Below, piece after piece: positions 1 to 64,000 of a stretch of 64,000 nucleotides of DNA (its first letter is position 1; each line of letters opens with the position of its first letter). The notes beneath the pieces are model-generated. The model ran no database searches. It saw nothing but the letters and a program-made list of their open reading frames with translations, and was not told where the DNA came from. Origin of the DNA: Dipodascopsis uninucleata var. uninucleata. Taxonomy: Eukaryota; Ascomycota; Lipomycetes; Lipomycetales; Lipomycetaceae. The DNA is taken from the NCBI GenBank assembly GCA_030568195.1, contig JAJLTO010000001.1:1612001-1676000 (forward strand), written 5' to 3'. The position numbers and the translations under genes are program-made.

Positions 1-248
1 AAGCAGACCACCCCGATGATATATGAGTATGCTTATATGTACAATAGAACAAATTAAAAACATTTATAATACAGTTATTTGAGTGGCTAGCAATTCTATC
101 TAATATACTGTGAATCTACCAATGACAAGAAAGAGATTAACGAGATATGCATACGAAAAGACCTATAATCCATATTTTCCTTCTTTATATATAGAACTGT
201 AACGTCTTCCGCTGTCATATATTAAAATAATGCGAGCCATATAAGAAT

Positions 249-512
249 TTATTTCTTAGAAAATGACTTTTCGATAACATATCCGGAATTCGACTTCATA
301 GTGGCCCTATGCTCTGCTGGAGTTAACTTCTTGTCAACCAACTCCACTCGTACTATCTCCTTCACCGCAAGAATCATTCCTGCCACAGAAGGCACGATAT
401 TATGATATACAACAGAACCACGCTTTCGGAGACCAAGAGATTTGATAATTGAGTGAGTTTGCTTTGGAAGACCAATAGCAGACCGGTGCATAGTGACTTT
501 AAAAAAGCTCAT
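249..512 (-). CDS. MRPL33: Mitochondrial ribosomal protein uL30m (yeast Mrpl33)
   Basis: Single-exon gene for an 87-residue protein that belongs to the large subunit of the mitochondrial ribosome. The N-terminus MSFFKVTMHRSAIGLP and the following KSLGLRKRGSVVYH match the uL30 signature of yeast Mrpl33 (KSLGLGKRGSIVYK), and the C-terminal part LTPAEHRATMKSNSGYVIEK is likewise typical. The frame is open six codons further upstream, but only from a TTG; the first ATG (512) gives exactly the usual family start, so I chose it. No separate presequence is needed in this family. It is one of two mitoribosomal proteins in the window (see mL44 at 6.1 kb); they are not adjacent. Confidence 0.93.
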   Translation of the reverse strand: MSFFKVTMHRSAIGLPKQTHSIIKSLGLRKRGSVVYHNIVPSVAGMILAVKEIVRVELVDKKLTPAEHRATMKSNSGYVIEKSFSKK

Positions 513-530
513 CTTGCTTCGTTCTGTCAA

Positions 531-832
531 AAAAAGATCTCAATTAAGCGAAGATCTCAAAATAATTTCATAGACTAAGAATACTAGTATCGTATAGGTA
601 GATTCTGTAAGTTAATTCAATGGATCGGTCGTTTGACTACTTTATATAATCTGTATGGCTTTTATGAAGGAATGGATAAAAATTTATCTATTTCAGTAGG
701 TTTAGGTGTTACGGTAGTATGCTTGCACAATTCGACTTTATGCTTCCTCTGTCCACGACAGATTAACCTAACCCATTAATTCTCTATTCTCTCGTAATAA
801 TTAGCATGAGAGCCGCTAACAAAAAGAAAAAG
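531..832. other. Intergenic, 5' side of MRPL33 and 3' side of 5S gene
   Basis: Upstream region of MRPL33 up to the Pol III terminator of the 5S gene. No ORF, tRNA or repeat seen. The 5S gene occupies 833-950, and 951-1158 beyond it is 3' flank of THG1. Confidence 0.6.
821..831 (-). terminator. Pol III T-run terminator of 5S copy 1
   Basis: On the minus strand the 5S gene is followed at once by C, five T, C, five T, a typical RNA polymerase III stop signal. Confidence 0.8.
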
Positions 833-950
833 AATTGCAGCACCTACGATTCCAGCGTGGTCTCCCACCGCAGTACTGAGTAGGCCCAAAGAAGCTTAAC
901 TGGTGTTGATCGGACGGGGAACTGTGTTTTCTTCTTGGTATGGCCGCAAC
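833..950 (-). rRNA. 5S ribosomal RNA, copy 1
   Basis: Read on the minus strand the segment starts GTTGCGGCCATACC and ends GGTGCTGCAATT, about 118 nt. It holds the invariant fungal 5S blocks TCCCCGTCCGATCAAC, AGTTAAGC and GTAGGTGCTGCAA, which include the internal Pol III control region. It is identical over its whole length to the copy at 51225-51342. It lies alone between protein genes, not inside an rDNA repeat. Exact 5' and 3' ends are uncertain by one or two bases. Confidence 0.95.
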
Positions 951-1158
951 TGACAACTACAACGCAATATTGCATTATTAACTGCGAAGAATTGGTTAAC
1001 TACCAATCTGTAGATTGTTATCAAAGAGCCTGCTCATTTGAAGTTCCAGAAATTTTAGATCTGATTGTCATTAGTGCAATTCCAAAAAAGCAAGATCTCT
1101 GATTACTTTTCTATTGTACAAGTGAGCGGCTAATAAGACATTTAATAGTATACAAATT

Positions 1159-2211
1159 CTAGTGTATATATCGTCCCAGACCAGAGGTCCAAAAACGGTC
1201 ACCTATGATATCTTCATGAAGTTCAACAATGCTAGCTTTTCGCCTTTTCTTTTCTTCACGCTCTATTTGGCGCTTACTTAGTTCTATTCCTGAAGTAGAG
1301 TTGTTTGTCTCGACTGTCCTTGAATTTAGATCACGAACTAAGACCGTTCCCTTCCGAAACATGACGTCCTCCTTATTGTAATTGATATCGAAACGCGAAA
1401 AAAGGAGCTCATTCTTCTCCGAAGAATTGGTACCCTTAAGCTCTGATTCTGCTTGTACTTCTGATATATTTCCTTTTAGTACAAGTGCCCAGAAAGATGT
1501 GTTATATAGATTGTTTATGTGACCTAACCGAGGATACTCAGTAATTAGATTTGTAAATAGTCTCCAATCAAAAAAAAATTTCATGCCTATGCATGGACAA
1601 GTAGTCATAATAACTTACAGTCAGCCTGGCGCCAGCTTAAATAGTCTCTCAAAACCTCCAACGTAGGATATAGAATCACTCGTGAATCAAAAGACGGTAG
1701 CATATCTACCTCTAGTTCAACTTCAGGGAAAAACTCCTTCCATGCAAACTGATAGTGTGCTGTAAAAGTGCTGCAAAAAGTAGAAACAATTTTCCTATCA
1801 GGATAATGGGTGGCATTAGAAAATTCCCAGCTTGTATGAGTGAAAATGACAGAGATATCAATAAAATTGTGAACTTACGATTCACGTCGATCGAAGAGTA
1901 CACATTCTCTTCTCAAAACAAATGAATACTCATCACTTTGGCCGTATGCTAGTAGCACATCTGGGATTTGTTTCATGGTATTCAAGGCCGCTGTATTCAT
2001 GAGACTTAAGGCCCTTTTGTCATTCGGTTTTCGGAATTTATACCTGGCCGAGAATCTGTGGAAACCACGACCATCAAGCCGGACGACAGCGAATGTGTTT
2101 GGTAGAAGTATTCGGTCGTGTTCGTAGTCTCTGACATATTCAAACCTGCAGAAGTAGTCAGCACATTCAGTAGTGCATTTCGAATCATATATATTACCTT
2201 GATTTTGCCAT
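1159..2211 (-). CDS. THG1: tRNA(His) guanylyltransferase
   Basis: Four exons: 2198-2211, 1879-2145, 1619-1794 and 1159-1523, giving 273 residues. The enzyme adds the G-1 residue to the 5' end of tRNA-His, which histidyl-tRNA synthetase needs. The spliced start MAKSRFEYVRDYEHDRILLP matches Thg1, and metal-binding carboxylates are in place: D29 in VVRLDGRGFH and D76 in YGQSDEYSF. The later blocks DYLSWRQADCHINNLYN and FDINYNKEDVMFRKGT are also diagnostic. The first exon encodes only MAKS plus two bases; its donor is GTAATA, the others are GTAAGT. For exon 3 the acceptor at 1795 was chosen because it keeps the conserved SKIVSTF segment; the more distal AG would lose six residues. It shares a 227-bp head-to-head promoter with NCL1. 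Confidence 0.93.
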
Positions 2212-2438
2212 TTTATCAAATTCGGTTCACTCAACGACTATATTCTATCCATGATTTTTATGTTATGGTTTGACACTCATCTGGAAAACGAAATTTTTTA
2301 TTTTGACGACACTTCTGAGCCGCGCGATGAATCAGGTTGTTCTTCCCAAGTTTCTAAAAAAATTTATCTTTATAATAATGTTTTCTGTATAACTAAAATC
2401 GTAAAAAAGTATATTTTTATTTATAAATTTAACAAAGG
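2212..2438. promoter_or_regulatory. Bidirectional promoter THG1/NCL1
   Basis: Only 227 bp separate the divergent start codons of two tRNA-modifying enzymes. The stretch is AT-rich near NCL1. No clear activator site was recognised. Confidence 0.6.
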
Positions 2439-4725
2439 ATGGGACGAAGAGGTAGAAACGAGGTAAGAACAAGAATGTTACTACTGATTGCAGTAGCTCT
2501 GTACTAATCGTATATTTCATACAGCGGCCCCGAGTTCGAGACCAGAAAGGATGGGTAGAGATTGAAAAACAGTGAGTCTATCTAGTAATAGGAGTTCACT
2601 TCACTTGCAAAAGTTTTACTAACTAGATTTATTAACAGCAATCAAGCGTTTGTCGACTATTATAGAGAGCAAGGAATTATTCCTCAAGGCGAATGGGATA
2701 CATTCTATGATTCTTGTAAGACTACATTACCAGTTACGTTCAGATTTACTGGATCGAAGCAGCATGCCTTTGACATTCGAGATATTTTGGTGAAAGAGTA
2801 TATTCCGTTCTTGACCGACATTACATGGGATGGAGAGAAAGTTGAGGCCCCCACTTCTCTCCCATGGTATCCAAATGAGCTGGCATGGCAAATTCGCGTG
2901 GGTAAAACTGTTATTAGAAAAAGCAAGCCATTTTCCCGATTCCAAAAATTTTTGGTAACTGAAACTGATGTTGTATGTAAAACCATGTTTCCGTCGTTAA
3001 TGAACTGTTGGATTGGGCTTACATATAATACTTTAGGGAAATATATCGAGACAAGAAGCTGTTTCTATGATTCCACCATTGCTACTAGAGGTACAGCCAC
3101 ACCACACTGTTATCGATTTGTGTGCTGCACCTGGATCTAAAACAGCACAACTAATCGAAGCAGTTCATGCTATCCCAGAGCCAGCTGGATTTGTCGTTGC
3201 AAATGATAGTGACCATAAGCGAAGTCACATGCTTATTCACCAGGTAAAAAGATTGAATTCACCAAATCTTATCGTAACGAACCATGATGCACAACTTTAT
3301 CCGCGAATCAAGGTTGATGAGAACAATTACCTCCGCTATGATCGTGTTCTGTGCGATGTTCCATGCTCAGGAGATGGTACGATGAGAAAAAATATCAATG
3401 TTTGGCGCGATTGGAATTGTCAGAATGGCCTTGGTTTGCATGCAACGCAGATAAATATAGTTAATCGTGGCCTTCATCTTTTGAAGCCTGGAGGTAGACT
3501 TGTTTACTCGACGTGTTCGTTGAATCCAGTAGAGAACGAGGCTGTTGTCGCCGAAATTCTTCGACAATGGAAGGGTAAAGTAAAAATTGTGGATTGCGCC
3601 GATAAGCTTCCTGGCTTGATAAGACGCAAGGGTGTTACGCAATGGAAGGTCATGGGACGGGATAAGCAATGGAAAGCTGAACCAGGACCTGGTTTACCAA
3701 AGAGTGTTTTTCCTCAAGAAGATTTATCTGATCTTAATATAGAAAGATGCATGCGTGTTTATCCGCATGATCAGGACACAGGAGGCTTCTTTATTACACT
3801 GCTAGAAAAATTAACTGATAACGGAGTGCCTGCTGATATATCTAATAAGAATAGCATGGAGGCATCTGAGAAACGAGCGGCAGATAGCGATGCAGATCAC
3901 GAAAGCGCTAAACGCCAAAAGACAGAAGCATCAGATAATATCAAAGTTCCTGACATTATTTCGAAATCTACAATTGAAAAAAAGAAAGAACGCTTGCCTC
4001 GAGATGCAAATGAAGAACCCTTTAAGTTTCTACCGGCTAACCATCCTTCTCTAGACAATTGCTGGTCTTTTTATGCCATTGCATCGTCTTTCCCAAGGAA
4101 CTCTTTACTTGTTCGTAATACAACAGGTGAACCTCTTAGGATCATCTACTATGTTCATCCAACGGTGCGGCCTATTATCTCATTAAACGACACAAAGGTC
4201 AAGTTTATTCATGCAGGCATTAAACTGTTTGCATACCAAAAGTCGCTTGAGGCTATTTGCCCGTGGAGAGTTCAGTCTGAAGGGATCAATCTTTTATACT
4301 CTCACATTGATCAAGAAAGCAACAAGAAACGAGTAGTCACCTGTAACATGAATATTTTGGAGTTTTTGTGTAAGAACTCTTTTCCGCGATTTGGAGAATT
4401 CGAGGACAAAGATTTTATGAGGCAGATTACAGATTTATCGGAGGGATGTGTCTTCTTAGAGGTTAAAAACAAAGATTCTGAAAGAGACGACACCAGCTAT
4501 AGCCAAGAAAAATTGGTGTTCCCGATGTGGCGTGGACGAAGTTCAGTGAATTTAATGTTACCTAAGCAAGATACTGCAGAACTCTTACTTCGCTTCTTCA
4601 AGGTAGAAGAGACTGTTGAAAACGATGAAAATGTTAGCGTTATACCTCAGAGCGAAGAAGCAACTGTAGATACCGAGAAGATTGAGCCTGCCAGTGAAAT
4701 CGAACTAACAGCTGCTTTGCTATAG
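2439..4725 (+). CDS. NCL1: Multisite tRNA (cytosine-5) methyltransferase
   Basis: Four exons: 2439-2462, 2525-2571, 2639-2972 and 3037-4725, giving 697 residues, close to yeast Ncl1/Trm4 (684). It makes m5C in tRNAs using S-adenosylmethionine, in the nucleus. The RsmB/NOP2-type fold is clear: SAM motif DLCAAPGSKTAQLIEA, motif IV CDVPCSGDGTMRKN with Cys245, and motif VI VYSTCSLNPVENEAV with catalytic Cys295. GNISRQEAVSM is formed across the last splice junction and fixes the acceptor at 3036. The first exon encodes only MGRRGRNE. A charged linker rich in Lys, Asp and Glu (about residues 410-450) precedes the conserved LPRDANEEPF block and the C-terminal domain. It is divergent from THG1. Confidence 0.95.
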
Positions 4726-4990
4726 TCGACTAATTAATCTCTCTTAACGTGTGCAAAATGGAGATCGTTACTTTCATTGTTTCATGTCATATTTCTGTTT
4801 GGATATAATATTTTGTTATCATATAAAGATATAAATAAAAAAGCAATCTAGTATTCTGTGCAATAGTATATATTGTTAATAAAATTTGTTAAGTCTAAAT
4901 GTACATTAGATTTAATCCTTGCGTGATTCCTTTGCTACTTCATTGAATCTTAAGGCAAGCTATATAAAACATCAAGTGTTAACAGAAATA

Positions 4991-5585
4991 TTACGATGCA
5001 ATATCAATTTCACGAATAATGGAGAATCTTACAGTATTTTTCATTTCGATCGGGAGGTCCTCTTTCATGACAGTAGGACCTGCAACCTTTAAAAATATTA
5101 TTCCGAAAAGAGCACCGGCAACGACAGTGTAAGTGTTCTTCTTCCAGTTAACAGGATTAGGCCACCAACCACCTATTGAGTGTGTTAGCATGCTTGTATT
5201 CACCTTAATTTCATTTTATAATTTCATTCTAATGTTGCACTTTGTGCTGTTGCAAAGTTGACTTCAGCGTATTATTAGTCTGGCTCCGAGCATTTCCTTG
5301 ATACAGAATCCAAATTTTCTTGGTTCAGATGTCACTTTCACAGTAGCAACCATCGATGCACGTATCTACTCTCAATTAATGAACTTACCACTAAAAGATT
5401 TGACATGCTGTATTAAGAGTTAGCCTTCTCGCTGCCTCAAATCTCAAATCTCAAATCATATTTAATATGCTGTTTTGTTAATTTAACTTACCTTAGGAAA
5501 TGGATATCGTGCTCCTCCACTCTGTTAACCGTTAAAAACTGACTATCATTGCGTTCGAGATCATTAATTTTTCAATACTTACCAT
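4991..5585 (-). CDS. Small single-span membrane protein, probably mitochondrial
   Basis: Four exons: 5583-5585, 5492-5521, 5389-5407 and 4991-5172, giving 77 residues. The start is MSGGARYPFPKHVKSFSGGW, followed by WPNPVNWKKNT, one hydrophobic segment of about 20 residues (TVVAGALFGIIFLKVAG) and a charged tail. The pattern of YPFPKHV, then GGWW and NWKxNT before a single membrane span recalls a family of very small fungal mitochondrial proteins that I remember but cannot name; a complex I accessory subunit is one possibility. The first coding exon is the ATG alone, joined directly to GTAAGT, and two further exons are 30 and 19 nt. All junctions use GTAAGT donors and AG acceptors, and every exon is needed to rebuild the conserved start. 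Function is not known from sequence. Confidence 0.8.
5435..5456. repeat. Short tandem repeat, CTCAAAT x3
   Basis: A 7-mer repeated three times inside the second intron of the small membrane protein gene. It has no evident role. Confidence 0.7.
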
Positions 5586-6110
5586 TTTATCTATTAACTC
5601 TATTAATTTGAAATACTTATGCGAACACGATTGTATATATTTCGTGACTAGGTTCGTGTCCGGATCCTGTAAATATCGATTGTGCTCTGAAATTGCTAGT
5701 AGAAAAAAACGTGAAACGGGAATTGAAGAGTACATGATTGGGTGACTGAAAATACGCCCAAATACAGGCTTTGAGTGGACATATTGTCACTAGCGAAATG
5801 TAAAATTGTTTTTTCCAGCTTCGTAAGAGGTTTAGAAAAATATTTTTGGACCCATACGAAAGAGTGCAGGGTATCCGATATAGGTCTTGGAGCAACAGCG
5901 AAAGGACAATTGAGACCAGGACCTTAAAGTGGTATATATTCTGTTGTTCTCAGTAGAGCTTTGAATTATTATTTTTTAAACACGCAGCGTGAGTTCATCG
6001 ACATTGAAATACACCGAAGTGAGCGACTACTGGAATTATTAGTACGGCCACTCATCAAAAAATATTTTGAGGCGCGACAGAAGCATTAAGCAACACTATA
6101 TCATTAGATC
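5586..6110. other. Divergent promoter region
   Basis: 525 bp between the start codons of the small membrane protein gene (minus) and MRPL3 (plus). No gene, RNA or repeat was recognised; the short ORFs here lack homology. Confidence 0.5.
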
Positions 6111-7292
6111 ATGAGCTTACGCATAGTGGGAGCGACTGGTAGAAGATGCTGCTCGCAAGCTGAAAGTGGCGTACGACTACTTTCACTCCAGAATGCTGTT
6201 CAGCAGGCCTTTAGAATCAACAACCACATGAGCAGTTGCAACCTTCATTATGGAAATAGATTTATGACCAGCATGCCAGATCCTGCTACCTGGAAATTCC
6301 GTTCAAAAGCCTTACCTGCTACAGTCTCGGATCTCGGTAGTATTAGACTCCAAGGAAAACGAGAATTAGTGGAAGAAATCGTACGACAGAATCCAGCGCT
6401 CGTTGCGTTGCATGCCCGATTAAATCTTCCAGAAAGTTTCCCATTCAAGACTCTTGCTAGAGCTCTTATCTGCCGAACTGCTAATTCTGATTATGTTGAC
6501 AACAGGGAACTTGCTGAGCTTGGATCGAGATACCTGGAATACTATGTCGCGGAATGGATGGTCTGCACTTATCCTCGTTTGCCAATGGAGGTTATTGGAG
6601 AAATTCTGTGGGCTTACACGGGACCAAATGCATTGGCTAGCGTTGGAGGCTCATGGGGTGTCGAAGCTTTAAGAGGTTATGGTAAGGATGAGGCCAATAT
6701 GTCAATGGTTGACAAAATGGGGTTTTTGAAGTTTGGTCGAGTGGTAAAGAAGAAGGCTGCAAATCTGAAGGAATATCGCGAGGATGTCAAGTTGAACTCT
6801 GATGGAAAGGTCATAAGCTTGAAGGAATCAGCGCAGTTTTACAACGATGCCATGAGTGACTTTGTTCGTTCAGTTATTGGTGGTATCCACGTACATGAGG
6901 GCCGAGACGCCTGCAAGCTCTTCATCGAAGAACATATTATGTCTCGATATGTCAATATTTCTCGTTTATTCAGATTTGTCCAGCCTACTCGTGAGCTTTC
7001 AAGACTCTGCTGGAGAGAAAATCTGCAGCCTCCTGTCTCACGAATGATATCCGAAACTGGACGGCAAAGTAGAAGTCCTGTATATATTGTTGGAGTATAC
7101 TCAGGTTCTAATCTTCTGGGTTCTGGTGAGGGTGCTAGCATCAAAGAGGCCGAAACGCGTGCGGCGATTAATGCGTTAAAGAGTTGGTATCTTTATAGTC
7201 CATCAAAAGTCATGTTCCCTAGTAATACCGAAGGTGATGCTTCGCGGAAGTTTGTTCCAAGCCACATTGATCAGGGTCAAGTTATCGTGTAA
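6111..7292 (+). CDS. MRPL3: Mitochondrial ribosomal protein mL44 (yeast Mrpl3)
   Basis: Single exon, 393 residues, similar to yeast Mrpl3 (390). mL44 is a large-subunit mitoribosomal protein built from a catalytically dead RNase III-like fold and a C-terminal double-stranded-RNA-binding domain. The RNase III-like part runs from about residue 75 (SLPESFPFKTLARALICR, then NRELAELGSRYLEYYV) to about 260. The dsRBD is seen at about 310-365 (SPVYIVGVYSGSNLLGSGEG, then SIKEAETRAAINAL). The first 50-60 residues are basic and Ser-rich with RR pairs, as expected of a mitochondrial presequence. It lies head to head with the small membrane protein gene and tail to tail with TEP1. Confidence 0.92.
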   Translation: MSLRIVGATGRRCCSQAESGVRLLSLQNAVQQAFRINNHMSSCNLHYGNRFMTSMPDPATWKFRSKALPATVSDLGSIRLQGKRELVEEIVRQNPALVALHARLNLPESFPFKTLARALICRTANSDYVDNRELAELGSRYLEYYVAEWMVCTYPRLPMEVIGEILWAYTGPNALASVGGSWGVEALRGYGKDEANMSMVDKMGFLKFGRVVKKKAANLKEYREDVKLNSDGKVISLKESAQFYNDAMSDFVRSVIGGIHVHEGRDACKLFIEEHIMSRYVNISRLFRFVQPTRELSRLCWRENLQPPVSRMISETGRQSRSPVYIVGVYSGSNLLGSGEGASIKEAETRAAINALKSWYLYSPSKVMFPSNTEGDASRKFVPSHIDQGQVIV

Positions 7293-8075
7293 ATAGTACT
7301 AGCAGCAAAGCAGTTTAAAATGGCAATCACAAGTATAATTATAATTATTGTATCTAGACTCGGGGAAGAACACAGAAATGTTAATAGTCATTTCCCTTTG
7401 CAAAATTTGTTTATATTTTGCATATAAGTCACATAAATTTATTCGATCTATTCTCTTTTGTCGTCACTTCCGAAAGCTCAGTTTCGAGCTGTTCTGTTAA
7501 ATATTATTGTATGACCTCTTCATTTATCTACTGTCCGTGAAATTATATTGTTGAAACATCATTTAACAATTTCTATAATATATCACTACGTTTCCAACGT
7601 AGTCTTTACTTATGCAGGACTCAAGATTAAAAAAGGTTAAAACATTATATATGAGACTAGTAAAAATACCATATTATACTTGATGTTTAATTAAAAGTAC
7701 ACAGCAAAGTAAAACCAGATGTAGCTAAGTTGCAATTATATAAGTATATCTTCATAGAAGCTGACCTTCTATTGATATGATGTGCCAGACCTGAAAAACC
7801 GTCGTGAATTTTGAAAGTAAATAATAGAATGTACAAAACGATAATGAACACAAGTAGAATATAAAACCAGAGTTATAATTAGCTACAAATGCAATATAAA
7901 AAAGAATTCGATTAGAAGCATATAATAACAAGACGCCGCTCTAACCAGTCTATAGGATAAAAATACAGATTGCACATAAATGCTCGTCTATAGGTATGTG
8001 CTGCAAGGTGCATATGGTAGTCGCAGGGACACAGAAGAATAGCTATCTGATTATGGAAGCGATATAATTTCAGAC
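7293..8075. other. Convergent 3' region, no gene seen
   Basis: 783 bp between the stop codons of MRPL3 and TEP1. It is AT-rich, with no ORF of note and no RNA motif found. Long for two facing 3' ends. Confidence 0.5.
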
Positions 8076-9492
8076 TTAGATCTCTTTAAATGAAGGTCCC
8101 GCAACGACCCAGTCAACCTCGAGCCTATCAAAAATCTTTCCTCCACGTTTTTTGGTGCCTTTAAAGCCATCCATTTCTTCCCATGCAATACTAAATGTTC
8201 CACCGGTTTGAATATCGCCCTCAAAAAATGCATTAAACCATACATATGAAGTTGCACTTAAGAACGACAAGCCAGCAGGACCATAAACCTTTTTTTCGAT
8301 TGTAATATTAATATCAGCATCAACGTAGACATCCCCCTTCGGTTGCAATGTAATTTCTTTTCCTGTCATCTTTGGCTTCTGATTATGGTTGAGACTTTGG
8401 TAACGATGATACTGAATTGATCGAAAAGTTCCTGTTCTGCAGAGATGATCTCCGTCTCGCCTCTCGATAGAATCAACAGTGGTGTTATTGTAGGTAGTTT
8501 GATCTGCTTGAGAAGAGATAATTTGTTTCAGCTTAGAATTATTAGCTGTATTTTGAACCTCATAATCAGTGGCCTGTCCATTAGAACCATTGTCAGAATC
8601 GCCAACGGCAGAATCAGAAGAGTTGCCGTTTGATCTTTCACTTATAGCCCTACTCAGTTGATTTTTCTCAGTCTTTGGATACATTTTCTGACTAACAAGG
8701 TCATCTTCTGCAAAAGTATATAGAGTGACAATTTTTTGACCAAGATTCTTGAACCCGCAGCAACGAACTTCGATACCCCTGACAGGGTTCCATATACGAA
8801 CTTCTTTAATCAGCACCCCTAAATCTCTGTACTTTCTTTGTGGATCATTGGCCCATCGCTCTACATAATTAATATATCGCCGCTGAGAAAGAATAGAGAC
8901 ACCTTCGCCAAATCCACTACGCATTCTTCTGGCGGTAAAATGCGCCAGAGCATTTTGAGCACTCCATTTGTGCTGCGCGATGAGATATGCACAGAACATG
9001 GTACCAGAGCGTCCTTTACCTGCTTTACAATGCAACACTGCAACATTGTCCGGATTCTTGGACAGGAATGCATTGATCGAGCTCACGACTTGAGGAATTA
9101 GTGCGAAAGGCGGCGGATTATGATCAGGAAATGGAAAATGGCATACTGTTCCGATTAGTTAGTAAAAAATATCATTTTGCAGAGCCAATGGCCAGTGTCT
9201 TAAACCAGCTATACTTCAAGTACGGACCTCTATTGTACACTTCCTCATCGTCGTAACCAGTACCCTCAGCTCTGAACTCCCAAATACGCCAATTATCTCC
9301 ATGCTTCGTATTAAGTAACTTGCGGAGATCTGCGAGCGAGTTGCGGTACATTATTTTCGGGAACTCGTTAGTTGGCATAGAACAAACGATAATGTTGTGT
9401 TCTAGATACGCCAGATCAAGATACGTGTCTGCTACTGGATCGTAGTGCCGTGCTCTCGGCGACGCAATAGCCGATCTAAGAAACTCCGCCAT
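8076..9492 (-). CDS. TEP1: PTEN-type lipid/protein phosphatase
   Basis: Two exons, 9228-9492 and 8076-9145, giving 444 residues. The family dephosphorylates PtdIns(3,4,5)P3 at the inner leaflet. The signature HCKAGKGRSG places the nucleophile at Cys128 and the phosphate-binding Arg at 134; the general-acid Asp is D96 in FPFPDHNPP. PTEN has these at 124, 130 and 92, so the catalytic domain is collinear. A C2-like C-terminal domain follows (VRIWNPVRGIEV... to the end), interrupted by an unusual low-complexity Ser/Asn/Asp insert of about 100 residues near 255-355. The intron donor reads GTCCGT, a weak site, but only this donor keeps the frame and gives YNRVCHFPFPDHNPP. There is no C-terminal PDZ ligand. 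The yeast orthologue is Tep1 (434 residues). Confidence 0.9.
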
Positions 9493-10302
9493 ATATCAAT
9501 TTCGAACCTGCTGTCTTCTTTACGAGTAATTTTACGGCTCGGATTTCGTTTTCGTCGTCTGTCGTCTAAGTAGTCTCTTCCTGCCAGGCCAGAAAAACGT
9601 CTGAGAGTCTAGTTTTATCCTTGCTACGCACCCTTAAGTGCAGATACTGTCAGCTAATACCAATGACACTCTAAAAATATTGTAGATGGTATTTACAATG
9701 TGTGTTCTGTCTAGCGGATACTTGTCTAAGGACCGTCAGTCGCTTCATAAATTTGCGTCTCACAACTATCTAGCTTTAATTTACAAACCTCCTGGAGAAT
9801 TCTTGTAAGTTACGCCGATCCTCCTTAATTCTTCTATAATTTCGTTAATTACACTTTGATATAGATTCCTATATTTAAATCTATTCCGGCCGTAATGGAT
9901 TGAAGCTTGTGCCGCCACTGAGGCGTGCAATACATAGATCCACCTTTCTCTGTTATGAGATTCACCTGCTATAACAATTCAGTCTAGCTTTGTCTAGAAT
10001 GTCAAGCTTCTTGGAAAATTGGGAGTTCGTCTAAAAAGCCTTTTGCAGATGTTACAGAAAAATTTTGCTATTTGGGAGGATTGAAATTTTTCAGTACATT
10101 TAGAGAATAATAAAAAAATTCACCGGCTACTCTGCTAATTATTATTACGGCCAGTCGCTTGAAAAAACGGATTTTAGCTAATTCAAATTAAGAAATATAT
10201 GTGTGCATATTGCAACAGAAACAGAGAGAAATATTAGACCATTTGAAGGTATTGTTGACGGCGTGCTAGCTGCAAACATCTCGCATAAAAGATCACGTTA
10301 AG
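9493..10302. other. Divergent promoter region TEP1 / L1-domain gene
   Basis: 810 bp of upstream DNA shared by two divergent genes. No ORF, tRNA or clear motif was identified. Confidence 0.5.
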
Positions 10303-11277
10303 ATGACGACAGAAAATCTATCCAAACTGTCAAAAGAACAGACCAAAAAGGCTGTCTCGTCTCTGTTGAAGCATATCGAAAAGACCAAGGCAGAGACAGA
10401 GGCGGATAAGTCTAAGAAACTGAACCTCCTAGCTGATAACGTCGACAGTCCAAAGGAAACCATCCTCTTAGTGGTTGGAACAAAGAAGTACTTGTCAGAC
10501 AAGCTTGTGATGAAACCAAAGAGAATGTAAGTGCATTGCAAGAATGGAAAACGGCTTCAGCTCTGTTGTTGTGCTTTTTGAATTGAATAAATTCTAACTA
10601 TCTTTAGCCTTGTTCCACATCCATTGTATGACCCCGAGCAGACCTCCATCTGTCTAATCACAAAAGACCCTCAACGTCTATATAAAGACGTCCTACTGGC
10701 AGATGATTCTCCAGTTAAGGATATTATCACACGAATAGTGGGTGTCTCGAAACTGAAGGGCAAATTCAAGCAGTTCCAGGCCAGACGACAACTAAGAGAT
10801 GAATATGATATTTTCTTTGCCGACGACAGAGTTGCTCCACTCTTCCCTGAGTTGCTGGGAAAGTCTTTCATATCTGTCAAGAAACTTCCAATTCCCATCA
10901 ATTTACAGTCACCAAAGGCTCTTGCAGAACAGAAGGCACAGAGAGCTGGTAGCAAGAAGCGAAAGCTCTCTGAGATCTCTACAGAGGAGCTCGAATCAAA
11001 GGAAAAGACTGCAATTTCTACCAAGCGAGTCAAAGCTGAGATTGACAGAACTCTTAAGTCAGTTTCTGTTATTGTTCCAGCCGGATCTAATACTACTATT
11101 AAGGTGGGCTATTCTACGTTCTCAGCAGATGATGTTACAGAAAACATTGAGGCTGTTGTTGAAGGTTTGATCAAGTCAAAAGTCATTAAAGATGGATGGG
11201 AAGGTATCAGATCGATACATGTTAAGACTGCACAAAGTGTAAGCCTACCGATTTACTTAGCTGACAAGCTCGTTTAA
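10303..11277 (+). CDS. Ribosomal L1-domain nucleolar protein (UTP30/CIC1 family)
   Basis: Two exons, 10303-10526 and 10608-11277, giving 297 residues. The middle (about 55-170) is an L1-like fold typical of the ribosome-biogenesis factors Utp30 and Cic1/Nsa3: RDEYDIFFADDRVAPLFPEL, then GKSFISVKKLPIPI. A Lys-rich segment (AGSKKRKLSEI, about 205) looks like a nuclear or nucleolar signal. The second half of the L1 fold resumes around 235 with SVSVIVPAGSNTTIKVGYST. Length is close to Utp30 (274) and shorter than Cic1 (376); human RSL1D1 is the animal counterpart. I cannot tell Utp30 from Cic1 with confidence. The intron has a GTAAGT donor and a TAACTATCTTTAG acceptor region. Confidence 0.88.
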
Positions 11278-12233
11278 TTATTGATATATGCTTTAAAGTG
11301 ATATTTAGATGTATAAAAATTGTTAAAGCTCTACTGTTTGCGTTCTTTACAGAAAATTATTATGTTTGAGAAGGGAAAACTTGGAGTTGAATCAATAATT
11401 TCTTTTTCTATTTAGTTGTTAATATATGTCTACATGGCGAGGAATTGAGAGCAGTGAAAATGTATTTGAAATGTATGGTTCAATCTATCTATTGCATCTA
11501 GTTGTAATTAAGCATCATTATTTTTACCTAGTTTTATGTTTGAAATATTGCACCAATTGTAGCGTTGAAGCTCTTAGTGAACGATTTCATCAATATATTT
11601 TACCCGGATATGATAATACATAAAAAATCTCGAGGCATGAAATTTTTTTTTTCTCCTCACACACTAAATAATTGATGTCAGTTTTTGCGTTTCAGTGGGC
11701 TGCCAATGGTGGATTTAAAAGGCAAGCGTTAGTCTCAAGAGTCTATTAGCATTTAGGGTCTACCTTTGGTGCGAAGGGTCTGCTGGAGGGCGAAAGTTCC
11801 ATTACTGGATTTTTTTCACTTGTCAGTAATGGTGGTTATGGCACCTAGAACAGCGTATATCTCTATGGATGTACGATTCTCGTGCTTGTTTTGGATCAGC
11901 TAGATTCTATCTATAAACACGGTCGCCTGAGAGCGAGAATACATTGCTCTAAAAAGAAAACAATTTAGGAATTTGCAGTAAGATATTATTTGACTTGCTC
12001 TTTGTATTTTCATTATGTATATTTTTTCTCCATCAGAAAACAAATATATTAGCACAGCCGATTTTTCTTTCTAATTAATTTTCAGATCCATATATCCACA
12101 AATATACATATACAACGCTCTGTAGAAAGGAGGTACTATTATACAATTGATAAGCTCTTTACATTGGCTTTAATGAAATGATATCTAATGACAACACAGA
12201 TGCAGTTATATGAACCCATGTTTCAACCTATAC
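11278..12233. other. Convergent intergenic region with a hairpin
   Basis: 956 bp between the L1-domain gene and the PRP19-like gene. No minus-strand coding frame that could supply WD40 repeats to the latter was seen. A perfect 9-bp inverted repeat, CCATTACTG (11799-11807) and CAGTAATGG (11824-11832), flanks a T-rich loop. A 65-codon ORF at 11426-11623 is in AT-rich DNA and was not accepted as a gene. Confidence 0.5.
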
Positions 12234-12978
12234 TTAAACGGCAGCTTGTGCAGCTGCTAATTTCTTTCTAACCTCGTCACGTTCTTCAGTCAGACGTGCC
12301 ACGACACGAACTGCCGCGTCATGGTAGTAAAGTGCCGTACTGAGATCTTGTCTTGTTTTCAAAAGCTCCTGTCGCAAGGTAAGAGTTTCCAAGACCAGTG
12401 CATCCCATTCGTTTTGGAACGAATGGAGCAGCGTAGGAATACTAGCTTGTTCTGGTGTTCTTGCTACAACTGAATTATTCCCTAGATGTAATTTCAAAAG
12501 TAAGCGATCGTGATGAGAAATGGCTTGTGCTGAAAAGCAGATAGACTATCATGCATATTCTCTCCTAATGTTAGTGATACAAGAAGAGACAAAGCGTACC
12601 TCTTATTTCGACAATTTCCTCTATCGATAGAGGCTCTCCTGAGATAGGATCCGTTCCATGCTCCGTCACGTACGCTTCGAGGAGAGATTTTTCAAATACA
12701 CTGCCTAGAGTGATAAAAATGCAAGATGAATCAATCATCAGCCCTCGCGAACTTTCTTCGTCTGTAATACTAACATCTACTACCAACACCAATTTTTTAC
12801 GAGCACCAGTAATTTATTTCAATATACAATAATAAAGTATTCCATACCACTTTTAGGCGACACAACTGGCGTTCGCGGAGTGGTCCCTGATACTATAGTG
12901 AGAAAATTTTTGTCAGTTGATTATATCCCATTTCTTATTTCAACACATTAACGTATAGCACTTACTACCACAAATCAT
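12234..12978 (-). CDS. PRP19-like U-box protein lacking WD40 repeats
   Basis: Exons 12966-12978, 12848-12892, 12600-12704 and 12234-12481 give 136 residues. Residues 1-54 form a U-box of Prp19 type (MICGISGTTPRTPVVSPKSG, then SLLEAYVTEHGTDPISGEPL). Residues 65-136 match the Prp19 tetramerisation coiled coil (QNEWDALVLETLTLRQELL, STALYYHDAAVRVVARLTEE). Prp19 proteins are about 500 residues with a C-terminal WD40 propeller; here a TAA follows right after the coiled coil and no WD40 coding is found downstream. An alternative acceptor at 12530 would add 16 residues but fits the family less well. Prp19 is an E3 ligase of the spliceosomal NineTeen complex. This could be a truncated paralogue, a natural short form, or a decaying copy. 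Reading frame and splice sites are intact. Confidence 0.78.
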
Positions 12979-13573
12979 ATCCACTATATTGCCCTTATTC
13001 ACACCTGATCTATACTTCTCTTCCTACTGTCCAGCGCCAATAAGGGATTATGAGATACCTTCTACAATTACCTCTCAACAGCAAGCCAGCGTAGTGTAAT
13101 ATGCAATTGACATATGGATTGGGGTTAATGGTGATAGACCTATTGTAAATTAAAGCACAGGTGGAAAACGAGAACGCTGGAGACTGATATCCGGCATTGA
13201 CTACGTGCACAAAGAGAAAGTGAGGCAGCTACAGAAAATTTCAGAGAAGTACAGAAGAAAGAATTGTTTTAATCCAGTAGCTGGCAATCAGTATTGAGAA
13301 GAGGAATCTAGGTAAGAGCGACATTGTTAGCCCTAACTAAACTACTAGGGGACTATAATCGAGCGGACAGGCATCCGACGTTACGCCATTTAACAGCTCA
13401 CATCAAGACAATATATAGTATTTTGTCAAAACTCTTTAAAGCATAGCAAAACAAATTTATAAAATTTCAGGCTCCAATAGGAGCGGAATAATATAATATT
13501 AAATTGAACTATTGAACAGTCATAGTAGCTGTTCTGATCAGCAAACGGCATTGTGAGCGTGCAAAGTCAAGCA
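12979..13573. other. Divergent promoter region
   Basis: 595 bp between the PRP19-like gene and the MBL-fold gene. No gene or RNA recognised. Confidence 0.5.
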
Positions 13574-14682
13574 ATGCAGTCGATCGACTATCTTATATGT
13601 GTGACGTGCGGAACTCAATACAATCGAGCTGAGGACCTCACCAAATGTCACATCTGTGAAGACCCCCGACAGTATGTACCAGCTTCAGGTCAGGCTTGGA
13701 CTACTCTGCGCAAGTTGCGCGATTCGAAGAAATATAAAAATCGAATCGAGCAGGACCCCCTCGATGAGAACTTGTATAGTATATGGACGGAGCCGCAGTT
13801 CGCTATTGGCCAGCGTGCGATCTTGATACGTAGCAAAGCCGGAAAGAACATACTATGGGACTGTATAACTTATCTGGATGACGCAACCGTGAAGAGAGTT
13901 AAGGATCTCGGCGGTATCGATGCGATTGCTATCTCACATCCGCACTTTTACTCGTCGCATATCGAGTGGGCTCATGCTTTCAATTGTCCTGTCTATATTT
14001 CGGATCTAGATAAGGATTTCGTGTCGCGCTTTGATGACGAGCTCCAGAAGTTCTACACAAGCAAAAAGATTCATTTAGCGGATGATATCACTCTCCTGCG
14101 TGCAGGCGGACACTTCCCGGGATCTGCAGTGCTTAACTACAACGACGAGCACCTTCTTGTCGCCGACACAGTCGGTGTTGCCCTGTCGGGTATGGGTGAC
14201 CGAGATCGCCAGCCAGGAACCATCAGTTTCACATTTATGTGGAGTTATCCTAACATGGTATGTAATTATTTGTCAATTTTATGTTATAGATCTTTCTTCG
14301 CTCTGTGAAAGCTGTCAGTCCTGATTAACGTTGTTTGATGTTTGACCTCGGCATTTCTTCTTTCCGCGGATTGACTACTTTGTACTAGGAGAAGCAGATG
14401 CTAGAATTCAACGGAATGAATTAACACATCTATGTTCTGATATTTTGGCAAGCTATTGGAAAAAATTGGCTAATGTACTTTGATGTGTAGATTCCTCTGT
14501 CTCCAGATGAAGTCCTTGAAATTTGGAAAACTCTTTCCAGTATCAGTTTCAATACTGTACACTCTGGCTGGTGGGGTAAAAACGTAACTCCAAATGCAAA
14601 AGAGCGTGTTCTGGAGAGTGCACAGATGTTTGTCAGAGCAATGGGATATAATGATCATCCAATTCTAAAGGTCCAGCGATAA
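13574..14682 (+). CDS. MBL-fold metallo-hydrolase with N-terminal zinc ribbon
   Basis: Two exons, 13574-14257 and 14491-14682, giving 291 residues. The start is the ATG at 13574; an upstream in-frame GTG is not used. Residues 9-28 hold two CxxC pairs (C9, C12, C25, C28), probably a small zinc ribbon. The rest is a metallo-beta-lactamase fold: the SHPHFYSSHIEW segment gives H122, H124 and H129 in place of the canonical HxHxDH, followed by GGHFPGSAV (H180) and ADTV (D198) as further metal ligands. The C-terminal exon is IPLSPDEVLEIWKTLSSISF, then NTVHSGWWG. Proteins of this plan occur widely in fungi and bacteria as uncharacterised hydrolases; the substrate is unknown. The intron is long for the window, 233 nt. 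Confidence 0.85.
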
Positions 14683-14995
14683 TGGCAATAGGGATTCCAT
14701 TTCACAGGATACCATTGTTAAGCAAGTGTCAACGTGTCCTGAATACATACGTGTATATTCATGTATATATAATTTGTCTCTCTGTTAGGAGAGCATCCGA
14801 ATTTGTTTCATCCAAATTAACGACATTCCATATGTATTTAGTTGTCTCGATGAGCTCTCATCACGTAAATAATTAAAATCCTAATGGTGCTTGAGTCTCT
14901 GGAAAGGTAAAATATTAAAATTGACTCAGCGTTCTGAGTTTTGTAATTTAGCCGTAAGCTGTTCCTTCTTTTCTTAACCACATCAATTTATAGTC
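14683..14995. other. Intergenic, promoter of aldehyde dehydrogenase
   Basis: 313 bp between two co-directional genes. No feature was recognised beyond AT-rich sequence. Confidence 0.5.
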
Positions 14996-16745
14996 ATGGC
15001 GATTAGCAAACACGTAGTCCCTCTTATCATTAATGGTAAGCATGTGGTGTCTAAAAAAGCGAGTACTCACATTCCAGTATATTCAGCCGCTCGATTGTCA
15101 TTATCCACATCGCCGTTGTCAGAACTAGAACCAGAACATTTTGCCCAATCTGCCAACTTAGAGCAAATTATCGAGGCTGCCAAAGGCTCATTCAGAGCAT
15201 TTAAGCAATGGAAGAAGTTCAGCCATGTTGATCAAAGAAGTATACTCTTGGATGCCGCTGAGGTAAGTTGCTGTATTCATTCAATGTTGACGTCAAGATC
15301 CTGCTGAGAATTGCATACGACAGCTAGCTTACTGTCCTTAATGATAGAAATTGAAACTGTTACGAAATGAAGCAATAGATATACAAATGATTGAATGTAG
15401 CACTTCGGTATGTCTAATTATTCTATATTACTGAAACTCATAGAGCTGACGTGAATACTTCGCTCAGAAAGAGTTTGCATCAGCAATGTTCGATCTGGCA
15501 ATACGTACAATAGTGGAACAAGCGAGTCTTATTACGTCTAGCCGAGGAATAATCCCTCGATCGGAGTATTCTCATATGATACCTCTTATTGTGAAAGAAC
15601 CAATTGGGCCGGTTCTTGGAATTGCACCTTGGAACGCAGCACCTATACTTGCCATCAGAAGTTTTGTAACGCCATTAGCGGCAGGTTGTGCTTCTATCTT
15701 CAAGGTAAGTATCATATGGATAAAGTGGATTAATGCTCTCAATACAGTTAGCTGACTGGTACTATTACAGACTTCTGAACTTGCACCTGCAACGCAATTC
15801 CTTATGGCGGATGCGTTCTGTCGTGCTGGTTTGCCTGATGGGTTATTGAATGTATTGCATATGCATCCGGAGGATGCGCCCGAATACATAAGGACTTTAA
15901 TTTCTCGCCCTGAAATTCGCAAGATTAATTTTACTGGCTCAATAGAAGTTGGCTGTCAAGTGGCAGCTGAAGCCGGTCATTACAGTAAGCCATTGCTTCT
16001 TGAGCTTGGAGGCAAATGCTCTTCGATAATCTGTGATGACGCTGACCTGGCCAAAGCTGCGTCTACAGTTCTCATAGGGGCATGGTTGAATCAGGGACAA
16101 ATATGTATGAGTACTGAGCGAGTATTTGTACAAGCTGCTATATATGATCAGTTTACGGAAGAGCTCATTAATGCAGCGGTACATTTGAAAGACAAGATTA
16201 CAGGATTTCATCAGGTTACCGAGAAATATGCTATGAAAGTCAACAAGATGCGGCGAGATGCAATAGATGAAGGCGCCAAAGTCCTATTTGGAGATATTAA
16301 AGTAGACTGCACGTCACGAGCTCTTCTTTCGCCTACAATTCTTTCTAATGTGAGCGTGAATTCACGTTTGTTTTCTGAAGAGTCATTTGGCCCTACGGTA
16401 TTGATTCACAAAGTGTCATCAACTGAAGAAGCTATCGATATCATTAATGAAAATATACACGGTCTCAGTGCTAGTATTTGGACCAAAGATATTATGAAGG
16501 GAATTAGAATTGCACAAGAGATTGAAAGTGGAGCAGTCCATATTAATGGAAATGTGAGTCTTGAAGTACTTCGATTTGGTTGATTTGGCCGCTTTATCTA
16601 ACTTGTATCATATTTTTAGACTGTGCATGACCAATCCACTCTTCCACATGGAGGAGTAAAGTCTAGTGGATATGGCCGATTCGGTTCGTCTTGGGGGCTA
16701 GAAGAATTCATGATAACCAAAACGATAACTTTGTCCGGCTTGTAA
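14996..16745 (+). CDS. NAD(P)+-dependent aldehyde dehydrogenase
   Basis: Five exons: 14996-15262, 15348-15407, 15468-15704, 15771-16553 and 16620-16745, giving 490 residues, the normal length for the superfamily. Catalytic residues are all present: Asn165 in APWNAAP, Glu266 in LELGGK, and the nucleophile Cys300 in GQICMSTERVFV. NFTGSIEVG gives the cofactor-binding turn. The context around the cysteine (GQICMSTER) and the C-terminal HGGVKSSGYGRFG resemble the salicylaldehyde/vanillin dehydrogenase-like ALDH group, which suggests an aromatic or other non-acetaldehyde substrate; this is inference. No presequence is visible, so a cytosolic location is likely. Nothing in the neighbourhood points to a pathway. 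Confidence 0.93.
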
Positions 16746-16899
16746 AGAAATCTCCAGATCTTTAGGTTAATACTACTATTTACTAGATATATACTATTCA
16801 AAATTTTTAAATATATACAGGGACTGTTCTAGATGCATACTAAAATAATTTGGTATCTTGATAAACAGGGCCGACTAATATCTGTGACCAATATCCTTT

Positions 16900-17936
16900 C
16901 TAATCTATAGTAATGGGATCGCTGAACTTCGACCCCAGATCACCTTTCCTTCTACCGCTTTCCGCTTTTGTATTCTTATCATTGGTATCTTCGATATTAA
17001 TGATGCTTTCGGATGTAGAACTGTCTAACATAGATTTAAATTCGTCCTTCAGCCATTCCTTTTCCTGGTTTGTGAGATTCTGTCGGTCAAGTCTCTTTTC
17101 ATCGAAGAACTCTTCAGTGACTTCCTCCTCCTCATATTCCTCTTCAGCAGATTCTACTTGATTGTTTTGTTTCTCGAATCTCTTCAAGGCTGCATTCATT
17201 CTCAGTTCTCTGCCCCTCGCACTATTAGCAACACGAGGAGCTGTCTTATTTATTTTGCCGCCTTCGAGTTCTTTTCTTTTTAATAAATCTCCCCCAGATT
17301 TTACGCCATTACCTTCAAATCTTGGCTTCCGTTTCCGTCGACGAACTACTCGTCGCCTTCTTGTTCTAGCGTAAGAGCCTCCACAAAGCTCCTCCGGCAT
17401 ATCCTGCTGCGATATAATGATGGAATCTACTATGGCCGAATTTCCTAGCTGATAACCACGGGAATATAGTCCCTCGCCTGTATAGCCTTTAGCATGCAAA
17501 GCACATAATTCTTTCATAAACTGGTTACGAACAGCCCAAAATGACTTAGAATGATTCATTTGCTTATTGTGTGCCAATTCATGGATCATAACGCTCAGAA
17601 CCTTTAACGTTGTTAGCAGTACTTCCGTCTTCAAGGATGTATAGTCTTTATACATACCTGCCTGAACCCAAGGTACCGACCATCAGGTCCTCGAAGAACT
17701 AGGCGAATATTCTCGCCTGCATTGTAGTTAATACCCCAGAACTGTTTGTTATATTCGTTTTCATCTAAGCTAGTGACAGATAATAGATGTTCTTTCATTA
17801 TCGGATATACTATAGCTGCAACTCTATTTAGCATATCCAAGCTCTGAGCTGGTGACTCGGGAAGAGCCCTTATGAAGACGATCCTGGGATTTGGCTGCTC
17901 ATGCTTAGCATTAATACGAGCTATAGCAAGTGCCAT
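16900..17936 (-). CDS. WLM-domain metalloprotease (Wss1/SPRTN type)
   Basis: Two exons, 17658-17936 and 16900-17601, giving 326 residues. Wss1-type proteases remove proteins cross-linked to DNA and also bind SUMO. The zinc site is HELAHNKQMNH: His100, Glu101, His104 and His110, in the HExxHxxxxxH form of WLM domains. The domain spans about residues 15-140. Behind it lies a strongly basic stretch (RTRRRRVVRRRKRKPRF, about 170-190), likely for DNA binding or nuclear import, then an acidic run (EEEYEEEEVTEEF). The C-terminal ESIINIEDT contains a hydrophobic core followed by acidic residues, which resembles a SUMO-interacting motif. No Cdc48-binding SHP box was recognised with certainty. It is divergent from APC1. 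Confidence 0.85.
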
Positions 17937-18247
17937 GAAGCCCGATAAATTTCACATATAATTTTTAAAGTATCAAATGTACGATATTATATCTATGTAT
18001 GGTGCAGGTTTCTGGAACCAAAAGATCTTCGGTTTCTAAAAATGACTTTGTCGTCGGGAACCGCGTAAAACTCGACATAAAGTTATATGAACAACAAAAC
18101 GCGTGCGCCAGCCAAAGACTTTATTTATTTTCATAGCATATACATTATTGTCACAACATTATTAACGATAAAACAAAACCAGTAACCAGAAGAAATCATT
18201 AATATGATCAACTAATATATCAATTATAAGTCGAAATTAGAGAGAAT
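17937..18247. promoter_or_regulatory. Shared upstream region WSS1-like / APC1
   Basis: 311 bp between divergent start codons. No defined element was recognised. Confidence 0.45.
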
Positions 18248-21200
18248 ATGTCTTCCTCTAGCTTCACAGATAGTCTGAGAGCCGCTGATTCGGTGGATGA
18301 TAACTTCATCTCTGTCATAATATTAGGGAGACATGTTATGCCAGAGTCGGCTACGACGTCAGTTGATTCCATAGAGGAAGCTGGCGAACCAAAATGGACA
18401 TGTCCATCCCTTAATGAAGATCTTGTAGTGAGAGAGCATTCTGTACTCTGGTATGAAAGCGGCGTACTTCGTCGCAAGTTTGGTTTTCCTGAAGACAAAG
18501 TGAAGCATGCAATATTTACATATTTCGAGGATCCTGCACCATCGATACCAAGCGAATCAAGTAGCTCTACCGCTGCAGATGGATCACGCCGGAAACGAGG
18601 AAAATCCTATGGGCAATTATCAATATCATCGTCGTCTACAATAAAGCTCAAGAGAAAGCGTGCTATTGTTATTTTTCTGGATGAATTTGCACACATCTTT
18701 TTTCTCAGTGGTGCAAGATATGTCGTCAACATACCATTTTCAGTCCAATCTGCATTTGCGACTGATCGTGGTTTACTTCTAGAGCGAGAGGTTTCGGATG
18801 AGATATTGTCTCGGGATGATTTTAAGGCAGATATACTAATGGGATCCAGTCAGGCTACAGATGATGTCTTGATGCAATCTAGTCTGATACCAAGGTTTTT
18901 CACTCTCACAGATCCCATGACAGATGTTGGCCTTGGCTTTAGATCCTCAGCTGGATCATCAGTGAATAGCTTTTCGGGATTTTCAAGTACAGAGGAACTA
19001 CTTTTTGTTTCAAATCATTCGCCACAGGGTGCCCAACATGTATTATTGGCAGCTACTCTTGACAAACTAAGTAGAACGATCAACGTATATCAATTTAAGT
19101 ATCTTCCTATTGAGGGTACAGTTCCGAGTAGGAGGCGTACGATGTCTAGAAGACGTTCCTCTATTTTGCATTCAATAGTAGAGGATACGAACATGAGCAC
19201 TGCGGATTCAAAATCACCTCTAGCGAACAACAGAACCGCTACTTCAAGGACAGATACATCACTAACAATTGATCGCATGGGCGCTGCAGCTATTGACGCC
19301 GCAGAAACTGTTAATGGTAACATGTTTGCGGGATTTGCGGCTCCCATGTTTTCTTGGTGGTATGATATTGAGAGTCTAAGAAAAGAGATTGAATTTTCTC
19401 ATGTAGAATCATTTCCAATAAGGATCGACAATGATACTGATGATGTTAAAGCACTGCATGTGGTGGATTATGATTCGAAAATCCAAGCTTTGGGTATATT
19501 GCAAAGCTCTGATAGCACATTAATGATATTATTTTTCAGCTTAGAGGGTCACTTCTTAAGGTTTGAAGATTCTGTTAAAATTTCAGCTAGGGATGCTGTT
19601 GCGATAAATACAGAATATGATGATTTATCAGGAATGCGTCACTCAAACATCTTAATTCTGAGCACTGAAGGTTATTTATACTTGTATAATCCTTTCTTAA
19701 GACTATATTCACCTCGTTTAGATTTTAAGGAGTATGGCACTACGCTCAAATATGCTATTGGAAATAGAGTATCTGTCCAGCTAGTTGATGGATCATTAAA
19801 ACGAATAGAAGTTATTCAATCACCAAGCTCTATTTATGTTGCTAAAGCTCTACAAGTGGTACAGGCTCTACTTGATCCGTATCAACAGGAAATTTTAAAT
19901 TTCCAATTTTCTGTAGCTTTGACACGACTCAAAAGGTCATCACATGTAACGTCTCATGAATGGGATGCGTTGACAGTCGCATTATTTACATCGTGGTTAA
20001 GTTCTGATTTTGTATTAGACAATCTTCCACTGAGTAATGGTCAAATTGAAGCCTCGGACGCCTGGAATCAAATGTTATTAGGAATGAAATCTGACTCTTC
20101 TGATAGTCTGTGTCAATCCCAAGCTTGGTTTTCAAAGATTATGGAGAAGGACAGCTCAATTTCGTCTTGTGGTTTTACTGAACTTTTAAGTGTTGCGGTC
20201 AATATAAAACAGCATTTCTCTAGGGAAAACATTCCTACAGATTGGGGTAGATCTAGGGCATTTATTTTCGCGGCACTTCATCTTTTATGCGAGGAGTTAA
20301 AACTGGATATTGCTGCGGTTACAGCAAGATCTAGGGTTGAAAATGCCTTAGGTCAATTGGTTCGTTGGATGGGATATTCTGAAGAGTGGAAACAGACGTA
20401 TACACGATGGAATCTTAGATACGATGAAGTTGTAAGATGTCCTCAAGAGCCTATCTTGAGAAGTCCGCCAAACATATTCGCAAAATTATATGATATTCTG
20501 TGCGCAACAGGGGCAGATGTTCTGAAGCTCGCAGATTTTACTAGTATCACTGACCTTTATAATACTTTGCATACCGGAAAACCTACTCCAAAAAGACTTC
20601 AAGCAATTTTACCTAAGTCGAAGTTTATTTTGGAAGTATTTACAACTCTTATGACCGCGCCTACGGATCATGTATATCGTGATGTTATAGAGAAGTTGCT
20701 TACTTCTTCATCTGTCTCTCCGAAGTCCAGTAAAGGCCGTGCATTAATGAATGAAATCGAGAGATTCCCAGAATCTATTGTTATGGTCTTCAAAGAAGCA
20801 ATTATAAGTTGTTTGGAAGATACCCCTATCGACTGGAGTACTGATGCTTTGGAACTTATAGGTCGTCACGATCTCAAGAGACTAGTAGAGCTTGGAAATG
20901 GAATGACGACCACTGAAATAGGGCGAAACGCTGTAAGTATACACGCATGTTGAGGCTTATATAATGTATCTAACAGAGAATAGACTGCTAGAGAGAAACC
21001 ACGAGATATGAGTCTAATTGTTCAGTCTGCAATGTCAGAAGCTGACAGTCTCGGTCCTTGGGATGGTGTATCGGAAATGGATCGTGCGAATGTGTCTCGT
21101 TTAATATTTAGAGAAGATAGAAGAGTGCAAGAGGTCCAAAAATTGCTGCAAACTACTCGTATGCAGTCTGGAAAGCTGGAATTAAACCAGCTTTCTGGAT

Positions 21201-23755
21201 CCTTTAATGAAGCAGATATGCATGCCGCACAACAAGAACTTGCACGAATGATTGGTACAAGAACTTTAGCGGTTCCAGTTGGTCGTGGCGCTCTTCTATT
21301 TTCTGCTAGAATACCGCTTCTAACAGAGAGGTTTCCTATACCTAAGATGAATTTCAATATTATGATGAAACCATCTATGGCTACTATCACAGTTGAAAAA
21401 CACCTTATGAGTGAAGCAAATATATCCTGGGGTTTGTTTCATAATGGTGTTGCAAGCGGTCTTAGTGTATCAAGAGATGCTAAAGAAATTACTGGTAGCT
21501 GGATTGTTTTCAATAAACCACAAGAGCTAAACTCACAACATGCTGGCTTCTTACTTGGCTTGGGACTGAACGGTCATTTAAAGCATTTGGCAGAATGGCA
21601 CATTTACAACTACCTGAGGCCTAAACATACCTTGATATCAATTGCATTACTTCTTGGAATGTCAATATCATACTTAGGTACAATGAATTCCAAAATGACC
21701 AAGGTTCTTTCGGTACATGTTGTAGCCCTTCTTCCGGCTGGTTCTGCTGACTTGAACATATCAGGACCTATGCAAACCGCTGGAATTATGGGTGTTGGTA
21801 TTCTCTATTTCGGTTCTCGTCAGAGACGAATGAGTGAAATTCTTATTAATGAAATTGATCAGTATAACGCATCGGGAGTCGTCAGCGCGGGCAGTCTGGG
21901 ACGTGCACGTGGAAGTACTGGTAATTCTCAGCGACCATCGACCTCTGATGGATCAGGTGTATCATCAGCAGCTGAAGGAGGGGAGGTATTAAGAGATGAA
22001 GGATATTTACTAGCTGCTGGATTTGCTCTAGGGCTCATAAATATCGGAAGCGGTTCAGACGTTGCTAGTTTAAGTGACTTGCATCTCATGGACAGACTGT
22101 TGGCCATTGGAACAGGAAATACAGGAAATAATGGTGGTATGGGCCATAATTTTGGAGGTGCGATTGCAGGTGGTGGTGTTGCAGGTGGTGCATCTGCCCA
22201 AAAACATCACTTGCTTGACAAGAGTGCAGCTGGATGTATAATGGCTCTTTTACTCATATACCTTAAAACTGAAGATCAAGGAGTCGCCGACAAGATTGAC
22301 GTCCCGGAAACTCAGATGCTCTTTGAATATGTCCGTCCTGATCTTCTCTTACTAAGAATTCTGACCTCGAGACTTATTATGTGGTCAACTATAGGAAATA
22401 CACTAGACTGGATCAAATCATCTATTCGTCCTTTCTTAAGAGATCGAGCGGATTTGAAGAACGTAACTACTTTAGATAGTGATGATATTCCACTGCTGAA
22501 TATTGTATGTGGCCTGTGTTTCTCCATGGGAATTAGATATGCGGGTACGGCAGACAAAGGAGCGAAGAAGACTCTATTGTACTATTTAGACGAGTATATT
22601 CGATTATCATCTTTGCCTGCCAGCACACACGATGAAAGAATGACCAAGTCTGCAGCTAGGACCAACCAAGACGTACTTGCTCTCTCATGCGCAATTATTA
22701 TGGCAGGTACTGGTGACTTAGATGTCTTACGTCGTCTTCGTCGTCTTCATGGAACTGTTGACTCTACCTTAACATATGGAAGCCATTTAGCTGTACATCT
22801 AGCAATCGGATTCTTGATACTAGGAGGGGGTGAATACAGTCTGGATACTATGACATCATCTATACCTTTGGATGAAACAGTTAACATACCAGATAAAGGA
22901 TTACTTGCAATCGCAGGTCTAGTCATTTCGCTGTATCCGCAGTTTCCTCATGACGTTCAGGACAATCAGGTACACTTGCAGGCTTTCCGCCATATGTGGA
23001 CTTTTGCCTGTAGACGACGATGTTTGGTTGTGCGAGACATCGAGACGATGCGGCCAGTGGAAACAAAAATCCTAGTTGGGCAGAAGTTGAATAATGAGGT
23101 GAGACAACTTTCTCTCAAGGCTCCTTGTCTTCTTCCGCCATTAGAGACGATATCATGGCTACGTACTGCTCCTGATGAGCCTTGCTGGCCAGTAGTACTT
23201 GACATAGAAAACAATGAAGCTCATAAGAGAGCACTGCGGGACAGTTTAACTGTTTATACGCTTAGACGAGCTGCGTATGACCGGTGGCACGGAGATGGAT
23301 CGCTGGAGTTCAGCGGTGTCCTGAAAGGAGTACGGGACTCGGCTACGTTGAACAGAGCCTCAAACACAGAAAGCAGTTCCACCAGCAAGATATCTGCTGT
23401 GCAGAAGCTTCTTGAGGTTGGTCTGCAGAATGACATGGAGCGATCTGAGAGAGCATTAGTTGTTCCAGACGATGTGTATACACGTAGATTACAGATACAA
23501 TCCACTTCAGTAGATATTACGTGCACAATGGCTCGGCTGATAGAAAGTCCGTCATCTACGAGCGACTTATGGAATATACGCGTTGCCCTTTTTGGTTTAT
23601 CCAGATGGGCGATGTCTACGTCGATCAATGGAAGCAACCGTGGCAAACCGCTAGTATTTATACCCCAGGAAACTATTGAAAAACTAAAGGTCGGTATCTG
23701 GAAGATGCGGCAAGAGAGCTCTTCCTTGGCGAGCTCACTCGTTGCGAGTTCTTAG
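18248..23755 (+). CDS. APC1: Anaphase-promoting complex subunit 1
   Basis: Two exons, 18248-20932 and 20984-23755, giving 1818 residues (yeast Apc1 1748, human 1944). Apc1 is the scaffold of the APC/C ubiquitin ligase that drives mitotic exit. The N-terminal half shows the family block GFPEDKVKHAIFTYFEDP and a beta-propeller-like region with Ser-rich insertions. The second half has the proteasome/cyclosome repeats: AGFLLGLGLNGHLKHLAEWH, LLLGMSISYLGTMNSKMTK, and TAGIMGVGILYFGSRQRRMS, then YLLAAGFALGLINIGSG. A Gly-rich loop (about 1270-1300) interrupts the repeats. For the intron, the acceptor at 20983 was chosen; the AG at 20976 leads to a stop. It is the largest gene in the window and the only one with a coding span over 5 kb. 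Confidence 0.93.
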
Positions 23756-25200
23756 GACGCACGAGAGAGCCACTCGGAGTAGAAATGTTTGTTACTAACA
23801 TATGTAAGTATGTATAATTACTGGAGATATAGTGCATGGATATTATGGGTTTTTAAATATATACTTATGTATTTCTGGCATAAGGGTGAGACATTGCTTA
23901 GCTTATCAATGACTGGTAATGATGATGGATATGAATATTAATATTAATATTACTTATTTTGTGATTGTAAATAGTAATGAAGCTACAGCTACAAGCTATT
24001 CTCCTCATTGTTATCTCTTGTATGTTGCAACCCACTGAACTGTTGCAGAACCTAGCGAATTTCGACGAGTAATGTATTGCCGCAGTTCGGTCTTGTCCGA
24101 AGATGCGGGCAATTGCGAGGCTATTACAACATATATGCCCTAGCCCAAAGCGCACCTTCGAAGTTTAACTCAGTTGCGGTAAAGTGTCGCGAAATTTGGA
24201 CCGGCGAGTGTTCACAATTGATGCATACTTGAACAGAAGCGTAAACAACGGGTAGGCGCGGCATTGGAGCTGATTAGAGGCTAGAATGGCTTTTTATTTT
24301 GTCATCTAGCTGTGTGGAGTGTCATCGGCAGTCTGTAAAATGGAGATGAACGAGCGTGTAGGCTGTACAGAAATTCGCGTCACAAAATGAATGTGCTAAT
24401 AGAAGTAATCAGCGAAACCTTGCAGAGTGGCAAGGCATTCAATATCTACAAGACTACAAAGATAAACTGAAGTAATCGATAAGTAGATATCGTAGATTCG
24501 TAGGTGCTGTTAATCAAGGGATTTAGGAGGTTCACTGAAGTTCAAGACACAACTCCATGGGGCGGATCTCAGAGTCGCGGAATGAGGATCAACAAAAGAA
24601 ACCATAAAAGTAGGAGATCATTATGAAAGATTATACCATCATCTGAAATTTGTCCTTAATAATAATAATCTATAGGGCCTTTGTGTGTAGTGCACTATGG
24701 AGGAAGGCTTTTTGACATCCAGAGTTATCAAGAAGTATATTAGAAAAGTCATCGCACTCCGCCGAAGGTAAACTTTTCCATGCATTCTCTGTTTCTACCA
24801 AGAGAATCCAAATAAAGTACAGACTAGTAGATAAAATGCACTCTTTAAAAAGTTCTTTCGATAACTACGAATATATTCTACAGTAGCTTATCAATATATA
24901 GCACAAACAGCTAGTCCGATCATACTTGACAACGTGCCTACGACGTTCTGGACAGGATTGCTTGCCAAATTATATACATAAGTCACCCGCTTGACCTGTT
25001 TTCGTAACCGTCTCATCGGTTCTCATCAAACATCACATCATTTGCACAAAGATATAACAAGAATAATATTTATACATTATTTTGCGGTGCTAAGGATAGT
25101 ATTGACAAGCTAACAACTCAGATTACTGTTCAATCTGACTCTGACTTGAGTCGTCTGCGCACGATTATATTTAATTACAGACATCAGACATCAGAGCAAA
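23756..25200. other. Intergenic with a strong hairpin
   Basis: 1445 bp between APC1 and the first MFS gene. It holds a near-perfect hairpin at 24076-24113 (reported separately). A minus-strand ORF of 85 codons at 23898-24155 overlaps the hairpin and has no family features. The last part is the promoter of the MFS gene. Confidence 0.5.
24076..24113. other. Near-perfect hairpin
   Basis: ATTGCC (24076-24081) pairs with GGCAAT (24108-24113) and the inner TTCGG pairs with CCGAA around a TCTTGT loop, with small bulges between. It could be an RNA structure in the APC1 3' flank or a separate small RNA. Confidence 0.5.
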
Positions 25201-26705
25201 ATGTCGTCTCCTTCTTCGTCTAGCATATGTAAACACAGACTTCTTATAGACATAAAGGATATGGATTCGAGCGTAAATGGGAATGCTAATACAGAGACAT
25301 TCGAAGATACCAAAGTTAGCGAATACGAAGAGCTCATAGGATATGAATCACAGTCATCGTACCATACGTTCGCAGAAGAGGAATTAAATCAGTCGGAGGG
25401 TCGGATGCCTGATGTGGGCACGATGGGTGAGCTTTATGATTTTCTAGGATGCGATGGAGAGTATATTGCTCATTTTATTTATTTATACTAATTTCATTGT
25501 GATGTGTAGCATGGCTGACTGTGCTTGGCGGATTCTGCGGCCAATTTTGTTCTTTCGGATACATGAATGTCATAGGAGTTTTTCAGACCTACTACGAGGA
25601 GAATCAACTGAACTATCTATCCCCATCAACAATTTCATGGATTGGCTCTCTACAAACATTTGTTTTAGCTATTGGTGGTCTTTTTTTTGGTCGTATTGCT
25701 GATATGTATGGTCCAAGGTGGCTCACAGTGCCAGGTTGCATCTTATTAACTGTTGGTGTAAGCATGACTGCTCTCTGTGATAAGTACTATCAGTTCGTTC
25801 TAGCTCAAGGTTTATGCTCTTCACTTGGAGCTTCTGCATTATTTTATGGTACTACTGCTGCAGTTACCACATGGTTTTCTGCGAAGCGGGGCCTTGCATT
25901 TGGTATTGCTGCATCGGGTGCTTCCATTGGCGGTGTTGCACTTCCATTCATGTTTGACGTCCTGACGCGCGAGCAATCATTTGAAATAGCTGTCTTTGCT
26001 ATCTCATCTTTGCTATTTGTGGTTTCATTTATTACAGCAGCAGTAACAACATTCAGATTGCCTCCAACGGGAAGAAAGAAATACGACTTTGTTAAATACT
26101 ACTTACGTCCTTACTTGGATCCTGTCTTCACTCTTGTCACTGCGGGACTCACTCTCACGTATCTTGGGCTCTTTGTCCCTTTTGCATATATTGCTTCGCA
26201 TGCCGTTTATTATGGTCTCCCAATTGAATCTGCCTTTAGACTTGTTGCTTATCTTAGCGCTGGATCTCTTCTCGGTCGTCTTCTTTCTGGCTATGCTTCC
26301 GACAAGATCGGAAAGTTTAACGTTTTTACTATAGTCATATTTCTGGCAGGCCTCATCTGCTGTCCTGTTTGGATTTTTACTACAAACGAGCCTTCCATTA
26401 TCTTATTTTCCATTCTCTACGGATTTGCATCTGGTGGAATCTTGGCCATGTATCCACCTGTTATTGCTCAAGTCTCACCAGTAAGTGAGATTGGGACTCG
26501 GGTCGGTGCTGTTAGTGCTGTTATTGCATTTGGCGCTCTCTCCGGAAATCCTATTGCAGGTGTTATCCTTGGTAGCGGTGGAGCTGAAAATCCTAACTAC
26601 GTTGGCATGCAAATATACGCTGGTGTATTGATGATGATGGGTGCTGTAGTTACTTTCATTGCCAAATTGCGATACACCAGAGGTGACTGGAAAGCCATTG
26701 CCTAA
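25201..26705 (+). CDS. Monocarboxylate-transporter-like MFS permease, copy 1
   Basis: Two exons, 25201-25426 and 25510-26705, giving 473 residues. A long acidic, Ser-rich cytosolic N-terminus (1-75) is followed by twelve predicted membrane spans. The first span region QFCSFGYMNVIGVFQTYY and the loop FGRIADMYGPR carry the MCT-type MFS motifs; yeast relatives are the MCH proteins, whose substrates are mostly unknown. The donor GTGAGC at 25427 was picked over a nearer GT because it alone restores the frame and yields TMAWLTVLGGF. Four kilobases of sequence contain it and a same-strand paralogue of exactly the same length, which lacks this intron. The long promoter suggests regulated expression. 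Confidence 0.88.
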
Positions 26706-27037
26706 ATATGAAGTACGCTCGTGTCGCCCAACATTGAAGCTGTTCGCATATGCATAATTATATGTTTTGGTCACAGTCCACCTCATGAGTCTACAATTCA
26801 TTGGCTTAGATCCCGTCATGCGATAGCGGCAGCTCTTTCCCGTGTCGTACATGACATACAAAATATTCTTAAATCTCGATTTTCTAGTCCGATTATTTGT
26901 TTACATTTTAGTGCATTGTCAAGATTTAACTGGTGCTATAATGTCATTTCGTTTTCTAATTTCTATGCATATTGATAGCGCCATTTGTTAGCAGAATACA
27001 ATACTATACTAGAAATGATACAGCTCGCTCTCAGCGG

Positions 27038-27112
27038 CTGTGGTGGTGGTTGCGATGATGTTTATGATGCAGAGGTGGTGGTGGTTGTGGTTGTGGTGGT
27101 TGTGATTTGTTA
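27038..27112. repeat. TGG-rich microsatellite
   Basis: Runs of TGGTGG and TGTGG interrupted by ATGATG; low-complexity sequence in the 3' flank of the first MFS gene. Confidence 0.75.
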
Positions 27113-27558
27113 AAGGTGTTGTTTGTAGTTTCGTTCTGCTCATCGTTCTGCTTGTTGGATTACTTATGTTTCGGTATAAAGGTATATGATTACCATAATG
27201 CTTATCATGATTTAGATGGAGGCATTCTCATGTGTCATAATATAATCTATCCTTCCAGATTTTATGAATTATGTAATCTGGCTCTTTGGGCCTGTTGTGC
27301 TTTGCTTGTGTGTCTCTGCTGCATTCAGTTTAACTGAAGATACTGAAGATACGAGCGAACTGCTGTTCAATTAGTAATTATGCCTGTCAAGTTGCTTTCA
27401 TGGCGCTGTTTAGTGACCAAAGGACGCGCGTAACGCATATATATATACGTCATGATTTGGCCATAGCTGTCAGCAAATTACCCCTGAATTTTAAGCTCAT
27501 AACACTATATGCATTATTTGCATGTTTAATTTGTGATTTTGTGATTATAGTTGTGATT

Positions 27559-27601
27559 CCCACCATCGGTGGGCCGCCGCCCAGAGTGAGCCCGGCGCTC
27601 T
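27559..27601. other. GC-rich hairpin cluster
   Basis: In an otherwise AT-rich spacer, CCCACC-ATC-GGTGGG is followed by GGGC-CGCC-GCCC and then an AGAGTG/CGCTCT stem around an AGCCCGG loop. The first two structures overlap and would be alternatives. It may be a structured RNA or a clustered binding site; not assigned. Confidence 0.4.
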
Positions 27602-28208
27602 GTTGCCCCATTAGGTTAAATTGTCAATCTTTAGGCAGCTCTCGTCTATAGTAAGAGCACCTCCAAGTATGCGATGATGACTCCACGAGATTTGTAATAG
27701 CAAAGAACTTGTATGCGCCCTCGTTGAATTGGCGATACGGCACAAAGTAGCTCTTCCGCCGGCCCTCCGTCATATATGCGGATCGGCAATGGCTTTATGA
27801 TGCAATTTAGCTATCGGCAAACTACAGATTTGAATTACTGGCAATTTTGATATACCGGGGCTAGAAAGACCATGTTCGATCTACTAAGGGAACAATCTAG
27901 CGGAGGGCCCTTAGATTACTGACGGTTACGTAAGGCTGACTTTTTAAGAACAACATGGCGTAGAAGGTATCTATTTAGATTGCAAGCTAGGTTCTAAGCA
28001 TAGCTCCGGAATATCAACAATGCGCGTTGATAAGTAACCGAGCTCTTTCTCTATATATATACTACAGTAGTTGCCATAATGAAAAGAATTTATTATCATC
28101 TCTTTAATATACAACATAGATCATTGATTCAATGACTTTCTATGCTTCGTTAACTTCGGTCGAAACTCAGGCAACTACTCTACAAACAATTTACACAGAA
28201 GACGAATA

Positions 28209-29630
28209 ATGACAGCTATCAACGAGAAGCCTACGATGGAAATCACTGAGTATATCAGTGATTGTTCTTCGCTGCACGAAGTCTTCGATGCTGGCCGTAA
28301 TTCCGATAGCTCCTCCACGAAATCTATAGAGGCAGGTGAGGAGCAGGAGCTGACTGCCATGTTAGTACACAGACGATACCAAACATTTGAGAATGATCTG
28401 ATTGAGGGAGAGTCAGAGGATTTTAATATGGATGCTGGTTTCAGACCATGGCTGTCTGCCGCGGCTGGATTTGGAGCTCAGTTTTGCTCATTTGGATATA
28501 TGAATATGAGTGGTGTTTTCCAAGCTTACTACACTGCTAACCAGCTGTCAGATCTGAGCGATACCACTGTTTCTTGGATTTTTTCTATTCAATCTTTTGT
28601 GTTTGCTATGGGAGGTCTGCTGTTTGGTAGAGTTTCTGCCATGTATGGACCTAGAAAAGTTGCTTTTGGCGGATGTGTTTTGTTGACTGTAGGATCAATA
28701 GCGACTGCATTCGCCCATGAGTACTATCAGTTTATTCTCTGCCAAGGAGTTTGTATGGGTATTGGATCTTCTTGTATATTTTTCTCAACTACATATGGCA
28801 TTACTACTTGGTTTTATGCTAGACGTGGAATTGCTTTTGGAGTGGCTGCTGCAGGATCTGCTGTAGGCGGTATGGTTCTGCCTATTGTCTTTACTGCGGT
28901 TTTGAATGCTACTAATTCGTTCATCTTGACTTCACTTGTCGCTTCAGCGATCCTCTTCGTGGTATCAGCATTAGTAGCTATGATCAGCAGTGCCAGATGC
29001 AAGCCAACAGGTGTGCAAAAGTTTGAATTCGTGAAGTCGTGTTTGTTACCTTATAAAGATCCCATATACGCAATATTTGTATTTGCTCTATTTTTGGGAA
29101 ACTTAGGTGTGCACGGTCCGTTCGCGTTCATGTCGTCAAACGCCATTGCAACTGGATTTTCGCCTTCTCAAGCCTTTTACTTGGTTACTTATACCAACCT
29201 CGGCTCCTTTTTCGGTCGTTTGTTCTTTGGATTCCTAGGTGATTGTCTTGACCAGATAACTTCTTTCATGACAGCAAGTCTGTTTGCTGCTATCACAGTT
29301 ATTCCGTTCTGGTACTTGTCAACTGGATACGTCTGGATTATTTTGGTCGCTGTTATGTACGGATTCTTTTCTGGAGGTTTCCTGGCTACATATCCTGCTG
29401 CGATTGCTCAGATTTCACCACCATCAGAGATAGGATCTAGAGTAGGTGCTTCCAGTTTACTTGCTGCATTTGGTGCTCTTGGTAGTGCGCCAATCGCTGG
29501 AGCTATTCTGGATGCCACATCTGACTATGGTCGCATGAAGATATTTATCTGTTTGATGCTGGCAGCCTGCGCAGTTTTCACCTCTATTTCTTCTCTCAAA
29601 TACAGAGGAGTTAGATTGCGAATTGGCTAA
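28209..29630 (+). CDS. Monocarboxylate-transporter-like MFS permease, copy 2
   Basis: Single exon, 473 residues, a tandem paralogue of the gene at 25.2 kb with the same plan: a Ser/Glu-rich cytosolic N-terminus of about 77 residues, then twelve spans. Shared landmarks include QFCSFGYMN, LFGRVSAMYGPRK, RRGIAFGVAAAGSAVGG and SEIGSRVGASS. Identity between the two looks moderate and is spread over the whole length, so the duplication is not recent. It lacks the intron found in copy 1 at the equivalent junction (AGFRPWLSAAAGF here). Substrate unknown; MCT-family members move lactate, pyruvate, riboflavin or other small acids in various fungi. Confidence 0.9.
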   Translation: MTAINEKPTMEITEYISDCSSLHEVFDAGRNSDSSSTKSIEAGEEQELTAMLVHRRYQTFENDLIEGESEDFNMDAGFRPWLSAAAGFGAQFCSFGYMNMSGVFQAYYTANQLSDLSDTTVSWIFSIQSFVFAMGGLLFGRVSAMYGPRKVAFGGCVLLTVGSIATAFAHEYYQFILCQGVCMGIGSSCIFFSTTYGITTWFYARRGIAFGVAAAGSAVGGMVLPIVFTAVLNATNSFILTSLVASAILFVVSALVAMISSARCKPTGVQKFEFVKSCLLPYKDPIYAIFVFALFLGNLGVHGPFAFMSSNAIATGFSPSQAFYLVTYTNLGSFFGRLFFGFLGDCLDQITSFMTASLFAAITVIPFWYLSTGYVWIILVAVMYGFFSGGFLATYPAAIAQISPPSEIGSRVGASSLLAAFGALGSAPIAGAILDATSDYGRMKIFICLMLAACAVFTSISSLKYRGVRLRIG

Positions 29631-30368
29631 ATTGTGTTTACTGAACAAAGTAAGCAGTTTGTGACACTGGTTATTGACGGCTAGCTCAATGTTCATATTC
29701 TTTAAGCTTGTCACAGATGAACGACAGGCCGCGACACTCTCGCAGGCAAAAGAGAACTCATTTGAACTCTAGAGAGAGTATCGTATCGAGTCTATTTCAA
29801 TGAATATATGACTGACATATTTTCCGCTTGAAATATTGATGTAGCGATACGGAGACTTGTGCGCGATGTTATCTCTGATAACGCACAGAAACTGGCTTGT
29901 GTCTCCAGCCCTCAACTATTTAATGTAAGTCTAATTTGCTTAGGCTACTTTAAATTTATGCACGTTGTTGAGCCACTTTTTTTTTTTTTCCTTACATGTC
30001 ATGGTGGTTGTTTTATCGCGGTTATATTTCGTGTAGGAGCATTTATTTTCAGAGGAGGGTCGCTTTATATCATTTCATTTCATTTCATTTCACTTCATTA
30101 CAATTTCTTTTCCTTTCTTTTGCACTTCATTCCTTTTCTTCGTAATACTTATTTTTAATTTTTTACTTATATATATATAATATAAAAAAAAGTCCTATAG
30201 GGGACAAAAATCTTGTTTGAGCATATCCGTAGAAAAGAGTTTTCGCTAAACGTCACAATTGAGTGCTGGGAGAATAGTATTGGTGTGAAAAGATACCGAA
30301 CATAACAAAAGTCGCAAATAATGAAGCACCACCAATAATGCCAAATTGTAACAGTTTCCTCTGTTACA
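29631..30368. other. Intergenic upstream of MLH2-like gene
   Basis: 738 bp with pyrimidine-rich low-complexity sequence, including four CATTT units at 30071-30090 and a T-tract near 29980. A 99-codon ORF across this stretch is low-complexity and not accepted. Confidence 0.55.
30071..30090. repeat. CATTT microsatellite (x4)
   Basis: Four perfect CATTT units within a longer pyrimidine-rich tract upstream of the MutL gene. Confidence 0.75.
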
Positions 30369-32345
30369 ATGTCTATTGTACAACTTAACAAAAGGACTGT
30401 ACGAGCTCTGTCTTCCGCTCAAGTTATTATTTCCCCAGAATCTATCGTCAGAGAGCTGGTAGACAATGCGATAGATGCAGGTGCGCGTAACATAAATATT
30501 GAAATAGACGCGTCGACAGTAGACAGTATCCTTATTCGTGACGATGGATGCGGAGTCTCAGCAGGAGAAAACCGAGATTTGATGTGCAGACATCATACAA
30601 CCTCAAAAATAAGTTCATTTGAAGATCTCCGTTCTGTGATCCATACCAAAGGGTTTAGAGGCGAGGCATTAGCAAGTTTGGTTGAAATAGCGGGCCGTGT
30701 CGAGATCACATCTCGGACAGCAGAAGATCAAGATGGAGGTGAATATTGGATGGTAGCACCCAATGGCAAGAGAGAGCAAATTAGACGAATAAGTGCCTCT
30801 CGTGGCACTGTCGTTTCTACTGCCACTCTGTTTGAAAGACTACCAGTGCGAAGGCAGCTCTTTGCCAAAACGGCTCGAAAGACTATAAATGCTATACGTA
30901 ATATGCTCTTATCATACAGCTTAGCACATTATAATATTAGATTCAATTTTCGCATCATTAGAAGTGTCACTGCTCCTATATTGTATGGAGGTGTGAGATC
31001 TCTGAAAGAGGCCATAGTGGGTGCTATCGGACGTAGCGTGCTGTCGGATTCTATTGTCATCGATGAGAAATTGGCTGATGGTTGGCGTATAGAAGCTATA
31101 CTTCCGCAGGCAAGTGACGAGGAGACTAAGGATTTTAAACAAGCCATTTTTGCTGTTGATCATCGTGTGTTAAATGGGCAGCTATATACTGCAAGAAAGT
31201 TACTAAAGTTGGCTAAAGAGCACGTTAGGAGCTCCCATAGGACACTCTTGTTCTGTCATATACACACCCCTAAGACTACAGCTATTTACGATATAAACAT
31301 TGAGCCAGGGAAAGACGATATTTTATTTTTTTCGGAAGAATATTTAGAAAAATGGGCATTTATTTTAAAGTCTATATATTATACAGACAGCGATAGTGAG
31401 AGTTCGCCTCAGCCTCAGGATGATATATTAATTCTTGATGGTCCCATAACTATCAAAGATTCTGGGACAGAAGGCACAGTAAGTCCTCGTCAAGACGAAA
31501 ATATAGATCAAGTTATGTACAAAAAAGACGAAGGTCTAGAGGATAATGCAGAAGAAAGCGAGATTTCCTTTCGTGAGGTAACTCCGGAGTTATCAAGTGC
31601 GTTTGATCCCCATGAGGACCGAGCTCGCGAAGAGACTTCAATACTGGATATCGAATATCCATATACCCCCCAGCCGTCTATAGATCAAGTAACATCAACT
31701 TTTATTAATAAATCTCTACTTTTAGAGGAAGATGATAAAGAAAATTACTTACGTTTCGACCCAGTTGTCCCACGAGATGAAACAACCCTTTTTACCAGTG
31801 AGCGCAAGTCGATGATGTCCTCAATTCCTAATGAATCTGCTGTCATTCTGCACAATGATCAATCTCGGGTTATTAAGTATTCTCATAATAAGGAGACTAA
31901 TAGTAGCCCAGAATTAACTAAACAGAGAGAACTTGGCATGAAGACTGCAGGAATACGATATGCAGAAGTTTCAGATATACCATTTCGATTCCGTCAAAAC
32001 ACTGTGAAGCAGACTTTACTCGCACCTATTGCTCCGACAGTACTACAGTCTGCTTCGAATGCTGCACTTGGTTCTCTCTCTTTTCTACAGGAGGATGAAC
32101 AAGTTCACACTCTAAGCATAAATGTTAACACAGAACAGCTGGGGAGCTTTATCGAGAGCTTTAAACCGGAATGGGAGCCACTCTGGAACTCAACAGATAG
32201 TACAGGGACATCTTTATATGAAAAATCTTATAAGGATGCTCTAGTGAAGCTTGCTTCAAAGGGCGGTGACTGCGGATCACTCTTATTTGACATTGGCAAT
32301 TGTCATCTTACAAGCACGAAATCAGGATGGCTGGTATTGGAGTAA
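30369..32345 (+). CDS. MLH2: MutL homologue, MLH2 (human PMS1) type
   Basis: Single exon, 658 residues (yeast Mlh2 695). The N-terminal GHKL ATPase is intact: motif I RELVDNAIDAGA, motif II RDDGCG, and motif III TTSKISSFEDL followed by TKGFRGEALASL. A MutL transducer domain follows to about residue 330. The remaining half is an acidic, poorly conserved linker with a short C-terminal block (from about 600). The metal-binding DQHAxxERxxxE endonuclease motif of Pms1 and Mlh3 is not present, and neither is the Mlh1 C-terminus; this, the start MSIVQLNKRTVRALSSAQ and the length point to Mlh2, the accessory partner of Mlh1 in mismatch repair and gene conversion. Assignment to Mlh2 rather than a divergent Pms1 is by elimination. 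Confidence 0.78.
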   Translation: MSIVQLNKRTVRALSSAQVIISPESIVRELVDNAIDAGARNINIEIDASTVDSILIRDDGCGVSAGENRDLMCRHHTTSKISSFEDLRSVIHTKGFRGEALASLVEIAGRVEITSRTAEDQDGGEYWMVAPNGKREQIRRISASRGTVVSTATLFERLPVRRQLFAKTARKTINAIRNMLLSYSLAHYNIRFNFRIIRSVTAPILYGGVRSLKEAIVGAIGRSVLSDSIVIDEKLADGWRIEAILPQASDEETKDFKQAIFAVDHRVLNGQLYTARKLLKLAKEHVRSSHRTLLFCHIHTPKTTAIYDINIEPGKDDILFFSEEYLEKWAFILKSIYYTDSDSESSPQPQDDILILDGPITIKDSGTEGTVSPRQDENIDQVMYKKDEGLEDNAEESEISFREVTPELSSAFDPHEDRAREETSILDIEYPYTPQPSIDQVTSTFINKSLLLEEDDKENYLRFDPVVPRDETTLFTSERKSMMSSIPNESAVILHNDQSRVIKYSHNKETNSSPELTKQRELGMKTAGIRYAEVSDIPFRFRQNTVKQTLLAPIAPTVLQSASNAALGSLSFLQEDEQVHTLSINVNTEQLGSFIESFKPEWEPLWNSTDSTGTSLYEKSYKDALVKLASKGGDCGSLLFDIGNCHLTSTKSGWLVLE

Positions 32346-32565
32346 TATGCTAATCTACCAAATTTATGTTATAAACTGCACAATTTAACACATTGGAGGC
32401 TACATAGGTAATACAATATATTATCATATTTAAAGGGTATATATTATTACATCAATTCCAGATATTATATATAAGTCTAATTTATCATCCATGTGAATAA
32501 GGAATATAGTTATCTCGATTTAGTTACATAATCTAAAAGTTTTAGAAATCACTCAAATCCTAGAA

Positions 32566-33564
32566 TTATAAAATTGCGAGAGCGTTGGCAAATGTGGCAA
32601 CTCCGCCTGGAGAATTGAATGGTGCTGCTGTGAAAACAAAACTGTACTTGCCAGTCTTCTTGCATTGCTCAGCCAGGTCTTCGAGATCGAGCATCTCGCC
32701 GATTAAAACACCCCAACACGCGAGTAAAAACTCATGAAGACACTCCTTGGTGCCTTCAACAACAGGCCAAACCTCAAATCCAGGCATATCGCCACCGACA
32801 ACGGCAAAGTACTCATCGTGAAGCCAGTTCTTCATCGCTTCACCTTGTTCAACACCGATAATGTTAGGAGCAGGTTTTCCCTCGGGAATAACTCCCCTAG
32901 CATACTCTATATTGTACTTTTTCATCCAGCCACTTCGAATAAGGAGAATATCACCGACTTCAAACGTAGTATTCTGGCTCTTTGCGACAGCCTTAAGTTC
33001 GTCAAGAGTGATTGGTCTTCCGATGAAAGGATCGAACTCAATGCCATTCTCCTCAGCCCACGAGCAAAAATCTAATAAGACTCCCCGACCGACTATTCCG
33101 TGCCTACTAGCAGCTTGAATACCACATCTTAAATTGGCCTTCGGGCCTACAACTTCTTCATCCTTGAGACCGTTGTACATAGTTTCGCCAGAAAGATGTC
33201 CAAAGTGTCGAAAACCATCAAACTGACTACCAGATTGTACATTCATAACAATACCATCATCGTGCATGTAGGCATTACCACTAGGGTGAGGTAAAATATC
33301 GAATTTCAATCCGGGACGGCCGAAATCAGGTTCAATTGGCAAAGTAATGTCCCAGTTCAGAGATGAGACAATACCATATTTTGATTCTTCAGTGAGTACC
33401 TTTTTGACAAGCTCAGGTGTGAGAAGATTGAGTCTTCCAACTTCGTCATCTGCACCCCAAATCCAAGCAGCTTCCTTGGGAACCCCTTCTGGCTTCTCCT
33501 GTGCAATTATTTCCTCAAGCGTTGGCAGGATTAGACTCTTTGTATATGGATGTTGAATAGGCAT
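32566..33564 (-). CDS. Cyclase-family (kynurenine formamidase-like) hydrolase
   Basis: Single exon, 332 residues. It belongs to the fungal branch of the putative cyclase family (Pfam cyclase, PF04199), metal-dependent hydrolases related to bacterial kynurenine formamidase and isatin hydrolase. The metal site region reads SGSQFDGFRHFGH (residues 111-123), a variant of the HxGTHxDxPxH motif in which the first His is missing but D116, H120 and H123 remain. VGDILLIRSGWM and the C-terminal FVFTAAPFNSPGG are typical. The substrate is unknown. Next on the same strand is an NCS1 permease, so import of a cyclic nitrogen compound and its hydrolysis is a possible link. A palindromic CACGTG pair lies about 460-500 bp upstream of the ATG. 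Confidence 0.85.
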   Translation of the reverse strand: MPIQHPYTKSLILPTLEEIIAQEKPEGVPKEAAWIWGADDEVGRLNLLTPELVKKVLTEESKYGIVSSLNWDITLPIEPDFGRPGLKFDILPHPSGNAYMHDDGIVMNVQSGSQFDGFRHFGHLSGETMYNGLKDEEVVGPKANLRCGIQAASRHGIVGRGVLLDFCSWAEENGIEFDPFIGRPITLDELKAVAKSQNTTFEVGDILLIRSGWMKKYNIEYARGVIPEGKPAPNIIGVEQGEAMKNWLHDEYFAVVGGDMPGFEVWPVVEGTKECLHEFLLACWGVLIGEMLDLEDLAEQCKKTGKYSFVFTAAPFNSPGGVATFANALAIL

Positions 33565-34448
33565 TGCGTCAACAATAAGTAATTAAGGTCACGTCGAATA
33601 TATATGGGCTTGTCAGTATCGAATTGGACTTCTGAAGAGAGCCTGATCTTCTACAAGCCAAATATTTAAGAGATGTTAAAGATTTCGTTTTTGAGGTATT
33701 TGAAATCGTAACAAGAGGTCTTGATCCTCTCGAAGGAAATAACGGTATATATAGCTTCAGTTATTCACTGCCGTACAATCAGCTATCTGCTGGTCCGTGT
33801 AGTGTAATTAAGTTTTACCGTAATAACTCCGGAAATTTGTTCCATATTGGGTGAAGCAGTAACAAGTATTTCGTCAACTCTGAAACTTGCCCATTTCAGT
33901 CTGGAATACTAGATAGGATTGCTTATTTCTCGCTCTTATTCGATGGCTGCTGTCTTGTTTATCTTCCATACAAATATTTGAGCCATTGCACTTGCAATGC
34001 TGCAACTGTAGAGCCATCATCAGTCACGTGATTATATGAAACAACTATTCATAATCACGTGCTCATAAAAACGTCAATAAAGTTATTTATTATTGACTAG
34101 CTATAAGTTTAATAGGGACCGAACGTCAAGACTGGACGACTAAATTAAGACAAATAATCCGAAGCAACTACGTGTTAACGTATACATAGTTTCGGCAAAT
34201 ACAGTACAAGTTACAGACGAGTTCATTATTACTAGCTATAGTAATTAATACTATTTATATAAAAATAAATTTTGCTCACAAGAGGTCATAAGTCATATAA
34301 ACCCGTTACAATCTATAACCATACGTGTCTAGAAATATTCTTCTCTAGAGATAATCTTTAAATATTTTATGAACATTTGCGTATAGGGAAAAAAAAACCA
34401 GTAAAAACATTAAGTACCCAAATCACTAAAAAGCATTATTAAATTAAC
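33565..34448. other. Intergenic, upstream of cyclase gene
   Basis: 884 bp between the NCS1 permease stop and the cyclase start. It holds the CACGTG inverted repeat at 34025-34061. No ORF of note. Confidence 0.55.
34025..34061. promoter_or_regulatory. Inverted repeat with two CACGTG boxes
   Basis: CACGTGATTAT (34025-34035) and its exact inverse ATAATCACGTG (34051-34061), spaced by 15 bp. Each arm holds a TCACGTGA core, the site of bHLH factors of the Cbf1/Pho4 kind. It is placed upstream of the cyclase gene. Confidence 0.6.
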
Positions 34449-36104
34449 CTACAAATCTCTCTTCTCCACATCAGAATTTGATCTCTCTCCGAAAGACCCA
34501 GACTCCTCGACATCGCGAGCAATAAGAAGGTCGTCGTCTGCGTAAACAGCACGTTCCAACATTGTTTCAGTAGCTGGCCAGAAATAACTCAAAATGGTGT
34601 GCACAACACCAGCAGCCAGAAAACCATAGAAATAACCAAGATCGTAAAGTTTGGTCATGTTAGGATCCACAGTAATCTTCTTGTTAACGGTTGGAATGAA
34701 ACCCGGCAATAGAGGAACCCAGCCAACAAAGAAACCAACCAATGCTCTCCAATTAACACCATACTTATTGTAACGGTAAATACCATTTTTGTTGTACAGC
34801 TCCCAGACATTATACTTCTGCTTATGAACGAAAAAGAAGTCAAAAACTAAAATACCACAAATTGGAGCGAGCCAAATAGTATAACCAGACATAAAGCTCA
34901 AGAAGGAAGCTGCAGAAGTAAGAATATTCCATGGGGTAAGAGCCCATCCACCAAGGAAAGCAACGATGAATTGACCACGACGAATATTGACATACTTGGG
35001 GAAGAAGCAATTCAAGTCATTTGCAGCAGAGATAGAATTAGCCGAGATGTTAGAACATGCCTGAGCCACATAGAAACCAAGAGCACAGAAAAATGCTGCA
35101 GCCCTTCCTCCTTTGGAAGTCCAGTTATCAATAAAAAGAAGAGGATCCCAAAGAATCTCACCGTAAAGGATTTTAGAACCACCAGCACCAACAACACCGA
35201 AGAAGGCAATCAGAGTTGCAGTTGCAGGAAGTGCCCAAAGCATGGAAATGGTCGCAGACGGTTTTGTAGCATAACGTGTAAAATCAGGAGCATTAATGGC
35301 AAGCGTTGCCCAACCTCCAAGATTAGCATAAACACCCGACATGAAAACCCATCCAAGCTTCGATCCTTCAACAGTATTTCCCTGCGACCAAAGAGAGTTG
35401 TTTCCAACACCGGCATTTTTAATGGTCCATCCCATAATACCAAAGCCTATAATCGGAGTAGTGATTGCTTTAATGGTGAAAAGAAATCTAATCCTGTGGA
35501 TAGGCACGTAATAAAGAGGAAGAACGCTTACGAAGTACACCACATAAGATACCATGAACTGCGTATTGATGTTTGCAGATTCGGGAAGAGTGTTCTTAAG
35601 ATTGTGGAACGAAGGCCAAATAGCATAGATCATAGAACGAACACACTCCGCACCAGTATAAGTACTAATACCAAGCCAGAAAATACCAGTGATACATCGC
35701 ATAGCAATCATAAGATATGAGAGATAGTAACCAAAGGCAGCACGCGATTGCATCGTGAAAGGAGCGCGGTATTTAGCACCAAAATAACCATTAATGGTAA
35801 TGACGATACCAATAATTAGATCAGAAATAGCAACATTCACCAAAGCCAACTTCCATGACATACCAATCGCCATCAAGGAAGAAGCCTTACGCCAACCAGA
35901 AGGCGTAAAGTTATCAGAAATCCAATAAGAAACGAAATGCCACCAGTTCCATGTTCTCATCTCCATTGGTACAGGATCTAAATCCTTATTACTAGCTCTA
36001 GCACCATCATGGGAATCAATCTCAATGGTCTTCAGCACTTTGCTGAAGAACCCAGTCGGCGCCTCAGCAGGAGAAGCATACACAGTCGCAGATTCCTTGA
36101 CCAT
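34449..36104 (-). CDS. NCS1-family nucleobase/allantoin/thiamine-type permease
   Basis: Single exon, 551 residues, twelve predicted spans, plasma membrane. The opening WNWWHFVSYWISDNFTPSGW is close to the NCS1 signature of the yeast Fur/Dal4/Thi group. Further landmarks are INGYFGAKYRAPFTMQSRA, TGIFWLGISTYTGAECV, NAPDFTRYA and ISANSISAANDLNCFFPKY. The family imports uracil, uridine, allantoin, thiamine or nicotinamide riboside by proton symport. The residues visible do not allow a substrate to be named. The C-terminus has acidic residues and a Lys (KRDL) as in permeases that are ubiquitinated. A very long gene-free region lies upstream. Confidence 0.9.
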   Translation of the reverse strand: MVKESATVYASPAEAPTGFFSKVLKTIEIDSHDGARASNKDLDPVPMEMRTWNWWHFVSYWISDNFTPSGWRKASSLMAIGMSWKLALVNVAISDLIIGIVITINGYFGAKYRAPFTMQSRAAFGYYLSYLMIAMRCITGIFWLGISTYTGAECVRSMIYAIWPSFHNLKNTLPESANINTQFMVSYVVYFVSVLPLYYVPIHRIRFLFTIKAITTPIIGFGIMGWTIKNAGVGNNSLWSQGNTVEGSKLGWVFMSGVYANLGGWATLAINAPDFTRYATKPSATISMLWALPATATLIAFFGVVGAGGSKILYGEILWDPLLFIDNWTSKGGRAAAFFCALGFYVAQACSNISANSISAANDLNCFFPKYVNIRRGQFIVAFLGGWALTPWNILTSAASFLSFMSGYTIWLAPICGILVFDFFFVHKQKYNVWELYNKNGIYRYNKYGVNWRALVGFFVGWVPLLPGFIPTVNKKITVDPNMTKLYDLGYFYGFLAAGVVHTILSYFWPATETMLERAVYADDDLLIARDVEESGSFGERSNSDVEKRDL

Positions 36105-39100
36105 TTATGCTAATATTCTAGAGGTAAAAGAACAGGATTACAGTATAGGATTATTAGAACGTTTTAGAGTACAAGGAAGCAAGTATAGTGATATAATGCC
36201 TGCGCACAGAAATGTAGCCTTGTAATGTTATAAAAGCTATGCTGCGCGTTCCTTGAATAATCCCAACTTACAGCGAAAGCCTCGTGTACGACGAAAAAAT
36301 GAAAAGAGGATTTCATCTTCTTATGTATTATAGAAAAATCACACTTTACGGAGAACGGAAAGAGTACTTAAAATCTAGTGTAGAATAATCAATTGTACGC
36401 TAAATCACTGAATTCAGAAGGGAGTAGACTTTCTTGTTTAATTTACGTGTATCTTTGTGAGCTAATGTCAGGAAGGCTAATAAAACTGAAGAGTTCTCCT
36501 CTAAAATAGCATTTTATAAATAAAATAATATTTAGACAACTTGAAAGTGATGTGGACTTGCATGTAAGTCGTTTCTACGTGCAGTAGTAGCATCAAAAGA
36601 AGCAAAGTATAGTACATATTCTTGGCGAAGTCAGAATATATTTGCTTAAGCTTTTGAAACTAAAATACTTTGATAACCTAAATCTATCTAAACCAAAAAG
36701 GAGGGAGCATCTATCGTGTACAATGCCAGTTTGCCATGTAATACACTCATTTGGCATCTTCGAGAAAATCACGTCTTGTCCAAGCTTCGTTCTGATAAAT
36801 AAAACTATATCAATATGACAGTCATGGTTATGGTGTAGCAGTTATCGTACTTGCTTCTTTGTTCTATGACTGTTGATAAGTAGACGCTTCATTGCATCTC
36901 GCTATCGCTAAGTAAATGATAGTTTGTATGCAATTAATAAACTTCAATTATGGAAATGTTATTATTTAAACTTTTACTAAGTCTTATCAGTAACCTTTAT
37001 CAACTGAATTAAACGCTTGCTTCTACCACTTGCTATCATGTTGCCACACTCTTAAAGCTACCGTACAGTCAGTACACAGTACTAGCAGTAGTGGCATGTG
37101 CTACAGTTTCTTATTTGGCTCGTCATAGTAGCATTAAAAAATATACCTAGCAAGAAAATACGAGCAAGTATCTATTTCTTTCTCCACTTCCCGAACATGT
37201 TGTCTGGCGCCACGTCGTCGTCCCTTTTACGGACCTTATGCCAATGCTATAGTTTGCTCATATCTTTCTGCTACTATTTGCCCGAGTTAGGACGAATGAC
37301 ATAGACTTTCGAAAGAGCCTATTTGTAGCACTTCAGAACAAGAGACATCGCAGCCGCCAAAGCTTACGATACTTACTCACTGAGCAAAAGTGGCGGGAAA
37401 AACATGACTCGTATATGTCAATAACGCTTGCCTTCCGAGCGCCCACTTTCATATGACTCAATTAATATGCAGTGAACATTTAAAATTGATTTCTTTGCAT
37501 ACTTGCTACGTATTGCAGATACCCCTGTAGGTTGTGCCTGATCAGACTGCGGGTCTGCTCGCTGCACATATTTATTTCTACGACTTCTTCAGGTCGTATT
37601 CTAGTTCGCGTTTTAAAGTTGAGTCGCTGCTGCTGAGAACACAGACCAGGTCACTGTTCATATCTGAGAATTCGTCCCTCTCTATTTGACTCGTATCCAT
37701 TGGCTGTCTTCTGCTAGCGTGAGGGACCTAGTTCGGGCACGGTGAAGCCCTTTAGAAAACACATAAACTTTTAAGCTATCAAAGGAAACTCTAGTGGAAC
37801 TTTGAGCTTCTTTCGCTAGATACCCACTAAAGATTTATCCGGAAATTAGTGCAGAAATCGTGCACGTCGCACTGACTTCCTCTCAAAAGGCTGATTGTGC
37901 CGCGAAATGTGCGGCTCGCTAGCTAATGCACAGCCAAGCCAAGGCCCAAAAAGTAATATGAACTTGTTAGAACCATACAAGTTAGTTACCAGCAAGCATA
38001 ACATATGCGGAAGGACAATACTACGATTGTTATTTCAGCCTAGTATGAGGGATTTGGGTGATATTTAAGTGTTTAATAGATAGAAGCGAGTAAATGAGGG
38101 CTGGCAATATGGCAGATGGCACCAGTGCTGCAACCTGATAAACACGGTATGCACGAGAGGATCAAAAAAGGAAGTATTTTTTATTTCGTAGAACAAAGGC
38201 AGAGACGTAAATCAGATATATATCAGTTATCCAACCGAATGGATATCGAATGCGCATAACTGTTGTGAACGAAATTAGATAACCAATATAGAGATCTCCT
38301 GTTCATTGACTGGTGCTGTCCAAACCCTACTGCTTTGTCAAGTAGATATAGAGACTCCAGAAGGATAAGTCATTGAGGTTTATCGTAAGCATAAATAAGA
38401 CCTTGCTTCTAGTAGTAATACAGATATTTGTTGTTTAGAAGACAAAAAAAGTTAGAGAAAAGCACTGTACCTGCTCACGCTCATTCTACAGGAAACTGTG
38501 CATAAAGTTGAATTTATGTACTGTCACAATAACAATAAGATATAAAAAATTTATATAGAAGAACAATAATAACGATTTACCGGCATATCTAAATATTATA
38601 AAATTGGATCGTATTCAAGTTGTCATTTCGAATTAGAAGTTGCCAGCGTGCGTTGGCTTTCATAGAAACCATAAAGAGCAAAGAACCATGTATATTTCAT
38701 GTGTTCTATCCAACAAACAATAATCTAAGTTCTTCTAGGCGCACGAATACAAAAAGGTCTCTGTCCAAATTGGAATATTACGCGCTGATCTACGATTATC
38801 GGTTTCAATGCGTAGCATTGAAGATATTACAACAAGCCGCTGTACTCGTGGATATCCCAGATAGTGAGTAGATCATATAAGTGTACTAGGATGATATCTG
38901 CACTCAAATATCTGGGTACCTGGATCTCTGGGTCCGTGGGGTGCAATAGCCAGCGCATGTGTTAGCAAGTAGCAAATAATTCGCATCGTACGTTGATCGT
39001 GTATCTGCTAATATAGTATTTTTTCATTACGGCAGCTGACGACGAAAATGCGAACTAAACCTAGAGATCCCGTAATATGGAGACAACAAACTATATCTAT

Positions 39101-40565
39101 GACATATCTCACTGAACAACTGTATATCCATAGCTTATTCAAAATTATGTAACGCTACTTTCTAGAAACTCGTTTTCTATTAATATCGCTTTCATAATGC
39201 TAGCTGATGCGAGAGTTTGTTCTCAGAAGACGAATTCGCTGCTTTGAGCTCCTTCAGACGAGCACTTCAAGCCACTCAATGCCATATTTGCATGGAGGTA
39301 GCGAAATTTTGGTGTGGATCTATCCGCTTCTCTTAGAATTAACGAGGATGCTCCACTATTAGTAGGACTGTGCCAGTAAAAGCACAGCTTTAGACAAGTC
39401 AGTGCGAAGTAACTAGGGTACATTGAGGGTCCTTGCTACCTTCCGACAAAATTCGGGAATACCTTATCTCTGTCAATACACAAGGTTTGTTCCCACAAGC
39501 GCAACATTAATTTATATGTACATTTAAACCTTCCATTTACATTTTAAACATTTTAGTTCGAACTCTGTGTAAAACTTTGTTTCAAATACTAAACTTTAAC
39601 GTATCGTAATCGGATGGAATCTAATTTCTTTTATTTTCATCCGCTGATTCTGCATTAGTTTTAGAATTAACTTTATTGCGGTCACGGAAGGGACGTGACT
39701 CGTCTTTGCAAGGACCACTGACCCGCGGTTCGAAGATGTCATAAACGCACACACAAATCCATTCATGTAAGAAATGATATTTTTCTTTTTTCTGGACTGG
39801 GTGGGCTTGGCTATTCGTTACTGTCCGCTTGGTTGTTGCTATTTGGTTGTTCCCACAGCTTGCTTGTATCTGGTATATCTCGTTGCGCTGTCATACACCT
39901 CCAAACTGGTGAGTTTTTCTGTAACCGTACGTTTGTCTTCGAGTACGAGATTTAGCAGGCTCCTGGCGTCGGCTCTCTATAGTCTAAATTTTAGCTCTTC
40001 GTCTCATATTTAAGGATACGGATATATCTGAAAGAGCTGGTTTAGCTCTCAACCTTCTCTGAAAGTAGCGCCATTCAAACTAACAAATGCTCGCAAATAT
40101 AGATTGACTCATGAAGGCTACTAGCCAACAGCGATTTCCCGAATAGGGCTTACTATAGTGATCAATAAAGTAATGTTATACGAAGAGAAAGGTATTGTAT
40201 AAGATTACAGAATCATATCTTAAAAGATACAAACTATATTGATCGCCTTTTATAGATTAACGAAAAGATGATACTTATTACACAAACCAAAAGAAAGAGA
40301 AGCTAAAAAGAATCATCACAAATGTCATTTAGATTAGTGGACGTCAAAATTCCTGACATGTAACACCTTAGTTATACCCATTAAAATATCAATGCTAAAT
40401 CAAAAATAGAACCAATACCAGTTAAAACCGAGCTCCAAAGAAAGTGGATAGATACTTTATGTGAACTATAGGAAATAAAAGAGAAACGTAACAAAAAAAC
40501 TATACTACACACAAAACTACCAAGATGCAAAATGTTCATTCACTCACTCATTTGCCATATTATGT
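36105..40565. other. 4.5-kb gene-free region
   Basis: By far the longest stretch without a credible gene. ORFs at 37098, 38620 and 39223 are short, two begin at GTG or TTG, and none shows family features; 39774-40013 starts with ATG and encodes 79 hydrophobic residues without homology. Composition is not strikingly AT-rich and there are no long tandem or inverted repeats. A locally GC-richer part (about 37500-37950) has small hairpins such as CGACTTCTTCAGGTCG (37580-37595). It could be an extended promoter of the permease, a non-coding RNA locus or a centromere-like region; undecided. Confidence 0.5.
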
Positions 40566-42849
40566 CTATGAAGAATTCTTAAAATTATAGCCAGTATCAA
40601 TACCACAGATATTTGTCAGCCAGCTCCTGATCTCGTCGCTTATATACGGACAAGACAGTAGGTATACTGCCTTGATATTTGTATTGACATGAGACGGGTC
40701 CGGAAATTCAAAAAAATCACTAGCAAGGGTATTATTCCATTCACCGCTCAGTAGATACCAGACACCAGTAAAGGTCACTTTGGTGCGGTACAAGTCTAAG
40801 TATATAAGCTGGTCCAAGCTGCGTAGATATTTGACACATTGGTCATTCATCACTGTACAACTAAGATTAAGTAGTTGCAAATTGGGAAACATTCGTACGA
40901 GACAATGCATAACTGACACATTTTCTTGCGCATTAACAGACCATTTTGACAATAGAGCCAATTCTTCACCAATAGGTTCGTTAAGTGGAATCTGTCTATT
41001 ATAATGCTTTAAACTGAGTTTTGTCAACTTCGACGAATTAAATGATGCCAAAGAGTAAATCAATGATACAGGAGTAAGATTTTCATGATAACTGAGATCT
41101 AGAGTATCTACGTTACTATAACCAGTAGAGTCAACAGCTGTAGGGTCCTCATTAATCAAGGCATCAAGATAAACGCATTCATCAGAACCTTGTTCTGAAA
41201 CGGTTACCATTCTAGGTGCAGAGTCAGTTGCGTCTAATAGCAAAGTCTCACAAGACACTGGCAAAGTAGGCATTGCATGCAATTGACATTGTGTCAAATT
41301 GATTAATTTCAACTTCGTATTTTGACTGAAATTTAGTCTAAATCTTGAAATCTCCTCATCCTTGCCTGCTCTATAGAAATTAATTCTAATACACTCAAGA
41401 GCCTCTAAGTTAGGCATCAGATTGGTTAAACTGTTGAGACTTATTGGATCCAAAGATATTCCGCTTCCTTCATGTTCATCGGTCGCCATCAGCCATTCAG
41501 TTCTGTCATGTAGGCTATAAGTAGAAATTTGTGAGCCAATTCTGAAAATGCGTAAATTAGGTAAAGTAGTTGCGGTGCTGTCAATTTGGAAGAACATGTC
41601 GAAGTTGTCCACATGACCGTATTTATCACCAAACAAAAAAAGCTCCTTTAGTTTTGGAAAATGACCACGACCGAGAAGATAGACAAACTCCTTCGAGTCA
41701 TCCAATGGCAGCTTGAGAGACTCGATTGACTTGAATATTTCCCATCTAGATGGCGAAAATTGCTTCCAGCTGTTGAAAACTTTCGTGCAAAATCCTATAT
41801 GTAGAGTTCGGAGAATACCAGCGTTTTCGTCTCTCAAAACAAGGTCGAGTACCGCAGTAGTATCAGGCTTCAAAATATTTTCTAAAAAAGCTGCCTGAAC
41901 TATACCGCCCGATCTTTGCAAGCAAAACTCAACATTCGACTGCCTGACAGGTCTTGACACGGTTCTGTAATCCAGAACCTCCCATAGCAAAGGAGTTTCT
42001 CTGATATAGTCGTACCACTGTCGATTAAGAAGCTGCAGCCTAACCCGCTCTCTGAAATCTAAATGCAAGAGGATTTCGTTGACTACGTCCGGCATTAATT
42101 TAGTTAGAGGGTTTAGTCCTGACGCGTGCAAAGTTAGCTGCTTAGGAAGTTCTGTTCGATATTTTTTCGCATCTTCAAAGGGCTCTTCCAATCTCTGTGA
42201 TACATATTGTTAGTATATATGAGAACGCATGATTCCAAAGCAAGTAAACTCTCGTCTCACCTTTGCCTCATTAGGATTCGTTATGGTTTCCATCGCACGA
42301 CGATATACCATGTCGTGACAATCCACAAGGTTGCGGTCGTTATAAAACTTTCCAGCAAGAATATAACCCTACATCAATGCAAGTGTTAGAACCACTATAT
42401 AGATAAATCCAGAGATAGTCTGACTTCACTTACCAACGGCGATTGAGGAAAGAGATAAATCATGTCCCATATTGTGTAGAGGACTTTCACATCATCGCCA
42501 AGCTGACCATAGCACTGATAGAGCTGGAATAGACTGTTTATAGTGATCTCATGATATAATCCAAAATGTTGAAAAGTACCAAATGCCTAATATCAGATAG
42601 AGAAGTTAGTTACATCTATACAGCAAAGATGTACACTCTCCTTTATGGTCTATGCCATCTAATGCTCTTGATAAATTAAGGTCTCTAAATACTTACTGTC
42701 AACAGATGGTTTACTAATCGCTTGTAGTTAGAGTGGCGGTCCATTGGCCGCGGCGGGAATACGTTATCACAATGTTGAAGCCAGTGACAGGCAGTTTTGA
42801 TCAAGTTGGTGTCACTTATAGGCTCAGGAACAATAATAGTACTGTCCAT
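40566..42849 (-). CDS. TPR, F-box and LRR protein (DIA2/Pof3-like)
   Basis: Four exons: 42697-42849, 42434-42586, 42261-42368 and 40566-42194, all joined in phase 0, giving 680 residues. Residues 1-138 resemble helical TPR repeats (ITINSLFQLYQCYGQLGD, YTIWDMIYLFPQSPLGYIL). An F-box follows at about 171-212 (LMPDVVNEILLHLDFRERVR, then LLNRQWYDYIRETPLLWEVL), and leucine-rich repeats fill the rest (for example NVDTLDLSYHENLTP and LQLLNLSCTVMND). This domain order is that of budding-yeast Dia2 (732) and fission-yeast Pof3, SCF ubiquitin-ligase receptors at replication forks that help unload the CMG helicase after replication. Exon 4 has no ATG near its start, which supports the spliced model. Confidence 0.85.
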
Positions 42850-44727
42850 GGTTATATATTATGTTGTCCACCAGCTCTATCTTAGAAACTCCTGTGGTTG
42901 CTATGAGATAGAGATCAAGATATATGAAAACTCCAGAATTCCTCTTGAGCCGACCGTGATCTCACATCCCGCATCAACATATTTATGGTTTAGGGTTATC
43001 ATATGTTGAGTTGGTAGCAACTTAACTCCTGTTGGACAAAACTAGAAAGGAAGGAGGATGAGTTTTTTTATACCAAGAGCTCATACTATTTAGACAATCG
43101 ATAGAAGTAAGATAGGTCACTTATTGCTGGGATTGTCTGTATATTGAGCCGAATAAGAACTAGGTATTGCGTAGCACGAGGTAGCCAGATAACGACGTAA
43201 AGTTCAGATCCTAGCAAGAGTACTTATACAGTGACGCTTTCTACTGTTATCTTACTGTGCTGCAAAAAAGGAACGTGCACAGTAGAATAAAGCTTCACTG
43301 TGGAGTTTCTCTTATGTAATGACACTATGAGAGCCTAGAATTATAGCTTAAAATCTTTATCGCTTGGGATCTGAGTTGCAGCGTAGGCGAAGCATTGCCC
43401 TTCTACTCTAACCTTGCGAGAGCGAACCTTGAGTTCCGAGTTTCCAGGTAGATGGCGCGGTCCTTTTACGTCATAGCATAAAAACTGGAGCTTCATTATT
43501 GCGACAGCGAAGGTAATCTACCAAATCGTGTTTAAACAGCAGCCACGTAATTATGCCACACGCGGTCGTGGTTGAAATGACATCTCGCTCGTTCAATATG
43601 ATCCTTGCAGGTAGTCTGTAGCTGCTCACTGTACCAGGTACGTTTTTCCCCATATATTTATTGTTATTTGCCTCTATTTCAAATTATAGATACACAATTT
43701 GAGTATTCGGCAGTTTTATGTCGGTAGCTTATGCTGTATTTCGCTCATTTCAATTTTTTTTACCGTCCACGTCTACCACGTGAACCAAGTTTAAGTTTTG
43801 GTTAAGGGTATATTAGCGAGCATTGTTCGCAGCGCCTAAAGTCAAAACAACATAAGGCCGAAGAGTAATGCGGGGTCTGCCATCCATGCAGCCTACAAAA
43901 TGGGTAGAATCATGAAACGAAGGTCCAAAAAGGTTCTGCATTTATTTAGATTGCACATATATTACAGGACCCGCTATACTTTAATTGTTGGCCTATGGCG
44001 CAAGATCCCCGAGAAAGACAAGGTAAAGTTCGCGCCAACGTTGAGCCGACCTGGAGAAGCGGAAAGAAATGCAGCAGCAATTCTACTGACTTCTAAATTG
44101 CTGAAATGGAGATGTTTTACTATAGTATGACGTATATCAATGCGTAAATAAGTATCTCAGCCAACATAAATCTCCTATTGAGCTACTTGTAGACTGCTTC
44201 ACAAAGCTGAAACTTGGACTCATGTCTCGTATATATGCACGCATTGATTCCGATTATCCGGTTGACTACATCAACGGTAATTGTATCAATGTAAGAGTAA
44301 CAAGCCAAATGCTTGTTAAAAGGGAAGAAATTATAAGTGTTCTCAGTAAAATACTGACCCTACTGTCAATAGCCAGAAAGGAAGTCGGATGATTCTAAGT
44401 ATCCGACGGTAAATTTGCAAGCTTACCCCACATACTGCGATAGATCAAGAAAGCTAAAGTGTATATCACTGCACAGCGATCAAGTGGGATGTGTCATCCA
44501 TATTACGAACACTTACTATTATTATTCTAAAATAAGGTATGTTATCATGTTTTGCGCCTCTTAGAGGAATATAAGAAGATAAATACTGCTCATCGACCAC
44601 TACTCGCTGTTAAGGATAGCAAGAGTTTTAGCTAGCCAGACACCTCACAATAGTCATAAAATATTTGACAAATTTTCGTAGTCCATATTCCAATCCCCTC
44701 AATCCAAACATATTTGTTAAAGCAACA
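42850..44727. other. Long divergent promoter region
   Basis: 1878 bp between the DIA2-like gene and the FHS permease. It includes the CGGAT palindrome at 44384-44407 and a single CACGTG near 43787. An ATG-started ORF of 76 codons at 43900-44130 is basic and unlike any family I know; not accepted as a gene. Confidence 0.5.
44384..44407. promoter_or_regulatory. CGGAT palindrome upstream of FHS permease
   Basis: GTCGGAT (44384-44390), 10-bp spacer, ATCCGAC (44401-44407): a perfect 7-bp inverted repeat about 320 bp before the permease ATG. The half-site CGGAT recurs in the palindrome before the ARA2-like gene; CGG triplets in inverted orientation are typical of Zn2Cys6 dimers. Confidence 0.55.
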
Positions 44728-46356
44728 ATGAAATGGCCAACGTTACGGGCACGAGACGATCGCATAACCAGTGGTGCGACTCTAACTATCAGGCAATCCC
44801 TGCTTCCGATCTGCCTTGTTACCATGCTCTTCTTTCTATGGGTAGGTAGTCGTTGGTCTCACAAAAAAATTCGATGGATTCTCTATAGCAGAAACTAACT
44901 TGACTATAGGGATTTGCTTATGGTTTGCTGGATGTCCTAAATAAACATTTTCAGGTATGATAATTGGTCGAAATCTTGATTCTTTGTCATTGAAACTAAT
45001 CGAAACATAGACTTCTCTTAATATCACGAGAGCCCGTAGTTCTGGCCTCCAGGCAGCTTACTTTGGGTATAACATATTTTATTTTTAATTTTATATTATA
45101 ATTCTAATGGATGGTTGTAGCGCTTATCCCGTTGCTTCGCTCACTTTTGCAGGCTGGACTCTTCGAAAAGTTGGATATCGAGCAACATTTATCCTTGGAC
45201 TCACTTTATACGGTATAGGCGCGCTCCTCTTTATGCCAGCTGCTATAAAGAGATCATTCGGTGGATTCTGTGGAGCAACATTTGTAATTGGATCTGGACT
45301 TGGAACTCTCGAGAGTGCAGCCAATCCATATCTTGCTGTTTGTGGTCCACCAAGATATTCCGAAGTCCGTCTCAACATTGCCCAAGCCTTCCAAGGCGTT
45401 GGAACTGTCGTCGGACCAATTCTCGCTTCTTATGTCTTCTTCAAGAATACTACAGAAAATTCTCTTGATTCTGTCAAATGGGTCTATGTAGGAATTGCTG
45501 GATTCGTTTTCTTACTCGCTCTTGTGTTCTATTTCAGTAACATTCCTGAAATCACTGATGCTGATATGGAGCACCAGATGGTCTCTACTCAGGGCGAAGC
45601 GAATGATAAACCGATATATAAAGAATATACGCTTATGCTTGCGTCTATTTCCCAGTTTCTATACATTGGAGCTCAAGGTAAGTGATCAATTTGTCGATTT
45701 GATTTTGGTAGTTTTTTTGTCTAACGGAGGCAGTATCGCTTGCAACCTATTTCATCAACTATGCAACTGAAGTCAGGCCCGGAACATCTAGTTCCGATGG
45801 CTCCAACTTTCTTGCAATTGCACAAGGCTGTTTTTCTATCGGTCGATTTATAGGTAGCGCAATTATGAAATATGTTAAGCCTCGATATGCCTTGCAAGCA
45901 TATCTCACATGTGCTATAATTAGCATATCGCTTGCTATTGGTCTGAAGAAAAATGCAGGTCTGGCTCTTCTAATGGTTACTTTGTTCTTTGAATCAATCT
46001 GTTTTCCGACGATCTTTGCCTTAGGAATCAGAGGACTTGGTGCCAACACAAAGCTTGGCTCATCTTTCATCATCTCTGCAATTATTGGAGGAGCTATTGG
46101 TCCACCAATAACTGGCGCAGTATCTGACAAGCTTAATAGCAAGCAGCATGCCTTTTTCATTCCACTTATATTCTTTGTGGTAGCGCAAATTTTCCCTTGT
46201 GCCTGCAATTTTCATGCAAAGACTAGAAAACTTATGGACGACTTCTCTGAGAGTACAGTGGGTGTGACTGGTGCTGATGCTAACTCTAACGATATTAGTG
46301 ATATCAAAATGGAAGAGGACAGGGTGGAGAATATTAACTCAAATATCGAAAAATAA
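44728..46356 (+). CDS. FHS-family sugar/H+ symporter (L-fucose permease type)
   Basis: Five exons: 44728-44841, 44910-44954, 45011-45066, 45121-45677 and 45734-46356, giving 464 residues. The fucose-galactose-glucose/H+ symporter family is shown by LLPICLVTMLFFLWGFAYGL, then LDVLNKHFQ, the block SSGLQAAYFGAYPVASL, and GLGTLESAANPYLAVCGPP. The second half opens with a long cytosolic loop and has GCFSIGRFIGSAIM. Family members import L-fucose, D-arabinose, D-glucose or D-galactose. The upstream in-frame extension begins only at a TTG, so the ATG at 44728 is used. Exons 2 and 3 are just 45 and 56 nt. The gene is tail to tail with a Zn2Cys6 regulator and close to an ARA2-type dehydrogenase, which suggests one sugar pathway. 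Confidence 0.88.
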
Positions 46357-46663
46357 GTAGACTAAGCTTATGGCAGTCATGGAAGTTGTTAATATTTGGT
46401 TTGAAAACTTTTTCTTGTATCTCCTTGAAAAATATATTTGATTTTACGAGGTTTTCATTAAGCTCTATCAGACTTAATATATTATCAAGCCACGTCCGCC
46501 ATCAGACCATCTATATATTCTCAGTAGATTTCTTCTCCGACTGGCTTCAATCTCGCTGTCGGTCTGCAAAGCCGAGCTTAGTACATTCCTAAAACTTCTC
46601 TGTGACAAAAACTTAACGTCAGAAACTAGTTCTAATATTGCTATTCTCGATAATTAAGACACA
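46357..46663. other. Convergent spacer, permease / regulator
   Basis: 307 bp between the stop codons of the FHS permease and the Zn2Cys6 regulator. No gene or element recognised. Confidence 0.5.
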
Positions 46664-49017
46664 TCATACCTGATATTCCGTGTTCAACGTGGCAACGCAA
46701 ACCTCGTATGCTCTAATGACCGTTTCACATGCCTTTCCTATAATATCTTCTGATTCGTATTTTTGACGATCAGCGCACAATATAAACATAAAACTGCCAT
46801 GTAATAGATATATTCCAAAAGTGTAGGGCATGTATCTCATCTCCGAGTCGTATTTCAAAATATCAGAGATAGAATTGGCAGCTGCGACTGCGTGATTCAT
46901 GCATTTCAAAAACGCACCAGATTCGATCCAATTGTCTTCATTATCCAGCATGCTTATAGGATCCCATTTTCCGTACAATAAAATATATAGTACATGAAGT
47001 ATATAAGTGCTGTATGCTATTGTAACTTGTTTGTTTTCTGGCAGATAACTTGTGTGATACGAACTAAAGGCAAATTGCTTCAAAGAATCTTCTGCTGATC
47101 TTAAAAGTTTCTCTATATTTTCCGTGGCAGCGTCATCTCTAATATTACGTAGCCTTGGATGACACTGGCGATGATGGGTTACAATAATATCCCCAAGGAG
47201 TGCCATAAGAGGTAGAAAATGTTCGAAGAATCCGCATCCTGTAATAGAAAGTGGCGGACCATACTGTCGCGAATACTGCAGCGCAGAGAGTTCTGGGTCC
47301 ATCTCCTGCCACGACTGTTCATCCAATGGACAAAATACTGAGCATTCACTGTCTTGGATATTAAGAGGCGCATTGAAAGATAATGAAAGATGTCTATCCA
47401 CGGCATATAGAAGCCACCACACTCTTCTTCTCTCTTCTTTCGTTTCCTCTTTCAAGACATAACGATATGACCTAGTTATACTGTCCTCTACATTATCATA
47501 ATCTAGATCCTCTAGTCCGGCGGGAACCTCTTTATGTAAATTTTGTTCGCGAGCAAGCTCAATCGTCCGATGCCACCATTTTAGGCAGTCTCTCTTAGGT
47601 TCTCCACTCGATACTACAATTGATACTAATGCGAGAGTCAAAACCTCATCTGGGGAGCCTTCAGATACTCTGTTATTATCGCAATAGATCAAGTCTTTCT
47701 TTTTGTCCAATAATTCAGATTCAGTTCCTTTCTCTTCTAACAATCGACAACATAATTTGAATAAATCATCGCATGCATTCTTTCGTGACACTGTGGACTG
47801 AAATATCTTTAGATTCGAAGTTTGAGCTCCAACCCAGAGAATGCAAGCCAGCAGAGCTGGAGATGTAGTTCGTGGTGACGTCTTGTGAAGGAAGGAGCTC
47901 TTGCGAAACACACTTGTTAATACGAATGGAGATGCATAGTGTGAGATAGATCCTGAGGGAACTGTGAAGTATAAATCCAGAAGATTACACGCCGTACTCA
48001 GAGATATTATACCCTGTAAGTAAGGCACAAGGCACCGTAAAACAGGATATTTGTAAGAAGATGTATTATCAGCGCGCATATCTGACATTGCTGGCGGCTG
48101 ATTACTTATGCCTGGTCGATATTCTGCATGTGTATCGTGATATCCTAGCAGTCTAGCTCTAGAAGTAGTAATTAAAGGTGAAGATGGATTTCTGATATTT
48201 GATGTCTCTTCTGCGGCGTTATTGATCGAATTCGCATCTGACACCACAGAAAACATCCCTACGAGCGACATCTCGTTAGACTTGAACGACTTTGAGTTAA
48301 TTGGCTCGGAAGACTCAGTATCTCGACTCGAGTGATTAGTTTGCTGCCCTAGTATAGAGTGAGGCGGGGACGCAGAACTAGCAGAGAGATCAGATGACCA
48401 GTGCTGTAAAAATGGGCTTTCTGGTGCGCAGCTGGATAAGTTTGATTCAAGCGGACCAATGCCGCGAAGGAACTCCGGAGTGTCTCTTACGTCGCTACTG
48501 GTAATCAAATCATTAAAAGGATCCGGTTCTTCTAGCTCTTTTGATATTGGATCACCGCATGAATTGCCTGTCCTTTGACCCGCGTTACTCGTAGGAGTAG
48601 CCAACGACTTTGCTATCCGACCGCGCCTCTTAGGCTGACGAGTGTATTGACAAACTCGATTATAATCTATAGCAGGGCTTAATAATTACTTTCTCCTTAC
48701 TATCATATCTAGCTTTGGGATTAGTGAATCGTACCTATACAATGCTGGCTGATAGGATCAAACTTGTCATTAGCAAAGTCTTCTTATCGCATCTCTACAT
48801 CAGAGCAATGTAAAAAACCCAATATCACTTACCACGGATGTGCACCTGTACACCTTGTTCGGGAGATACTGCATTGGTCGCACGCACGCTTTATGCGCTT
48901 TCGCTCACGAAGCGACCCAGAGCCGTTAGTCTGACTGGCTACTGAAGTTGGTCCGACTACAACAGCATCGTGAGTATGAGGAGATACTCCCGTCACTTTT
49001 TCAGCAGTAGGAGACAT
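46664..49017 (-). CDS. Zn2Cys6 transcription factor, XlnR/AraR type
   Basis: Three exons: 48833-49017, 48735-48748 and 46664-48666, giving 733 residues. Splicing builds a complete zinc cluster with spacing C-x2-C-x6-C-x5-C-x2-C-x6-C: CDQCSISRTRCTGAHP, then CQHCIDYNRVC, followed by the basic QPKRRGRIAKS. The 14-nt middle exon is essential because it carries part of the fourth and all of the fifth cysteine. The fungal transcription factor domain (PF04082) lies at about 240-480; the segment ERRRVWWLLYAVDRHLSLSF followed by a Pro-Leu and an acidic Cys closely resembles XlnR/Xyr1 and AraR, the regulators of pentose and hemicellulose use. N-terminus and 80-200 are Ser/Pro-rich and disordered. It is divergent from the ARA2-like gene and a likely regulator of the flanking sugar genes. 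Confidence 0.86.
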
Positions 49018-50028
49018 CTTAATATGCTATACTAATAATTTAATGTGTTATTTGCCATCTATCTCCCTTTTTCTAACACCTGACTAAGATTTGGGAATCT
49101 TAGGATACATCTTCATAGCACTATTCCCCGCACTACAAGTGTTGCAATTCGAAGGTTTAGAAAATCATGCATGCGATGAGACGACCCAATCTTAAGTATT
49201 TTAAAGTTTATAAGTCATGTGACTCGTATAGATCTTTAGCAATCATCAAGAAAGCAACGCAGTACTGAGATAGATCCACAGAAATATTCTCAGTAGTGGA
49301 GTATAGACGAAGTAAGATGACCCGCTGTGATGTCTTGTTCTACTATCTTATTATATGGTAGATATATGGTTGCTGTTATTGGCGTAGTCAGACGACTGAA
49401 ACGATCGTGTGTATGTTGAACTCAAGACCGAATAGGATCGTATTTCAAGAACATAAGGTATATGGCTTGTATTGTACGTTCGTCACATCAGTTCTTGGTG
49501 TGACTAGACACAGCGGTTTCCGAGGTTCACAGCTACTATACTCACAAAGACGCCTAAACTAAAGCTCATCTGACTTACCCATAACGTTAGATCAGAAAGT
49601 TGTACACTGTCGCAAACTGGCATTTCTATGCAAACATTAAGAATGTAGAACTAGATTATAGGGTTATGTTTTTCTGCTCATAATTTTCTTTTAAGCAGCA
49701 AATTCGGGCTATTCTATAGGCGAGGAAGAACTAAGGGTACTTAAAAGTGCTAAGAGCATTCGGGTAATTTTCAATACTTAATTGTCGTGAAGAACTTGTT
49801 GTCCGTAGGGAGATATGCTGGAAATTAGCCGTCGGTTGTGGAGTCCTGACACTCCAGTTCATTCAAAAGACGCAACTAATGCGAATACACCGCCTAGTGA
49901 GAGATCACAATGCCGGATCTCAAACTATAGATCCGGCTAGAACAGCTGATGAACTATTATTAAAGGGGCGATCCTGCAAATCAAGAACATAGCTGGTTCG
50001 TCTACTTAGATTTCGAAGCATTGTAGAA
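49018..50028. other. Divergent promoter, regulator / ARA2-like gene
   Basis: 1011 bp between start codons. It holds the palindrome at 49912-49937. No ORF of note and no tRNA. Confidence 0.55.
49912..49937. promoter_or_regulatory. CCGGATCT palindrome upstream of ARA2-like gene
   Basis: GCCGGATCT (49912-49920), 8-bp spacer, AGATCCGGC (49929-49937): a perfect 9-bp inverted repeat 91 bp before the dehydrogenase ATG. It has the same CGGAT...ATCCG half-sites as the palindrome before the FHS permease. Position and symmetry fit an operator for a Zn2Cys6 dimer. Confidence 0.6.
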
Positions 50029-51087
50029 ATGGTGGTCGCTAAAAATATTACTAATATATTACCAGGCATTGCAATAGGTGGTGGGGTGTTCAACACTCAA
50101 ATGAACGAGGATCCAGGACAGCTGCCCATTGCCCGTATTATCAAAAGAGCGTTCGACGTCGGGATCCGTGCAATTGATACTTCACCGTACTACGGTAAAT
50201 CCGAAATCCTTATCGGACAGGCACTGAGATCGCCTGAAGTCAAGAATAACTACAAACGCGAAGACTATGTGTTGATGACTAAAGCTGGGCGTGTCAGCCT
50301 TGATTCATTTGACTACTCCCAGGAGGGAATCCGTAATTCTGTTACGCGATCACTTCAGAGACTAAATACAATTTATCTGGACATTGTGTTCTGTCACGAC
50401 GTTGAATTCAATAGACCTGAAGATGCGCTAACAGCAGTTGGTACTTTGTTCAAGCTCCAAGAGGAGGGTATCATTGGATACGTTGGAATATCTGGATATC
50501 CTCCGAGCGTGCTGGTAAAGGTTATTCAAACGATAATAGCTGAATTTGGTAGGCCACCAGATGTTGTACAGAACTATGGCTGCTTCAATCTCCAGAATAC
50601 AACTCTGCTGAGCTATCTAGACGAGATCAACGCCCTTGGTGTAGGCTGTATTATCAACTCGAGTCCCTTATGTATGGGGCTTCTCTCAGGACACGCAGCC
50701 GCGGCCTTTCACCCTGCATCTGAAGGACTTCGCAACGCCTGTTTGAAATTAAGCGAATGGGCTAAACTTACAAATTACACATTGCCGGAGCTTGCTATGC
50801 GGTTTGCTATAGGCAAATGGGCTGAACTTTCATTCAAGAATGGAGGTGGAGTTATAATATCTGGTGTCAGCTATCTACACGAACTTGAAATGACAATCGA
50901 AGCATATAAAGATGTTATGTGTGTCTTGCCTAAGTCAGCTGAAGGGCAGCGATTCATTTATCCACAGGCCAGTGTAGATAAATCAAAACTAGCGGTGCTC
51001 GAGCCATACTTTCAGCAGGCTCGTGAAGTACTCGGTGACTGGGCTGACAAGTATTGGGATATGGGTAACATTAAGTGGGAGCTTTAG
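50029..51087 (+). CDS. Aldo-keto reductase, D-arabinose/L-galactose dehydrogenase type
   Basis: Single exon, 352 residues, close to yeast Ara2 (335), the NAD+-dependent D-arabinose dehydrogenase that leads to erythroascorbate. The AKR tetrad is present: Asp50 and Tyr55 in AIDTSPYYGKSE, Lys85 in LMTKAGR, and His123 in FCHDVEF. The N-terminal LPGIAIGGGVFN and the block VQNYGCFNLQNT match L-galactose, L-fucose and D-arabinose dehydrogenases. Probably cytosolic, oxidising an aldose at C1 to a lactone. It lies beside an XlnR/AraR-type regulator and an FHS permease and has a palindromic site just upstream. Whether it serves catabolism or erythroascorbate synthesis cannot be told from sequence; the cluster favours catabolism. 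Confidence 0.88.
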   Translation: MVVAKNITNILPGIAIGGGVFNTQMNEDPGQLPIARIIKRAFDVGIRAIDTSPYYGKSEILIGQALRSPEVKNNYKREDYVLMTKAGRVSLDSFDYSQEGIRNSVTRSLQRLNTIYLDIVFCHDVEFNRPEDALTAVGTLFKLQEEGIIGYVGISGYPPSVLVKVIQTIIAEFGRPPDVVQNYGCFNLQNTTLLSYLDEINALGVGCIINSSPLCMGLLSGHAAAAFHPASEGLRNACLKLSEWAKLTNYTLPELAMRFAIGKWAELSFKNGGGVIISGVSYLHELEMTIEAYKDVMCVLPKSAEGQRFIYPQASVDKSKLAVLEPYFQQAREVLGDWADKYWDMGNIKWEL

Positions 51088-51210
51088 ACACAAGCTTTAA
51101 CTCGTTTATAATAGTAATTTGCCATTTTGTTATCATGTCAATAGAGAATATATATCATTCATTCATCGAATTATATTTAGTTTGCAGTCTTTATGTATTA
51201 CGTTTAAAAT

Positions 51211-51223
51211 AAAAAAAAAAAAA
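51211..51223 (-). terminator. Pol III T-run terminator of 5S copy 2
   Basis: Right after the 5S 3' end on the minus strand there is an uninterrupted run of 13 T, longer than that of copy 1. The flanks differ from copy 1. Confidence 0.8.
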
Positions 51224-51224
51224 G

Positions 51225-51342
51225 AATTGCAGCACCTACGATTCCAGCGTGGTCTCCCACCGCAGTACTGAGTAGGCCCAAAGAAGCTTAACTGGTGTTG
51301 ATCGGACGGGGAACTGTGTTTTCTTCTTGGTATGGCCGCAAC
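51225..51342 (-). rRNA. 5S ribosomal RNA, copy 2
   Basis: Identical base for base to copy 1 (833-950) across 118 nt, while the DNA on both sides is unrelated. It carries all fungal 5S blocks and the internal promoter. It lies between two plus-strand protein genes. Confidence 0.95.
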
Positions 51343-51959
51343 TTGAAAAGGTATCGCGATAGGGAATCATACATCCTTTTAGCAAGGGATGCCTCTAACT
51401 TTTAATAAGGGCTCCCAGACGCATAGATATCCTTGTGAATATCCCATAACATATCATTTTCGATTTTCCCTTCTTGAGAGTACCAGCCATCTGCTACAGG
51501 CCGCAGGAAACGAAGCAGTGTACCTCTTCTCACGACGCACCCAGTTTCATATTGCGACGCCTAGACGTTGCAATGTCCTCCTGTGTTATATAATTTATAC
51601 TAATAAGACTGTAGCAAAAATACTAATTAAATTAGGGTAAATATAATCTGGGGAAGTGCTCATTCTCACGTGCTGGACTGAAATCTACTGTGGCCATACC
51701 CAAAAATACGTCAACCATTTTCGGTTCGTTTCGGGTTCTGAAGGCGGAAGCTATTATAGTCGCAAACGTTGACTTCGTGTTTATATAGTTGACTACCTGT
51801 CCTGGTGATATGGGAGAGACAAATCACTATATGTGTATTATATAGTCTTGCAGGACACAGATGATATTCATAGCAGTTTAGAAAAAGTACAGATTGTTTA
51901 TTATAGCGGTAGCTTTTGTCTGTCGTTGTTGTTAGAGATCTATCTTGCACGAACTAAAG

Positions 51960-53457
51960 ATGAATTACGCTCCGCGCTCACTGCGTGAGCTCTCGTCTCT
52001 TAAAGACATTCTGTATGGCGGCGAAGACAAATCGGCGTCTCCTACATCTTCGTCAGGGCCATCTGCATTTGATGTTACTACTACCAGAAAGGATAACCTT
52101 ACGGATAAGTTAATGGAAAAGCTGTTTGCCGCTGCGTTGCCATCAGTAGACTCAACAAATGGGGTGCCATCACAAGAAGTACAGGAGCGTCTGCAGGAGC
52201 AGAAAAACAAGCCTCCTTTTTCTGTTCCTGTTATGGCTCGCAATTTCAGTCGTCTGAATGCAAGGTAAGTGCTAGTTCATGTGTCCATCCGAAAATATGT
52301 TTGACAGAGTGTATTGATGACATGATTTGAAATTTTCTAGAATCGGCGTCGTGTTTCGACTACAATACAAAATATTACGTGTCATGACATGGAAAAACCC
52401 CAATCATACCTTTTCTGCGTTAGCCATATATTCATTTCTATGTATGTATTATTGAGATCGATATGTGTTGCTATGATATATAGTGTAGCCTGGCATTCTA
52501 AATTAGTCTGATATTTTTCTACTAGTATACTAATTCTTTACTCTAGGTCTATATCCGTCTCTGTTTGCTGTTTCTCCGATAGTGATTCTGATCTTTGGCG
52601 TTATGGTTCCTGCTTATGTAAAACGGCATCCACCACCACCATCGCCTTTGCCCTCTTATCCGGTTCCTTCTGATGGACCCCCGCTGGCTGATGCACCAGA
52701 GATCAAACCAGTTCCTGAGCTGTCTCGTGATTTCCTCATGAACATGCGAGATATTCAGAATTCTATGGATGACTTCACTCAAACTTACGATAAAATAGCA
52801 CGTATGCTTTCAGAACCGACGAGCTTCAAAAATGAGGAGTATTCGTCCGCTGTATATATTTTCCTGTTGTTTTTAGGTGGTATACTTGTTTTCCTTACTT
52901 CGTATATCAAATGGCGTTATATTTTCTTCATTTTAGGCTGGTTTGTTGTACTCTCCGGACATCCCAGTGCGCGAAAGTTTATCAAGGCATCCAGCGACAT
53001 TTATATGGCTCCGCAAGAACAGAAGTTCTCCTTGTTATTCCAAAAGTTTGTTACCTCGGACATCATAATTGATGACGTTCCTGAACAGAGACATGTTGAA
53101 ATTTTCGAACTACAGCGTCAAGGCAATGACGTGAATGAATGGGATGACTGGGTTTTTTCTACGAGTCCATATGAAAAGCTTTCTCAGGCAAGGCTAGCGC
53201 ACGATCGTCCAAATGGTGTTCGTTTCATGGACGAAATATTACCTCCAATTGGATGGCGGTTTTCTCCCAACTCGGCATGGAAACTTGATTTGTACCCTCA
53301 TATATGGACTCAGAACCGCAGCATCGTTGGAATCGATATCGACAGTGATTCTAAATGGGTGTACGATACGGTGGATAATGGTACACGTGGTGAATGGCGA
53401 CGAAGAAGGTGGATTCGAGTCTGCGAACGTCAGTCTAATCGCGAAAATCAGGCCTAG
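51960..53457 (+). CDS. Pex24-domain integral peroxisomal membrane peroxin (PEX28/29-like)
   Basis: Three exons: 51960-52264, 52341-52441 and 52547-53457, giving 438 residues. The start is the ATG at 51960; an upstream in-frame TTG is not used. Two hydrophobic hairpin regions, at about 125-160 (ALAIYSFLCLYPSLFAVSPI) and 240-275 (AVYIFLLFLGGILVFLTSYI), resemble reticulon-like insertions, separated by a proline-rich cytosolic loop (RHPPPPSPLPSYP). The C-terminus has a dysferlin-like fold: PPIGWRFSPNSAWKLD and GEWRRRRWIRVCER. This plan is that of Pex24/28/29 and Pex30-32, ER and peroxisome membrane proteins that control peroxisome size, number and ER contact. Yeast orthology is probably to the Pex28/29 branch, but I am not certain. 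Confidence 0.85.
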
Positions 53458-54594
53458 AAGTAATTTGTCCAGACCAACAATTGGGCTTCTAAATAGAAGT
53501 TCATGAGGTTTATTGTAAATAACGATTTCTTGTGAAGTTTTCTTAGAATACTTGTTCAAGCTGATGTTATAGCCTACTCCTTGGTACATGCTAAGAATCT
53601 AACGGCATTGAATCACGACATCTTTGAAAAAAGTTTCGCACCGATACCTAACTGCTATTTATTTAAAGTAGCTTTCAATGAAATAAGCGTTGCTCATGAT
53701 TTTCTAGAAGGAAAAGAATGTGCAAGAGGGACACGATTTTTAAATTTACGTTCGTTTAATATTCCTAACTTTAACGAGTATTCTTAGCTCGGCTTTCGTT
53801 GTTGACTTTGCATCTTTCATATTGTATAGTCAACAACTTTTTAATCGCATTCCGAGAGTTCTCTTTTTTATAATTATTTGTGGTAAAATCTCTATCAATC
53901 AAATGCAGTGTCGTTTGTCAATTTTGTTATGTGGCGTATGTGAATGAAAATCTGAACTTTCATCAATAATACAAACTAAACACTTTCAAGCGTAAATTCA
54001 GTAACAATTCTCACCAAGCGTTTATTTACTAAGATTTAAAAAAATTCAGCTGTATGTAAGTATTTTACGCATAAACTACTTCGTTATATGAAATCGAAAA
54101 TTAAAGATTGATAAAGAGTGAATACCGCCCGTAACCAAGAGCACTCAGAATTATCCTTATGCAGTTAGGTAAGTGAGACTGATACTTATTATGTACATTG
54201 CTATGCAACAATAGCTGTAGAAATTGATTGTTCAGGATAGTTCGAGTCTAGGACTACTCGAAGGGAAAATAATGCCTTTAAAGAACCAGTAATAAAAAGA
54301 GTTATAAGAGAGAATATGTGGTAACTGATTTAGAGAAATTAAAAAATCGCTAGAAGATATAATAGACGAATAACAAACAATGCAGCTTACTAAATCACCA
54401 ATCTTTTACATAGTTCAACATGACAAAAAAGAATTCTAAGAAGTCAACAAGAAACAAAGGAATAGAAATGAAGAATAGTAGAGTCGCTACTAGAAGACAA
54501 TTTAAAAAGGCTCTCGAAAATATTACATACATAATTGTGCAATATATATTTTATATCATCTCTCCTTACCGACTCAAAATTATTAAAGCTGTAA
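53458..54594. other. Convergent intergenic region
   Basis: 1137 bp, AT-rich. ORFs at 53581-53787 and 54420-54647 are short and lack homology. No RNA gene recognised. Confidence 0.5.
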
Positions 54595-56586
54595 TCAGCT
54601 CTCGAGCTGAACATAATTTCCAGGGAATACACCAACCGCATTATTAAGCTTTCCAGTCCACCATCCATTAGGGTCAGCAGTACGCTGGACTATTTCAATA
54701 CGATCGCCAGCTCTGAAAGTCAAATCACCCTGTGCTTGGGCGGCATAGTCAAACTGAGCAATGCAATACTCAGCTCCGTTTGCTGCTGGCTGTGGCGGGG
54801 GCGCTTTCTTATCTAGACTACTATAGTCATACTGCGCTGGCTGCGTATATACCGGAGGTGCTTGTTGATATTGAGTAGGTGAGGCAGCAACAGGAGCAGC
54901 ACCGTAAGGTTGTGGTGTGTATGATTGAGGAGCATAGCCAGTGGCAGGAGTAGCTGACGACTCGTATTCAGCCGGCTGATAGCCATTGCCGTATCCTGTA
55001 CTGTTGTAAGGTGATGTAGCCGAATATGGAGGAGGAGTAGAGCCATCTGAACCAACGCTTCCCATACTGCCAACTCGGTTACCTGACCCGACACTGCCAG
55101 GTGCACCAGGCTTTCTAAATTTTGGATCTAATTTCTTTTTTGATCTCTGCTTATTAAATTGAGTAATTCCAACTGCTTCAGCACGTTCCTGAACGTCACC
55201 TCTCTTTGAATTAAAAGTTGCTTCTATGTCATCATTTAAATGCAACTGAAAGTAAGCAATGTTATTCTGGTTCATGTGATCGTACAAAGTATAAAAGATA
55301 TTGAGCTGCATATAGTAAAATGACTGAAAAAGAGGTTTAATGAATTCTGTTTCGAGTGTAAAAAGCTTCGGTAGATCTTCCTTTAACATATCATTGTAGT
55401 AGTTATATTCCTGAGTCGCAATCTCAACGTTATTCTCTACCTGATATATAGCCTTCTCATCTTTCAATGTCTTTTCTTTCTTTTCTTGCAGTTTCTTTAA
55501 ACTATTCGCGTGCCTATCTAAATCGAGCTGCTTGTGCGAACGCTTGACAATAAGCTTGCGAATATGCTTAACAATCTCTAATAGTTCATCTGCTGGTTTA
55601 ACAACGCGCGTATCAAGCATTTCTAGCTCCGGTTGAATAGTTTCCTGGAGTTCGAGAACTATCTGTCGATATTGCTCACACGCAGCAATTCCTTCTGGAT
55701 TTCCCTCGGGAATGGCAGCATTGGGGTCAGACGCACGACCACTAATTGGCTTGTATATTTCTTCAATTGCCTTTGAGAACTCTATTTGATGCGTCAACAT
55801 CGCTATTAAAACAGTTAGAAAATCTAATCTTCCACATATGTACTGATATTTACAAGCAAATTTATACACTTTTCTTAGATAGTCTAGAGCTGAACATCCA
55901 GCTAAATAGCTCATTCAAGATACTTACAGTTGATCGCAGAATAGTATTTGTTAGTCTCATCGTGAAGCTTCTTAGTTTCGCCTTCCAGCTCTTTGAATCT
56001 TCGCTCGGCATCTATAAATACAGCGTCCTTGGTGGTTTCACCCTATAGCAGTCAAACGTCAGTATTCACAAACAACCATAATCTTGACATTCCCAGCTCT
56101 TAAAGAGTACATCGTGTTACACCAAACAACGCTGTAGTCTAAAGCATTATCGTCACCACCTTGAGCACGAGTATTTATTCGGGTCTTCCACATACTCTCT
56201 ACCCAAAGAATCTACTAAGAATCCGAGAAAATAAAATGAAAAAGATTGCACACTTACAATGTTGAACTTCTGTCGCAGGTTTTGCGGTGCCTATGTTATC
56301 AAACGAGGTGAAGTTAGCAACCACTGATAATTCCGTCGAGTACATTGCAGAGCATAGTTGGGCCCGTCTCTACGAATTCCCTTGCCATCGATAAGTGTGC
56401 TCAGTGCCCCACTTTGCACGATAAAACCGCTGCGAAAAGATACTATCGCAATCAACAGCAGCCAGACTTGCGACAGGATATGATGCAAGAATCGCAGAGC
56501 TGGGCACTTCCCCTCACAGCCAGTAGACTCAAAAGCATGATGCCACTTACTCTAACCACCGACTTCTGGATTCCCTTCCAAGACAT
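54595..56586 (-). CDS. RVS167: BAR-SH3 protein of endocytosis (Rvs167/amphiphysin)
   Basis: Four exons: 56551-56586, 56258-56290, 55928-56042 and 54595-55802, giving 463 residues (yeast Rvs167 482). It binds and bends membranes at actin patches and helps scission of endocytic vesicles, usually as a heterodimer with Rvs161. The start [12 protein letters not shown], then [31 protein letters not shown] and [20 protein letters not shown] follow Rvs167 closely. The BAR domain covers about 10-250, a Gly/Pro/Tyr/Gln-rich linker 260-400, and an SH3 domain 405-463 ([19 protein letters not shown], then [19 protein letters not shown]). The first two exons are only 36 and 33 nt. Confidence 0.95.
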
Positions 56587-58070
56587 GAATACTAGCTAAA
56601 CTGGAACTCGAGCACCTAGGCAAGAACAGACTACAGTGATAGGCAGCCAAATAACGAATGGCGCTCGCGTGTTGAAGAATCTCCACGCAGTCCAATGATC
56701 AGACAGGGCAAGATAAAAAAGAAAATCTGGCCGGGTTAAATCCTTAATAGCTGCCAGAGTACAAATTGTGTTTTCCGAGCCTAGTCTTTAGTTGATTGCT
56801 ATTCGAATAGTCAGGCTCGAGTTGCGTGCAGATATTAATTTCGTCTCTGGGTGAAATGGAAAAGAAAATAAGTCTATAGAGCTAAAAACAAGCCCACGAG
56901 ATAGTGAACAGAAAGTATTATATAGACTATTACCGCCTGAGAGAGTTGTGTGACCTTCTTGCAGCAACCTTGTTACCTAACTGTAGAAAAAGACCGAAGT
57001 TTGTATTATTGTGCACCTAAAGTTGGGAAACCACTGGAAGCTAGTAATACGTGCGCCCAGTGCCGGGTAATATTGCTTGCGTGGACATCGTAGCACTCTT
57101 GTGTGACGTTGCTACCTGCATATATATTATATAGAGATGCGATTTCAGCATGCAATGGGTCATGACCCGACCTGAAGATGCCAAGCATGTCGATTACGCA
57201 TGAGGGCTGTAGCACTGCTTTGTACGACAGTTGACAACTGTTAGTTCCATAGTGATTGACGGACGTTAGACTTGATTAGGAGATGGCCCAGAACGACATT
57301 AATTGTGCGCGATAAAAATGAGAGCACAGATAAGGTTTGCACATTACATCATTTCTAGTCTTCTTCTAGAACGACTGAACCACACAAGTAACAGGCTGTG
57401 CTGTAAATATAAGGTGCTTGTAGAATAGATACGGCGTCAGGGACTGCGACTTGATGGCGATTCTGGAAATGCGGGCGCAGCTTTCGTATCCATGGCAAAT
57501 GCAATAAAGTGAAGGTGGCAGAGTACTTGCAAGACAATGCAAGATAGTGTCGAGGCTCAAGGTAAGATATATTCAAGTCATTAGAGGTCCTGTGGTATGT
57601 GTTTCTCATAACCAGTACCACTGAGGAGTACGCATTACAAAGTGAGTAGTATTTAGACAGACGACTACAGGAAAGAGCAGTCGGCGAAGAAGTATATAGA
57701 ATTATTGAACGCATCACTATAGATATATTCTTATATTATGTCGTGCATAAAGTACATACACGTAGATAAATATAAAAGAGAGTAGAAAGGAGACACAAAG
57801 AAAATTATACATGTCTTACACAAACTGCATATGTGCAAACAATACATGTGAAGCAAAACGACAGATTAACAACAGAGATCTTCTACTCTTGCTACACATA
57901 TTCTCAGACTAAATTCAGTAGTCGATAAATTGACGTCACGGTTACCCTTGTTTGACAATCATTTTCCGATAGTAAACTAAAATTCTGTCTAGTCTCATGT
58001 CGCTCGAGCATACGCGTGTCAAGTCATCTTATTAGAATTTTATCAATAGAAACCAAATTAATAAAAACAC
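56587..58070. other. Intergenic, no gene accepted
   Basis: 1484 bp between the RVS167 start and the NFS1 stop. A minus-strand ORF of 120 codons at 57355-57717 opens at GTG (ATG second) and has mixed composition with no family match; its coding status is open. No RNA gene recognised. Confidence 0.45.
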
Positions 58071-59764
58071 CTAATGCTGCGACCACTCGATAGAGTCCAA
58101 ATCGATACCCTCTTGAACCATTTCCCATAGAGGAGAAAGCTCTCGAAGAAATGTAACACGATCTCTGACAGCAGTGAGTACATAGTCGATCTCCTCTTCG
58201 GTAGTGAACCTTCCAATACCAAATCTAATACTAGAGTGTGCAAGAGCATCATCTGCTCCGAGAGCATGTAAGACATAAGATGGTTCCAGTGATGCGGATG
58301 TGCAAGCAGATCCCGATGAGAGTGCGATGTCTTTAAGAGCCATCAGTAGAGACTCACCCTCGACATATGCAAAGGAAATGTTCACGCAGCCAGCGTAGTG
58401 TCGCTCAGGGTCTCCGTTGCGAACTGTGTGTTTCATAGAAAGAAGCCCATCCGTAAGTCTCTTGGAGAGACGAGAAATATGTGTATGATCATATGCCATT
58501 TCTGCCTTAGCGATACGACATGCCTCACCAAGACCAGCAACTAGTGGAGGTGCCAATGTACCACTTCGGAGACCTCGTTCTTGACCACCGCCAGTGATTA
58601 TAGGATCTAAACGGACGCGAGGACGACGTCTTACATAGCAAGCGCCGATACCTTTTGGTCCGTATATCTTGTGTCCAGAAATAGAGAGAAGATCGATATT
58701 CGAGGCGTTTACATCAATAGGGATTTTGCCGACAGCCTGAGCAGCATCTGTATGGAAAAAGACTTTGTGCTTTCTGCAAATCTTACCGATCTCATCGATT
58801 GGCTGGATAACCCCAATTTCATTGTTTACGGTCATAATAGAGACAAGAGCCGTGTCGGGTCGGATTTCTGCCTCGAGCTGCTCTAAATCAATAAGACCGT
58901 TTGATTGTACTGGAAGATAAGTGACATCAAATCCTTCGTCCTGTAAGTGGCGACACGAATCAAGAACACACTTATGCTCTGTCTGTGAAGTGATAACATG
59001 TCTCTTTTTATTCTTGTAAAATCTGGCAACACCCTTTACAGCCATATTGTTTGACTCTGTGGCTCCGGAGGTGAAAATAATTTCTTTAGGATCAGCCCCG
59101 ATTAGATCAGCTACATGCTTTCGCGCCTTTTCAACTTCTTCCTCAACTTCCCACCCATAGCTATCTACAATAAATAACGACTAGTTAGACAACGATGAAC
59201 GTATAAAGCAAATAAAAGATATAATATCAACTAAAGCTATCACAATACATACGAGTTCTTGAATGGGGATTTCCATACATTCCAGTGTAAAACTGGAGCA
59301 TCACATCCAAGACGCGAGGATCAAGTGGAGTTGTAGCCTGCATATCGAGATAGATTGGTCTCGCATCGGTATCCATGATTTCCACATTTTGCAAAATTTC
59401 TACACAAATATTCAGTTAGTTATTGGTCTTTTTGTACCCAAGGACTTTGTCTTTTCGTATAGCTTTCATCATTCCCGCTATCGCGATTTTTATTTGCCTT
59501 GCTTGGATTTCACAAATCACATCGTCTTGAAAAAGAAATCCACTCACCACTTCCAGATGCCGGAGTAGTAGCTGAATTTATGTCAAATCCTGCTGGTGGC
59601 GCATCTGTTATTGGGTTATGCACTGTCGTAGCAGGAGCTTTCTTCGATAACGTTGACTTGGCATATGTACGGACGGCGACTGGGGTCCTGACAAAGCTCT
59701 GTAATCGGCACTTTCTGCTGATATTACTCAGCTGCCGAACAGCTCTCAAACTGCTTGTCTGCAT
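58071..59764 (-). CDS. NFS1: Mitochondrial cysteine desulfurase
   Basis: Three exons: 59548-59764, 59253-59399 and 58071-59164, giving 485 residues (yeast Nfs1 497). It is a PLP enzyme that takes sulfur from cysteine for iron-sulfur clusters and tRNA thiolation, working with Isd11 and Isu1. The presequence (about 1-40) is Arg/Ser-rich ([20 protein letters not shown]). [20 protein letters not shown] and GNPHSRTHSYGWEVE span the exon joins. The PLP lysine is Lys287 in [10 protein letters not shown], and the persulfide Cys409 lies in the mobile loop [14 protein letters not shown]. The C-terminus ([11 protein letters not shown]) matches the conserved eukaryotic tail that contacts the scaffold. 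Complete and undoubtedly functional by sequence. Confidence 0.96.
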
Positions 59765-60492
59765 AGTATCCTAAATTTTCCAACTCAGAAAAACAATATA
59801 TTTACCGAATATTAATGCTCCGTAGAGAGTTATTATAAAGTCAAGTGTGGCTTTCTCTGAAAATAAAAATCCTACCAGAGTTACGAATACTAAAAACTAG
59901 AGAATTTCCGAGATGTAAAAAAATTACTCTTTAAATTGCGTATTTTAAATGTAGTATTGTAGAGATCTATGGATGTCCCGGTTATCAAACGACAAATCTA
60001 GATTTCTGTGGCTATTAAGGCATATTCGTAACGTTACAACTTACTTAAAACCATAAGTGAGGCAACGTTTTACTATACATCTCCGACCAAAGTCCTAATG
60101 CCTAACACCGACTGAATGTGGAACACCTCTCCACAGACTAGTACAATTTTTTATGATCTTTATACCACTGATATAATTGGATTCTCATGGAAGTTCCATT
60201 AGCACAATGCAAAATGATAATTCAAAATATTAATCTATGCCTATATTATATGATAACTAAATATCGATTAACATGCTAGCAGAGAGACAAGAACGCCTCT
60301 CTGTATATAAATGGTGCTAAATGACAGAATTAAATGCGAAGTTAATAGTATGCAAAAGCAAAATAAAGATCGTATTTCACTTGGACCTGGTATCTGCGAG
60401 AGATAGCACCAGCTAATAATACTGATTATAACGAAAATATCGGTATATATTTTGTACTTAGACGTGTATATCGAAAACTGAAATCAAGAAGT
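59765..60492. other. Intergenic, upstream of NFS1
   Basis: 728 bp, AT-rich, between the NFS1 start and the stop of the GPI-protein gene. No element recognised. Confidence 0.5.
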
Positions 60493-61569
60493 TCAAAGAG
60501 CTAATTGAAAAATTAGTGCTGCCAGAACGCTTAATACAGACATGCTTGTTAAAGTATTGGCTTCATTAGCGGCTGCAGTTGTCTGAAGTAAGGGTGCTTC
60601 ACTAGTAGTAGTAGCAACATCAGATTCAGTGGTTGAAGCACTTGATTCAGCGGACGAGTGGTGATAAATTACGAAAGTCTCAGTTGACGTGGAATAAGGA
60701 TCACCATTTGAATTGTAAATAGTGACGACTGAGAACGACGTAGACATAGGTGAAGATGAGCTGTCAACAGAAGAGGATATAAATGACGAAGAATCGTCGG
60801 TAGAGGTCGTCTTAGCACTAGAAGAGATGTCTGTTGAGCTTGCTTTCAAAGACGAATCACCCTCAGATGTCGTCGTACTTTCGGAGGTTGTACTGTCAGA
60901 AGTAGTTGCACTATCAAAGGAGGCCGTCTTAGAACGGTCAAACGATTCTGAAGTAGTGGATAGCGTTGATGTAATTGTAGAGGTAGTAAACGAATCCGAT
61001 ACGGAAGAAGTGACTGACGACGAAAAGGTTATGTCAGAGAAAGTGGAAGTAGCAGTAGTAGAATCCGACGATAGCGCTGTTGAGGACACCTCCGAAATGG
61101 TAGACGATGATGCACTCATGGTTTCATTGATAGCCCGTCTAATGACAGTAGGCTTCGTCTTTTTCTTCTTCTTTAAATTGCCAAGCTCATTATCCAAATC
61201 CTTAGCTCGGGTCTTGACACCGCTTGACGAGAGTTTAGATCTGTAGTAGGTGGCATGTTCAGAGAGACGCTTCCAGGGAACATTGAAGAAGCTTGGATTT
61301 GGGGTCCACTTCTTTTCAGACCAATTTTCATGCACTTCTATTACAATCTCAGATTTTGCAACGTCTTTGCTTTCGCGTTGCTGCCGAATAACTTGATAAC
61401 CGCTGGTTGTCCTGAGGGGCACATCTTCTAAATCCAGCGTCTGCATGCTGCTTGGCTCCTTCTCAGCCTCCTTTACGTCCTTTTCACTATTATGGGCATA
61501 GCTGCTAGCATGTATCGCGCCGAATGAAATTATCAGTAAGTATGCGAACAACTGAGTAAAACAACGCAT
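60493..61569 (-). CDS. Ser/Thr-rich GPI-anchored cell-surface protein
   Basis: Single exon, 358 residues. An N-terminal signal peptide (about 1-22, hydrophobic core LFAYLLIISFGAI) and a C-terminal hydrophobic tail (TSMSVLSVLAALIFQLAL) with small residues before it (AAANEAN) make the layout of a GPI-anchored protein. Residues 25-145 are charged and could fold, with a KKKKKTK cluster near 135; 150-330 are almost wholly Ser and Thr and would be heavily O-mannosylated. One N-glycosylation sequon (NETM) lies near 149. No enzyme domain or known adhesin motif was recognised. Probably a plasma-membrane or wall protein; the specific role is unknown. The opposite strand is also open for 174 codons because of the Ser-codon bias. 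Confidence 0.8.
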   Translation of the reverse strand: MRCFTQLFAYLLIISFGAIHASSYAHNSEKDVKEAEKEPSSMQTLDLEDVPLRTTSGYQVIRQQRESKDVAKSEIVIEVHENWSEKKWTPNPSFFNVPWKRLSEHATYYRSKLSSSGVKTRAKDLDNELGNLKKKKKTKPTVIRRAINETMSASSSTISEVSSTALSSDSTTATSTFSDITFSSSVTSSVSDSFTTSTITSTLSTTSESFDRSKTASFDSATTSDSTTSESTTTSEGDSSLKASSTDISSSAKTTSTDDSSSFISSSVDSSSSPMSTSFSVVTIYNSNGDPYSTSTETFVIYHHSSAESSASTTESDVATTTSEAPLLQTTAAANEANTLTSMSVLSVLAALIFQLAL

Positions 61570-62721
61570 TGCCCTATAATGTCGTTAAGGAATATTTCTT
61601 GTTCGAAGTCTCTGTAGTAGTATATATTGTGAACGACGTGAAATAAATATGTACAGAAAAAGGGAGGCCGACCTATTTTGCTGGTCTTGTCTTCCAAATT
61701 ACTTCAATGTTGCAAAGCTGTGTTTTCGATGTAATTCATATAATGCTCAAGCTACTTCAGAGCACGGAAATGTTCGTATATATATAGATTTTATAAATGC
61801 ACGCTAGTGGATAACCAACGTGCTTCGCTATGGGTCGTGAAGAAAAAAATGCATGAAATCTTTAAATAATTTTATATGGCCACTGAAAGGAAGTGTGGTA
61901 AGACATGGATCACAAATTACGACGCCCTCTAAATGACTTCTATTGCTTGGTGACCTGGATTTCTTACATTCCCGTACTTGTTCGTGAACAGCTCAGCCGT
62001 ACCTGTTACCTGTTACCAGTGATGCAGCAAACTATATTTATACTTCATGCATGTTGTGCTTCATGCGTGTCGCACATAGATTAATAACATACCACCATAT
62101 GCTGAGATTACGTAAATTTAACGTACTAACATAACATTTCACTGATATTCCTGATCTGGATATCAAACAACAGACATACGTAGGCCTGATTTGAGTGTGC
62201 AGCCTTTGTAGTTGCCATTATTTTAGACGATCAGATACTACTGAGTCGAGCTATATTTGATACAAGTTAAAAAAAATATACGTATCAGAAATACAAGACC
62301 GAAAAATACGAATTTATAAATATTAAGGCACCAATTAAAAGAAAAAGAGGACAACACTAAAAAAATATGCGACTAGCTTTACGAATCTGCCGTAGGATGC
62401 GGCCTGCTGCCATATATTTTATTGACAACATGAACTGGACTAGATTGTAACCAAAAAAAGCTCAAAATAAAAATAAGTGGACCATTTAAATTCAGATTAA
62501 GATTTCAGTAGCAGGATGGTAGTATTGCTAAAGATATGTGAAAGCAGCTCTTCAGAACAGAATTAAGATCCATTAAAACAGTAAGTTGGTGATAGACAAC
62601 TGATAATATAAAACACTCCAACATGCTACGCTCACGATTCGAACAAAATTCATGAAACCAAAAAAGCACTCTTGCAAAGCATTAAATAGGCAGTAAATTC
62701 GAGAAGTAAAATCTTTGCCCT
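61570..62721. other. Intergenic, promoter of GPI protein and 3' flank of VPS23
   Basis: 1152 bp between the VPS23 stop and the start of the GPI-protein gene. No ORF of note, no RNA gene and no repeat recognised. Confidence 0.5.
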
Positions 62722-64000
62722 TTATCGCTCGCTCAAGCCAGTTAAAGAGGCAATCTTCCCTACTAGAGCACGTTTCATGAACTGCTCACGAGCAAGAGTT
62801 CTTGTATGTTTAAGAAACACCTCGACTCCTATTCTCTCTCGATCGAGTGCCTTTCCAAGTATATAGATTGTGTCTTCTATTGCAAGATCATCCGCCATTA
62901 GGTCGTATATTTGATTAAATACAGCAGCCTCTGCACATATTATATCGTCAATATTGACATCACCGGCTTGTCGAGCATCACTAATAGTTCTGTCTGCCGT
63001 TTTGATTCGTTCTTCAATAAGCTTTCTGTTGTTTGAAGAATTCGCGATAATCTTTTTTAACTCAGACTCTTCCTTGTTGAGGTTACTATCTGCCAATTTT
63101 AGCATCTCAAGTGTATGCTTTAATTGCTCCACTTCCTTGTCATAGCCTGGTCGCGCTTCGGCGGCCTTTTTATTAAGAATTGCCAGAATCTCATTTGTCA
63201 AACGAACTTGCTCAGGATGCGGAGGCAAATGGGGAACAGGGGTAGAGCTAACTGGAGATATCGAAGGAGTCTCATCGATAATGTCCCTTACAGATGCATG
63301 CTGTAGATTTGAGAGTGACTGTTGCTTCTCCGGCGAGGCATATAGAGATACGCTTGATGTGCCAATGCCAGAAGGTGGTTGTGATGCAGCCATTTGACGT
63401 GGTGTCATACTTCGATCGCCGAAATCTAAGTAAGGCGCTTGCTGAGTAGAGTATGCAGATGCATTATAAGACGGAGCGGCAGTGTTATGCAGAGCTGTTA
63501 TATTATTGTCAAAGGATATCAAATTATCTTGTGGTTGCTGATTCTGTTTACCAATATGATGTTGAGGAGAAGATGGCAAAGTTGAATATGCTGGTACCTG
63601 TTGATGAATATCATTATTCCGCGTGAAATTTACTAAAGGCTGAGCTTGTCCTATAATAGCCGGCGGAGGAGTTGGAGCAGGCTGCGAAGGTTGTAGCAGT
63701 TGCTGCTGTAGGTAATTCGGCCCTGGAGGGGGTTTTCCATATACTGGTGGCTCCTGACCAAAGATATCAGATAGCACTCGACAAAGCTCTAGGAGGTTTG
63801 TCTGAGGATTCTGGCCATTCCAATATGAAATAAATGGATGATATATTTTTCCACTTGAGTCCACATGGTTTCCCGCGCGAAGACCCATCTGCGCAGTTGG
63901 GGTCACATACGCAATTGGTGCAAGGTAAGGATATTCATGAGGGACCCATATTGACACTGGAATATTGTATATATTCCCATGAAATCTTGCAGGTAGCGTT
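62722..64000 (-). CDS. VPS23: ESCRT-I subunit Vps23/TSG101 (5' end beyond window)
   Basis: The reading frame runs off the right edge, so the N-terminus is missing; at least 425 residues are present. Vps23 binds ubiquitinated cargo and starts sorting into multivesicular bodies. The visible start TLPARFHGNIYNIPVSIWVP, then YPYLAPIAYVTPT and HPFISYWNG, belongs to the ubiquitin E2 variant (UEV) domain. A long Gln/Pro-rich linker follows, then a coiled coil (EVEQLKHTLEMLKLADSNL) and the steadiness box at the C-terminus (NQIYDLMADDLAIEDTIYIL to KRALVGKIASLTGL) that assembles ESCRT-I with Vps28 and Vps37. The frame from 63957 to 64000 is open and matches the family, so the GTG at 63957 is internal and not a start. 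Confidence 0.94.
   Translation of the reverse strand, partial: TLPARFHGNIYNIPVSIWVPHEYPYLAPIAYVTPTAQMGLRAGNHVDSSGKIYHPFISYWNGQNPQTNLLELCRVLSDIFGQEPPVYGKPPPGPNYLQQQLLQPSQPAPTPPPAIIGQAQPLVNFTRNNDIHQQVPAYSTLPSSPQHHIGKQNQQPQDNLISFDNNITALHNTAAPSYNASAYSTQQAPYLDFGDRSMTPRQMAASQPPSGIGTSSVSLYASPEKQQSLSNLQHASVRDIIDETPSISPVSSTPVPHLPPHPEQVRLTNEILAILNKKAAEARPGYDKEVEQLKHTLEMLKLADSNLNKEESELKKIIANSSNNRKLIEERIKTADRTISDARQAGDVNIDDIICAEAAVFNQIYDLMADDLAIEDTIYILGKALDRERIGVEVFLKHTRTLAREQFMKRALVGKIASLTGLSER

What the first reader, a model, noticed from the sequence alone, without database searches (positions are those of the whole stretch)
44384..51087. Candidate self-regulated rare-sugar utilisation locus
An FHS (L-fucose-permease-type) symporter, an XlnR/AraR-type Zn2Cys6 regulator and an ARA2-type aldose dehydrogenase occur side by side within 6.4 kb. 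Each family is independently tied to sugars such as L-fucose, D-arabinose or L-galactose. The regulator is divergent from the dehydrogenase and convergent with the permease. Both structural genes have a perfect palindrome with identical CGGAT...ATCCG half-sites in the promoter. No such fungal cluster is known to me.
Basis: partly seen in the sequence, partly recalled or inferred. Interest (0 to 1): 0.78.

Follow-up and report, generated by a model that had tools for sequence, protein, structure and literature searches.

The report
Yeast L-fucose-type sugar-use gene cluster
A yeast genome carries, side by side, an importer, a switch protein and an oxidising enzyme that look like a control-and-use kit for the rare sugar L-fucose (or its close look-alike D-arabinose), with the same DNA switch sequence that a distantly related mould uses for L-fucose.

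Summary
The three genes are real and arranged as described, in Dipodascopsis uninucleata: FHS permease (+), XlnR-family Zn2Cys6 regulator (-), ARA2-type aldo/keto reductase (+). But such fungal loci are known. Trichoderma reesei FUR1 (PMC12370193) is an L-fucose regulator of the same family; FUR1 neighbourhoods hold L-fucose permeases in Fusarium and Metarhizium and a putative D-arabinose dehydrogenase in A. niger.

FUR1 binds CCGACGG. That heptamer occurs only twice in the 64-kb window, 325 and 200 bp upstream of the permease and reductase start codons. It occurs twice upstream of an unlinked L-fuconate-dehydratase-type gene and is the only 7-mer shared by the three 350-bp promoters. The regulator groups with FUR1-like proteins, apart from XlnR, AraR and its two paralogues here (100/99), although an AU test does not exclude the alternative (p 0.0585).

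Best reading: a FUR1-type regulon for oxidative, non-phosphorylative use of L-fucose or D-arabinose, with an aldo/keto reductase where T. reesei uses an SDR. Not shown: expression, growth, binding, synteny. None of four aldolase-family genes carries the motif; GH29 and GH95 searches found nothing.

The parts
44728..46356 (+). FHS-type (FucP-like) sugar:H+ symporter gene; exons 44728-44841, 44910-44954, 45011-45066, 45121-45677, 45734-46356; 464 aa
   Evidence: 100% to P0207; TIGR00885 fucP 249.1 bits, below the curated cut-off of 280.4; E. coli FucP 3o7q, E 1.1e-58; D46 and E135 of FucP aligned to D and E; only gene of its kind found in the genome
46474..49017 (-). XlnR-family Zn2Cys6 regulator gene (FUR1-side clade); exons 49017-48833, 48748-48735, 48666-46670, 46599-46474; 773 aa; the NCBI model of 733 aa lacks the last exon
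50029..51087 (+). ARA2/L-galactose-dehydrogenase-type aldo/keto reductase, 352 aa, D50/Y55/K85/H123 present (that these form the AKR tetrad is recalled)
   Evidence: separate from the second ARA2-type copy P0196
44403..44409 (+).
49829..49835 (-). CCGACGG, 200 bp upstream of the reductase ATG, 812 bp from the regulator ATG; runs into GGCTAA (CCGACGGCTAA)

Best explanation
A FUR1-type sugar regulon. The FHS symporter imports L-fucose or a sugar of the same C2-C4 configuration (D-arabinose, L-galactose). The sugar, or a product of it, activates the XlnR-family regulator, which binds CCGACGG upstream of the permease, the reductase and an unlinked L-fuconate/L-galactonate-type dehydratase. The aldo/keto reductase oxidises the sugar to its lactone; after hydrolysis the acid is dehydrated, and a DHDPS-type aldolase is inferred to cleave the keto-deoxy acid to pyruvate plus lactaldehyde (L-fucose) or glycolaldehyde (D-arabinose). 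Shown here: genes, arrangement, family membership, motif positions, and a fuconate-dehydratase-family gene in the genome. Inferred: substrates, induction, binding, lactone hydrolysis and the aldolase step. L-fucose as the main substrate about 0.55, D-arabinose about 0.3.
For: FUR1 of T. reesei is the closest T. reesei homologue of XYR1, is essential for L-fucose growth, and its binding domain binds CCGACGG by EMSA (PMC12370193). The window has exactly two CCGACGG, both in the structural promoters. The genome has 437. The dehydratase gene (C14:129546-131013) has two, at -309 and -202, and matches solved L-fuconate dehydratases and human ENOSF1 at E 1.6e-139 to 1.4e-143. CCGACGG is the only 7-mer shared by the three 350-bp promoters; 6 of 2000 random triples of windows had an equally unlikely shared word. 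3 of 12 candidate promoters carry a site, P 4.8e-4 at 500 bp. The regulator is in a 14-row clade at 100/99, apart from XlnR, AraR and the two D. uninucleata paralogues. P0061, P0063 and P0064 in that clade have I and S at the positions that correspond to FUR1 I757 and S760. P0002, the best non-self hit, is one gene model fused to a GH29 alpha-L-fucosidase. The permease is the only FHS gene found and is FucP-like.
Against: None of the 4 DHDPS-family genes found has CCGACGG in its promoter, although lga1 is a FUR1 target in T. reesei. No hit to PF01120 (GH29) or PF14498 (GH95 N-terminal domain). At the two FUR1 positions the window protein has V and A, as XYR1/XlnR do. Forcing the regulator to the XlnR/AraR side costs only 5.59 log units (AU p 0.0585), and its branch is long. 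T. reesei FUR1 itself was not in the trees. The clade also holds four Aspergillus proteins with L and T at those positions, possibly GalR (recalled), so clade alone does not fix the sugar. The permease scores below the fucP curated cut-off. Two CCGACGG in 64 kb is no excess in itself (48 of 100 shuffles reach it). One further ORF-gene among the 56 of a 164-kb background also has a site within 600 bp upstream.
Confidence: 0.72

Rival explanations
1. Same regulon, but the physiological sugar is D-arabinose (or L-galactose), with L-fucose a side substrate. The reductase makes D-arabinono-lactone and the dehydratase acts on D-arabonate.
For: The reductase is of the ARA2/L-galactose dehydrogenase type; some homologues are named D-arabinose 1-dehydrogenase by their sources. 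PMC12370193 says that A. niger has its FUR1 orthologue beside a putative D-arabinose dehydrogenase and lacks L-fucose use, and that T. reesei LGD1 was reported active on D-arabonate. GH29/GH95 fucosidases not found.
Against: The permease is closest in solved structures to E. coli L-fucose symporter and scores higher for fucP than for gluP; T. reesei growth on D-arabinose and L-galactose does not depend on FUR1.
Confidence: 0.3
2. D-erythroascorbate synthesis rather than catabolism: the reductase is the housekeeping ARA2 enzyme and the neighbours are incidental.
For: ARA2-type family; the reductase groups with other yeast and Pezizomycetes copies.
Against: A second ARA2-type gene, P0196, matches the nearest solved relative 8k1i much better and over its whole length (281 against 189 bits), which makes P0196 the likelier housekeeping copy (inference; S. 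cerevisiae Ara2 was not compared). Shared CCGACGG in permease and dehydratase promoters.
Confidence: 0.08
3. Chance neighbourhood: three sugar-related genes happen to be adjacent, and the CCGACGG and palindromes are coincidences.
For: Single genome; no synteny test was possible; the palindromes alone are weak.
Against: CCGACGG is the only 7-mer common to three promoters, and it was defined by others in another fungus; the best non-self regulator hit is fused in its gene model to a fucosidase.
Confidence: 0.1
4. The regulator is a galactose (GalR-like) or pentose regulator, and the permease a glucose/galactose-type FHS carrier.
For: Aspergillus proteins P0018, P0033, P0041, P0045, possibly GalR (recalled), lie in the same clade; the permease also matches gluP (164.6 bits, cut-off 202.55).
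Against: fucP scores higher than gluP (249.1 against 164.6 bits, both below their cut-offs); the dehydratase with two CCGACGG sites belongs to acid-dehydratase, not Leloir, metabolism (pathway knowledge recalled).
Confidence: 0.1

Closest known systems
T. reesei FUR1 / FDH1 / LGD1 L-fucose regulon (PMC12370193)
   Same: XlnR-family regulator beside the first oxidoreductase; CCGACGG upstream of targets; an L-fucose permease gene and an LGD1-type dehydratase in the regulated set
   Different: First enzyme here is an aldo/keto reductase, not an SDR; permease is adjacent; no GH29/GH95 found; DHDPS-type genes lack the motif; organism is a Saccharomycotina yeast (the paper names orthologues in Sordariomycetes and Eurotiomycetes and elsewhere says they are widespread in ascomycetes)
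FUR1 neighbourhoods of Fusarium oxysporum and Metarhizium robertsii, as stated in PMC12370193
   Same: Regulator with putative L-fucose permease gene in the neighbourhood
   Different: Putative alpha-L-fucosidase genes are there too; no reductase of the ARA2 type is mentioned in what I read
A. niger FUR1 orthologue An11g06290 with An11g06280 (putative D-arabinose dehydrogenase), as stated in PMC12370193
   Same: FUR1-type regulator next to a putative D-arabinose dehydrogenase
   Different: No permease mentioned there; the protein family of An11g06280 was not checked by me
E. coli FucP L-fucose:H+ symporter
   Same: FHS family; FucP D46 and E135 conserved
   Different: Below the curated fucP cut-off
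Plant L-galactose dehydrogenase / yeast ARA2 family
   Same: Sequence family, tetrad and sugar class
   Different: Divergent copy with another C-terminus; a second ARA2-type copy exists in the genome

Membership tests
FUR1-type L-fucose regulator | Zn2Cys6 cluster plus fungal-specific TF domain, XYR1/XlnR family | tested here: met
   PF00172 and PF04082 over cut-off; homologues named XlnR
FUR1-type L-fucose regulator | Groups with FUR1 and not with XlnR or AraR | tested here: inconclusive
   100/99 clade with FUR1-like proxies and 100 in a second tree, but AU p 0.0585 for the alternative, long branch, and T. reesei FUR1 sequence not available
FUR1-type L-fucose regulator | I and S at the positions of T. 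reesei FUR1 I757/S760 (my marker, not a published defining feature) | tested here: not met
   V and A in the window protein; 3 of the 14 clade rows (P0061, P0063, P0064) have the pair. Position found by counting 119 from the C-terminus (876 minus 757; XYR1 length of 940 recalled)
FUR1-type L-fucose regulator | CCGACGG in promoters of pathway genes | tested here: met
   permease, reductase and one fuconate-dehydratase-type gene yes; 0 of 4 DHDPS-type genes
FUR1-type L-fucose regulator | Binds CCGACGG and is required for L-fucose growth | not testable with these tools
   needs EMSA and a deletion strain
FUR1 locus of T. reesei | Adjacent SDR L-fucose dehydrogenase (FDH1) | tested here: not met
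   the adjacent oxidoreductase is PF00248 aldo/keto reductase; an FDH1-type SDR elsewhere in the genome was not searched for
FHS / FucP symporters | FucP homology with D46 and E135 | tested here: met
   that these two residues matter for transport is recalled
FHS / FucP symporters | TIGR00885 fucP equivalog cut-off | tested here: not met
   249.1 bits against 280.4
ARA2 / L-galactose dehydrogenase AKR family | PF00248 with D-Y-K-H tetrad | tested here: met
   tetrad recalled
L-fuconate dehydratase family (LGD1/ENOSF1) | Near full-length match of the C14 gene product to L-fuconate dehydratases | tested here: met
   residues 7-436 of 450 match 1yey, 2hxt, 2hne, 2hxu and ENOSF1 4a35, E 1.6e-139 to 1.4e-143; the top hit, 4ip4 (9.7e-157), is named only as MR/MLE-like. 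Activity not testable

The most novel reading that the evidence does not exclude
The CCGACGG/FUR1-type L-fucose (or D-arabinose) regulon is older than the split between budding yeasts and filamentous ascomycetes. Its original first enzyme was an ARA2-type aldo/keto reductase next to the regulator, as here and possibly in A. niger, and T. reesei later replaced it with an unrelated SDR while keeping regulator, DNA site, permease and dehydratase.
Probability: 0.3. Interest if true: 0.68.

Novelty: new variant of a known kind. Interest (0 to 1): 0.55.

Why it matters
By its authors' account (PMC12370193, abstract), fungal L-fucose sensing and use got its first molecular description in 2025, in one mould. 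A compact yeast version with permease, regulator and an aldo/keto reductase in 6.4 kb, and the same DNA site in a third unlinked gene, makes the pathway easy to test and suggests that the regulator-site pair is ancient while the first enzyme was exchanged. It would also give a sugar-responsive regulator and promoter pair from a yeast, and candidate parts for L-fucose use.

Tried and rejected
Palindromes as the main evidence: kept as secondary, because perfect inverted repeats are common (86 in the window with arms of 7 or more, 12 with arms of 9 or more) and the CGGAT/ATCCG spacing differs between the two (10 and 12).

Synteny in relatives: not possible. The genome collections held are prokaryotic and the metagenome cap was 0. 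Reading by eye the source names shown (86 hits; best 120 of 364; best 120 of 3791), I saw no adjacent pair of locus tags; the only physical-linkage hint is the fused gene model P0002.

I757/S760 as a diagnostic for the window protein: it is not met there, and 3 of the 14 rows of its clade have it, so it does not decide.

Two CCGACGG facing each other within 30 bp: 0 in the genome.

The C6 cluster (dehydratase, amidohydrolase, SDR-like ORF) as part of this regulon: rejected, no CCGACGG near those genes; the one site in that stretch lies 4.8 kb away, upstream of another gene.

Sixth MR_MLE_C hit (C18, 25.8 bits, below the cut-off): left out of the 12 candidates; its 3.3-kb locus L013 has no CCGACGG.

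Growth data for D. uninucleata on L-fucose or D-arabinose: none found (listings; passages of PMC11024372).
Full report
The organism. Regulator, reductase and permease match Dipodascopsis uninucleata proteins at 100, 99 and 100%. The window is C1:1612001-1676000 of a 16.2-Mb assembly in 25 contigs. The reductase differs slightly from the NCBI copy, so the assembly may be another strain (inference).

The genes. The permease has five exons. It matches E. coli FucP (3o7q, E 1.1e-58) with FucP's D46 and E135 conserved (that these residues matter for transport is recalled). Among the best 120 of 3791 homologues, those that sources call L-fucose permease or L-fucose-proton symporter are about 54-61% identical, and the best hits, from Pezizomycetes and a Leotiomycete with neutral names, reach 65%. 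It scores below the curated fucP cut-off (249.1 against 280.4 bits). It is the only FHS gene found in the genome; besides its own exons the search gave one 26% match. The regulator has PF00172 and PF04082. Its NCBI model stops after LNTEYQV; splicing a 70-base intron adds an exon (46599-46474) ending in RRRNLLRIYRWSDGGRGLIIY, which matches the conserved end of the family. The reductase is PF00248; its nearest solved relatives are 8k1i and plant L-galactose dehydrogenases. The flanking recognisable genes are an F-box protein and a Pex24p-family peroxin; two ORFs of 96 and 88 aa between the F-box gene and the permease have no Pfam match. So I take the cluster to be these three genes.

What is known. 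T. reesei FUR1 (PMC12370193; I read the abstract, all of Results, the Discussion, and found passages) is the closest T. reesei homologue of XYR1. A fur1 deletion grows poorly on L-fucose. FUR1 controls an SDR L-fucose dehydrogenase (FDH1), LGD1, LGA1 and GH95 fucosidases, and its binding domain binds CCGACGG by EMSA. The paper reports FUR1 neighbourhoods with putative fucosidases and L-fucose permeases in Fusarium and Metarhizium, and in A. niger a FUR1 orthologue beside a putative D-arabinose dehydrogenase. So the kind of locus is known. Of two papers found with FUR1, L-fucose and Trichoderma together, the second names FUR1 once, in a table (passages). In the listings (20 of 131 shown), 33, 49, 51 and 58 I saw no report of such a locus in a yeast.

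The cis element. CCGACGG occurs twice in 64 kb, 325 bp before the permease ATG and 200 bp before the reductase ATG. Two matches in the window are not unusual in number (48 of 100 shuffles had at least 2); their places are. The genome has 437, against 884 for the reversed control pattern. I then looked at downstream enzymes. Of 5 MR_MLE_C genes over cut-off, one, C14:129546-131013, matches L-fuconate dehydratases and ENOSF1 at E 1.6e-139 to 1.4e-143 and has two CCGACGG at -309 and -202. I did not compare the other four with solved structures; one of them (C21) looks similar at its N-terminus by eye and has no site. Across 12 candidate promoters (permease, reductase, 5 dehydratase-type, 4 DHDPS-type, the second ARA2-type gene), 3 have a site; binomial P 4.8e-4 for 500 bp at the genome rate, or 9.5e-6 if one counts only permease, dehydrogenase, dehydratase and one aldolase, 3 of 4. 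Comparing the three 350-bp promoters without naming a motif, the only shared 7-mer is CCGACGG; 6 of 2000 random triples of windows from the same 164 kb (coding parts included) had an equally unlikely shared word of any kind. The dehydratase was itself examined because its promoter showed the sites, so these figures carry some choice after the fact. In 164 kb holding 56 ORF-genes, only the reductase, the dehydratase and one other gene (C6:621343) have a site within 600 bp upstream; the permease escaped that proxy because of its short exons.

The regulator's kinship. In a 47-row tree it falls with 13 others at 100/99, apart from XlnR, AraR and both D. uninucleata paralogues (C3, C11); a 29-row tree agrees (100). 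Holding it on the XlnR/AraR side costs 5.59 log units, AU p 0.0585, so that is not excluded. T. reesei FUR1 was not available. Proxies are P0061, P0063 and P0064, which carry I and S at the positions corresponding to FUR1 I757/S760 (located by counting from the C-terminus; XYR1's length is recalled), while XlnR-type rows mostly carry V and A. The window protein has V and A. P0002, its best non-self hit, is fused in its gene model to a GH29 fucosidase, which suggests that the regulator gene and a fucosidase gene are neighbours in a Pseudogymnoascus (inference from the model).

The reductase. It groups with Lipomyces, Blastobotrys and Trichomonascus proteins (99) and then Pezizomycetes (93), away from the second copy P0196 (quick tree, P0196 on a long branch). 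P0196 matches 8k1i far better (281 against 189 bits) and is only 41% identical to the window copy. The simplest reading is that P0196 serves D-erythroascorbate synthesis and the window copy serves catabolism (inference).

Missing pieces. Neither GH29 (PF01120) nor the GH95 N-terminal domain (PF14498) gave a hit, so the yeast probably uses free sugar or sugar released by others; other fucosidase families were not searched. None of the four DHDPS-type genes carries CCGACGG. I did not test for an FDH1-type SDR, having no sequence of it.

Verdict. It is best read as a FUR1-type locus in an early-branching yeast, with an aldo/keto reductase in the place of the SDR.

Noticed in passing
window 46474-46669: The NCBI model of the regulator (733 aa) lacks its last exon; splicing gives the conserved C-terminus (773 aa).
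   Followed up: yes
L024 (C14:125001-135000), 129546-131013 with sites at 129237 and 129344: L-fuconate-dehydratase-type gene, unlinked to the window, with two CCGACGG just upstream of a TATA-like stretch; an aldo/keto reductase ORF lies on the opposite strand at 127383-128303.
   Followed up: partly
L026 (C6:620001-630000), 625909-629529: Dehydratase, amidohydrolase-2 and SDR-like ORF side by side, resembling the L-rhamnose (LRA) pathway cluster (recalled); no CCGACGG near them.
   Followed up: partly
L022/L023 (C21:120001-140000): A DHDPS-type gene (128563), an epimerase-like ORF by eye (129728-130783) and a second dehydratase-family gene (131210-132571) lie together without CCGACGG in the promoters.
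   Followed up: no
L020/L021 (C8:665001-685000), 673642-678132: Two dehydratase-family genes flank a DHDPS-type gene, another possible sugar-acid cluster.
   Followed up: no
protein P0002: Pseudogymnoascus gene model joins a FUR1-side regulator to a GH29 alpha-L-fucosidase with CBM6, probably two neighbouring genes.
   Followed up: partly
window 49825-49835: The CCGACGG before the reductase reads on into GGCTAA (the XlnR/XYR1-type core), so one site could serve two regulators of the family.
   Followed up: no
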